DNA from: Desulfobacula sp.
Lineage (GTDB): Bacteria > Desulfobacterota > Desulfobacteria > Desulfobacterales > Desulfobacteraceae
NCBI GenBank assembly: GCA_021647625.1
Contig: JAKIUJ010000004.1
Location: 1 to 47,746 of the forward strand
Direction: 5' to 3'
DNA length: 47,746 bases
The notes under the pieces are model-generated. The model was given only the letters and a program-made list of their open reading frames with translations, did no database searches and was not told where the DNA came from. This document shows positions 1 through 47,746 of the stretch, in pieces (the first letter of the stretch is position 1; each line of letters begins with the position of its first letter). The translations under genes were made by a program, and so were the position numbers.

Positions 1-100
1 GCTGACATTATCTGTTTTGTTTTTCATTTATAATTATCGTTTTTGAGTAAACGCTCTTTCTCACGGTAGGTAAACATCTGGCGAAAAACTTGCGTAATTT

Positions 101-826
101 TCAGGTAGAGAAGCGTAGGAATCTACAATAGGTATATGTATAAATAAAAGAGGATACACCATCTTTAATGCCCGTGGTGGTCGATCGGGGCATGGATACA
201 TCATCATACACATAGGTTTGCTGGCCGCCATCTGGGGTGTCAATTTGTGTAATCCTGCCAAACACATCGTAGGTATAGGTGGTTAAAAAGCCGTTCTCGT
301 TTTCAAATAACAAGGGTTTACCATATCTAAAGTCCACGGACGGATATTGGCTGATATGGTTGTATATACCTGTAGAAGGTCGAGTGATCTTTGTTGCATA
401 GGTATCAATTTGGCTGTCATACTCATAAATGGTGACATTGCCTTTGGGATCTGTAATGGATGTTACATTACCATAAATATCATACCCGTACTGGGTCACA
501 GGGCTACCGCCTGTGTCATTATACGCGTATTCGGTCAACAGATTACCGGTCACACTTTCATATGAATAATCAATTTGACGCAATAATCCCGCAACACTGC
601 CGGACAAGGTTTCTGATGTGATTCTTAAGGGATATGTAGCGCCTGTGCCGTAAAAATCATAGGTATAAGTAGTCACGGCATTTTCTGTCAGACCTGTGCC
701 GGAAATTATGGTGCTTTCTATGCTGCCGTGATCTGCAAAATAGGTATAGTCTTCCTGCACAAAGGCCTGGGTGTTGGTATCGTACTGGGTGTCTATTTTA
801 GATGACAATCTGATAAAGAACTTCTA
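101..826 (-). pseudogene. RHS/YD-repeat protein fragment
   Basis: ORF with repeated YD motifs (YTYDFYGTG, YGYDIYGNVTSITDPKGN, YTYDVFGRITQIDTPDGG). The repeats stop abruptly at both ends: C-terminal 'YTYTYCRFLRFST*', and a 5' stop at about 824. No ATG. Confidence 0.75.
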
Positions 827-1696
827 TGGAAAGCCAATTTTAATTCTGACAATTCCATTGAGACTTACGATAAGGCAATTCATTCTTTTTTATCTTTCAT
901 TGGGGTATCTTCTCCACAGGAATTAAGAGAGATTAATCATGGCCATGTGATCGCGTTTAAAAAATATTTACAAAGCCAGGGTCAAAGTCCGCGAACGATA
1001 AATAATAGATTGTCTGCGATTTCTTCTTTGTTTAATCATTTAATTGATAAACAAGTGGTTAAAATTAATGTGGCCCAGGGTGTTCGCCGGATGAAAATTA
1101 ACTCTGACCGGGTTGAGGCAAAAGTGCTGAGTCCAAAGGAAGTCCGGAAAATGTTGAGCATTCCGGATCCGTTCAAGCTCCAGGGATTGAGAGACAAAGC
1201 CATATTGAGCACACTGTTTTTTACCGGCTGCAGAGTGTCTGAAGTCTGCAAGCTCAAGGTAAAGGACTTTTACCAAGAACAAGGGTTTTATATCATGGAT
1301 TTCTGGGTCAAGGGTGGCAAACGAAATCGTCTGGCCATCAACCAGGAGTTGCAGATAACAATAAGAGAATATCTGAGGATGGCCGGCCATGAGGACGAAA
1401 AAGAGAGCTTTTTGTTTTTACCGGTAAAGCATGCTCCCGGAAAAACAGATAAGAAAAGAAAGATGAGTCGGAAGACCATCGATTATTTGTTTAAAAAGTA
1501 TGCAAAGCTCGCTTTGCTTGATGGCGTTACACCGCATTCTGCCCGAGCGACCTTTATCACCCAGGCCCTGGAGAATAATTGTCCTATTGAGGCGGTACAA
1601 AAGACCGTGGGGCATTCTCAGATTAAGACCACCCAGATGTATGACAAGCGAGTTGCCAAGTACCGGGAAAGTGCCAGTTTTGCCGTTAGGTATTAA
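806..1696 (+). CDS. Tyrosine recombinase/integrase, 5'-truncated
   Basis: Frame open from 806, just after TGA 803-805 (QSDKELLWKANFNSDNSIETYDKAIHSFLSFIGVSSPQELREINHGHVIAFKKYL...). Catalytic signature present: GCRVSEVCKL, HSARATF, VGHSQIKTTQMY. Listed ORF starts at GTG 947. Confidence 0.8.
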   Translation, partial: QSDKELLWKANFNSDNSIETYDKAIHSFLSFIGVSSPQELREINHGHVIAFKKYLQSQGQSPRTINNRLSAISSLFNHLIDKQVVKINVAQGVRRMKINSDRVEAKVLSPKEVRKMLSIPDPFKLQGLRDKAILSTLFFTGCRVSEVCKLKVKDFYQEQGFYIMDFWVKGGKRNRLAINQELQITIREYLRMAGHEDEKESFLFLPVKHAPGKTDKKRKMSRKTIDYLFKKYAKLALLDGVTPHSARATFITQALENNCPIEAVQKTVGHSQIKTTQMYDKRVAKYRESASFAVRY

Positions 1697-1762
1697 GTCC
1701 CTCTATATAATAAGGTATAACCGGAGGAAATTCGGTAAATCTTAAGTTTTGCCGAAATAAAA

Positions 1763-1797
1763 AAAGAGGAAGCAAAATTAAATATTACTTCCTCTTT
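1763..1797. terminator. Bidirectional rho-independent-type terminator
   Basis: AAAGAGGAAG-N15-CTTCCTCTTT stem with A-rich left and T-rich right flanks, between the integrase and the next gene. Confidence 0.65.
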
Positions 1798-2099
1798 TCT
1801 TAAAAAAGCTGATCCACCACGGATCGAATATAGTAATGTATCATGTTTTCAAAAGTGTGGCTATGTCTAATGGTATCGGGTGATTCCTCTCCTAAAAGCT
1901 AATATTGTCCGTTTTAGGTGCATGGATTACCCTTCAAAAAATCTGAAACGCTCTTAAATCGAAAATATGGGGATCATTTTTTACAGCAATTCTGTGAAAG
2001 GTGTTTCTGTTGTAGTTTCGAGTCAGGTAGAGAGAATTTTTAAAATCAACAGGCCAGCATTACAGAATGCTCTCGATGTCCAGTTGATAACACTAATTC

Positions 2100-2630
2100 T
2101 TATTTCTTGGCTTTTTTTAAATCAGAAAATGAAAAATCTTTGACGGACAAAGCTAAATAAGAAATAAAAAACCACCAGCCGCTTAATCCAATGATCATGA
2201 TATTTTGATTATAATAATATCCGTGATACAGCAGTAAAGGTGCTTGATTATCAGATGAAAAAATAAATATGATTGATAAAGCTGAGGCAATTATGGCGGG
2301 AATGAAGTGTACTATACTTGCTGGTCTTATCTTGTAATTTTTTATTAAAGACTGTTTGGTGATAAAAAACATCACTGGCCCCAATAAATAAACAGCTGTG
2401 ATTGGAAAGATGTTCAATATTTTATAATCGTTTAGCAAATCCATTATAAAAAAGATGTAATGGATTTGATATAAGCTAAATACAAAGAATAAATCTAATA
2501 GTAACCAGCTTTTGATAGATTTAACATCAGCAATAAGTTGTCCAACAGAGATAAGAACAGATAGCAGAAATCCATAAAATGTGATGATTAATATCAGAAA
2601 TAATTTTATGTTGCCGATTTGAATTTCCAT
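2100..2630 (-). CDS. Multi-TM protein resembling the membrane half of AraC-type regulators; no C-terminal HTH, possibly truncated
   Basis: 176 aa, about six hydrophobic segments, ends ...KDFSFSDLKKAKK without a DNA-binding domain. Confidence 0.4.
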   Translation of the reverse strand: MEIQIGNIKLFLILIITFYGFLLSVLISVGQLIADVKSIKSWLLLDLFFVFSLYQIHYIFFIMDLLNDYKILNIFPITAVYLLGPVMFFITKQSLIKNYKIRPASIVHFIPAIIASALSIIFIFSSDNQAPLLLYHGYYYNQNIMIIGLSGWWFFISYLALSVKDFSFSDLKKAKK

Positions 2631-2676
2631 AACCCACTTGTTTTGAATGCTTTGTTTATTCTAAGATTCCCTAATG

Positions 2677-3180
2677 TTAAAAATAACGAATTTTCGATAT
2701 ATAAAAAATCGTCTCTCCTTTTGGTGAAGAAACCTTGATTTTATCCCCCACTCGTTTTCCTAACATTGCTTTACCTAAGGGCGAATCCATACTAAGTTTT
2801 CCATCAACAACATTAAACTCATCAGGTCCAACAATACGATATTCGACCTCTTCTCCTTCTTCATCCTCGAGGGTAACAAAAGCACCAAAATAAACTTTAT
2901 CCTGATCATCAGGAATATGATTGACCACATTCATTCCGTCGAGACGGTTCGTTAAAAATCGAACCCTGCTATCAATTTCTCGCAAGCGTTTCTTGCCATA
3001 AATGTATTCGGCATTTTCGCTACGATCACCTTGTGCGGCAGCCTTTGCAACTCTATCGGTCACATCTGGACGCTCAACTTTCCACAAGTATTGAAGCTCT
3101 TCAGTTAATTTTCGTTCACCTTCCGGGGTGATATACTTGGAACCTTTTTCTCTAGGAGGACGCCATCTACCCATTTTCAA
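2677..3180 (-). CDS. greB: Transcription elongation factor GreB
   Basis: KYITPEGERKLTEELQYLWKVERPDVTDRVAKAAAQGDRSENAEYIYGKKRLREIDSRVRFL and C-terminal SPLGKAMLGKRVGD are typical GreA/GreB sequence. Confidence 0.92.
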   Translation of the reverse strand: MKMGRWRPPREKGSKYITPEGERKLTEELQYLWKVERPDVTDRVAKAAAQGDRSENAEYIYGKKRLREIDSRVRFLTNRLDGMNVVNHIPDDQDKVYFGAFVTLEDEEGEEVEYRIVGPDEFNVVDGKLSMDSPLGKAMLGKRVGDKIKVSSPKGETIFYISKIRYF

Positions 3181-3566
3181 CTCTCAGTCTTTTAAGGAAG
3201 GTCCCGCATCTGTTTTTTAACATCGGCAACCAATTCCATCTGGCATATTGAAACATTTTAAACCTTCATTAAACCAATCGGTTGCAGAAAGTGTGCTATC
3301 TTTATCCATTATATTCCTTCCTATAATGTTTAGGATCTGCGGCTAACCGGATGCCAAAAAAATAGATACTTGCCACAGCTTTTCATCCGGTTTGACCGTA
3401 GCATCCTTTTAGTTGTCCGATCTTTTATATATATGGGGATTTCTAAAAATGCCAATGTTTCATTTAATACGGGCATAACAGGTTCAAACATCTGCGGTTT
3501 ACCCGTCAGCATGTTTTTGTTAGGCTCTCCGCTTTTATCATTCTAATATTGTTTATATTTTTCAAC

Positions 3567-3590
3567 GTTTGTTGTATTTTTTCAACAAAC
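3567..3590. repeat. Inverted repeat upstream of IS91-like element 1
   Basis: GTTTGTTG-tatttttt-CAACAAAC, about 75 bp before the transposase start; candidate subterminal hairpin. Confidence 0.45.
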
Positions 3591-3664
3591 CATCTATACT
3601 ATACAACCATATTGAATTTTCAAATGAAATATATTGAAAAGCTTACCATTATTTCAGGTTTAGT

Positions 3665-5027
3665 ATGGCACAATCATCAATTAAAAATGGTTTTCATATT
3701 TATCAGCCTCGCAATCCCAAAGCAAGCGCTTATTACAAGTGCGTTGAAAGTCATTTTGAAGAATTAGAGCAAGCATGGGATGATATGTATAAATCCCGTT
3801 ATGGCTATTGGCGCACATATGTCATGACTGTGATTTACAAATATCTGGATTGTGGAGATCTTCATTTTGGATTTGCCAGGGTGCGTTGTGAAGATTGTGG
3901 TCATGAGTATTTGTTGGCATTTTCTTGTAAGCGTCGGCATTTTTGTCCCTCATGCCATCAGAAAAGGGTTGTTGAGTATGGAGAATGGTTGCTGACTAAT
4001 GTTTTAAAAGATGTCCCTTATAAACAATGGGTTTTCAGTATCCCCAAAAGATTGCGGATTTATTTTCTTTATGATCGCAAATTGCTGGCAAAACTCTCTA
4101 TATGTGCATGGAATGTTATCACGGCTTACCTTAAATCCACTGTGCTATATGATGATGCTGTTCCCGGCGCCAGTATTGCTGTTCAGACCTATGGTGATTT
4201 TCTCAACTTCAATCCTCATCTCCACGCCATAGTTTTAGATGGATCTTTCCTGGAAGATGGCAGCTTTCAGACTGCATCAGTATTTATGCTTGAAGACCTG
4301 GAAGAGGCATTTCAGTATGAGGTGCTAAAAATGCTCAAGAAAGAGGGAAAGATAAATGATACTATTATTGAGAACATGCTTTCATGGCACCATTCCGGGT
4401 TTTAACGTGTATATTGGTGACAGAATTGAACCTGATGATAAAGCCGGACTTGGCAATCTGGCAAGATATATCATTCGTGCCTGTTTTTCCCAGGAAAGAA
4501 TGGTTTATGTCCCGGCAAAAAAATCTGATGATGGTGTTGCCAAAGTTATTTATACATCCAAAGATAGAAAAACCCGAAAAGTGTTTACTGCTTTGGAGTG
4601 GCTCGCCAGGTTGGTAACACATATTCCCAGCAGATATGAGCATACTGTCAGATATTATGGATATTTTTCAAACAAGTCCAGAGGAATGAGAAAGAAGGCA
4701 GACGCTGATGATGTGATCCAGACAATCATACCAAATGATATGTCTTCCAGCGAAGCAAAACAGAATTGGGCTCGTTTAATTCAAAAAATCTATGAGGTCG
4801 ATCCTCTTGTCTGCCCAAAATGCCAGGGTCAAATGAAAATCATCTCTATCATTGATGATTTTGAAATAATAGATAAAATTTTAAAACATCTGAATCTCTG
4901 GGATATCCGCAACCATGATCCGCCGGAGATAGAAGCTGTTTATATTCCTGAATTAACATATATTGAAGATTCAGATTATGATAATTCAGGCTCACAGATT
5001 CCAGTATTTGACACCTTTTGGAGTTGA
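3665..5027 (+). mobile_element. IS91-like transposase, split by a one-nucleotide frameshift
   Basis: ORFs 3665..4405 and 4356..5027 join as ...SWHHSGF/NVYIGDRIEPDDKAG... at TTTT 4400-4403. N-terminal zinc motif CEDCGHEYLLAFSCKRRHFCPSCHQ, HUH-type 'NPHLHAIVLDG', 'HTVRYYGYFSN', C-terminal CPKCQGQM. Confidence 0.85.
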
Positions 5028-5161
5028 TATTTTTAAAATTGAGTTGAGGGATTACAGGTGTCCTATACTCAAATTCAGCCGTTTCCGGTCAATTTTAACA
5101 AAAATCACATTGTTTTTATTCATTACAACTGTCCGTCTAATTTTCCCCTGAACAGCTTTTT

Positions 5162-5206
5162 ACCCAACCCAGGAAGGGCACATGTTGTGCCCTTCCTGGG
5201 TTGGGT
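5162..5206. repeat. Perfect 21-bp stem, 3-nt loop hairpin downstream of IS91-like element 1
   Basis: ACCCAACCCAGGAAGGGCACA-tgt-TGTGCCCTTCCTGGGTTGGGT, exact reverse complement, no immediate T tract. Confidence 0.9.
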
Positions 5207-5335
5207 GCATATTTCATATATTTTTTTCTATTTCTTGACAAAGGGCAAAAAAGCATTTACTTATCCTTTTCAAATTTTCTCGATCACAAGATATGGTGTT
5301 TAGCGGTTAGGATCACAAAGAGGAAATCAGCCATA

Positions 5336-5705
5336 ATGGATAGTAAATTGACACAGTTTATTTATACCATCATTAAACACCATGGCATTACTCATTTGGC
5401 TCAAGAATATCTGTTGAACCGACCCCCAGGCCTTACTTTGATCACCGGTCCTATTGCCTCTATTTTGCTGAGGGACCTGCGGAAAGTGTATTGACCGCTG
5501 CCTGGTTCGAGCTGTTACCGAACAGGGTCATGACAAGGTAAAATGCCGGTTGCACCTGGCCCAATCCAGGAAATACGTAATAAAGACTTACCAGTTTGAA
5601 GGATATGGGTGCGGGTTGTGTCAGACAGGGGTCCCCTCCTGTGAGGCCGGTATTCCGGTTAAGGCTGCCAGACGGGCACGGGAGAGGGGGGAGGACTTCC
5701 GATGA
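5336..5705 (+). pseudogene. Remnant of a 4Fe-4S (QueG-like / ferredoxin-type) protein
   Basis: N-terminal fragment MDSKLTQFIYTIIKHHG, then in another frame YCLYFAEG, then CGKCIDRCLVRAVTEQGHDKVKCRLHLAQSRKYVIKTYQFEGYGCGLCQTGVPSCEAGIPVKAA*; at least one frame change. Confidence 0.6.
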
Positions 5706-5842
5706 CGGTCATTACTTTACTGCCCCTTCATCTACTATTCCAATAATTTGAAAAATATTATTTACAGCTTTATGACGATTGGAACGCAGGACCGTTTTCC
5801 GACCCTGCCTGAATAATTTAATCAACTAAAAAATTACCTTTT

Positions 5843-6634
5843 TTAAAGTTTTTTTCTGTTAACACCTGCAAGACCTAAAAGGCCAAGCCCAAAGAGAAAC
5901 ATTGTGGCGGGTTCCGGAACAGGGTTCGTATCTTGACCTGTAATTTCCATGACAGAGAGTTCAAAATTATAGTTCCCTGTTTGGGAAAACAGTTTATCTG
6001 ATAGACCTTCGTAGATTAACCTTCCATAAAATCCAAATTGATATTGTTGGCCTGCTGTCAATGTGTCAGAAAAAGAAAAAGACTGAGATAAAGATCCTCC
6101 ACCTATTCTCTTTGTAAACGAGTTGTTCCCTCGTGGTCCAAATGAAAAATCAGCGTAAAAGGCCTCATGTGTACCAATAAAATTCCCTGTGAGATCTAAT
6201 AAAGCATTTGTTTCCGGGGTAAAGTAGAGCGTAAAAAAAGAGGTAGCGTTAAGCCCCACTCCAACATCATCTCTCCAAACATCATTATGTGTATAATCCG
6301 CTGTAATTTTAGTATCTGTCATTTTTGCAAGAAGCTGGCTGGAGGAGGTAAAAAGCTGTGATTGTTGACGATTTGTTACTGTGGCCTGTAAATCATATAT
6401 ATTAGTATCAGGATCTTTAGAAGCTGCACCCTTTATTGCTGTCTTATCAAAATCTCCTGCTGAAACCATATCCGGGAGCGCCGTTTTGGTCCCTGAATGT
6501 TCACCAAATTTATACCCGGCATTGACCCGCCTCCATGTCTCATCTATAGTTGCTGCATACGCTTGAGTCGTCATAGTCAGACAAATCATGGTGAAAAACA
6601 AAATTCCAAAACTTTTTTTGCTCAATGGTATCAT
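5843..6634 (-). CDS. PEP-CTERM sorting-domain secreted protein
   Basis: N-terminal signal peptide; C-terminus NPVPEPATMFLFGLGLLGLAGVNRKKL. SD-like GGGGAAG before ATG. Confidence 0.93.
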   Translation of the reverse strand: MIPLSKKSFGILFFTMICLTMTTQAYAATIDETWRRVNAGYKFGEHSGTKTALPDMVSAGDFDKTAIKGAASKDPDTNIYDLQATVTNRQQSQLFTSSSQLLAKMTDTKITADYTHNDVWRDDVGVGLNATSFFTLYFTPETNALLDLTGNFIGTHEAFYADFSFGPRGNNSFTKRIGGGSLSQSFSFSDTLTAGQQYQFGFYGRLIYEGLSDKLFSQTGNYNFELSVMEITGQDTNPVPEPATMFLFGLGLLGLAGVNRKKL

Positions 6635-6735
6635 AACTTCCCCTTTTCTTTCTCTATGTGTTAAATTTTTAGTCGTCTAATATTCATTATGCGGCCTTTA
6701 AACGCAGTGACTATTCTCATTATTTAGATTAATAC

Positions 6736-6751
6736 AGCAAAATACATACCA
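6736..6751 (-). promoter_or_regulatory. Candidate sigma54 (-24/-12) promoter for the 5843..6634 gene
   Basis: Minus strand TGGTATGTATTTTGCT fits TGGCACG-N4-TTGCW with GG-N10-GC spacing, about 102 nt from the ATG. Confidence 0.6.
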
Positions 6752-6962
6752 AAGACCACTATGCTATTATTTTTGAAACCTGGTTTATGGCAATACATAA
6801 GTAGTGAGACCTTTGATCAACTCAGGCCAGGAAAGCGCTACTTATCCCAAAACAGACAGGCCGGTGAAAGGCTGGCAATATTCGGATCACGATAAAACCA
6901 GGAGTCTTTAATGAATTCGAGGTCCCCATTTTAATATTTATCAAACCGGCTGATTTTAAACC

Positions 6963-6978
6963 TGGCTGATATCAGCCA
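6963..6978. promoter_or_regulatory. Perfect 16-bp palindrome (candidate activator site)
   Basis: TGGCTGATATCAGCCA equals its reverse complement. Confidence 0.6.
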
Positions 6979-6980
6979 AT

Positions 6981-7002
6981 CTGGCTGTACGATAACAGCC
7001 AG
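6981..7002. promoter_or_regulatory. Second dyad with the same half-site
   Basis: CTGGCTGT-acgata-ACAGCCAG; half-site TGGCTG shared with the adjacent palindrome. Confidence 0.6.
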
Positions 7003-7084
7003 CAGCCAGACAAACCCCATACCACTCACCTCATTTTGTTTCATAACATTGTAATACCGATTGATTATCAGTCTTCATACGATC

Positions 7085-7100
7085 CGGTATAAATATTGCT
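7085..7100 (+). promoter_or_regulatory. Candidate sigma54 (-24/-12) promoter for the 7204..7824 gene
   Basis: CGGTATAAATATTGCT: GG-N10-GC with TTGCT, about 104 nt before ATG 7204 and 83-122 bp downstream of the dyads. Confidence 0.55.
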
Positions 7101-7203
7101 CTATCGTTATCCATCGGTTTCGTCCTTCGTGGATGACAGATGATTTTTTAAACAGAGTCCGGATATGAACAACCCGGGTTCAATCAAAAAAGGAGTAAGA
7201 TTT

Positions 7204-7824
7204 ATGAAAAGAAAAATTTTTTTAATCCTGGCAGCTGTTTTTTTATACTGCACGACACTCCAGGCAGCAACCATAGTAGACACAGGCCCGGGAACAACAG
7301 GCCTCCGGGACTTTGGAACTGCCCAGTGGCTTTCCAGCCGGTTCACCCTTGATCAGGATTATTTTATTACAGATATCGCCGGCTGGGTGGTATCAGAAGA
7401 TCGTGCAGGACAAAGGTTTTCCATCTCGATTTATCACAACGACAATGGAGAAACACCCGGCACTCATATCTATACAAATGGTGCCGTCATATCCGGTACG
7501 GATTATGCCAGCTGGGAAGGATACCATATCAGCTATCAAAACGGGCTTGAACTTCTTTCCGGAGATTACTGGGTCAATTTCGAAAAACGGACGGCCAACG
7601 TGGATGATTACGATGGTTTCATGCCCTACAACTCTGCAAATCCTTTGGTTCATGGTGCTGTAATTACCGCACCGCTAACGCTCTGGAGTGAGTTTGATGA
7701 TTTAAAATTAGGCATCCGTATAACCGGAGACCTTGTAAACCCAGTTCCGGAACCGGCCACACTGTTTCTATTCGGCAGCGGCATGATAGGACTTGCAGGT
7801 ATCAACCGGAAAAAATATTTGTAA
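7204..7824 (+). CDS. PEP-CTERM sorting-domain secreted protein
   Basis: Start at 7204 (MKRKIFLILAAVFLYCTTLQA) after GGAGTAAG SD; C-terminus NPVPEPATLFLFGSGMIGLAGINRKKYL. Confidence 0.92.
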   Translation: MKRKIFLILAAVFLYCTTLQAATIVDTGPGTTGLRDFGTAQWLSSRFTLDQDYFITDIAGWVVSEDRAGQRFSISIYHNDNGETPGTHIYTNGAVISGTDYASWEGYHISYQNGLELLSGDYWVNFEKRTANVDDYDGFMPYNSANPLVHGAVITAPLTLWSEFDDLKLGIRITGDLVNPVPEPATLFLFGSGMIGLAGINRKKYL

Positions 7825-7849
7825 ATATTATTTTTATAAGATCGGAACC

Positions 7850-9172
7850 TTATCCCTGCTGCGTCCCGATTCCATACTTCTGGAGACGGTATCTTAATGC
7901 ACTTCGTGTGATACCAAGCTCTCTTGCGGCCTGGGACTGATTCCAGCGGCACTTTGTCAATGCGACCAACAAAAGGTTCTGTTCCTGGGCAACCAGGTCC
8001 AGGGGGGAGGAGTGATCACTTGCACGCCGCAGATTTTCGGTTTTGGGTTTCAAAAACAAATGCTCCGGCAGAATCATATTATCATGGCTGATGAGGACAG
8101 CCCGTTCCATGGTATTTTTTAATTCCCGTACATTCCCCGGCCAGGAGTGCCTTTGCAGCAATTCTCGACTTTCCCTGGAGACCTGAACCCCTGGCTGGTT
8201 GAACTCAGTTGCAAAATATTCAATAAAATAATCGGTTAAAATATCAACATCTCCCGGCCGCTCCCTTAGTGCCGGCATTGTCAGACAGACCGTGTTAAGT
8301 CGATAAAAAAGATCTGCCCTGAATATTTTTTTCAGAATCATATCTTCCAGATCCAGGTTGGTTGCTGACAATATCTTGACTGAAACCGGCCGGGATCGGG
8401 TACTGCCGACCGGGGTGATTACTTTTTCCTCTACAGCATGCAAAAGCTTAGGCTGCAGTGCTAAAGGGAGGTCTCCGATTTCATCTAAAAAGATAATACC
8501 GCCGTCTGCTTTGGAAAATGCACCTTCCCTGTTATCTGTTGCACCGGTAAATGCTCCTTTTTTATGTCCGAAAAGCTCACTTTCGAGAAGATCCCGCGGA
8601 ATGGCGGCACAATTGACCCGTACCATGGGGCCTTCAGATCGTCTGGACGACTGATGAATAGCTCTTGCAGCCAATTCCTTTCCGGTCCCGGACTCTCCGG
8701 TAATCAAAACCGAGCTGTCTGTGGATGCAAAAAGAGAGATATCCCGGCGGACTGTTTCCATGATCTCACATTCCCCCATCAACTGTTCTTTTATAGTTCC
8801 GGCATGATTCTTTGAGGCCAGCGCCTGCCCGGCAAGGGTGATCAACTGGTTATGGTTCACCGGTTTTGTCACAAAATCAAACGCCCCCTGCTTCATGGCG
8901 GTAACGGCTGTTTCAACCGTTCCAAAAGCAGTGAGGATAATCACTGGAATATCTGAAAAATTTTGTTGCCCAAACGCAAGGACTTCAAACCCATCCATCG
9001 GTTTCATCTTAATATCCGTTATGACAATATCAGGCCCCCACGTCTTCCAGACCTTAATTCCCTCTTTCCCGTTTTCAGCAGTTGTTACCTTAAACCCGTT
9101 ATCTTTCAGGACCATTCCCAATATCCGCCTCAACCGGGCTTCATCTTCTATCAGTAAAATCTTTTCATTCAT
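7850..9172 (-). CDS. Sigma54-dependent response regulator (receiver-AAA+-Fis HTH)
   Basis: Receiver domain; GESGTGKELAARAIH Walker A; GAFTGA motif; C-terminal NQSQAARELGITRSALRYRLQKYGI. Possibly PrsR-like given PEP-CTERM context. Confidence 0.95.
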   Translation of the reverse strand: MNEKILLIEDEARLRRILGMVLKDNGFKVTTAENGKEGIKVWKTWGPDIVITDIKMKPMDGFEVLAFGQQNFSDIPVIILTAFGTVETAVTAMKQGAFDFVTKPVNHNQLITLAGQALASKNHAGTIKEQLMGECEIMETVRRDISLFASTDSSVLITGESGTGKELAARAIHQSSRRSEGPMVRVNCAAIPRDLLESELFGHKKGAFTGATDNREGAFSKADGGIIFLDEIGDLPLALQPKLLHAVEEKVITPVGSTRSRPVSVKILSATNLDLEDMILKKIFRADLFYRLNTVCLTMPALRERPGDVDILTDYFIEYFATEFNQPGVQVSRESRELLQRHSWPGNVRELKNTMERAVLISHDNMILPEHLFLKPKTENLRRASDHSSPLDLVAQEQNLLLVALTKCRWNQSQAARELGITRSALRYRLQKYGIGTQQG

Positions 9173-11703
9173 TGTTTTCCCTGTACGCTCCTGTCTGAAA
9201 TAATTGCACGATTCAGGTCATATCCTTTCTTTGTCACACCTGTTGCCAGCGGTTTCAAAGGAAGCCGGATACGCACCGTCACCCCTTTTATCGTCCTGTT
9301 GAAAAGCTGGATGGTTCCGCTGTGAGCCGATATAAGCTGTCTGCATACCACAAGCCCCAATCCAAGCCCCTTTTCCTTGGTTGTAAAGAAATTATTAAAG
9401 ACCTTATCCTTGTGTTCATTTTCAATTCCGGGTCCGGTATCTTTTATGTTCAACTCAATTTTATCCTGATATACTGCCGCCTCCAGAATAACGTTTCCAC
9501 CGTCAGGCATCATATCCTCACTGTTATTGATCAAATTATGAAGCACCTGGGTCAGTTGTCTTAAATCCCCATACATGGTGGGAAGATACTCTTTTATCCG
9601 GCATTCGATATCTATTTCAGGATTATGGTGGTCTGAGTGACGCCACCTTAGAACAAGCCGTGGCAGTTCCTTATTCAGATCAATTTGCCCGAGGACGGGC
9701 GGACGCTGCTTGGCAAGCCCCAGAAGGCTGGTAATGGTCATACTCAGGTGCTCCACCTCATCCATGATATAATGCAGCATCTCTTTTTTTACTGTTTCCG
9801 ACTCTTTTCCCTGTTCAAGATACTGGGCTGAACTGTGAATGATTCCCAGGGGATTTTTCAATTCATGGGCCAGCATGGTGGACATTTCACCCACAAGGAC
9901 CATTTTTTCCTTATGTACTTTCTGGCTGAAAAGCTCTTCTAACTGCCTTTTGCTTTCAATCAATGTTTCATACCGCATGGCATTTTCCAGAGCAATGGCG
10001 GCCTGGTTGGCAAAGCTGGAAAAAAGGTGAAGATCCTCTTCCCGGAAAAAACGGCCATCCTTTCGCGGACCGATGATCAGAAACCCGGGACTGGACCGGG
10101 TAGATTTCAAAGGAAAAACCAGTGTATAATTCTCTTTCTTAATCAGGCCAAGCTCATTTTCGAGCGCTTTTTCATCCCCCTTGTAATGGGTAAGCAAAAA
10201 AGAGCGTTCCGTATCTTTAAATATGGAAAACAATCGGCTTTCTCCCCAGGGATACGCTTCGATATTCACATTTTCCGGATAACAGCGGGACTGATTTTCT
10301 TCCACAAGAATCAATGCCGCCCCAGTGATGCCTATTTTCTCCGGCAGTTCCCCTACAATGGCGTGTAAAAGATCCGGCCACCTGAGTGATGCGGTTATCT
10401 TATCACTAATTTCATGAAAGATTTTCGCCGGAACCGGACGTCGCCGGTAGAAGATACGATCAATATATTTTTCTATCCAGGAAATAGCAGGCTGAAAAAA
10501 AAGTATGGTGCCAATGGTAAATAATAAAAACAGCTCCTCAGACAAGATGCTCCTTCCGAAAAACCATCGCTTTAACCCGGCGATTACCAGTGAATACACC
10601 AGAGACAGAATCACGATAAGGGCTGTATATGAAACAATCCTGCTGACCATTTTATCCACATCAAACAGGCGATACCGAACCAGGGATAAACAAAGGGAAA
10701 GGGGAACGCTTGTGGCCATTAAAGTCACGGTGTGCAATGAAATCAGGGGACGGTCGATGATCAGCTCAGGCAGAAGATAGAGGAACAGGTATGGAGAAAT
10801 TCCGAAAACAGCGGCTATCAATGGAGTAAGCAATTGGTTTTTAATTGATGGATCCGATGATGTATACACATCAAACACATGCTTGGAAAATGTACCAACA
10901 ATGATGAATGGAGCTGCCCAGTTTCTTACCCGGATCAATTGACTGAAAAAAGCACTGCTGTCGTCTGCCAGACCCCAGGCCGCCAGAATGCTTACCAGAG
11001 GAGGCATAAGATAAAAGAGAACAATCAGAAAGGGCCGGCCGGTTAAAAGGTCCCTTTGTTCAGGGTAACGCAGGACAAAATGAGCCCAGGATGAAAAGGC
11101 AATCCAGATACTGATAACAACCACGATATAGTACCAGAACACAACGGCTGGCTGGAGAGAACCAAAAGAGAATGGAATGTCAGCCGACACCGCAATAGCA
11201 AAAGATATCATTGAGATCAGAAATATGTGGGACGGCTGGTCTGCCGGTGACCGGGTAAAGGCTGTCAGGCTCAGTACAAATAACACCAGAATAACCAGGA
11301 GAAAAGGGAAGGCTGAAGCAATAAACTCAATAAGAGATAAGGGCCTTGCTTCAAGTGGCAGCATTATTTTTTTCGAATTACGGAGGATAGTAATATCATG
11401 GGTTGGAACACTTGAAAACGGGGAAAGAAAAATTGAATAAAGCCGCTTATCATAATCCTGGTGATTTACCTGAACAATCAGATCACCTGGTTTGATTGTT
11501 TCAACAGAGGCTTCCACGGAAGAGACATAAAACCCTTTCTGGCTGAAATCGAGAGAGATTCCCGTTGTTCCCTGTATGAGCGTTACCCAGCAAAAAGAGA
11601 TAAAAATAACAAAAGAGAGCCCAGCATATCCGAAAAAGAAGATCGGGGGTCTGAAAAACTTTGCTTGCGAAGATGATGTCCCTGTACCCTTTTTAATCAA
11701 CAT
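9169..11703 (-). CDS. Membrane histidine kinase (PDZ-like N-terminus, multi-TM, GAF, HisKA, HATPase)
   Basis: MLAHELKNPLGIIHSSAQYL H-box, NLINNSEDMMPDGG N-box, DTGPGI and GLGLGLVV G-boxes. Its stop overlaps the regulator start (ATGA). Possibly PrsK-like. Confidence 0.92.
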   Translation of the reverse strand: MLIKKGTGTSSSQAKFFRPPIFFFGYAGLSFVIFISFCWVTLIQGTTGISLDFSQKGFYVSSVEASVETIKPGDLIVQVNHQDYDKRLYSIFLSPFSSVPTHDITILRNSKKIMLPLEARPLSLIEFIASAFPFLLVILVLFVLSLTAFTRSPADQPSHIFLISMISFAIAVSADIPFSFGSLQPAVVFWYYIVVVISIWIAFSSWAHFVLRYPEQRDLLTGRPFLIVLFYLMPPLVSILAAWGLADDSSAFFSQLIRVRNWAAPFIIVGTFSKHVFDVYTSSDPSIKNQLLTPLIAAVFGISPYLFLYLLPELIIDRPLISLHTVTLMATSVPLSLCLSLVRYRLFDVDKMVSRIVSYTALIVILSLVYSLVIAGLKRWFFGRSILSEELFLLFTIGTILFFQPAISWIEKYIDRIFYRRRPVPAKIFHEISDKITASLRWPDLLHAIVGELPEKIGITGAALILVEENQSRCYPENVNIEAYPWGESRLFSIFKDTERSFLLTHYKGDEKALENELGLIKKENYTLVFPLKSTRSSPGFLIIGPRKDGRFFREEDLHLFSSFANQAAIALENAMRYETLIESKRQLEELFSQKVHKEKMVLVGEMSTMLAHELKNPLGIIHSSAQYLEQGKESETVKKEMLHYIMDEVEHLSMTITSLLGLAKQRPPVLGQIDLNKELPRLVLRWRHSDHHNPEIDIECRIKEYLPTMYGDLRQLTQVLHNLINNSEDMMPDGGNVILEAAVYQDKIELNIKDTGPGIENEHKDKVFNNFFTTKEKGLGLGLVVCRQLISAHSGTIQLFNRTIKGVTVRIRLPLKPLATGVTKKGYDLNRAIISDRSVQGKQ

Positions 11704-12089
11704 GAGTCAGATCGTGCCTTGTCATATTAGGATCATGAATTAAGATGTCAGAAATTTTTACGGAAATATGGTTTGAAGTCAAGGACAAAAACTGTTGTCT
11801 CACTGGATCACACGTTCAAACGGTTGCAAGGAGGCCCCCATTGTTACCACAATTTGTTTAAATGAGCAGTTTATAATTATATCCTGACTTTGAAATACAG
11901 CAAAAAACATGCCGATCCATCCTCAATCGCATTCAAAACACAATTCTCGCATCACATCTGTCCGTAACCGGGCAATCTGGTGATACAATATCTATTGCCC
12001 TAAAAAATAAAGCAATTTCCAAGAAACGGATTATTCCGCAGGCTGGTGATCAACGACAAAGTTTCCAAAGTCATGCAGGGGGTGTTGTC

Positions 12090-13181
12090 ATGAGTGATAT
12101 TCAAAAAATCTTCCAAATGTATGGATCACAATATATGGCGCTTTATGGTGATAGAATGCCGCAGTCTCATAAGAAAATCATCCGGGATATCATTAAGTGT
12201 CGAAATGGCGCCTTTGGCACAATGGTGTATGAGTGCAGTGAGTGTCGCAACCTGCATTTTGTCCACTGTTGCTGTGGCAACCGGCATTGATCCAACTGTC
12301 AGCAGAGCAAAGCGGATCAATGGCTTAACCAGCAGATGAAAAAACTTTTGCCAACCCATTACTTCCTGTTAACAATTACACTCCCTCAAGGTCTTCGGGG
12401 GATTGTAAGATCTCACCAGCAACAATCTTATAGCGCACTGTTTTCATGCACCAATAAAGCCCTGAAAAAATTAGCACAGGACACACGATTTGTCGGATCT
12501 GATCAAATCGGATATCTGGCTGCCCTTCATACCTGGGGCGGTATGCTCCAGTATCATCCCCATTTGCATATAGTTATTCCAGGAGGCGCCCTGTCTGATC
12601 ATAATGATCAATGGCTTTCTTCCAGGCAGGATCTATTCGTGCACACAAAACCTCTGGCAATCATTTTCAAAGCCAAATTCAAGGATACAATGAAAAAAGC
12701 CGGGCTGCTGGATAAAATAGATCCCTCAGTTTGGAAACAGCAATGGGTGATTGACAGCCAGGCTGTGGGGCAGGGACAAAACTCCCTGCGTTATCTTTCA
12801 AGATATGTATTCCGTGTTGCTATCACCAACAATCGTATTAAAAGCTTTGAAAATGGTGTTATTAAATTCCTGTACAAAAACCGTGAAAAGAAAAAGTGGA
12901 AAATCATGGCACTTTCTGCCATGGAGTTTATCAGACGATTTTTGCAGCATGTTCTTCCCAAAGGATTTATGAAAATCAGGCATTATGGTTTTCTCAATCC
13001 CAATAGTGCATTGCCAATAGAGAAGATCCGTGAACTCATTTCATTCATCCATGACATTGTTGCACTTTTTACTCAAATCCGGGAACCTGCAGCAATACCT
13101 GGTATTAAATGCAGCCATTGCGGGCATGATTTGAAATTTGTCTTTTTTGCAAAGCCTGAGGCACGGAGCAGGCCCGGATAA
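12090..13181 (+). mobile_element. IS91-like transposase 2 with one in-frame TGA (12288-12290)
   Basis: ORFs 12090..12290 and 12336..13181 are in the same frame: ...VHCCCGNRH*SNCQQSKADQWLNQQMKKLLPTHYFLLTITLP..., HPHLHIVIPGG (HUH), RYLSRYVFRVAI, MKIRHYGFL, C-terminal CSHCGHDL. Confidence 0.88.
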
Positions 13182-13443
13182 CTGCACGAAACTGATTACC
13201 CGGTATTGGTCAGCTTTACAAACAGCCTGTGACATTGGCATGTTTTTGTACCCGTGCGCCAAATTGCCGGTATTTTAATTTTTGACCTGGATTTTTATAG
13301 CTGAAAACGGCCTTGTTTTTGATATTTACATTAGGAGAACGATCCTTTTTAACAAATTTTATCACATTCGATCTTTAAATTTCTGGCCTTCAAGTTACAC
13401 ATCCAGCAAATCGCTTACCTTTTCCCCTAATGATCCGCGGCTT

Positions 13444-13510
13444 CATGAACCATAGGATTAGTACCGAGCCTCGTGCCTCGGCACGGTTACTAATCCTTTA
13501 TTTGTTATGC
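13444..13510 (-). repeat. attC-like recombination site 1
   Basis: Minus strand GCATAAC-aaataaa-GGATTAGTaACCGTGCC...GGCTCGGTACTAATCC-tatg-GTTCATG: imperfect dyad with one extra base in the 5' arm, ends carrying AAC/GTT. Gene stop TAA lies in the R'' box. Confidence 0.65.
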
Positions 13511-14035
13511 AATTTCATGTAATGGTAGATTGACATAAACACGGTCTGATATTGTAGAAATTGTTGAAATATCATATTTTCTTCCCAATTTCGGGATCCA
13601 ATATCTGCCATGTGCTAACCAATGACGATACTTGAGAGCACCAATAAAATCAGAAATGATACTTTTGAAATTTGGGTACTCAGATTTCCATATTGTTAAA
13701 ATTTCATTCTCAAGTGAAACATTTTCCCCCTTTGATTTATGTAGCTCTCTAAACTCCCGTGACAAGTCGTCTTTGTGCTTTTTTGTGGCGCGAATAATGT
13801 AATCAATCCTGAAACTTGCTTCTATTGTGCTTAGAATATTAAATGATATATTTTTTTCTAACTCTGCAAGATGAAGATCGAAAGATTCAATTAATTCATT
13901 TTTTGTTAAACCAATATAATGTTGATTTTTCACTTTACTGCTTGCGATACCTTCTCTATAATAATTTAAGGACTTAGAAGTGGTATGATAATATAGAAAT
14001 ATTTCATTCAAATTCTGGTGTTGATCAGAAAACAT
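13505..14035 (-). CDS. HEPN-like protein (candidate RNase)
   Basis: Alpha-helical 176 aa protein with 'KYRHWLAHGRYW', fitting the Rx4-6H HEPN motif. Confidence 0.55.
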   Translation of the reverse strand: MFSDQHQNLNEIFLYYHTTSKSLNYYREGIASSKVKNQHYIGLTKNELIESFDLHLAELEKNISFNILSTIEASFRIDYIIRATKKHKDDLSREFRELHKSKGENVSLENEILTIWKSEYPNFKSIISDFIGALKYRHWLAHGRYWIPKLGRKYDISTISTISDRVYVNLPLHEIA

Positions 14036-14041
14036 ATTAAA

Positions 14042-14578
14042 TTACCCTCCGATTACTTCTAACACTGCATCCGAAAATGAATCACTATCAAGTTCAATGT
14101 ACTTAATGGCCGGAGGTGGTGTTGAAATTTTCCATACCCATTCTGGTTCTTCTTTCTTCTCTTCTGGTTTAGGTTTGTCACCAACTGCTATATCTACCTT
14201 TATGGATGGACCACCTGATTGTTTCGGGACTAATACAAATTTTATTATCCCATTCTTTCCTTTCATGTCTATCCGCCCCTTAGCTCCGATTAACAACGTA
14301 CCAATAGGTTCTAATAAAATTTGCTCACTGGCGATTTTAATTATCATGTTATTTGCATTGTATATACCGATATGCTCTTCATTTATCTCCTTGTTCTTGT
14401 ATTCAAAAGAGATGACGTCACTATCTTCAAGATCATTTAACCAACTTTCAATTTGACCATATATTTCATTTAAAGATTGTAGCCATTCATCTTTGTGTTT
14501 TTCCCAATCTATTTTTTCCTCATCAACTGCATTTTGTTTCTTGGCATTAATGAATACCTGTAAGTCTTTTTTTCCCAT
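14042..14578 (-). CDS. Hypothetical protein, partner of the HEPN-like gene
   Basis: 178 aa ORF starting 30 nt after the attC-like site, 6-nt gap to the next gene; no family recognised. Confidence 0.6.
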   Translation of the reverse strand: MGKKDLQVFINAKKQNAVDEEKIDWEKHKDEWLQSLNEIYGQIESWLNDLEDSDVISFEYKNKEINEEHIGIYNANNMIIKIASEQILLEPIGTLLIGAKGRIDMKGKNGIIKFVLVPKQSGGPSIKVDIAVGDKPKPEEKKEEPEWVWKISTPPPAIKYIELDSDSFSDAVLEVIGG

Positions 14579-14607
14579 GTTAATTTACCTCCGATTTTAT
14601 TTTTATG

Positions 14608-14707
14608 CATAACGCTGAAAATGAGCTGACACAAAAGCCGCTGAAATATTTGGATTTAACGAAAAATCGGCTCGGCTTTTGTGGTCAGCTCCATTTTTTT
14701 GTTCAAG
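14608..14707 (-). repeat. attC-like recombination site 2
   Basis: Minus strand CTTGAAC-aaaaaatg-GAGCTGACcACAAAAGCCG...CGGCTTTTGTGTCAGCTC-attttcagc-GTTATGC; one extra base in the 5' arm. Confidence 0.68.
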
Positions 14708-14832
14708 TAAGCCGCTCCGCGGCAGATTAAGCCATACAATCATTGTTCAATTCCATTACTCATGGTATCTTCTTACCGGCTTGCAGGTCGGTATCTTCGC
14801 CCGACAAGGTTTAAAGAAGAAAGGAAGATACC

Positions 14833-15867
14833 ATGAGCAATTTAATCAAACGTTTCAAAGAAGATCTCCAACTTGCCGGTTATGCAAAAAGGAGTATTCA
14901 ATCCTATACCAGCGCAGTTTTAAAACTACAACGCTTTTACAATAAACCATTAGAAGATATCAGCGAAGAGCAGTTACGTCAATACTGGCTTTGCTGCCAG
15001 AATGAGTTTGGTTGGAGTGCTGCTACACTGCGTATCAGCTACTCTGGTATTCAGCATTTTTTTACCAGAACGCTGGTTCAATCCTGGAACATTTTCAACA
15101 ACATCAAATGGAAGCGTGAGCAAACCTTACCAACTATTCTGAGCCTGGAGGAGGTCAGGCAAATTATTTATGCCCTTCCCACTGTGCAAAGCCATACTTT
15201 TTATTTGACATTGTATTCCATGGGACTGCGGTTGAGGGAAGCTACAACACTCCAGGTTAAAGATATTCTTTCCGACAGGGGACTTGTGCATATTCACTGC
15301 GGTAAAGGGGCCATGGACAGGACAGTGCCTTTACCTGAAATCACCCTGTTGGCTTTACGCAAATATTATAAAACACATTGCAATCCCAAATGGATATTCC
15401 CTGCTTTGGGCCGCAACGGCGGTAAGAATGCCCAATATGCCAAAAGTCACGTGAGCGACAGTGGCGTTCAAGGCGTTTTGCGATCTACTTTGAAACGCCT
15501 GAAGTTTAAAAAACATGTTCACCCTCATGTATTCCGCCATGCGTATGCGACTCATCTGCTGGAAGCCAATATCCCCATACGGCATGTTCAAAAAATATTA
15601 GGCCATAAAACGCTTAAGAGCACCATGATTTATCTGCATGTGACCACACAGGCTCAAGTCAGAGGCTGTAGCGGTAATTGTTTTTGGCAAGAAGCATCCA
15701 TGCTTCTTTTATATCAAATTATTTTACTCGTGTTCCGAACTTTTTTTAAAAATTTGATAAAAACTTTACTAACCCGAATATTTACGTTTGATGGATTGTT
15801 TTGTCTCCATGAATCTATTCTATCCTTACTCATTTTTTTATCATTTGGTAATAAACACCGCCTATGA
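14833..15867 (+). CDS. Tyrosine recombinase/integrase of the type often linked to IS91-like elements; C-terminus altered
   Basis: MGLRLREATTLQ, HPHVFRHAYATHLLE, ILGHKTLKSTMIYLHV. After 'TTQAQVRG' the sequence (about 15665 on) looks non-homologous. Confidence 0.85.
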   Translation: MSNLIKRFKEDLQLAGYAKRSIQSYTSAVLKLQRFYNKPLEDISEEQLRQYWLCCQNEFGWSAATLRISYSGIQHFFTRTLVQSWNIFNNIKWKREQTLPTILSLEEVRQIIYALPTVQSHTFYLTLYSMGLRLREATTLQVKDILSDRGLVHIHCGKGAMDRTVPLPEITLLALRKYYKTHCNPKWIFPALGRNGGKNAQYAKSHVSDSGVQGVLRSTLKRLKFKKHVHPHVFRHAYATHLLEANIPIRHVQKILGHKTLKSTMIYLHVTTQAQVRGCSGNCFWQEASMLLLYQIILLVFRTFFKNLIKTLLTRIFTFDGLFCLHESILSLLIFLSFGNKHRL

Positions 15868-16052
15868 ATAATAGGAAATTTTGGGTTAATCAAATTTTTA
15901 ATATCAGTAAAAAAAGTGAAATAGATTGAAAAAAACTATAGGGACAGTTCTAAAGGCCTGAACGTGAACAGGTTCAAAAGAATAGATAGGGTCTCCATCC
16001 GAAAGAGAATTCGGCAATTGTCGTATAGACACATTCGATACTTTTTATAGAT

Positions 16053-16097
16053 ATATTCGATATATTTTTAAATATAAATTGGAACAATCAATTTGAT
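16053..16097 (+). promoter_or_regulatory. Bipartite promoter/operator motif upstream of operon 16178-26916
   Basis: ATATTCGATAT (16053-16063)-N18-GAACAATCAATTTGAT (16082-16097). The same two blocks with identical spacing occur upstream of 33982. Confidence 0.65.
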
Positions 16098-16177
16098 CTG
16101 ATTTGCATACCTAAAGTATAGATAGGCGCTGGATAGTGATGATATGAAATCCTTGAGGATTTTTTGGGAGAGGGTGA

Positions 16178-17473
16178 ATGAAAATGACTGCACAAACTAG
16201 TGAATGGAAAAAAATCGCGCTTGATGTCGGTATACAAAACATAATTTCTGATGACTTCGCAAAAAAACACGCCATGATATACCAGGGGCAGAAAAATCGA
16301 CCCAAAGCGATGGCGTACTTTGATCAAGCTGCTTTAAATACTTTTAAAGCCCGTGGTGTTGAGGAATTGATAGAACATAAAAAAAACGGTTCAAAAATTG
16401 TTGGAACTTTTTGTACCTTTGTGCCCGATGAAATAATAATAGCAGCAGGCGCCATTCCCATAAGGTTGAGCGCCGGCACGGAATTGTCTATTGCTGATGC
16501 AGAGATTATCCTTCCCCGGGAGATTTGCCCGATGATAAAGTCGTTCGCGGGTCTCATACTGGCAAAGAGTTCTCCCTATTTTGAACTCGTTGACTTTCTC
16601 GTTGGTGAAACTACCTGTGACGGCAAGAAAAAAGTATGGGAATTACTCCAGCAATATATTCCTGTTCATGTGATGGAACTCCCCCAGAAGAAGGTCCTGA
16701 CGGCAAGGAATTTGTGGGCCAGGGAAGTCTTTTTATTAAAAGAGAAGATGGAAATTGAGACGGGAAATAAAATCACGGCTGAAAGTTTAACGCGAGCAAC
16801 ACAGATTGTCATGGCAAAGCGAAACGCCCTTCAACGGCTTGCTAATCTCAGGAAAAGCAGCCTCCTGCCCATTAGCGGGAAAGATGCATCCCTTGTCTAT
16901 CAAGTTGCATTTTTGGATGATATCAGACGGTTTACCTCAAAAGTGGAAATCCTCTGCGATGAACTTGAAAAAAGGATTAAGGAGAGCGAGGGCGTCGTGG
17001 ATTCTTCCGCTCCCCGTATCATGATCACAGGGTGCCCCATGGTGATGCCTGACTGGAAACTGCACCATATAATAGAAACCAGTGGTGCTGTCGTTGTCTG
17101 TGATGATACTTGCTCCGGTGCAAGATGTCACATAGACCCTGCATCAGCATCAGACTGGAGTGCCGATCCCAGTGACGTGGCTACGCAAATCAAAGCATTA
17201 GCGGACTGGTACCTCAACATACCATGTCCCTGCTTCACTCCGGGGTATTGTGAGGTTTTGCAGGCAACGCAGATGGCAAAAGATCATAAGGTAGACGGAG
17301 TGATTTATTATGTACTGCAATTTTGTCACGGTTTCAACATAGAATACTACAAGTTTGAAAAGCACTTTAATGACCTGGGAATCCCAATATTCAAAGTTCA
17401 GAGCGACTACAGCAGTGAAGATACAGGACAGTTGCAAACAAGAATAGCAGCCTTTCTGGAAATCATTTGTTAG
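16178..17473 (+). CDS. 2-hydroxyacyl-CoA dehydratase / double-cubane cluster-type protein
   Basis: VPDEIIIAAGAIPIRLS, LPREICPMIKS, GETTCDGKKKVWELL, typical of the HgdB/FldB/BcrBC/double-cubane superfamily. Confidence 0.85.
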   Translation: MKMTAQTSEWKKIALDVGIQNIISDDFAKKHAMIYQGQKNRPKAMAYFDQAALNTFKARGVEELIEHKKNGSKIVGTFCTFVPDEIIIAAGAIPIRLSAGTELSIADAEIILPREICPMIKSFAGLILAKSSPYFELVDFLVGETTCDGKKKVWELLQQYIPVHVMELPQKKVLTARNLWAREVFLLKEKMEIETGNKITAESLTRATQIVMAKRNALQRLANLRKSSLLPISGKDASLVYQVAFLDDIRRFTSKVEILCDELEKRIKESEGVVDSSAPRIMITGCPMVMPDWKLHHIIETSGAVVVCDDTCSGARCHIDPASASDWSADPSDVATQIKALADWYLNIPCPCFTPGYCEVLQATQMAKDHKVDGVIYYVLQFCHGFNIEYYKFEKHFNDLGIPIFKVQSDYSSEDTGQLQTRIAAFLEIIC

Positions 17474-17514
17474 GACCACAAAAAAAAGAAAGGTATATCA
17501 AAAAAGGAATAAAT

Positions 17515-18429
17515 ATGGAAAGACTCACACGCGAAATCAAAGAATTTGCCATGAATGCCGGAGCTGTCCTGGTGGGTTTTGCAGGCAGGGAGTGTTTTAA
17601 GAGAATACCGACTGTCAGTCCCGATCAATTGTTTCCCGAGGCTGAATCGGTTGTTGTGATTGCCTGCCGGGGGATGAATGCCCGCGTGGGGCAGTATAGT
17701 CCAACCTGGAACGCCCAGGAGCACAAAACAGGAAGGCGAAACACACTTCTGCAAGTTCTGCAAAAGACTTCTGATTTTATTGAAAACAAGGGTTATGAGT
17801 GTTTTCCCGTGGGCTGTAACGGTGTGTTTCAAGGGGCAGCGGAAGCAGCGCAAAAGTCGGTAAAACATCTTTCCTTATCTTCTGAAGGCGAATTTTTTGG
17901 ACGTAAAAAGTTTGAAAAAGCATACTGGAAAAATTACAAATGTGTTTCCCATATGCATCTTGCAGTAGAAGCAGGACTCGGTGAAATCGGGTGGTGCAGA
18001 GGATTGGTTACTCCTCAGTTCGGACCGCGGATAATCCTTGCAAGTATTATAACGGACGCTTTGCTGAAACCGGATGAAAAAATTAAAGCCCCGGTCTGCA
18101 AAAAGGAAGAATGTGGAAAGTGCATAGAGTATTGCAGATCAGGGGCATTAAGTCCGGGTTACGGCTATAATATCACCAAATGTATGATACGGGTTGGAGA
18201 ACTTCCTCCTGTGGAAACAATCAATCGAAAAGATGAGAAGGAGTTGAGTCGTTACTTCATCGGGCAGAGTGCCGGTACCAGGGTCCCTGTGCTGGATAAC
18301 GAAAACATCCGTACTGCTGCCGGCGGGATGTGTAGCATGTGTATTGTGGCCTGTCCCGTTGGCCGGCAAAGGCCGGTTAAGCCACTGGCAACGCAGGGAA
18401 GGCCGTCTGTCGAATTTAATCTTCTATAG
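17515..18429 (+). CDS. QueG-like double 4Fe-4S protein, paralog A
   Basis: AGLGEIGWCRGLVTPQFGPRIILASIITDA, CKKEECGKCIEYCRSGAL, CSMCIVACPVG. ATG at 17515. Confidence 0.8.
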   Translation: MERLTREIKEFAMNAGAVLVGFAGRECFKRIPTVSPDQLFPEAESVVVIACRGMNARVGQYSPTWNAQEHKTGRRNTLLQVLQKTSDFIENKGYECFPVGCNGVFQGAAEAAQKSVKHLSLSSEGEFFGRKKFEKAYWKNYKCVSHMHLAVEAGLGEIGWCRGLVTPQFGPRIILASIITDALLKPDEKIKAPVCKKEECGKCIEYCRSGALSPGYGYNITKCMIRVGELPPVETINRKDEKELSRYFIGQSAGTRVPVLDNENIRTAAGGMCSMCIVACPVGRQRPVKPLATQGRPSVEFNLL

Positions 18430-18542
18430 GAAAAATAAATTGGTATCACAAAGTATGACGCATAACCAGAGCGGCCTTTCGGCTCTACCGGGGGCAGCTT
18501 GATTCAGTTTCTAATTTCAAAGTGTAAACAATCAAAGGAGAG

Positions 18543-20141
18543 ATGCAAATGAAACAATCAGATGATTATATCAAGCAATTCGAAAATGGTAAGGTTTCCC
18601 GGAGGCAGTTTTTTAAATACATGATTGGTCTGGGACTTTCTATCCCAACCATAAATTCGATATTGGCGGCGGCAGGGCCTGGAGTGATGGCTTCAACACC
18701 CGTTAGAGGGGGGCGCTTAAGAATTGCAATGGCTGGGGGCAGCCAGACGGAAACCCTGGATCCGGCGAAGAGCTATTGTTATACAGATGGTCAGCGTTGT
18801 CAATCACTCTACAATACGCTGATCCGTCCCAGTTCCAGCCTCACTCCCGAACCCGAGCTTGCCGAGTCCTGGGAGGCAACCGAGATTGCAGATGAATGGA
18901 TTTTCAAGCTCAGAAAAGGGGTTGAGTGGCATAATGGCCGGAATTTTCAGGCAAAAGATGTGGTTTATTCACTGCGCCGCATACTTGACCCCAAAACAGG
19001 TTCGGGAGGGAAGGCATATTTGGCGGATGTGGCCGATCTTAAAGCTGAGGATTCTCACACGGTTCGCATCAAGCTCAAGCGATCCGATGTCGATTTTCCA
19101 CTTGTCCTTACACATGGAAATTTTCGCATTGTTCCTGATGGCTATACAGACTTTGATAACGCGATCGGTACTGGTCCCTTTAAGCTCAAAAGCTTCAAGC
19201 CGGGACATGGTTGTCTTCTTGAAAGAAATCCAAACTATTGGAAGAGCGGTCTGCCGTATGTGGATGAAGTCGAATCTTTCAGCATCCCTGATAACGTTGC
19301 CCGGGTCAATGCGTTGCTGGCCGGGGATATTCATCTCTTGAATATTCTTGATCCGGAGTTTACTAATAAAATCGAGTCATCTCCAGGGACCCGGGTCTTG
19401 TCATCTCCGTCAGGCTTACGCGTTCCGTTCATTATGAAGTGCAACGTGCCTCCGTACGATAATCCGGATGTACGGCTGGCACTGAAACTCCTTATGGATC
19501 GAGAAAAATACAACAAGATCGTTTACGGTGCTAATGCTCAAATCGGCAATGACCACCCCATTGCACCGATTTATTCAGATTTTTGCGATGCAATTCCCCA
19601 GCGCCAGCATGATCCGGAAAAAGCAAGGTTTTTACTCAAAAAGGCGGGCGTTGATGGATTTACCTTTGATCTGCATGTTTCAGATGTCGGGATTGGAGGA
19701 AAAAAAGGTGCTCTCGTTTATAGTGACATGGCTGCCAGGGCCGGTGTCAATGTAAAGGTGATCAAAGAACCCACTGACGGTTTCTGGAAAGCTGTCTGGC
19801 TGAAAAAGGCATTTCTTATATGTTCATGGTCCATGAGGCCTACTGCCAGTATGCAAATGGCAATAGCATTTACATCTAATTCATCCTGGAATGATACATT
19901 CTGGAAGAGGCCCGATTTTGACAAGCTGCTTTTAGAGGCAAGATCAACCTTTGACAAAAAAAGACGCAAGGAACTGCATTGCGAGTTACAGTATATGATC
20001 TGTGATGACGGGGGGACAATTATCCCGAGTTTTGTCAATCTGCTCGACGCCGCTTCCACAAAGGTGAAGAATATCATTCTCCATCCGTCAATAGATTCGG
20101 GTTTTCGCAATATTCCGGAGGCCTGCTGGCTGGAGTCATGA
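18543..20141 (+). CDS. ABC peptide/nickel-type substrate-binding protein, Tat-type signal
   Basis: SRRQFFKYMIGLGLS signal; SBP_bac_5 features (LDPAKSYCYTDGQRCQSLYNTL, ELAESWEATEIADEWIFKLRKGVEWHNG, NPNYWKSGLPYVDEV). ATG may be 18549. Confidence 0.92.
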   Translation: MQMKQSDDYIKQFENGKVSRRQFFKYMIGLGLSIPTINSILAAAGPGVMASTPVRGGRLRIAMAGGSQTETLDPAKSYCYTDGQRCQSLYNTLIRPSSSLTPEPELAESWEATEIADEWIFKLRKGVEWHNGRNFQAKDVVYSLRRILDPKTGSGGKAYLADVADLKAEDSHTVRIKLKRSDVDFPLVLTHGNFRIVPDGYTDFDNAIGTGPFKLKSFKPGHGCLLERNPNYWKSGLPYVDEVESFSIPDNVARVNALLAGDIHLLNILDPEFTNKIESSPGTRVLSSPSGLRVPFIMKCNVPPYDNPDVRLALKLLMDREKYNKIVYGANAQIGNDHPIAPIYSDFCDAIPQRQHDPEKARFLLKKAGVDGFTFDLHVSDVGIGGKKGALVYSDMAARAGVNVKVIKEPTDGFWKAVWLKKAFLICSWSMRPTASMQMAIAFTSNSSWNDTFWKRPDFDKLLLEARSTFDKKRRKELHCELQYMICDDGGTIIPSFVNLLDAASTKVKNIILHPSIDSGFRNIPEACWLES

Positions 20142-21085
20142 TCTTACTTTTGGTTAGACGCTTTTTATTAGGCATTGTAACATTATGGGTAGCCTCGATC
20201 CTGGTGTTCGCAGGGACCGAGATCCTGCCCGGTGATGTAGCTTCAGCAATTCTCGGGCAAAGTGCAACACCGGAGACCATAGCGGCCATTCGCCAACAGC
20301 TCCGGCTCGATCGGCCTGCTCCAGTGCGTTATGTTGTGTGGCTGTCTCACATTGTGCGCGGCGAATTGGGTAATTCTCTCACAACCGGACGTGCCGTTTC
20401 CGGTATCATATCGGACTCGCTTAAAAACACAGTTGTACTTGCCGCTCTGACAGCCTTTTTTGCCGTCCCGCTATCACTCGGACTGGGGCTGCTTTCTGCG
20501 GCATACCCGGACAGCCTTCTTGACAGGGGTATTTCGATCTCGTCGCTGGTAGGAATTTCCCTGCCCGAGTTTTTTACAGGGACTTTGCTTGTTCTTGTAT
20601 TTGCAGTAACGTTTCACCTTTTGCCGGCAGTAAGTGTCGTCTCGGAGTTTTCTTCTTTTATGCATAAATTCCGTGCGCTGGTATTGCCTATACTGACACT
20701 AACACTGGCCGTCCTTGCTCATATGACACGGATGACCCGGGCCGCCATTCTGGATACTTTAGGTTCCCATTACGTAGAGATGGCTATCCTCAAAGGAGTG
20801 CCCAGGAGCCGTATCATCCTGCGGCACGCTCTTCCCAATGCCCTGGGACCTATTATCAACGTCATTGCCATAAACATCGGTTTTCTGGCCAGTGGGGTTG
20901 TGGTCGTGGAATCAGTATTTGCATATCCGGGTCTTGGACGATTGATCATCGACGCTGTTTCTTTCAGAGACATCCCTCTTGTCCAGGGAACAGCAATGAT
21001 TTTTTGCGTTTTTTACATAGGTGTTAATCTTTTGGCAGATCTGCTTGTGCTGACGACTAACCCCCGTTTATGGGACAAAAAATGA
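20138..21085 (+). CDS. ABC permease, DppB-like
   Basis: VASILVFAGTEILPGDVASAILGQSATPETIAAIRQQLRLDRPAPVRY; ATGA overlap with the SBP gene. Confidence 0.93.
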   Translation: MILLLVRRFLLGIVTLWVASILVFAGTEILPGDVASAILGQSATPETIAAIRQQLRLDRPAPVRYVVWLSHIVRGELGNSLTTGRAVSGIISDSLKNTVVLAALTAFFAVPLSLGLGLLSAAYPDSLLDRGISISSLVGISLPEFFTGTLLVLVFAVTFHLLPAVSVVSEFSSFMHKFRALVLPILTLTLAVLAHMTRMTRAAILDTLGSHYVEMAILKGVPRSRIILRHALPNALGPIINVIAINIGFLASGVVVVESVFAYPGLGRLIIDAVSFRDIPLVQGTAMIFCVFYIGVNLLADLLVLTTNPRLWDKK

Positions 21086-21975
21086 AAAAGCCATTTGTCT
21101 GGAAAAAGCAGCAAGAAAATACCAAAGACGAGACAGTTAAGCATCAGGCACGATTCCTGTTAACCTGGACGGCACGCGCCGGCATGGTGATTCTGGCGAT
21201 AAACATCCTGGTTGCCCTTGTCGGCCCGATGATAGCGCCTCATTCAGCAGGTGAGATTTTAACTACCACTGCTTTTGCACCACCCGGTGAGGCAGGGCTT
21301 TTGGGAACAGACTATCTGGGCAGGGACCTCTTCTCCCGGATGCTCCATGCAGGAAGGCTGACAATCGGACTTGCCCTTGCCGGTACAATGCTTGGATTTT
21401 TAATCGGCATGACCGCAGGCTTTACCGCGGCTGAAGCCGGTGGTTGGATTGACAGCATAATCAGTCGGGCTGTCGATGTTATGATTTCTTTTCCCCCAAT
21501 TTTACTTGCTCTAATCATAATTACAGGACTGGGCAGTTCCATTGTTGTTCTGATAGTCGCTATAGCCATTCCTCATGCATCACGGGTAGCTCGTGTTTCT
21601 CGCGCGATTGCTATGGATATCGGTTCAAAGGCGTTTGTCGAAGCTGCCCGGGCCAGAGGTGAAGGAACGTGGTCAATCATACGACGTGAGATTTTGCCCA
21701 ACTCGCTGGGACCGTTAGGATGTGAGTTTGGAGTGCGCGTTGCGTATTCAGTATTGAAGCTGGCTTCCTTAAGTTTTCTCGGATTAGGAATACAGCCCCC
21801 GGCCGCGGACTGGGGGCAAATGGTGCGTGAAAACATGTCCGGACTTATCTACGGATCATGGGCAGCGCTTCTGCCGGCAGCAGCAATCGCTTTATTTGCT
21901 GTGGGAATAAATCTTATTGTTGACGAGATGGGAGGGCAGACCGGTCGTGAAATTTCAAAGGAATTGTTGAAATGA
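21070..21975 (+). CDS. ABC permease, DppC-like
   Basis: LLGTDYLGRDLFSRMLHAGRLTIGLALAG; EAARARGEGTWSIIRREILPN. Confidence 0.93.
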   Translation: MGQKMKKPFVWKKQQENTKDETVKHQARFLLTWTARAGMVILAINILVALVGPMIAPHSAGEILTTTAFAPPGEAGLLGTDYLGRDLFSRMLHAGRLTIGLALAGTMLGFLIGMTAGFTAAEAGGWIDSIISRAVDVMISFPPILLALIIITGLGSSIVVLIVAIAIPHASRVARVSRAIAMDIGSKAFVEAARARGEGTWSIIRREILPNSLGPLGCEFGVRVAYSVLKLASLSFLGLGIQPPAADWGQMVRENMSGLIYGSWAALLPAAAIALFAVGINLIVDEMGGQTGREISKELLK

Positions 21976-23864
21976 AAACATCACTGAAAATCGAAAATCT
22001 TGTAATAAACGGAAAGAATTCTTCAGGCTGGTTTCCCATTGTTCAAGATGTAAGTATTGAAGTTAAACCCGGTCAAGTCGTTGCTATCATCGGAGAATCA
22101 GGGGCAGGTAAAACAACCTTGGCCTTATCTCTATTGAGCTACACACGTCCTGGAACACGAATCGTCCAGGGCCATGTATATCTCGGTGATAAAGATATAC
22201 TGGCCATAAACTTTGAGAAGCGCCGTCAGCTTCGCGGGATGAAAGTGGCATATGTAGCACAGGGCACAGCAGCGGCCCTCAACCCGGTAATCAGGCTGGG
22301 CAAGCAGATAGCTGAATGCCTGCTGGTTCATGGAATCGGTTCTGTGGCCTCTGCGCGCAAACGCACAAAGGAGCTGCTGCAACTTTTGGATTTGCCGGAT
22401 CCGGAAAAGTTTGCCCAACGCTTCCCACATCAGGTGAGCGGTGGACAGCAGCAGCGAGTTATGGTTGCCATGGCCATGGCCTGCCTGCCTGAGTTTCTGG
22501 TTTTCGACGAACCCACCACAGCCCTTGATGTTACCACCCAGATTGAGGTTCTTAAGGCTATAAAAGCCGTGATTAGTGAGAACGGAACCGGTGCGATCTA
22601 TGTGACACACGATCTTGCGGTTGTGGCACAGGTTGCCGATTGGATCGTGGTTATGCATGACGGCAAAATTATCGAAGAGGGAAAAACTGAAAAAATTCTT
22701 AATAATCCCTGGAAGGAATACACGAAAGAGTTGTTAAAAGCCGTACGCCTGATCCCGGATAATTCAGAATATTTCAACACTGACAGGCAAAAAAAGATTG
22801 AGAGCAGTGTGCCTGTCTTAATGATCAAGGCGATCCGGGCAAGTTACGAGAAAGGGTCGTGGCTGCATCCAATTTCTGAAAATCAGCATATTTTGCGCGG
22901 GGTGGATTTTTCGATTGGCCCGGGTGAGGTTGTCGCTCTTGTTGGTGAATCGGGCAGTGGGAAAAGCACCATGGCCCGGGTGATCGCAGGGTTGCTGTCA
23001 CCAAATTCCGGAAAAGTCATGTTCCAGGGTACAAATCTTGATCCAATGGTCCGGGGACGATCACTTGATCTATTGCGCAGAATTCAAATCGTATTTCAGA
23101 GTCCCGATACAACCTTGAATCTCGTAAAACGCATCGAAGAAGCAATTGGCCGCCCTTTAGAGTTATATTTCAAAATGAAGGGTAAACGGAAACGTGATCG
23201 GGTTGAAGAGCTGCTTAAAATGGTTGAGCTTCCGCCTGATTATGCGGATCGTTATCCATCGGAATTATCAGGCGGAGAGAAGCAGCGCATCGCTCTGGCT
23301 CGTGCTTTTGTTGCAAAGCCGGACCTTATTCTCTGTGATGAAGTGCTTTCCGCCTTAGATACCGTGGTGGGCGCGACCATTCTCAATCTGCTGAAAGATT
23401 TACAGGCGCGGCTGGGTGTTGCATGCCTGTTTATTTCACATGACCTTGCTACCGTTGCAACAATTGCTGACCGCGTGGTTGTTCTCTATGCCGGCCGAGT
23501 GTGTGAAGAGGGCTCCACTGGGGAGGTATTTTCACCGCCTTTTCATCCATACACAGCTTTGCTTATAGCCTCTGTGCCGGAACTGCGCTGCGGCTGGTTA
23601 GAGGACGTGCTGGTCTCACAAATCGATGTAAAAGACGCAGGAGTGGCCCCAATGGATTCTGGGTGCGCGTTCAGGACCCGATGCATTTTTTATATTAAAG
23701 ACATTTGTGATCTACAGGCACCCGTGGGAAAAAAGAACTCAGAGAGCCATATTATATACTGCCATCGTGAAATACACGAGTTGTCAGCTGTAAAGAGTGA
23801 CAAATACAAAATGACAGGTAAAGGTGGTTACAGGCAGTCCCTGGTAAGGAGGTGTTGTGGATAG
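21972..23864 (+). CDS. Fused tandem ABC ATPase (DppD-DppF type)
   Basis: Two Walker A (GESGAGKTT, GESGSGKST) and two signature motifs (VSGGQQQR, LSGGEKQR) in 630 aa. Confidence 0.94.
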   Translation: MKTSLKIENLVINGKNSSGWFPIVQDVSIEVKPGQVVAIIGESGAGKTTLALSLLSYTRPGTRIVQGHVYLGDKDILAINFEKRRQLRGMKVAYVAQGTAAALNPVIRLGKQIAECLLVHGIGSVASARKRTKELLQLLDLPDPEKFAQRFPHQVSGGQQQRVMVAMAMACLPEFLVFDEPTTALDVTTQIEVLKAIKAVISENGTGAIYVTHDLAVVAQVADWIVVMHDGKIIEEGKTEKILNNPWKEYTKELLKAVRLIPDNSEYFNTDRQKKIESSVPVLMIKAIRASYEKGSWLHPISENQHILRGVDFSIGPGEVVALVGESGSGKSTMARVIAGLLSPNSGKVMFQGTNLDPMVRGRSLDLLRRIQIVFQSPDTTLNLVKRIEEAIGRPLELYFKMKGKRKRDRVEELLKMVELPPDYADRYPSELSGGEKQRIALARAFVAKPDLILCDEVLSALDTVVGATILNLLKDLQARLGVACLFISHDLATVATIADRVVVLYAGRVCEEGSTGEVFSPPFHPYTALLIASVPELRCGWLEDVLVSQIDVKDAGVAPMDSGCAFRTRCIFYIKDICDLQAPVGKKNSESHIIYCHREIHELSAVKSDKYKMTGKGGYRQSLVRRCCG

Positions 23865-24780
23865 TTTCACGAAAGAAATCAAAGAATTTGCCATAAAGGC
23901 AGGAGCAGACGATGTCGGGATTGCAGGAAAGGAATGTTTTCAAAGAATACCGACTGTCAGACCGGATCAATTACTTCCCCAGGCTGAATCGGTTATTGTT
24001 ATATGCTGTAGAAGGATGAATGCCCGCGTAGGCCAGTATCAGCCATCCTGGAATGCTGTAGAACATCGGACCGCTGCAATCAATATTATAATGCAGGTTC
24101 TGCTGCAGACATCAGGTTTTATAGAAGACAAAGGATATGAGAGCTTTCCTATAGGCCTGCATGGGGTATTTCATGGGGCAGGTGATGCAGCACACAATGC
24201 CATCAAACATCTTGATATAACTCAGGAAGGTGAGATCCTTGGACGTGAAAATTTCGAGAAAACATATTGGGAAAATTACAAATGTCTTTCCCATATGCAC
24301 CTGGCAGAGGAAGCAGGACTCGGAGAAATCGGGTGGTGCAGGGGGCTTATCACTCCTCGGTTCGGTCCGCGGATTTCACTTGCAAGCATTGTGACGGACG
24401 CTTTTTTAGAACCGGATAAAAAACTTGAAGAGCCGGTCTGCAAAAAAGAAGAATGTGGAAAATGTGTTGAGTACTGCCGTTCAGGGGCACTGACTCCGGA
24501 TTATGGCTATAATGCCACTAAATGTATGATGCAAATGGGAGAGATCCCTCCTGCGGAGGTAATCAACCGAAAAGATGAAAAAGAGTTGAGACGTTACTTC
24601 ATCGCCCAGACTGCCAGTGTCGGGGGCGTCAGAATTCCGACGCTTGATACTGCAACCAGCCGCACTGTTGGAAGCGGGGGGTGTGGTATGTGTATTGTGG
24701 CCTGCCCTACAGGTCAGAGGAGACAGGTAAAACCACTGGCAACACAGGGAAAATTATCTATTGGTACCAATCTTATGTGA
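23857..24780 (+). CDS. QueG-like double 4Fe-4S protein, paralog B
   Basis: Close paralog of 17515..18429 throughout; CKKEECGKCVEYCRSGAL, CGMCIVACPTG. Confidence 0.8.
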   Translation: MDSFTKEIKEFAIKAGADDVGIAGKECFQRIPTVRPDQLLPQAESVIVICCRRMNARVGQYQPSWNAVEHRTAAINIIMQVLLQTSGFIEDKGYESFPIGLHGVFHGAGDAAHNAIKHLDITQEGEILGRENFEKTYWENYKCLSHMHLAEEAGLGEIGWCRGLITPRFGPRISLASIVTDAFLEPDKKLEEPVCKKEECGKCVEYCRSGALTPDYGYNATKCMMQMGEIPPAEVINRKDEKELRRYFIAQTASVGGVRIPTLDTATSRTVGSGGCGMCIVACPTGQRRQVKPLATQGKLSIGTNLM

Positions 24781-24849
24781 GGGGTTGGATTGGCAGCTAT
24801 AGTAACTTTTTGAGATTATTTAGAGTTATAATCAAGGAGGAAAGTTGAA

Positions 24850-26916
24850 TTGAAATTTTCAAACATGGATGAAAGTATAGTCAGAACCCCCTGTCGTTTT
24901 TGCCGGGGACAATGCAGTCTCAAGCTGCATATAAAAGAAAAACGAATTGTCAGGGTAGAAGCCGACCGAAATGATCCGATGAGTCACGGATATATATGCC
25001 CCAAAGGAAAAGCGATTCCCGAAATTCTTAATGCGCCTGACCGTCTTATGCATCCGCTTCGAAGAGACGGCAATAATTGGAAAAGAATTTCGTGGCAGGA
25101 AGCAATTGGCGAGATTGCAGACAAACTGAAAACAATCAAAAAAGAAGATGGTGCACATGCTACCATAATCCATATGGGACAAGAAGGGGTTATTCAGGAT
25201 ATCGAGCCATTGATACAAAGGTTTTGCAATGTTTATGGAACTCCCAACTTTTCCTCTGCTTCAAGTCAATGCTACTGGGCAAAGGAAATCGGGAATGTTT
25301 TGACTTGCGGTTCATTTCCGGAACCTGACCTTGAAAATGCAAACTGCATCATGGTGTGGGGTTCAAATCCCGGATCATCAAATCCTTTGAGGGCCCGCAG
25401 CATACTTAAAAAGCAAAACCACGGCACAGGCCTGGTCGTCATTGACCCTGCGGCAACAGCCATAGCAAAGAAAGCTGACATACACCTGCAGATAAGACCC
25501 GGCACTGACGGCGCCCTGGCGCTGGGTATGTTGAATATTATTCTGAGCAAAAATCTCTATGACAGAGAGTTTGTAGAAAAATGGACAATCGGCTTTGATG
25601 AGATAAAGGCGCTTTGTGCTGAGTTCCCACCGGAAAAAGCCCAGGAAATAACCTGGATACCGGCAGCACTGATAGAACAAGCAGCTATGTTATATGCCAA
25701 GACTAAGCCGGGCTGTATAATTCAGGGAAATGCTTTAGAACTTCATACGAATGCGGTTCAGTCGATTCGCGCTATAGCTGTCCTGGAAGCAGTTACCGGC
25801 AATTTAGATATCAAAGGCGGAGCTTTAATGAACCGCCCGGCGTACATCAATGACATTACTCTTAAGGAATTGCTGCCGCCAGACCCAAAAGCCCTGGGTT
25901 CTTCGGACTATCCGTTGTTTTACGAGTTTACACGTAATGCTCAGGTAAATATGCTGGCAGAGACAATCCTTACGGACATTCCTTATCCAATAAAAGCCAT
26001 GATTATTGCAGGGGCTAATCCTTTACTGACATTTCCGAACATCAAAAAGATGGAAAAAGCACTCAATAACCTGGACTTCATTGTTGTTATGGACATGTTC
26101 ATGACCAAGACAGCCAAACTGGCGCATATCGTACTGCCTGCGGCAACTATATTTGAAAGAAGTGAGTTATGGGGCATAGCACAGTTTCAATCCAACAAAA
26201 AAATTGTCTTTGCTGATAAGGTAGCAGAAGCCCCTCAAGAGTGCTGGCCGGACTGGAAATTCTGGTTTGAACTTGCTAAGGCGATGGGGTACCACAAGTA
26301 TTTTCCATGGGATGATATTGAACAATTGTATGAGTTCCGATTGAAGTCGAAAGGGATTAAAATTGACAAGCTGAGAAAGAGCAGCAGAAATACAATTATA
26401 TTAGGTTCAAAGGAATACTATAAGTATAAGAATAACGGTTTTCAAACTCCATCTGGAAAAGTGGAAATCTATTCAGAAAGAATGAAGGACATAGGTGTTG
26501 ATCCGTTACCCGTGTACAAGGAGCCCGCCGAAAGCCCGGTTAAGAAAGGAGTGCTCGTGGATCATTACCCTTTAGTCCTTACAACAGGGGCAAGGATTCC
26601 AGAGTACATCCATTCCCGGTTTCGCAATATTCCTTCTCTTAATGAAAAGGTACCTGAGCCATGGGTGGAAATTCATCCGGAAACAGCTATGAGTCTGGAT
26701 GTTGAAGATGGTGACAAAGTAACCGTGGAATCTGATAGAGGCAGCATAAAACTCAAAGCAAAGGTTACCGGAAAAATCAATCCGCGAGTTGTCCGTATCC
26801 TGCACGGATGGGATGAAGCCAATGCTAATATTTTAACAGACGATACAGCCCTCGACCATATCTCAGGATTTCCACCATTTAGATCATTGCAATGCAGGGT
26901 AAAAGGAAACAATTGA
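24850..26916 (+). CDS. Molybdopterin (bis-MGD) oxidoreductase, cytoplasmic type
   Basis: [4Fe-4S] motif CRFCRGQC...CPKGKA; VWGSNPGSSNPLRA; MKIMDMFMTKTAKLAHIVLPAATIFER-type core (here VVMDMFMTKTAKLAHIVLPAATIFERSE); no signal peptide. Confidence 0.93.
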   Translation: MKFSNMDESIVRTPCRFCRGQCSLKLHIKEKRIVRVEADRNDPMSHGYICPKGKAIPEILNAPDRLMHPLRRDGNNWKRISWQEAIGEIADKLKTIKKEDGAHATIIHMGQEGVIQDIEPLIQRFCNVYGTPNFSSASSQCYWAKEIGNVLTCGSFPEPDLENANCIMVWGSNPGSSNPLRARSILKKQNHGTGLVVIDPAATAIAKKADIHLQIRPGTDGALALGMLNIILSKNLYDREFVEKWTIGFDEIKALCAEFPPEKAQEITWIPAALIEQAAMLYAKTKPGCIIQGNALELHTNAVQSIRAIAVLEAVTGNLDIKGGALMNRPAYINDITLKELLPPDPKALGSSDYPLFYEFTRNAQVNMLAETILTDIPYPIKAMIIAGANPLLTFPNIKKMEKALNNLDFIVVMDMFMTKTAKLAHIVLPAATIFERSELWGIAQFQSNKKIVFADKVAEAPQECWPDWKFWFELAKAMGYHKYFPWDDIEQLYEFRLKSKGIKIDKLRKSSRNTIILGSKEYYKYKNNGFQTPSGKVEIYSERMKDIGVDPLPVYKEPAESPVKKGVLVDHYPLVLTTGARIPEYIHSRFRNIPSLNEKVPEPWVEIHPETAMSLDVEDGDKVTVESDRGSIKLKAKVTGKINPRVVRILHGWDEANANILTDDTALDHISGFPPFRSLQCRVKGNN

Positions 26917-27046
26917 TACACCAACTATCACCGGGATCAGAGCCTATGCCGTGGCGCAAGGGCATTATTTCCTGAAGTTCAAACAATACTGGTATCGGCG
27001 GACAGGATTCCAAACCATACAACAGAAGCCTCTTAACACAATGATT

Positions 27047-27517
27047 TTATATTCTTAAACTCGCAATAAGACGTTCAGGTGTCTGGAAAAAAGCAAAAAC
27101 ATCCAGGATATCCTTTACCAAAAGATCTGCTACCAAAAGGGATGATGAGGCAAGTCCTTCATCTCCAAGTATTGCAATGCCGATACAGGCTTCTTTGAGC
27201 ATCAACCTGTCATTGGCACCATTTCCCACACAGATGGTATGCGCAGATCCAAGAGTGTTGATATAATCCAGTTTCTTTTGATCCTGATCACCCTTGGGGA
27301 TAATGGTTAAAACAGCATCAACACCCAGGAGTTGTTTTTCAACAAATCCAAATGTATCTGCCGTAATGACATGAAATTTAACCTGATTTGAAAATTGAGC
27401 AATGCCTTGTTTTACGCCTTTGATTAATGTTCCGTCTTTCGCAATAGTGCCATTGTAATCAAAGATCACATGTTCAATGTTGATTTGTCCAAATCCTGGA
27501 ATATTAATTTTTATCAT
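27047..27517 (-). CDS. HAD-family (soluble P-type ATPase-like) hydrolase
   Basis: DYNGTIAKDG motif I, VGNGANDRLMLKEA motif IV. Confidence 0.8.
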   Translation of the reverse strand: MIKINIPGFGQINIEHVIFDYNGTIAKDGTLIKGVKQGIAQFSNQVKFHVITADTFGFVEKQLLGVDAVLTIIPKGDQDQKKLDYINTLGSAHTICVGNGANDRLMLKEACIGIAILGDEGLASSSLLVADLLVKDILDVFAFFQTPERLIASLRI

Positions 27518-27577
27518 ATGTCTATCCTTTTTTATTGTATGGTTTGGGTCTAATACCCGGCTTGCGGCGGGGATTCT

Positions 27578-28279
27578 TTATTGTTTGCTCAATTGCCGGT
27601 TGGACAGGACAAGTGTTGTGTCGGCGATCCTTTTTATCTGGTCCATGTAGTGGGAAACCATGATAATCGTGCAATCTTGTTTCAATATTACCAAAAGTTG
27701 TTCAATCATTTCCACCGAAGTTTCATCCAGAGAAGAGGTCGGTTCATCCAGCAATAGAATTTGTGGGTTTAAAACCAGGGTTCTGGCAATACAAAGCCGT
27801 TGCTGCTGGCCACCGGAAAGCAGGCTTGCATCCTGGGTAAGCCGGTCTTTGACTTCCTCCCACAAAAATGCTTTTTTCAACGCCGTTTTAACCTTTTCAA
27901 AGTTTGAATCCCGGTTTTTTTCTCCAATCAGTTTAAGTGGGAAGGCAACATTTTTATAAATGCCCATGGGTAGCGGATTGGGTGTTTGAAATACCATTCC
28001 CACTTTTTGGCGAAGTTGCGGAAGTGGATATCCAGGGACTGTAATCTCTTCAAAACCATTTTCGAAATCGATATTTATGATTCCCTGGCTTTTTGCTCCA
28101 TCGATATTTTCCCAAAGGCGGTTCAGGGTCATTAAAAAAGTGGATTTTCCTTGTCCTGACGGGCCTGTGATACAAGTGATGCAATTTTTTCGAATATCAA
28201 GATGAATATCTTCAAGTATAAGATTTGTATTATAATAGAACCAAAGGTCCCGGATTTGTATTTTTATCTTGTTCGTCAT
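27578..28279 (-). CDS. pstB: Phosphate-type ABC ATP-binding protein
   Basis: GPSGQGKSTFL, LLSGGQQQRLCIARTL, LLLDEPTSSLD; follows pstC/pstA homologs. Confidence 0.85.
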   Translation of the reverse strand: MTNKIKIQIRDLWFYYNTNLILEDIHLDIRKNCITCITGPSGQGKSTFLMTLNRLWENIDGAKSQGIINIDFENGFEEITVPGYPLPQLRQKVGMVFQTPNPLPMGIYKNVAFPLKLIGEKNRDSNFEKVKTALKKAFLWEEVKDRLTQDASLLSGGQQQRLCIARTLVLNPQILLLDEPTSSLDETSVEMIEQLLVILKQDCTIIMVSHYMDQIKRIADTTLVLSNRQLSKQ

Positions 28280-28285
28280 GATTTA

Positions 28286-29245
28286 TTAATAGCTGAACCT
28301 CTGCTTTTGATCAATTGTGTTTTTAATCCAGTGTGCAATACAAAAGAGTCCTGAACAGATCAGCAGCAGTATAAGGGCAGCGCCATATCCTTTCATCAGT
28401 TCGGACGGGTCTGAATATTCCGATGCAATATAATAAATGTAAAATGGCAGAGCCTCAAAATTTGAAAAAATGGATTTGGGGATACCAGCTGTGGCGACAA
28501 CCCCGGTGAGCATGATAACCGCTGTATCTTCCGCGCATCGTCCAATGGCAAGAACAAGACCGCTGACAATATCGGACAAAGCCGTGGGTAAGAGTACAAA
28601 GATAATGTTTTCAAGCCGCGTTGCCCCAAGGGCGGGTGCAGTTAATCGAACTTGAAAAGGCAGACTTTCCATAGCAGTCTGGGTCGTTTTAACAATATAG
28701 GGCAGTACTAAAAATGCCAGGGACAGGGCTGAAATTAACAGGCAGGGGAAAATCCGATTGCTGAAAAAATGATGTAAAAAAATAGTAATGGAAAATCCGA
28801 AAAGCCCAACAACAATAGAGGGTATCCCGGCAAGGATATCAACCATCAGGCTGAAAAACCATTTTTGATTTGCCGGTGCATACTCTGAAAGGTAAATGCC
28901 TGATGCAATACCCACGGGCATCGCAAAGCTGATAGCCAGCAATATCAAGGAAAGGGTACCGATAATGGCCGGGAAAAGACCGCCAAACACCTGGCGTTTT
29001 AAAAGAAGTCCATCTAAAGGACGGGTATCGGCAAATATCAGGTCGAGATTGATTGTTTTGTATCCTTTCACAACAAGGAAACCAATAATGATACTCACTG
29101 CTGATATCAGCAGCAGAGCACAGCCCCAGGAGAAGGCGACAAGCAATCGGTCAAAAAATGGTTTTTTCATCCCTGTTGTCTCCTGTCCAGAATGCGGGCG
29201 GCAAGGATGCCGCAGCTTGTCAGAAGATACAGGACACTGCCGCAA
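28286..29245 (-). CDS. pstA: Phosphate-type ABC permease
   Basis: PVGIASGIYLSEYAP, DILAGIPSIVVGLFGF, TALSDIVSGLVLAIGRCAEDTAVIMLTG. Start likely internal (about 29170, MKKPFFDRLLV). Confidence 0.88.
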   Translation of the reverse strand: MRQCPVSSDKLRHPCRPHSGQETTGMKKPFFDRLLVAFSWGCALLLISAVSIIIGFLVVKGYKTINLDLIFADTRPLDGLLLKRQVFGGLFPAIIGTLSLILLAISFAMPVGIASGIYLSEYAPANQKWFFSLMVDILAGIPSIVVGLFGFSITIFLHHFFSNRIFPCLLISALSLAFLVLPYIVKTTQTAMESLPFQVRLTAPALGATRLENIIFVLLPTALSDIVSGLVLAIGRCAEDTAVIMLTGVVATAGIPKSIFSNFEALPFYIYYIASEYSDPSELMKGYGAALILLLICSGLFCIAHWIKNTIDQKQRFSY

Positions 29246-30024
29246 ATAAAAATGGTTTTAAATTCAATACTGTCAAAATCGGCAGCAATGATCATGGCGA
29301 TGTGTGCCGTTAAAGTTCTTGCCGAGTCCAGAATGGAAGACGGCAGCATTACGGAGTTTCCACTGATCATAAGGGCAATCAGGGTATCCCCCATGGCTCT
29401 GCCGAATCCAAGAATAAGCCCGGTTAATAGACCTGGCCAGGCATGGGGGATGATGACATAAATTAATTTTTGAAATGGTGTTCCGCCCAGTGCGTCAGCT
29501 GCAAGAAGAAAATTTTTGGGAACACGTGCAAAACTTTGGGAAAAAAACAGGATCATGGTGGGACAGATTAATATCCCCAGCATCAGTGATGCTGTTAAAA
29601 TGCTCATTCCCGAACCATAACTGAATACTTGTCTCACAACCGGTACCAGCAGGAATACCCCGACAAAACCGTAGATAACCGTTGGAATGGCGGTCATGAA
29701 TTGAACCAGCTTTTTTAATAATTTCCCCGGGCCATGGGGGGATGTGATCTGGATGAAAAAGGAGCATCCAAGGCTGATGGGAAAACCGATCAATAAGCTT
29801 AAGCCTGCAATATAAAGTGTTCCAACAATCATCGCCAATATGCCAAACTGCCCATGGCCCGGAGACCATGGGTCAGTCAAGATATTCATCAGCAGTCCGC
29901 TTTCCAATACAGGCAGGCTTAGCAGGATCATGAATCCTAATATGAGAAGGGTTGCTGCCCCGCTTAAAACAGCAGCACCTGAAAAAAATAGTTGTGCAAG
30001 ATTTTCTTTAACAGCAAATCGCAT
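29167..30024 (-). CDS. pstC: Phosphate-type ABC permease
   Basis: FMTAIPTVIYGFVGVFLLVP, GLLTGLILGFGRAMGDTLIALMISGN. Confidence 0.88.
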   Translation of the reverse strand: MRFAVKENLAQLFFSGAAVLSGAATLLILGFMILLSLPVLESGLLMNILTDPWSPGHGQFGILAMIVGTLYIAGLSLLIGFPISLGCSFFIQITSPHGPGKLLKKLVQFMTAIPTVIYGFVGVFLLVPVVRQVFSYGSGMSILTASLMLGILICPTMILFFSQSFARVPKNFLLAADALGGTPFQKLIYVIIPHAWPGLLTGLILGFGRAMGDTLIALMISGNSVMLPSSILDSARTLTAHIAMIIAADFDSIEFKTIFICGSVLYLLTSCGILAARILDRRQQG

Positions 30025-30839
30025 TATTTTACAGGAATAAAACCCTTTTGAGCAGCAATAGCCTGACCGTCAGGGCTTAATAAATAGTCAATGAATTTTT
30101 TGGCAATTCCTTTTGCACTTCCCTTTGTATTGCTGAAAAGTCCCCTGGCAACTTTGTACTGACCTGTCCTGACCGTTTCAAGGGTTGGTGTTACACCATC
30201 TAAGGTGACCTGCATAACCGTGCTGTCAACATATCCCACAGAGATATATCCAATGGCATACGGGTTATTGACGACAGCAGATTTCATGGCACCGTTTGAA
30301 GCGACAAAATTGGCTCTTCCTATGATTTCCCCTTTTTTCAGCGCTTTTTTCCAGAATACCGCGCGCGTCCCGCTGGATGCATCTCTGGTGTATATGTTTA
30401 TGGCCCTGTCATCTCCGCCAAGATTTTTCCAATTGCTAATTCTTCCGGCATAGATATCCTGCAATTGTTTGTTGGTCAGCTTTTTAACAGGGTTGTGCGG
30501 ATTGACAACAGCGGCAACACCGTCAATAGCCCATTTGTACAGGGCAAGACCGTATTTTTTTACTTCGGTTTCGGTAGCCTGCCTTCCTGAATTTCCGATA
30601 TTGACAAGACCTTCTCCCACCTGTTTGATGCCTGCCCCTGATCCGCCTCCGGCAATGATGATCTGAATATCCGGATTAAAGGTCATGATCCTTTTTGCAA
30701 CTTCCTTCATGACAGGAATATGGGCAGTACCGCCTGAAATTCGCAGTATTCCTTTTTCTTCCTTGAATGCATCTAATCCGGATGCCAAACAAAATCCTGC
30801 TTGCAGAAGTATAATGGCTAAAACAATTATTTTTTTCAT
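30024..30839 (-). CDS. pstS: Phosphate-type ABC substrate-binding protein
   Basis: GGGSGAGIKQVGEGLVNIGNSGR, DIYAGRISNWKNLGG, RDASSGTRAVFW. Confidence 0.88.
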   Translation of the reverse strand: MKKIIVLAIILLQAGFCLASGLDAFKEEKGILRISGGTAHIPVMKEVAKRIMTFNPDIQIIIAGGGSGAGIKQVGEGLVNIGNSGRQATETEVKKYGLALYKWAIDGVAAVVNPHNPVKKLTNKQLQDIYAGRISNWKNLGGDDRAINIYTRDASSGTRAVFWKKALKKGEIIGRANFVASNGAMKSAVVNNPYAIGYISVGYVDSTVMQVTLDGVTPTLETVRTGQYKVARGLFSNTKGSAKGIAKKFIDYLLSPDGQAIAAQKGFIPVK

Positions 30840-30860
30840 ATGAATCCCCTTAATTTAGTT

Positions 30861-31460
30861 TTAATGTCGATATACCCGGCTTCGATCAAGCGCGTATGTC
30901 CATGGTGCACCGGAATTTTTCCATCCATTAACAAGGCGTTTGCCGTTTTTATAACTCCCGGGGATATTTATGGTGCCCCCTTCAAATCCGTCTATGATGT
31001 TATAGACGTTTTTAAAACCGGCTGCGGCCATGAGGTTTACAGATGCAGCACTTCTTGCACCGGATCGGCACATTACAAAAATAGTATCTGTTTTTTTGAA
31101 TTTCTTTCTAACCTCTTCTATAAAATTTTCATTTGCAGTCATTGATATCTTCATCGTCAGCAGATTAACGCTTTTATTTAAGAATTTTAAGGGAATATTG
31201 ACAGCCATGGGGGCATGACCGACAAAAATGTATTCACCAGGGGTTCTGACATCCAGTATTTTTATTTTATCCGGATTGACTTGCCATTTGGCATAGGTTT
31301 GCTGTGCAGTTATATAAAGGTTTAAAATCGTTTGTTTCTTTTTCGGTACAGGCGGCTGTGCACCAAAACAGCTTAAAGAAAAGCTGAGAACAATAAACGG
31401 GATAATTAAGGCGGAATATATTCTTTTTTTCATTTTTTTCTCCATTTCCATTAAAATCAA
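30861..31460 (-). CDS. Secreted rhodanese-domain protein
   Basis: Signal/lipoprotein-like N-terminus; DVRTPGEYIFVGHAPMAVNIPL; VMCRSGARSAASVNLM active-site loop. Confidence 0.88.
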   Translation of the reverse strand: MILMEMEKKMKKRIYSALIIPFIVLSFSLSCFGAQPPVPKKKQTILNLYITAQQTYAKWQVNPDKIKILDVRTPGEYIFVGHAPMAVNIPLKFLNKSVNLLTMKISMTANENFIEEVRKKFKKTDTIFVMCRSGARSAASVNLMAAAGFKNVYNIIDGFEGGTINIPGSYKNGKRLVNGWKNSGAPWTYALDRSRVYRH

Positions 31461-31501
31461 GGTTTAGTCTTATATAAACATAATTATTTGTGTGACCCGG
31501 C

Positions 31502-31969
31502 CTATTTGCATAACCCTTTAAAAACCTGTCTTAAGATTGTGTCTTTAATCGGATAGAACAGGACCGATTCTGAATCGTTTGTATTTGGAATTTGTCTTGG
31601 CTCGTCCGTGGAGTTTTTCCTTACTATTGTCTCCTTGATGGAAAAGCAGAAATGATCAGCTCCCCGATTTATCTCAAGCCATTGACTGCATTGGTCATGG
31701 GAGCCGATAAACAGAACAAAAAGCACGTGTTTTTTGATAGACACTATAAGCCTGTATCCATTACCCAGCCGGTACTTAATACAACTTTTAACTCGCAGCT
31801 CACCATGGTGGCTTAAGGACCCAATGCAGTTAAACTTTTTTTTTGATGTCTTAAACAAAAACAAAATATCAAACGCTTTTTTTACCGCTTTTTTTGCTTT
31901 GGCACCGGATTTGTTAAGTCTTATGCATTGTTTCTTAAACCGGGGGTGGTATTTGATCTGCTCAATCAT
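31502..31969 (-). CDS. RelE/HigB-like N-terminal domain with an extra C-terminal extension
   Basis: MIEQIKYHPRFKKQCIRL...KYRLGNGYRLIVSIKKHVLFVLFIGSHDQCSQWLE; no adjacent antitoxin recognised. Confidence 0.45.
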   Translation of the reverse strand: MIEQIKYHPRFKKQCIRLNKSGAKAKKAVKKAFDILFLFKTSKKKFNCIGSLSHHGELRVKSCIKYRLGNGYRLIVSIKKHVLFVLFIGSHDQCSQWLEINRGADHFCFSIKETIVRKNSTDEPRQIPNTNDSESVLFYPIKDTILRQVFKGLCK

Positions 31970-32084
31970 TTTGTATCAATTTCAGCTGGACTAAAAGTTT
32001 TGCTACGCAATGTGATTTCATCCAGCACCAATTGTAATAGGGCCGATATGTTTGCAAGAACCTCATTATACCTTAAGATTAAAA

Positions 32085-33224
32085 TTAAATCATTTCAAGA
32101 AATGCTTCGATCCTTACCCTGAGTTGCTCTGTATCGGATTCAGAGTAATCGGTTTCAATATGCAGGTATGGCAGTTTACAATTGTCATTAACAAATTTTT
32201 GTACCTGCACAGCTTCAATATTGTATGTATGACAGGCCTGCCAGGTGAGGTCCACAACACCATCGATTGAAAATTGTGAGATCATTTCATCAAGAAGGTC
32301 TATCCGTCCCTGATTCGGGCTCATCACAGAGCACGGAATAGACAGGTATTGTTCGGCAAGCGCTAAAAAAGGTTCTTTGGTCTCATCAATCTGAAAGGTT
32401 TGCTTATAACCACTACAGTTTTCAAAGGCCACGACATTGGCACCGGATTCCTCAATAATTTTAACCACCTTGTCAGATCCTAAGCCAATGGGTACCCCGG
32501 TCAGAAGAATTCGGGGCGTATCAATTTTATAAGGGGTGTCTCCATTTTTGATCAGAGTGTTGCAAACATCAATGATTTCATCAATCAGGTCAATACCTTT
32601 TTGTTTGTCGGCGAAAAAACCGGTTTTAAACAGTATTTCAACAAGTTCCATACCGGTTAAGGGTGAGGGTGTAGCCTTTGTTATATCCATCAGCCTTTTT
32701 TTAGCTTTCCGTTCCCGGTTCAACAATTCAATGGCGCTGGTGATTTTTTCCCGGGTAATTTGATTGCCGGTCATGTCTTCTATAACGGTTTTCAGATTTA
32801 AAATTTCATTTTTCCAGGGTTCCAGAAACAGGTCAAAATTTTGCTGCTGGGGAAGCTGCAGCACGTGAACCGGTTTGATATCAGACATGAGCTCAAACAT
32901 TTTCTTTTTCCCGTCACAGGTTGTGTCTGCAACAATTATATCTGAGAATCTGAAAAACGGGCATGTATCTGACACAGCAAAACCATAGCTGCTCTTGATT
33001 AAAGGGCAAAGGTTCCTGGGAAGGGTTTCCTCTGCCACTTCAATCGGGTCATGGCGCGTCCCGCACAAGGGAAGCGGGATGGCCCCTGCTGCCACAGCAA
33101 GCTCAGTGGGTGCATACAGGCAATAAAACCCGATAGCATGGTTTCCTTTTCTCTTGTGTTCTTCTATATCGTTAATGTTTAGTTCGGCATTCTGCTGAAG
33201 TTTTTTTAAAAGTTGCTGTTTCAT
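32085..33224 (-). CDS. 2-hydroxyacyl-CoA dehydratase / double-cubane cluster-type protein 2
   Basis: APTELAVAAGAIPLPLCG, LPRNLCPLIKS, DTTCDGKKKMFELM, WQACHTYN. Confidence 0.87.
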   Translation of the reverse strand: MKQQLLKKLQQNAELNINDIEEHKRKGNHAIGFYCLYAPTELAVAAGAIPLPLCGTRHDPIEVAEETLPRNLCPLIKSSYGFAVSDTCPFFRFSDIIVADTTCDGKKKMFELMSDIKPVHVLQLPQQQNFDLFLEPWKNEILNLKTVIEDMTGNQITREKITSAIELLNRERKAKKRLMDITKATPSPLTGMELVEILFKTGFFADKQKGIDLIDEIIDVCNTLIKNGDTPYKIDTPRILLTGVPIGLGSDKVVKIIEESGANVVAFENCSGYKQTFQIDETKEPFLALAEQYLSIPCSVMSPNQGRIDLLDEMISQFSIDGVVDLTWQACHTYNIEAVQVQKFVNDNCKLPYLHIETDYSESDTEQLRVRIEAFLEMI

Positions 33225-33982
33225 TTGATTTGCTTTCCATTTTCCATTGCAATAAGTGCGGCGCCGACTGCGCCATTTATTTCAGGGGGTTGCGGTACTA
33301 ATATTTCTCTTTGGGTCATCTGTGCCAGCCGTTCAACAATAAAGGGATTGTTGGCAACCCCGCCGGTAAATACAACCGGTCCCTTGGGGCAAACCCTGTT
33401 CAGCATTGAAACTGCTCTTTTTAGAACGGCAAGATGCAGTCCCCTGGCAATTTCATTGGGGTTTTCTCCTTTTGCAACCAGTGAGGTCACCTCAGATTCT
33501 GCAAATACGGTGCACATGCTGCTGATACTAAGGTCTTTTTTTGCAATCATTGCTTCATTCCCAAAGGTATCAATACTGAACCCAAGGGTTTTGGCCATGA
33601 TTTCAAGAAATTTACCGGTTCCGGCAGCACACCGGTCATTCATTTCAAATTGGATCACTTTGCCGGAATCATTAAGCTTGATAACTTTACTGTCCTGACC
33701 ACCGATGTCCAGAACTGATAAAACTTTTGGGAAAAAATGGACAGCCCCTCTTGCATGGGCCTTTATCTCGGTGATGGTCGCTGTATTGTGCTCAATTTCA
33801 AAAAGATTTCTTCCGTATCCCGTTGCTAATATTCGATCAAATTTTAATCCGTTGATTAATTGTTTTGCCTGGCCGATGGGGTCAAATCCGGTATCTGCTT
33901 TCCGTATTTCACTGATGTCCCCATTCTTTATAGTGACACATTCAATTGACCTGGAGCCAATATCTATACCTGCACTGATCAT
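33221..33982 (-). CDS. BcrAD/BadFG/HgdC-type ATPase activator
   Basis: AGIDIGSRSIECV, DIGGQDSKVIKL, NDRCAAGTGKFLEIMA, FTGGVANN; ATGA overlap with 32085..33224. Confidence 0.93.
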   Translation of the reverse strand: MISAGIDIGSRSIECVTIKNGDISEIRKADTGFDPIGQAKQLINGLKFDRILATGYGRNLFEIEHNTATITEIKAHARGAVHFFPKVLSVLDIGGQDSKVIKLNDSGKVIQFEMNDRCAAGTGKFLEIMAKTLGFSIDTFGNEAMIAKKDLSISSMCTVFAESEVTSLVAKGENPNEIARGLHLAVLKRAVSMLNRVCPKGPVVFTGGVANNPFIVERLAQMTQREILVPQPPEINGAVGAALIAMENGKQIK

Positions 33983-34038
33983 AAAAAAATATTCCTATCA
34001 ATTAAAATTAACTATTCATAGATCAGGCAGATAAGCAA

Positions 34039-34084
34039 AATCAAATTGATTGTTCTGATTAAAAACAGGTTCAATATCGAATAT
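34039..34084 (-). promoter_or_regulatory. Bipartite promoter/operator motif upstream of the activator/double-cubane operon
   Basis: Minus strand ATATTCGATAT (34084-34074)-N18-GAACAATCAATTTGAT (34055 downward), same blocks and spacing as 16053-16097. Confidence 0.65.
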
Positions 34085-34139
34085 TACTATATGGTTAATC
34101 GTGATATTAAATATTCTATTATTCTAAGTTTTTTCTCAT

Positions 34140-34311
34140 ATGTTTTTATATGATTATGCGGATGTGAAGAATCGGAGAAATTGCAGGATTTATTGCCGCA
34201 AGCTTGGCATATGGCAGGGTTGAAATGATTATGAAGAGTGTTGGCCATGTCCTTGACATGGCTTTTTTAAAAGCAGTATTTAAATCTAAATATCAGACTT
34301 GTCTTCTATAA
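34140..34311 (+). pseudogene. Frameshifted remnant resembling the TIGR02757 (DUF2400) family
   Basis: MFLYDYADVKNR then, shifted by one nt, EIAGFIAASLAYGRVEMIMKSVGHVLDMAFLKAVFKSKYQTCLL*. Confidence 0.5.
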
Positions 34312-34762
34312 CAAACTGGCTGATAAGGGTCTCAAGCTTTTTTGTATTAAGACTCATGTGATCAGCGTCAGTTATAATACGCAAGGAAAAAATATTTGTC
34401 GTTGATCAGTATTTGGAAATTGGATAAAATTTGATCGGATAATTCATCCGATATTGACGCTTAATTTGAGCAAAAAACTGTCTTGACATTGGGGTCCACT
34501 ATAGTCTGACATGGTGTAAGCCTCCCGAAATTTTTGAAAGTTGGCCTATTCTCCCATGCTATTGCTCCAATTAGAAGATGCGGTTCCTTGAGCGCTTACA
34601 CAATACCGATCAATGATATCTGCAAAATTTTTGACGTCCCCATTCAAACCCTTACTGTGCGTGTCTTTGAAAAATAAAATTGATTTCAGAATTCAACAGT
34701 ACCGTTCCTATAACATCCTGAATATTCAGAGGTATTTGATTTAAGAAAAAGTTAAGTTTTCA

Positions 34763-35392
34763 TTACTCATTTGAAAAAACAAGTCTCACACCAAATCCTA
34801 TAAATATAGATCCTGGCAACCACCGCTTGAATAGTGAGGATTTGAAAAAAAATTGTAGCTTATTAGAAGCTTTTGATGCCAGTAAAATATAAAAAATGCA
34901 CACCGCCGTTCCCAACAAACTAAACAATATTCCCAATAAAAAAATTTGAGCAATTGGTGTTCTGGATGCTTCATCAACAAACTGTGGCAAGTAAGATATA
35001 AAAAAAATAGCAATTTTGGGGTTCAGGATATTTATTAGAATTCCTTTTGTGAAGGGGGTTATTTTTTTTTGATGTGACAATGTCGACATATCTTCACCGC
35101 TATCTTTTGTAATAACGAAGGATAGACCAAGATAGATTAAATATGCCGCTCCTATTATTTTCAAAAAGCCAAATATCACAGTAGATTTGAGTATCAAAAC
35201 TGATAATCCACAAGCAGCAGCAAGCACTTGGAGAAAAAAACCGACTTGAAGCCCCCATACCGCATCCATCCCGCATTTAAATCCTTTAGAAGTCGTTTGC
35301 AGAATGGCATAAATTACCGCTGGCCCTGGGATTAGACATGCAATAGTGCTTGTGATTATAAAAACCAATAGTGTTTCCATTGAAGGGATCAT
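34763..35392 (-). CDS. LysE/RhtB-family exporter
   Basis: TSTIACLIPGPAVIYAILQTTSKGFKCGMDAVWGLQVG, KIIGAAYLIYLGLSF. Confidence 0.9.
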   Translation of the reverse strand: MIPSMETLLVFIITSTIACLIPGPAVIYAILQTTSKGFKCGMDAVWGLQVGFFLQVLAAACGLSVLILKSTVIFGFLKIIGAAYLIYLGLSFVITKDSGEDMSTLSHQKKITPFTKGILINILNPKIAIFFISYLPQFVDEASRTPIAQIFLLGILFSLLGTAVCIFYILLASKASNKLQFFFKSSLFKRWLPGSIFIGFGVRLVFSNE

Positions 35393-35719
35393 TCAGTTCT
35401 CCTTGGTGATTTTGCATAGCGAATAATTATACTGTTCTGATAAGGCTTATACATCATTTTCTTAAAATTCTTTGAATTACTCTTGATAAGACCTCTTCAA
35501 GTATCGAATAATGCCTGCCCCTATATATTAGCAGACCATCTCCATAAAACGTTGTAGTTGTTATTCCCCAGTTATTTACCGTATCAGCAGTGACAGATTT
35601 GGGATCACTCATTGCTGCCATTGCCACGTCAAACTTCAATAGTACCGCTGTTTTTGAAATATTTTTAAGACCTTTTTATCGGATAAATTCCCTGCCTGTT
35701 CGAATTTATCTCCCTTTTT

Positions 35720-36469
35720 CTATTCTCTTGGCTTTAAAGAGCCAAAATACATATGCCATTTATCAAAAATTGTTTTTAGTTCGCCGGTTTTTAACAATTC
35801 CTGAATACCTTGATCATATATGGCAATCAGCCTTTTTGATTTTTCAGTGTTTGCAAAACGTAAATATAAGTTCTTTTCAAAAATAACGCGCATTTCCATC
35901 ATATCCATATCTGATTTATGTGTATTCACATAAATTCTCAAATCTGAAAAGGGGTGTATAAAAAAATCGCCTCTTTTTATTTTAACCAGTTCCCATCCTT
36001 GTTCCTGCTTATTTACCTCATTTAATATTACATCAACATCAAGATAGTGTGAGAAACCATATCCTCGTAGCCAGACCACCTTTTTACCTTCTATACTTTT
36101 TTGTCCCAGCCATTTATCTATGATACCCTTACGATATATTACTCCTATGGGTTCGCTGTCTATGGGATATCGGGGAAAGAGATCGTCAGTCTTGGAAGCA
36201 TAATATCCAATAAGCATGACGTCAAATTTTCGATTTTGCATCATTTTCTTGGCTCTTATCCAGGGAAGAATACGAAAGCTTATTTTTATCTTAGATGGTT
36301 CATATATCCTTCTGAGAATCTCAAAATACAGGCCGGTTCCGTCTCTATTTGTTACATTTTCCCAATAGGGAGTTGCGATGTTTATTGATGTAATTTTCAC
36401 ATTTTGGGCATGCAGGTCTGAAAATATGAATAAAATAATAAAAATCATAAAAACAATTCTGTTTTTCAT
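35720..36469 (-). CDS. Family-3-like periplasmic substrate-binding protein
   Basis: Signal peptide; YFEILRRIYEPSKIKISFRILPWIRAKKMMQNRKFDVMLIGYYAS; C-terminal GIQELLKTGELKTIFDKW. Confidence 0.8.
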   Translation of the reverse strand: MKNRIVFMIFIILFIFSDLHAQNVKITSINIATPYWENVTNRDGTGLYFEILRRIYEPSKIKISFRILPWIRAKKMMQNRKFDVMLIGYYASKTDDLFPRYPIDSEPIGVIYRKGIIDKWLGQKSIEGKKVVWLRGYGFSHYLDVDVILNEVNKQEQGWELVKIKRGDFFIHPFSDLRIYVNTHKSDMDMMEMRVIFEKNLYLRFANTEKSKRLIAIYDQGIQELLKTGELKTIFDKWHMYFGSLKPRE

Positions 36470-36484
36470 GGTTTTTTCCTCTCA

Positions 36485-36964
36485 TTAATTTATTATTAGT
36501 TCCATATACACATCTGCTGTTTCGTATATAGTATCTTCAGGAACAGAAGCATGCTTGAACCCAAGTGATTCATACAGATGGACAGCAGTGGTCAGTTTTT
36601 TATTTGATACAAGGATGAGTTTTTTAAATCCCATTTTACGAGCTACTTTTATTGACTCTACTGTAAGCATACGACCAATTCCTTTTCCCTGGATATCTTG
36701 CGAAACTGCAAGTTTCGCAAGTTCTGCAGTACTATCGTCTTCCCTAATAATTGCACAGGTTCCCACCACAAAGCCTTCCATCATGGCCATCAGTATTTTA
36801 CCACCCTGTTCAACGATAACCTGTCGTGGCTTGTCAAGATATTTTAAATCTGCAGGTTCGAAAAGTTCATAATTTGTAAGCCATTCCAGGTTCAACTGTT
36901 TAAATACTTCAGCATATTTGTCTGCAAAAGGTATAATTTGTATTTTATCACTAAATAGAATCAT
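36485..36964 (-). CDS. GNAT-family N-acetyltransferase
   Basis: AELAKLAVSQDIQGKGIGRMLTVESIKVARKMGFKKLILVSNKKLTTAVHLYESLGF. Confidence 0.9.
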   Translation of the reverse strand: MILFSDKIQIIPFADKYAEVFKQLNLEWLTNYELFEPADLKYLDKPRQVIVEQGGKILMAMMEGFVVGTCAIIREDDSTAELAKLAVSQDIQGKGIGRMLTVESIKVARKMGFKKLILVSNKKLTTAVHLYESLGFKHASVPEDTIYETADVYMELIIN

Positions 36965-37201
36965 TATTGGTCCCTATAAAATTAAATTTTAATATTCTTT
37001 GGATACAACTTTATTATTAATTATTAATTATTACAATACTTGTTGACCTGATATTTTGTTATTTGACCCATAAGACATAGACATAAATTACACACTCAAT
37101 TTACTATGAAAACCGATTAAAAAAAACTTGAGAACAGATTTATTGAAAGAAAGATTAAAGTTAAACAAAACAACTATTTTAGCGGTCATCAAACTGCCTA
37201 A

Positions 37202-37305
37202 CGCCCATTATAATAGTCAAAGCTTGATTTGAAACAAAAAGAATGCTACCATAATGACTGTTACAATGCTCATTATCATAGTTAATGGCTATTATAGTAA
37301 TCATT
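37202..37305. promoter_or_regulatory. Repeated AT-rich operator-like motifs upstream of hipBA
   Basis: Related elements GCCCATTATAATAGTC, CCATAATGACTG, CTCATTATCATAG, GGCTATTATAGTAATC clustered before the hipB start. Confidence 0.45.
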
Positions 37306-37321
37306 TTTTCGGGTGGCACTT

Positions 37322-37654
37322 ATGGCAAAACAAAGAACATATTCGAAATACGCTCAAGAAGCGGCTCAATTACTTGGAAAGCAAATCAAGCTTGCTCGTA
37401 AACAAAGAAAGTGGTCTGAACAAAATTTGGCTGACAGGGCTGGTATATCAAGAACAACACTACAAAAAATAGAACGTGGTGAAATGACCTGTGCAATTGG
37501 GCTGGTCTTTGAGACTGCTGCTTTAGTGGGACTCAACTTATTTGAACAAGACAGGCTCCCTCTTTCGATAAGCATAGAGAATGCAAACAATAAATTAGCT
37601 CTCATGCCACGCCGTATCAAACCTAAAACAAAGGCGGTAGATGATGACTTCTAA
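37322..37654 (+). CDS. hipB: HipB-like XRE-family antitoxin/regulator
   Basis: HTH: LADRAGISRTTLQKIERGEMTCAIGLVFETAALVGL; overlaps the hipA start. ATG at 37322. Confidence 0.85.
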   Translation: MAKQRTYSKYAQEAAQLLGKQIKLARKQRKWSEQNLADRAGISRTTLQKIERGEMTCAIGLVFETAALVGLNLFEQDRLPLSISIENANNKLALMPRRIKPKTKAVDDDF

Positions 37655-38903
37655 GAAAAACAATGAAGCCTTTGTTTGGATATGGCTACCGGATGAAACA
37701 CAACCCGTTGTAGCTGGAAAACTTGAGGCTGAGAATGGTTTTATCCATTTTAACTATGGTAAAAGTTACCTTGGACGCATAAACGACAAGAATCCGGCCA
37801 TTTCAATATATGAACCGGAACTACCTTTAAAATCAGGAATCTTACCCCTATCCGACGGCTTGGAAATGCCCAACTGCATAAGAGATGCAGCTCCAGATGC
37901 ATGGGGGCGACGTGTAATTATAAATAGAAAGCTGGGGCGAAAAGGAACAGATACGGATACAGCCGACTTGAGTGAGCTTACCTATCTTTTGGAATCTGGA
38001 TCTGATCGGATTGGAGCACTTGATTTTCAGCTTTCACCGGCTGAATATATCCCCAGATCGGCTAATAATGCTCGTTTAGAAGAATTGTTAGAATCTGCAG
38101 AAAGGGTTGAACAAGGCGTCCCGTTAAAGCCTGAACTGGATCAAGCACTTTTCCACGGTAGTTCAATCGGCGGTGCAAGGCCAAAAGCCTTAATTGAAGA
38201 TCATAACACCAAATACATTGCTAAATTTGCTTCCAGCAGTGATATCTACAGCGTCGTTAAGGCGGAATTTATTGCCATGAGATTGGCAGCACTTGCAGGG
38301 CTTGATGTTGTCCCTGTTAAATTGGTTGAAGCCGCAGGCAAAGATATTCTGCTGATCGAACGTTTTGATCGCATCAAATCTGAAAATGGTTGGACACGCA
38401 AAGCAATGATTTCAGCTTTGACTATATTCGGTTTAAACGATATGACAGCCCGATATGCAAGCTATGAAGATCTTGCAGAAATCATTCGTCATCGCTTTTC
38501 TAATCCTAAAGATACTCTCAGGGAAATGTTTAGCCGCCTTGTATTTAATATACTGTGCGGAAACACTGATGATCATGCCAGAAACCATGCTGCTTTCTGG
38601 GACGGTAAAGAGCTTACGCTTACTCCTGCATATGATATCTGTCCACAAGGTCGGGCGGGAAATGAAGCATCCCAGGCTATGAAAATTTCAGGAGATAATA
38701 ACCTCAGCCAATTGAAGTATTGTCTTGAGACCGCACACCATTTCTTACTGTCTAAAAAAGAGGCCTTGTCAATATGCGAGCACATTAAGGGGGTTATTCA
38801 GCAATATTGGGATAAGGTGTGTGAGGAAGCATATCTTCAGGATGTAGATAAAAAACTGCTCTGGAAACGTCAGTTTCTAAATCCTTTTTCATTTGAAAAA
38901 TAA
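37641..38903 (+). CDS. hipA: HipA-like serine/threonine kinase toxin
   Basis: GSSIGGARPKALIEDHNTKYIAKFASSSD; VFNILCGNTDDHARNHAAFWDGK; LTPAYDICPQGR. Confidence 0.93.
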   Translation: MMTSKKNNEAFVWIWLPDETQPVVAGKLEAENGFIHFNYGKSYLGRINDKNPAISIYEPELPLKSGILPLSDGLEMPNCIRDAAPDAWGRRVIINRKLGRKGTDTDTADLSELTYLLESGSDRIGALDFQLSPAEYIPRSANNARLEELLESAERVEQGVPLKPELDQALFHGSSIGGARPKALIEDHNTKYIAKFASSSDIYSVVKAEFIAMRLAALAGLDVVPVKLVEAAGKDILLIERFDRIKSENGWTRKAMISALTIFGLNDMTARYASYEDLAEIIRHRFSNPKDTLREMFSRLVFNILCGNTDDHARNHAAFWDGKELTLTPAYDICPQGRAGNEASQAMKISGDNNLSQLKYCLETAHHFLLSKKEALSICEHIKGVIQQYWDKVCEEAYLQDVDKKLLWKRQFLNPFSFEK

Positions 38904-38925
38904 AATGAACCTTTGCCAGCTTACG

Positions 38926-38944
38926 CACGCGATCTTATCGCGTG
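38926..38944. terminator. Perfect 8-bp stem hairpin downstream of hipA
   Basis: CACGCGAT-ctt-ATCGCGTG; no clear T tract, so termination function is uncertain. Confidence 0.35.
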
Positions 38945-38950
38945 GATAAC

Positions 38951-38997
38951 AATCTTTGCCGCTCAGTAACCCCCGATCCCTTCGAGCGACTTTGTTC
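38951..38997. repeat. Dispersed intergenic repeat, copy 1
   Basis: AATCTTTGCCGCTCAGTAACCCCCGATCCCTTCGAGCGACTTTGTTC; matches 45874-45920 with few differences. Confidence 0.7.
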
Positions 38998-39006
38998 TGC
39001 TTTTAT

Positions 39007-39273
39007 TTATTCATAATGTGTCCACATGCAAATAATTTTTACTGTTTTTTCATCCGCTATAACTTGATAAACAATTCTGTGTTGAATATTTAAACGTCTT
39101 GAATAAGCACCAGCTAAATCACCAACAAGCTTTGCATAAAATGGTGGGGTTTGGAATGGATTCCGGCGTATAATATTAATAATTTTTTCGGCTTTTGATT
39201 TAAGATTAGAAGCAGATATTTTTTGAGCATCTTTTTGAGCTTGTTTGGTAAAAACAACTCTCCAACTCACCAA
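39007..39273 (-). CDS. yoeB: YoeB/Txe-family toxin
   Basis: VVFTKQAQKDAQKI...KLVGDLAGAYSRRLNIQHRIVYQV...IICMWTHYE. Confidence 0.92.
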   Translation of the reverse strand: MVSWRVVFTKQAQKDAQKISASNLKSKAEKIINIIRRNPFQTPPFYAKLVGDLAGAYSRRLNIQHRIVYQVIADEKTVKIICMWTHYE

Positions 39274-39509
39274 TCCAAATCCTCTTTACAGTCCTCACTT
39301 GGAGTTTCCAAACCGTCACGAATAGATTCACGCATGTTTGGAATATTCAAAAGATACATTGTCTCTTGAATTGAACGCCAGTCATCTTCGGATATGAGGA
39401 CTGCATTACCCCTTTTCCCAGTAATAACAATAGGCTCATGTGAAAGGGCTGTCTGATCGATGAGCCGATATAGCTTTGTGCGTGCTTCTGTAGCTGATAA
39501 TATAGCCAT
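39267..39509 (-). CDS. yefM: YefM/Phd-family antitoxin
   Basis: SATEARTKLYRLIDQTALSHEPIVITGKRGNAVLISEDDWRSIQETMYLL; overlaps the toxin start. Confidence 0.92.
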   Translation of the reverse strand: MAILSATEARTKLYRLIDQTALSHEPIVITGKRGNAVLISEDDWRSIQETMYLLNIPNMRESIRDGLETPSEDCKEDLDW

Positions 39510-39534
39510 ACTACCCCTTTTATTTTTATATATA

Positions 39535-39550
39535 GTACGTCATAGCGTAC
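39535..39550. promoter_or_regulatory. Candidate operator of yefM-yoeB
   Basis: GTACG-tcatag-CGTAC inverted repeat just upstream of yefM. Confidence 0.5.
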
Positions 39551-39731
39551 GCATTGTCAAGTTTTTTAACAGAACCTTGAACTGAACTGCCTGGGATTTG
39601 ATAACGATAAGCTCTGCATGATTAAAATTTATGATAAAACCAATACTTTTGGGAGTCGCTCAGTAACCCCAGGTCGGATTCGACGTTTTGTCCTGTGACG
39701 GTCAAGGTTTATGTAACCCAATTCTCAACCT

Positions 39732-40280
39732 TTAAAGATTGCTGTCAACGATAATACCCAGGGCATAATCTGTGATTTCAAGTGCTTTTAAATATTCAGA
39801 TGACATCCAGCCGTATTCATGGCCGATGATATCAGTCCACTCAAAATATAGAAAACTAAAAGAGGGGTTTTCATTGACAATATGGAACAATGCATTGTTT
39901 GCTAAGATAATAAGATCTTTTTCGCTGTTAATACGTCGAAAAAATGAATAATCCATTGTTCCCGGCATTGCAAGATTTCTTAAATGTTCCCAACTATAAA
40001 AAGCGGCCACGGTACCGGACTGATTTTTGACGTGATAAAACAGACTTTGAGCGGCAACTGCCATATTGGGCAGGGCATTGTTCGTTAACACACCATGGGA
40101 ATAGGGTTCAAGGGATGTGAAAACAGAAAAATGAGACGGCAGGGTCATGGTGGGTTTAACCGTGTTTACATGATAACTGTATGAGCCGATGTTCATAAGA
40201 TAATCAAGTGTAGGCGTATGTGCTTTTTCCAAAGCATCACTTCTCAACCCGTCAATAATGACAAGCAGTGTATTATTCAT
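39732..40280 (-). CDS. Alkaline-phosphatase-superfamily phosphodiesterase/pyrophosphatase, probably C-terminally truncated
   Basis: LLVIIDGLRSDALEKAHTPTLDYLM; PTMTLPSHFSVFTSLEPYSHGV; YFEWTDIIGHEYGW; ends at ADYALGIIVD-like region (ITDYALGIIVDSNL). Confidence 0.7.
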   Translation of the reverse strand: MNNTLLVIIDGLRSDALEKAHTPTLDYLMNIGSYSYHVNTVKPTMTLPSHFSVFTSLEPYSHGVLTNNALPNMAVAAQSLFYHVKNQSGTVAAFYSWEHLRNLAMPGTMDYSFFRRINSEKDLIILANNALFHIVNENPSFSFLYFEWTDIIGHEYGWMSSEYLKALEITDYALGIIVDSNL

Positions 40281-40995
40281 TTTTCACCTCTTTTTTTTGT
40301 GATTTCATAAAAACAGGCCCCTGCAATGGTTAATAGAATGGAAATAACACCAAGGGCGTTCATGGCAGGGCTGATAAAAATTCTGAGTTTGGTGCCGATA
40401 TAAATCGGGTAGTGTCTGTTCATCCAGGTATTCCAGAATAAAAATGTTGAAATGCCAAGAATAATGCCGGGAATCAGGATCGGAGAGACCATAATACCAT
40501 ATAAAAAATCCGAAAATACAGAACCCTGTGAAAATTTCAAATCTAATAAACATAAAACCCAGGCACAGGCGTGCCAAAATCTTAGAGTATGCTGTTCCCA
40601 GGTTCCAGTTGGCGGTTTCATAATTGGTGTAAATAATCTGTGCAAACCAGAAACTGGAAGGACGTCCAAGCAGTTGAGGCGCTGCAACCGAACCTGCCGC
40701 CAGCATAAAACTCATTATACAGCCAACAGCTATTTCTGGTTTTGAATGGGGAATAACAATTTTCCAGTGAATTCTCGGCCAGGAACCTCCAAGATCCCTT
40801 GCACCTTCAATCTGGTTTGTGTCGAGACTTTCCATGGCATTATACAAAGGAAATACCATAAAAAGAATATACGCATAGATCATCCCTAACACTTATGAAC
40901 CAGGGATCCATGCCGGAGGTTGCAAAAACAACCGCACCTGTAACAGTTTTTTTAATAAAATTTCTTCGATTAATTGATTCTTTTGTTTTGCCCAT
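40277..40995 (-). pseudogene. Decayed polyamine/iron-type ABC transporter: SBP Tat signal fused to permease fragments
   Basis: AGGAGG SD and MGKTKESINRRNFIKKTVTGAVVFATSGMDPWF run into permease MIYAYILFMVFPLYNAMESLDTNQIEGARDLGGSWPRIHWKIVIPHSKPEI, then in another frame permease SDFLYGIMVSPILIPGIILGISTFLFWN. Confidence 0.75.
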
Positions 40996-41465
40996 GGGAA
41001 ACCTCCTTCAGGTTAGATTTATTTTTCAAAGCAAGGATACAGGTATCGTGTTAGGTGAGTATTCGTCAGTGATGAGCGTTCTATTATATTGATTGTCTAA
41101 ATTGAAATGATGATGAGCACCATTTTTGGGTATAAAGGGTTTTTTATTTCACTAATGAATTACTTTTCACCTACAGCAACACTCTGACTCCACTGGGATT
41201 CGCGTTTGTTGCTGTCGTTTTCCAAGGTGTTGCTCATTAAATTTTTGTGCAAGTTAAGAAATGAAGCGAGGAGTAATCACGGTTATGGAATTTTCGGCCA
41301 GGCATTACAAAATTGAGCTTATTTGATATTAACATAAACAATCTATCTTTATATTAAGCAAAGTTAGTCCGGTACACTATCTTTTCACATAAAAACAAGT
41401 TATTTAGACAAGGACTAATTTTATTAATAAAAATTTGATTTTGATAACACCAAGTGAGATTGAAT

Positions 41466-43145
41466 ATGGATAGTATCAGACTGCTTAAGGTAAAATTCAA
41501 CTTTTTTTGTTTCCATTGGTCATTATTGACTTTCGTTATTCTTACGGTGCTCTATCCCTGCACAGTCACTTATGGAGGAGAAAACAATTCCCCATTTATT
41601 CTATTTGCGGGCAATGAATACAAATCTTTAAAATCAGACGAGTTGCTTGCATGGATTAATTCGTTAACAAAAGAGAATCCAATAAATTATATTACTGTCA
41701 TAGAGCCTTTACCAAACACCATTTTACCTCCGGACATGGCTTCCCCGGTATTTGTATGGGAGGACCCGGTAAAAAACTCTGCCTGGCTTATCACGATAAA
41801 AAAAAAAGGAGAAACCCTGCTAAAGGCATTTCTCAATAACCAGTGGTGGATACCTGAGTCAGACACCTGGAATAAAATAAAAAAAACGGCCGGGCTAAAA
41901 CCGATTGAGCTGGTTATACAAGGAATTGGTGGTTGGAATGGTAGAGAAATATTATCTGAAAACAGTATTTATTTAAGTTTTTCAAGGGATCGGGTTGATG
42001 CACGGTTAATGTTCATTAGAAAGCCTCTCCCCTTTTCAAATGCCAGTCAAAATCCGGAGCTATCCCAAATACTTGCCGGCAATATTTCCGCCTACCAAAA
42101 ACCGGATATCATTATGTCCGGCCTCAATACGTGTTCCAATTGCCATACTTATTCATCTGATGGCAAAGTATTTGCACTGGACATTGATTATGGCGGGGAT
42201 AAAGGTGCTTTTGCAATGGCGCAGGTTCAATCGGATATGAAATTAGACAACAATAACATTTTTTCCTGGAATAAAATCCCTGTAAGAAAACCGGCGCTTT
42301 ACAGCATGGGACTATTTGGCCAGCTATCTCCGGACGGAAAATTCATCACGGCAACAGTGAATGAAAGGGCATTATTTATTATTTTGGATGATTTATCTTT
42401 CTCTCAGCTTTTTTTTCCGTTAGCAGGACAAATTGCAATTTTTGATCAAAAGACAAAAAACTTCAAATTATTGGAAGGGGCAAGCCATACGTCCATGGTA
42501 TATACATCCCCATCCTGGAGCCCGGATGGTAAAATTATTGCATTTTCCGGAATTCCCACAAACTCCAGACAGATTCAAACCCTATTAAATAAAAAACAAT
42601 TGAATAAAAATCCGAGACAAAATATAAGAGATTTGAATAAAAAATATCCAGTTCAGTTTGATATTTACACCCTGCCGTTTAACCACGGGGATGGTGGCTC
42701 GGCAAAACCTTTGACAGGTGCAAGCCGAAATGGATACAGTAATTATTTCCCCAGATACTCTCCTGACGGCAAATGGATCGTATTTACCCAAAGCCCGACA
42801 GGGATGTTACTCCAACCGGATAGCAAACTAATCATCATTCCATCAACAGGCGGTAAAGCAAGACCATTAAGCAGCAATCAACCGATTATGAATTCCTGGC
42901 ATTCCTGGTCACCGAACTCAAAATGGCTTGTTTTTTCCTCCAAGGCTCGTTCTCCCTATACTGAATTATACCTGACTCATATAAATGTTCAAGGAGTCTC
43001 AAGCCCTGCTATTCGTCTTTTTCGCTTTAGCAGCAATAATTTTGCAGCCTTGATTCCGGAATTTATTCCAAATCACAAAAACATACCCGAAATAATAGCG
43101 TTTGAATCTCTGAAAACCGTAAAAATAAAAAAACATGACCAGTGA
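41466..43145 (+). CDS. Secreted TolB/PD40-type beta-propeller protein with a CxxCH motif
   Basis: Repeats LSPDGKFITATV, WSPDGKIIAFSG, YSPDGKWIVFTQ, WSPNSKWLVFSS; NTCSNCHTYSSDGK heme-c-like motif. ATG at 41466. Confidence 0.8.
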   Translation: MDSIRLLKVKFNFFCFHWSLLTFVILTVLYPCTVTYGGENNSPFILFAGNEYKSLKSDELLAWINSLTKENPINYITVIEPLPNTILPPDMASPVFVWEDPVKNSAWLITIKKKGETLLKAFLNNQWWIPESDTWNKIKKTAGLKPIELVIQGIGGWNGREILSENSIYLSFSRDRVDARLMFIRKPLPFSNASQNPELSQILAGNISAYQKPDIIMSGLNTCSNCHTYSSDGKVFALDIDYGGDKGAFAMAQVQSDMKLDNNNIFSWNKIPVRKPALYSMGLFGQLSPDGKFITATVNERALFIILDDLSFSQLFFPLAGQIAIFDQKTKNFKLLEGASHTSMVYTSPSWSPDGKIIAFSGIPTNSRQIQTLLNKKQLNKNPRQNIRDLNKKYPVQFDIYTLPFNHGDGGSAKPLTGASRNGYSNYFPRYSPDGKWIVFTQSPTGMLLQPDSKLIIIPSTGGKARPLSSNQPIMNSWHSWSPNSKWLVFSSKARSPYTELYLTHINVQGVSSPAIRLFRFSSNNFAALIPEFIPNHKNIPEIIAFESLKTVKIKKHDQ

Positions 43146-43275
43146 TAATTAAGGACCCCCTCAAAAATAACCTTACATTTTGAGGGCCGATTCATCCTGC
43201 CGGTAGCGTTGTGAAACAACTATATACCATAAAAAGCACTTCTCCGGGGAGGCAGATTCTCCGGAGAAATTTGAG

Positions 43276-44586
43276 TTATAAGCCAGATCCTTTAAAAAGG
43301 GCTTTCTGGGTTTTAAGATTCCATACGGAATTTTTTGCAAGCCCATTTGTTTTTTTAAAGGCCATTAGTGATCGTTGGGAACCTTTTCCAAACGCACCGT
43401 CAATTTTCATCGTATAAAAACCGAGTTCAGACAGCCTTTTTTGAATTATTTTTGCATCTTTTGCAACAGCCGGATTTAAAAAGACCATGCCGGATGAAAA
43501 TGATCCATTCGAGACACCCGGATTATCCGAAACAACAGTGGCGGTATCAAATTTTTGTTTTTTGAATGCCTTAAGATACGGATTCAAAGGCTTTTTATCC
43601 TGTGTATCATAATTTTTAACAGAGCTGAAACGGCTGATATATTTCAATTCAGTGTTTGCCGGATCAATGCCCGGATTGAACTGTACATGGAAAAACACTT
43701 CTTTATCATAGGCATCCAGTGCGAATTTCCCGCCAACAATTCCCACAGTCCATCCATCATCATTCAAATAGTAAGGATTGGATAAGGTGTTGTTCGATAC
43801 TTTTTCATCCTTTGATACCGTCATAACAAATCGGCTTTCCGGCCGGAGTCTTTCTTTACAAAACACCAGTACACAATAGCTTTTAGGTATTGAATCAGAC
43901 TTGTACTTCATCCGGCCTATAAAAGAAAGCTGGTCGTATTGCTCGCGCTGAATCCTTTCCCCCTTAGTCGGTTCCATTGTAACCGCCTTTTGCTGTGCCA
44001 GTAAAAAAAGGCTCGTATAGTCATTCTTTACTTCAGGCGATGCATTCGTCACCACCTCCCGGGGCAGAATAAATGCCTGGATCTCTGGATATGGGTTGGG
44101 CAAAATTTCATATTCAGTAGTTGTTATAAAAATATCATTTTTCGCAACAACATAATCAGCCATTACTCGGACATAAGCGGAACGACCAATGGCATCTGAA
44201 AAATACAATCCAAATTCCAACAAAGAGTAGCGAACGTGATCCAACGCTTTTTCTGTTTTAAAATAAATAATATCAATAAATTTTACATCAAACCGTTTAT
44301 AGGAAAACAGGTCCTCCATAAATTCATGTTTCCCATTCGGATCAAAATTGACATTGGGGATGTTCTTATCTCCACCCCGGATTGCATTGATCATGGCTGC
44401 CATTACATGCTCAACATCACCGGGAAGATCCTTCCGGTTAACAATAATCCTTTCAGGCAGCTCAACCACGTCTTCCTTGACCTGAGCATTTTTAAACGGA
44501 TCGATCCGTTTCATGGACTCAACACATCCCGAAGTTATTAGCAGCATATTCAGAACAAATAGGTACAAAACAAATCGTTTTATCAT
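43276..44586 (-). CDS. Lipoprotein with C-terminal peptidoglycan-binding domain
   Basis: LLITSGCVE lipobox; C-terminal IIQKRLSELGFYTMKIDGAFGKGSQRSLMAFKKTNGLA. Confidence 0.75.
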   Translation of the reverse strand: MIKRFVLYLFVLNMLLITSGCVESMKRIDPFKNAQVKEDVVELPERIIVNRKDLPGDVEHVMAAMINAIRGGDKNIPNVNFDPNGKHEFMEDLFSYKRFDVKFIDIIYFKTEKALDHVRYSLLEFGLYFSDAIGRSAYVRVMADYVVAKNDIFITTTEYEILPNPYPEIQAFILPREVVTNASPEVKNDYTSLFLLAQQKAVTMEPTKGERIQREQYDQLSFIGRMKYKSDSIPKSYCVLVFCKERLRPESRFVMTVSKDEKVSNNTLSNPYYLNDDGWTVGIVGGKFALDAYDKEVFFHVQFNPGIDPANTELKYISRFSSVKNYDTQDKKPLNPYLKAFKKQKFDTATVVSDNPGVSNGSFSSGMVFLNPAVAKDAKIIQKRLSELGFYTMKIDGAFGKGSQRSLMAFKKTNGLAKNSVWNLKTQKALFKGSGL

Positions 44587-44604
44587 GTGAAATCCTCCAA
44601 AGAA

Positions 44605-45336
44605 TTACTTGTAGATATTGTGACCGCCCGGAGTGGTAAAATCCGGAGGGGGCAAATGGTTGACGGGTTGTTTATCAGAACTTTCCGTATTGTCATACAT
44701 AAAGCCGCCAACCACTCCAGTTACAGCATCTACCCCCTGTTTGCCTGTAGACATTTTTGATAAGATAGCAGAGCTTACAGATTTTTTAGCGCCATCTTTG
44801 AGAGATTCTTTTACGGATTTTCCTTCTGCAAGGCTCCCTGCAGTGGTAGCCGCCCCATCTCCTATGATAGAGATAATAACAATGGTCGGTGCAACAGCCG
44901 GGGCCGCTACTAATCCAATGACTGCGCCGGCCCCAGTGGCAGCATATCCTGTTCCCTTGGCAATAGTATGATTCCGATTGGCTTTATCCATCTCACCAAA
45001 TGCTTTCTTTTGCTCATGTCTAAAAATACGGTTCCGTTTCTTCTTATATTCTTTCCATTGTTTATCTGTCCAATGTTTGGGCTTGATTTTCGCTCCCCAG
45101 GGATCCCGCTTTTCGACAGGTGGATTTTTTACAAAATCCGGGATTCGAAATTCCGGTTCAATATTTTCATCATCCCACCTTGGCGGAGGCCCCCCCAAAC
45201 TTCTGGAACCAATGATATCTTGAGTTTCCCCGCCTTCGCCTCCCCCATAACCAAAGACAGTCGTATGTAACGGTGCTCCCAAAACGAAGACCGTGGCGAC
45301 TGTCCACAGAATCATTTTAAAAATTACCTTCCCCAT
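44605..45336 (-). CDS. Secreted hypothetical protein with glycine/alanine-rich membrane-like segment
   Basis: N-terminal signal; GTGYAATGAGAVIGLVAAPAVAPTIVIISIIGDGAATTAGSLAEG. Confidence 0.6.
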   Translation of the reverse strand: MGKVIFKMILWTVATVFVLGAPLHTTVFGYGGGEGGETQDIIGSRSLGGPPPRWDDENIEPEFRIPDFVKNPPVEKRDPWGAKIKPKHWTDKQWKEYKKKRNRIFRHEQKKAFGEMDKANRNHTIAKGTGYAATGAGAVIGLVAAPAVAPTIVIISIIGDGAATTAGSLAEGKSVKESLKDGAKKSVSSAILSKMSTGKQGVDAVTGVVGGFMYDNTESSDKQPVNHLPPPDFTTPGGHNIYK

Positions 45337-45637
45337 GCCATTCCTCCTTATTTAAATCCGTTAACGATCAATCCCCTTGCCAATCGTCCAATACCCATAT
45401 GGATGCCTGCAACGGCAGAATATTTGATACGACAGACTAATCCTATTCAGTTAATTCAATGCCATTGTTTTTGAGAAATTTCCCAAATGCGGCATCAATA
45501 AAAATATCATATCCAGTATCGGTTTAAGCCATTGTTGCATAATTACATTATTAGTTGTCCTTTGTTGTGGTATCTCTTCATCCGGGCATTCCGGTATGAA
45601 TTTATTTTTAATATATTTAGTGGCTGACCGAAAACTC

Positions 45638-45763
45638 GTGTTTGGACGAAAAGTTGCCCATATGCAAGGCGCAAGAAATGCTGAAACCGGAGTGTACTAC
45701 TGTACATGAGGATTTCAGGATTTTGCAGCAATGAAGCAGATGGGTGGGTTTTCGTTCAAACAC
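45638..45763. repeat. MITE-like element with imperfect terminal inverted repeats
   Basis: GTGTTTGGACGAAAAGTTGCCCAT (45638-45661) versus reverse complement of 45740-45763 GTGTTTGAACGAAAACCCACCCAT; internal imperfect dyad TGAAACCGGAGTGTAC-tact-GTACATGAGGATTTCA. Confidence 0.6.
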
Positions 45764-45873
45764 TATTTAGCAAATTTTTTTTGTACTGACAACAAGTCCC
45801 AATTGAATATCTTCAGCAATCTTTTTTTCTTCTCCTGCGTATTGCTGCACTTTTATTCGATAAGCCGGGTTAA

Positions 45874-45920
45874 AATCTTTGCCGCTCAGCAACCCCCAAT
45901 CCCTTCGAACGGCTTGTTCG
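45874..45920. repeat. Dispersed intergenic repeat, copy 2
   Basis: AATCTTTGCCGCTCAGCAACCCCCAATCCCTTCGAACGGCTTGTTCG; matches 38951-38997. Confidence 0.7.
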
Positions 45921-46056
45921 GCCTTGGTTTCTCTATCAGGTACCCAGAAACATAACGGTGCAGAACACTAGACATAAGTGTTTGATACGGAATTCCATTC
46001 TCCACAGCAAGAGCTTGGATTTCCTCTAAAACTTTAGAAGAAATTCTAATATTAAC
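45886..46056 (-). pseudogene. CopG-like antitoxin remnant, N-terminally truncated
   Basis: Minus-strand VNIRISSKVLEEIQALAVENGIPYQTLMSSVLHRYVSGYLIEK directly after a stop codon; no start codon. Confidence 0.55.
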
Positions 46057-46124
46057 TCACTAATCAAGACATAGTTCCACCTGTGAATAGAGTTAGATAA
46101 AATGTCCCCAATCACCGAAAAATG

Positions 46125-47030
46125 TTAATTTTCTTTTAGGGAATTATTAGAGGAATCCTCTATATTAGCGCAATTGCATCCTTTAACTTTCTCATTTTTA
46201 ATCATGAGCGGCTCAAGAATTATTCTAAACAACAGCGCTGCCAAAATCGCACCACAAACCGGGCCCGCTACATATACAATGAGAAAACCATAATTATTAT
46301 CAGGAAAAGCTGCTGTACCCCAACCGGCCATAAAGGCAAACAGTCTTGGGGACAAATCTCTTGCCGGATTTAAACCTGCCTGGGTTAATGGAGCAATAAT
46401 CGAAATTATAAGAGTAACGGCGCTACCGATAAATAGCGGAGTAAGAGAGTCGTCCGGCCGTCCCACATTGCAGCCTTCGGTCAAAGAAAAAATAAAAAAG
46501 ACAAGGGCAAATGTACCAATTGATTCTGCAATAAAAGCATTCCACATTGTCACATCTGCAACTTTAACAATTCCCGGATTTGGATAAAATTCACCAAATA
46601 TCATTGCAGTAATATTTGAATCAGGATTCCCGCGTTGAATACCGTGTATCATTTCAAAATTAACTATTGAACTGTTTAGCAAAACATACAAAACCGCAGC
46701 GGCAATGAACGCACCGAAGAATTGGGCAACCAGATAAATCGGCAATTTTTTAACTGTCATTCTTTTGGCCACTACCATTGCAAAACTAACCGCAGGATTT
46801 AAGTGGGCACAAGATATATACCGGGTTGAATAAACGGCAAGAGACACACCAATGCCCCACAGCGCTGCGATTTGAAACAAACCGCTATGTGATGAAAACA
46901 ATACGGTTACAGCAGTAGCCCCACAGCCAAAGAATACTAAAATAAATGTTCCAATGGATTCTCCAACAAAACTACTATATATCTCGCTGCTGTTTTCCTT
47001 GTTGAGACCTTTATTTATATCCATTACCAA
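46125..47030 (-). CDS. MIP-family aquaglyceroporin
   Basis: SCAHLNPAVSFAMV and LNPARDLSPRLFAFMAGWG (two NPA-type boxes); six TM segments. Confidence 0.94.
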   Translation of the reverse strand: MVMDINKGLNKENSSEIYSSFVGESIGTFILVFFGCGATAVTVLFSSHSGLFQIAALWGIGVSLAVYSTRYISCAHLNPAVSFAMVVAKRMTVKKLPIYLVAQFFGAFIAAAVLYVLLNSSIVNFEMIHGIQRGNPDSNITAMIFGEFYPNPGIVKVADVTMWNAFIAESIGTFALVFFIFSLTEGCNVGRPDDSLTPLFIGSAVTLIISIIAPLTQAGLNPARDLSPRLFAFMAGWGTAAFPDNNYGFLIVYVAGPVCGAILAALLFRIILEPLMIKNEKVKGCNCANIEDSSNNSLKEN

Positions 47031-47060
47031 TACCCTTTGCCCCGGATAAAAACAAATTAT

Positions 47061-47746
47061 TCAGCTTGCCTGCATGGGATCAAAAACAGATTTTTGTGCA
47101 AGTTCAGGATACTCCAGACTAAGGGCCTCAAGTTCTTTAATCACTTCAGGAGATCCAATAAACACCACATTATTAATTAAAGGTGAGCAGTCTTTTACAG
47201 GTGTGTAAATTTCAACAGTATGCCGGGACATAACAAGGTTAAAAAGATAAGTGACCGGGCCCTGGCCAAGCACTCCTTTTGCCCGTATGAGTTTTTTGGG
47301 AAACTGCGGGATAATTATTTTAAATGATTCAATATCATTCCCTTTCCAGGAATATACTGCCGACATCAATCTGTCCGGCGGTGTGGCATTTGTATCCGGA
47401 TTTTCCATAAGTTTTTCAATGGCTGTTTCCAGTTCTTCAAAGGATACCGGATCTTCCATATCAACCGTTAGGAATGCAGGTTGTGACTGAATAAAAAACC
47501 TGTCCATGGGTATGTCGGCATATGTTGTTTCATAGAACTCAGGAGAGGTATTGTGGGTCTTTACGATATCTTTTATAGTACTGATAGTTTTCGCAGATGC
47601 AAGATCGACCTTATTAATCACAAACAAGGCAGATGATGCAATTTGCTTTTCCACAGAGACAAAGGTTTCATAAGCCTCTTCAAAACAAGCAGCATCAATG
47701 ATACAGATCTGATCCTTCATTTGAAACCGGTTCTTAAAAATAGACA
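47061..47746 (-). CDS. CobW/G3E-family GTPase, N-terminal part beyond the window
   Basis: ALFVINKVDLASA (NKxD), C-terminal CobW-like region; frame open to the right edge (...SIFKNRFQMKDQ). Confidence 0.8.
   Translation of the reverse strand, partial: SIFKNRFQMKDQICIIDAACFEEAYETFVSVEKQIASSALFVINKVDLASAKTISTIKDIVKTHNTSPEFYETTYADIPMDRFFIQSQPAFLTVDMEDPVSFEELETAIEKLMENPDTNATPPDRLMSAVYSWKGNDIESFKIIIPQFPKKLIRAKGVLGQGPVTYLFNLVMSRHTVEIYTPVKDCSPLINNVVFIGSPEVIKELEALSLEYPELAQKSVFDPMQAS

What the first reader, a model, noticed from the sequence alone, without database searches (positions are those of the whole stretch)
13444..14707. HEPN-like two-gene unit carried as an integron-type gene cassette with no integron integrase in the window
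Two attC-like sites flank the pair. On the minus strand both have one extra base in the 5' arm, as in attC extrahelical bases. The gene stop (TAA) lies in the R'' box GCATAAC, and the cassette start G/TTATGC is its exact complement, as expected when the circular cassette closes. The upstream ATG is about 30 nt after the site. This is typical cassette geometry and argues for a CALIN-like remnant or a mobilised cassette.
Basis: partly seen in the sequence, partly recalled or inferred. Interest (0 to 1): 0.72.

Follow-up and report, generated by a model that had tools for sequence, protein, structure and literature searches.

The report
Integron-cassette RNase pair, transposon-captured
A two-gene unit encoding a probable RNA-cutting (HEPN) protein is a genuine integron gene cassette found in several bacterial phyla, and here it is joined to the two halves of a transposon family that homes in on integron recombination sites; the pair has no annotated family and its function is untested.

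Summary
Both hairpins, the GTTATGC/GCATAAC ends, the TAA inside R'' and the 34-nt leader are present, and no integron integrase (IntI) lies in the window. The genome does hold two IntI genes on other contigs, one beside a canonical attC array.

The HEPN pair is a real gene cassette: relatives sit at canonical attC sites in at least 8 loci (Desulfobacterota, Vibrio, Lysobacterales, Methylococcales, a Bacteroidales bin). The closest (61% identity) ends in the same GCATAAC. Site 2 is a genuine attC family (25 of 292 class genomes).

Site 1 is not the cassette's own attC. It is the conserved right end of a mobile element encoding a tyrosine recombinase and an IS91-type Y2 transposase. That element is multicopy in integrons of this class. 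It inserts at the AA|C of the attC R'' box: 34/35 left flanks end in G, 20/20 right flanks begin TT. The window holds one copy split and circularly permuted around the HEPN cassette, so this is a mobilised cassette-transposon composite, now apparently inactive, rather than a simple CALIN.

Protein function is inferred: HEPN fold with Rx4H motif; toxin or anti-phage RNase most likely.

The parts
13505..14035 (-). HEPN-type gene (P0001, 176 aa), Rx4H motif R137-H142 in RHWLAHGRYW
   Evidence: invariant motif in 64 relatives; model pLDDT 92.9, all-helical; weak top Foldseek hits are HEPN toxins
14042..14578 (-). partner gene (P0002, 178 aa), beta-rich, conserved directly upstream of the HEPN gene
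   Evidence: (87 of 95 HEPN ORFs have it)
13505..14612 (-). cassette body TTATGC...GCATAA between the two G|TT / AA|C crossover points
   Evidence: relatives with the same R'' GCATAAC:
14613..14701 (-). attC hairpin 2 (attC2), joined to the cassette start by G|TTATGC; its R'' has been replaced by CTTGAA of the transposon left end
13444..13504 (+). hairpin 1: conserved right-end hairpin of the int-IS91 element, attC-shaped; ends TTTATTTG|TT
   Evidence: 20 distinct right flanks, all begin TT
12051..13504 (+). right half of the int-IS91 element (IS91 transposase pseudogene with in-frame TGA at 12288-12290, right end)
14702..15659 (+). left half of the same element: left end TTCAAGTAAGCCGC and tyrosine recombinase truncated after residue 277

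Best explanation
What it is: a promoterless integron gene cassette carrying a HEPN ribonuclease gene and its upstream partner. Its own attC is of the hairpin-2 type, with boxes GTTATGC/GCATAAC. An int-IS91 transposon inserted into the R'' box (AA|C) of that attC. Its terminal hairpin (hairpin 1) now sits where the cassette's attC was, and the original attC hairpin was moved to the transposon's far end. The present order (IS91 half, hairpin 1, HEPN cassette, hairpin 2, int half) is a circular permutation. A circle containing cassette plus transposon, such as an excised two-cassette circle, must have formed and then been opened between int and tnp when it landed in the chromosome outside any integron. 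Shown by sequence: cassette boundaries, relatives as cassettes, hairpin 2 as an attC family, hairpin 1 as element end, the insertion rule, and the permutation. Inferred: the enzyme responsible (Y2 transposase or tyrosine recombinase), the circle intermediate, and the protein function. For function I commit to a HEPN RNase that cuts host RNA, held or triggered by the partner, acting as a toxin or abortive anti-phage module (about 60%); this was not tested.
For: (1) The pair is a cassette elsewhere. L022 (61% aa identity) ends GGCATAAC + canonical attC (41.9 bits, E 2e-6) and begins G|TTATGCC. L037, L051, L056, L076, L087 and L098 also have attC at the pair's edge. L079 is a Vibrio contig with a VCR-like attC upstream, and the pair follows a cassette with two small ORFs that read like a YefM/YoeB toxin-antitoxin pair. 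(2) Hairpin 2: 25 of 292 class genomes, typically RNNNAA|C...G|TT between different genes. L056 has the uninterrupted junction HEPN-GCATAAC-hairpin 2. (3) Hairpin 1 is the right end of a multicopy element: G429 has 8 intact recombinase copies, element ends always in the same polarity, between a cassette gene and its attC. 34 of 35 distinct left flanks end in G and 20 of 20 distinct right flanks begin TT. 10 of 16 independent left flanks score above the 95% null for an attC hairpin (recounted from the rows). (4) Permutation: full copies run int then tnp; the window's breaks at 12051 and 15659 are at most 7 bp apart on the full element. (5) HEPN motif invariant in 64 relatives.
Against: The home-made attC model does not detect either window site. 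Hairpin 1 has only one extra base and uneven spacers. The permutation rests on one contig of a 332-contig bin and could be an assembly chimera. No joined flank (empty site) was found in the genus. Foldseek support for HEPN is weak (best E 0.73). The cassette has only a 34-nt leader, little room for its own promoter, which argues against a classical self-expressed toxin-antitoxin module.
Confidence: 0.8

Rival explanations
1. One reading: an ordinary cassette or CALIN remnant in which hairpin 1 is the HEPN cassette's own attC and hairpin 2 the attC of the preceding cassette.
For: Both hairpins have the extra base in the canonical arm on the minus strand, and the geometry allows IntI to excise TTATGC..hairpin 1 as a circle. 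CALIN is defined as at least 2 attC without IntI (PMC9024848).
Against: Hairpin 1 is conserved to 100% next to the int-IS91 right end in many unrelated contexts and is followed by other genes there; the two outer boxes are the transposon's ends; the hairpin-2 type follows the pair in L056.
Confidence: 0.1
2. The HEPN pair is a passenger (cargo) gene of the int-IS91 transposon rather than an integron cassette.
For: In the window it lies between the two halves of one element.
Against: The intact copies examined carry no HEPN pair, and at least eight HEPN pairs are cassettes with no such element.
Confidence: 0.07
3. The hairpins are transcription terminators or chance palindromes and the box complementarity is coincidence.
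For: attC-like matches at low stringency are common in the window and the covariance model is silent on both sites.
Against: Exact 7-mer complementarity at both ends of one operon, conserved hairpin families in dozens of genomes with G|TT junctions, and homologous pairs with canonical attC.
Confidence: 0.02
4. Function rival: the partner is not an antitoxin or sensor and the pair acts in ordinary RNA metabolism (the HEPN protein as a housekeeping or regulatory RNase or RNA binder).
For: No toxin-antitoxin or defence family matches either protein; no own promoter room in the cassette.
Against: Sporadic distribution over phyla, small Klebsiella plasmids, viral contigs and integrons; some immediate neighbours are defence genes such as DarTG, PtuA, Cmr, RT (no control run).
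Confidence: 0.2

Closest known systems
Integron gene cassettes of sedentary chromosomal integrons, including defence and toxin-antitoxin cassettes (Darracq et al. 2025, reviewed in PMC12409362)
   Same: Promoterless two-gene cassette, stop codon in R'', G|TT boundaries, attC hairpin; relatives lie in real arrays, one beside a small two-gene cassette that reads like a toxin-antitoxin pair.
   Different: The protein family is unannotated; the window copy lies outside an array and its own attC hairpin was displaced by a transposon.
IS91 / ISCR family (Y2 HUH transposases; target 5'-GAAC or GTTC, cited in PMC7758954)
   Same: NF033538 IS91 transposase at 356 bits in the intact relative and 256 bits in the window copy; ends GTTCAAG and C(T/A)TGAAC; subterminal hairpins.
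   Different: Has an upstream tyrosine recombinase gene that overlaps it (ATGA), and targets the R'' box of integron attC sites; both ends sit in a G|TT context.
IS1111-attC group (Tetu and Holmes 2008; Post and Hall 2009; cited in PMC11187229)
   Same: Insertion sequences that target one end of attC sites of gene cassettes.
   Different: Those use DEDD transposases guided by seekRNA; this element encodes a Y2 transposase and a tyrosine recombinase and carries an attC-shaped terminal hairpin.
HEPN toxins of HEPN-MNT systems (PDB 7ae8, 5yep, 6m6u)
   Same: All-helical fold and Rx4-6H motif; they are among the top, though weak, structure matches.
   Different: The partner is not recognisable as an MNT nucleotidyltransferase and precedes the HEPN gene.

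Membership tests
integron gene cassette | Body bounded by G|TTRRRY and RYYYAAC that are complementary | tested here: met
   G|TTATGC / GCATAAC, exact 7-mer complement at 14613-14607 and 13510-13504; each departs from the strict consensus at one position, as do many attC of this class
integron gene cassette | Own attC with stem, extrahelical bases and covariance-model support | tested here: inconclusive
   Hairpin 2 is a conserved attC family but scores nothing with model R1 in the window; relatives score 30-47 bits
integron gene cassette | Homologues occur as cassettes in attC arrays | tested here: met
   L022, L037, L051, L056, L076, L079, L087, L098
integron gene cassette | Excision or integration by IntI | not testable with these tools
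   two IntI genes exist elsewhere in the genome; activity untested
CALIN | Two or more attC sites, no IntI nearby | tested here: inconclusive
   two attC-shaped sites, but one is a transposon end and neither passes the model used
IS91 family (for the flanking element) | Y2 transposase with zinc-binding and Y2_Tnp domains | tested here: met
   NF033538 356 bits in the intact copy; window copy 256 bits but interrupted
IS91 family (for the flanking element) | Insertion at GAAC/GTTC without target duplication | tested here: inconclusive
   element ends carry GTTC/GAAC, but flanking target is G|TT of the attC R'' box in 34 of 35 left and 20 of 20 right flanks
integron integrase (P0003) | TIGR02249 above cut-off, with the IntI-specific extra region | tested here: not met
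   151 bits against 265; the match skips profile positions 179-202
HEPN ribonuclease | HEPN fold with Rx4-6H motif | tested here: inconclusive
   motif invariant in 64 sequences, all-helical model pLDDT 92.9, Foldseek matches to HEPN toxins not significant
HEPN-MNT toxin-antitoxin | MNT-fold nucleotidyltransferase antitoxin | tested here: not met
   partner has no Pfam match (AbiEii at E 0.099 only) and no PDB fold match

The most novel reading that the evidence does not exclude
The int-IS91 elements are a class of self-mobile, integron-homing transposons. Their Y2 transposase exposes single-stranded DNA, and their attC-shaped end hairpin and tyrosine recombinase join it to attC R'' boxes, so that they swap attC hairpins between cassettes and carry adjacent cassettes (here a HEPN defence pair) out of the integron as circles without IntI.
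Probability: 0.25. Interest if true: 0.85.

Novelty: new variant of a known kind. Interest (0 to 1): 0.6.

Why it matters
It adds an unannotated two-gene HEPN module to the integron cassette pool across phyla. It also exposes a widespread element (30 of 292 genomes of the class carry its recombinase at E<=1e-50) that targets the R'' side of attC sites. That side is not the one IntI cuts, so the element would rewrite which attC belongs to which gene and offer a route for cassettes to leave integrons without IntI. Both claims are directly testable.

Tried and rejected
Rfam cmscan of the window: no match. RF01731 was a wrong guess for an attC family. A loose stem/box scan gave dozens of false sites in the window, so it was replaced by strict scoring, a covariance model and junction statistics. 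Terminator or chance reading rejected. Cargo-of-transposon reading rejected because intact element copies examined lack the pair. HEPN-MNT membership rejected. Known defence families: none. Search for the empty chromosomal site at 12050|15660 in the genus: only one flank matches, as a repeated segment. A first run of the transposase comparison used a wrong reading frame and was redone. A literature search for IS91-type elements targeting attC found none; this library lacks most subscription papers. Two tallies were recounted from the output before reporting (left-flank attC scores; unique junctions).

Full report
OBSERVATION. The described features are in the sequence. On the minus strand a cassette body runs from TTATGC (14612) to GCATAA (13505), with the HEPN stop TAA inside R''. 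It is bounded by two hairpins, 14613-14701 (hairpin 2, upstream) and 13444-13504 (hairpin 1, downstream). Both fold better than all 200 shuffles. The window has no IntI. The genome does: contig C150 (418 bits) and C53 (341 bits) exceed the curated 265-bit cut-off. Beside the C150 integrase lies a textbook attC (L009 1605-1676) between two cassette genes (50 bits with the attC model, which was trained on it).

THE PAIR. P0002 (178 aa) and P0001 (176 aa) match no Pfam, NCBIfam, PADLOC or PHROGs family. One genome scan gave 80 loci from many phyla; the partner lies directly upstream in 87 of 95 HEPN ORFs, mostly overlapping by a few bases. The HEPN protein has an invariant RxWLAHGRYW in 64 relatives, an all-helical model at pLDDT 92.9, and weak structure matches headed by HEPN toxins. 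The partner model is beta-rich, with no match. Relatives also lie on small Klebsiella plasmids and viral contigs. Among 107 neighbouring proteins, some are defence genes, but no control set was scanned, so this is only suggestive.

IS IT A CASSETTE ELSEWHERE? Yes. I built a covariance model from 19 canonical short attC sites. Over 1.05 Mb of HEPN loci it finds sites at the edges of the pair in L022, L037, L051, L056, L076, L087 and L098 (30-47 bits; positions compared with the pair). In the closest relative, L022, the HEPN gene ends in GGCATAAC followed by a canonical attC, and the cassette begins G|TTATGCC. In Vibrio L079 the pair sits between VCR-type sites, the downstream one cut by an inserted transposase gene, next to a cassette with two small ORFs that I read as YefM/YoeB. 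The same model reports neither window site at E<=10. It also misses the long resident sites of G429, so its silence on hairpin 2 is weak evidence; its silence on hairpin 1 agrees with what follows.

SITE 2 is an attC. Its hairpin occurs in 25 of 292 genomes of the class, up to 100% identical. In nearly all of the printed contexts it is preceded by NNAA|C and most are followed by G|TT, between different genes; some lie near IntI genes listed. In L056 it directly follows the HEPN pair (GCATAAC-hairpin-GTTAGGG), which is the uninterrupted arrangement.

SITE 1 is a transposon end. BLAST of the flanks shows that window 14702-15659 and 12051-13504 are adjacent, in that order, in L155 (G429, same genus). 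There an intact tyrosine recombinase gene (291 aa) overlaps an IS91 transposase gene (361 aa, 356 bits) by ATGA. G429 carries eight intact recombinase copies, several beside its IntI. In every G429 array copy mapped, the element runs opposite to the cassettes, with its left end against an attC hairpin and hairpin 1 against the end of a cassette gene. Thus it inserts at the AA|C of the R'' box. Counting distinct flanks over all fetched loci, 34 of 35 left flanks end in G and 20 of 20 right flanks of close copies begin with TT. Of 16 independent left flanks, I recount 10 above the 95% null for an attC hairpin (the script's own line, 12 of 18, counts duplicate loci). More distant relatives (40-53% identity) in other families show the same end design, although several of their left flanks do not score as attC. 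Thirty of 292 class genomes have the recombinase at E<=1e-50.

THE WINDOW COPY is split and circularly permuted around the HEPN cassette. The outer breakpoints (after CAAGT of int; before AACGACAAAG ahead of tnp) are within 7 bp of each other on the full element. If the two truncations were independent, I estimate roughly 14/2400, or 0.6%, for such agreement (inference). The simplest history is: the element entered the R'' box of the HEPN cassette's attC; cassette plus element formed a circle; the circle was opened between int and tnp on landing here. The tnp copy has an in-frame TGA at codon 67 and int is truncated (match to residue 277), so the copy is probably dead. A chimeric contig remains possible.

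MECHANISM. Shown: boundaries, families, insertion rule, polarity. Inferred: which enzyme acts. The element ends carry GTTC/GAAC, the reported IS91 target (cited in PMC7758954), favouring a Y2 single-strand route into the folded attC. The recombinase is not IntI (151 bits; the match skips a stretch of the IntI profile). Known attC-targeting insertion sequences are of the IS1111 group (PMC11187229), and group II introns are also associated with integrons (abstract of PMC7923331, listed); a group II intron maturase recurs in the G429 array too. I found no report of an IS91/tyrosine-recombinase element with this target, in a library without most subscription papers.

FUNCTION. Chromosomal integrons are now seen as stores of anti-phage cassettes (Darracq et al., reviewed in PMC12409362). 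A HEPN RNase with a conserved partner fits that, or a toxin-antitoxin role. The 34-nt leader leaves little room for a promoter, so expression would depend on outside transcription. None of this was tested.

VERDICT. A real, mobilised integron cassette of a new HEPN two-gene family, embedded in a split copy of an integron-homing int-IS91 transposon. The cassette is a new member of a known kind; the transposon is a new variant of a known kind.

Noticed in passing
L195-L202 (G429), L247-L265: Multicopy int-IS91 element family inserted at attC R'' boxes across the class; treated in the report but deserves its own study.
   Followed up: partly
L195 2849-4189, 4780-6120, 14097-15437, 17417-18757; L196 several: 446-aa ORF repeated in the G429 integron, always opposite to the cassettes; the one copy scanned is a group II intron maturase (TIGR04416, 420 bits).
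   Followed up: partly
window 3473-3525: Weak short attC-like hairpin (GCCTAAC...GTTATGC on the minus strand, 13.3 bits, E 0.54) just ahead of a second, broken IS91 transposase (3665-5027).
   Followed up: no
window 839-1696: Another tyrosine recombinase gene, also not IntI (46 bits to TIGR02249).
   Followed up: no
window 5162-5206: Perfect 21-bp inverted repeat with a 3-nt loop in an intergenic region, probably a terminator.
   Followed up: no
window 37641-38903: HipA-like kinase gene (PF07804), a possible second toxin-type gene in the window.
   Followed up: no
window 15664-15785: Segment after the right breakpoint recurs in several genomes of the genus (77-93% identity), possibly a dispersed repeat.
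   Followed up: partly
L195 1627-2046: First cassette next to the G429 IntI encodes a HicB-like antitoxin (PF15919).
   Followed up: no
L261, near the right end of its int-IS91 copy: The right-end hairpin is present twice in tandem, as if a second end had been added.
   Followed up: no
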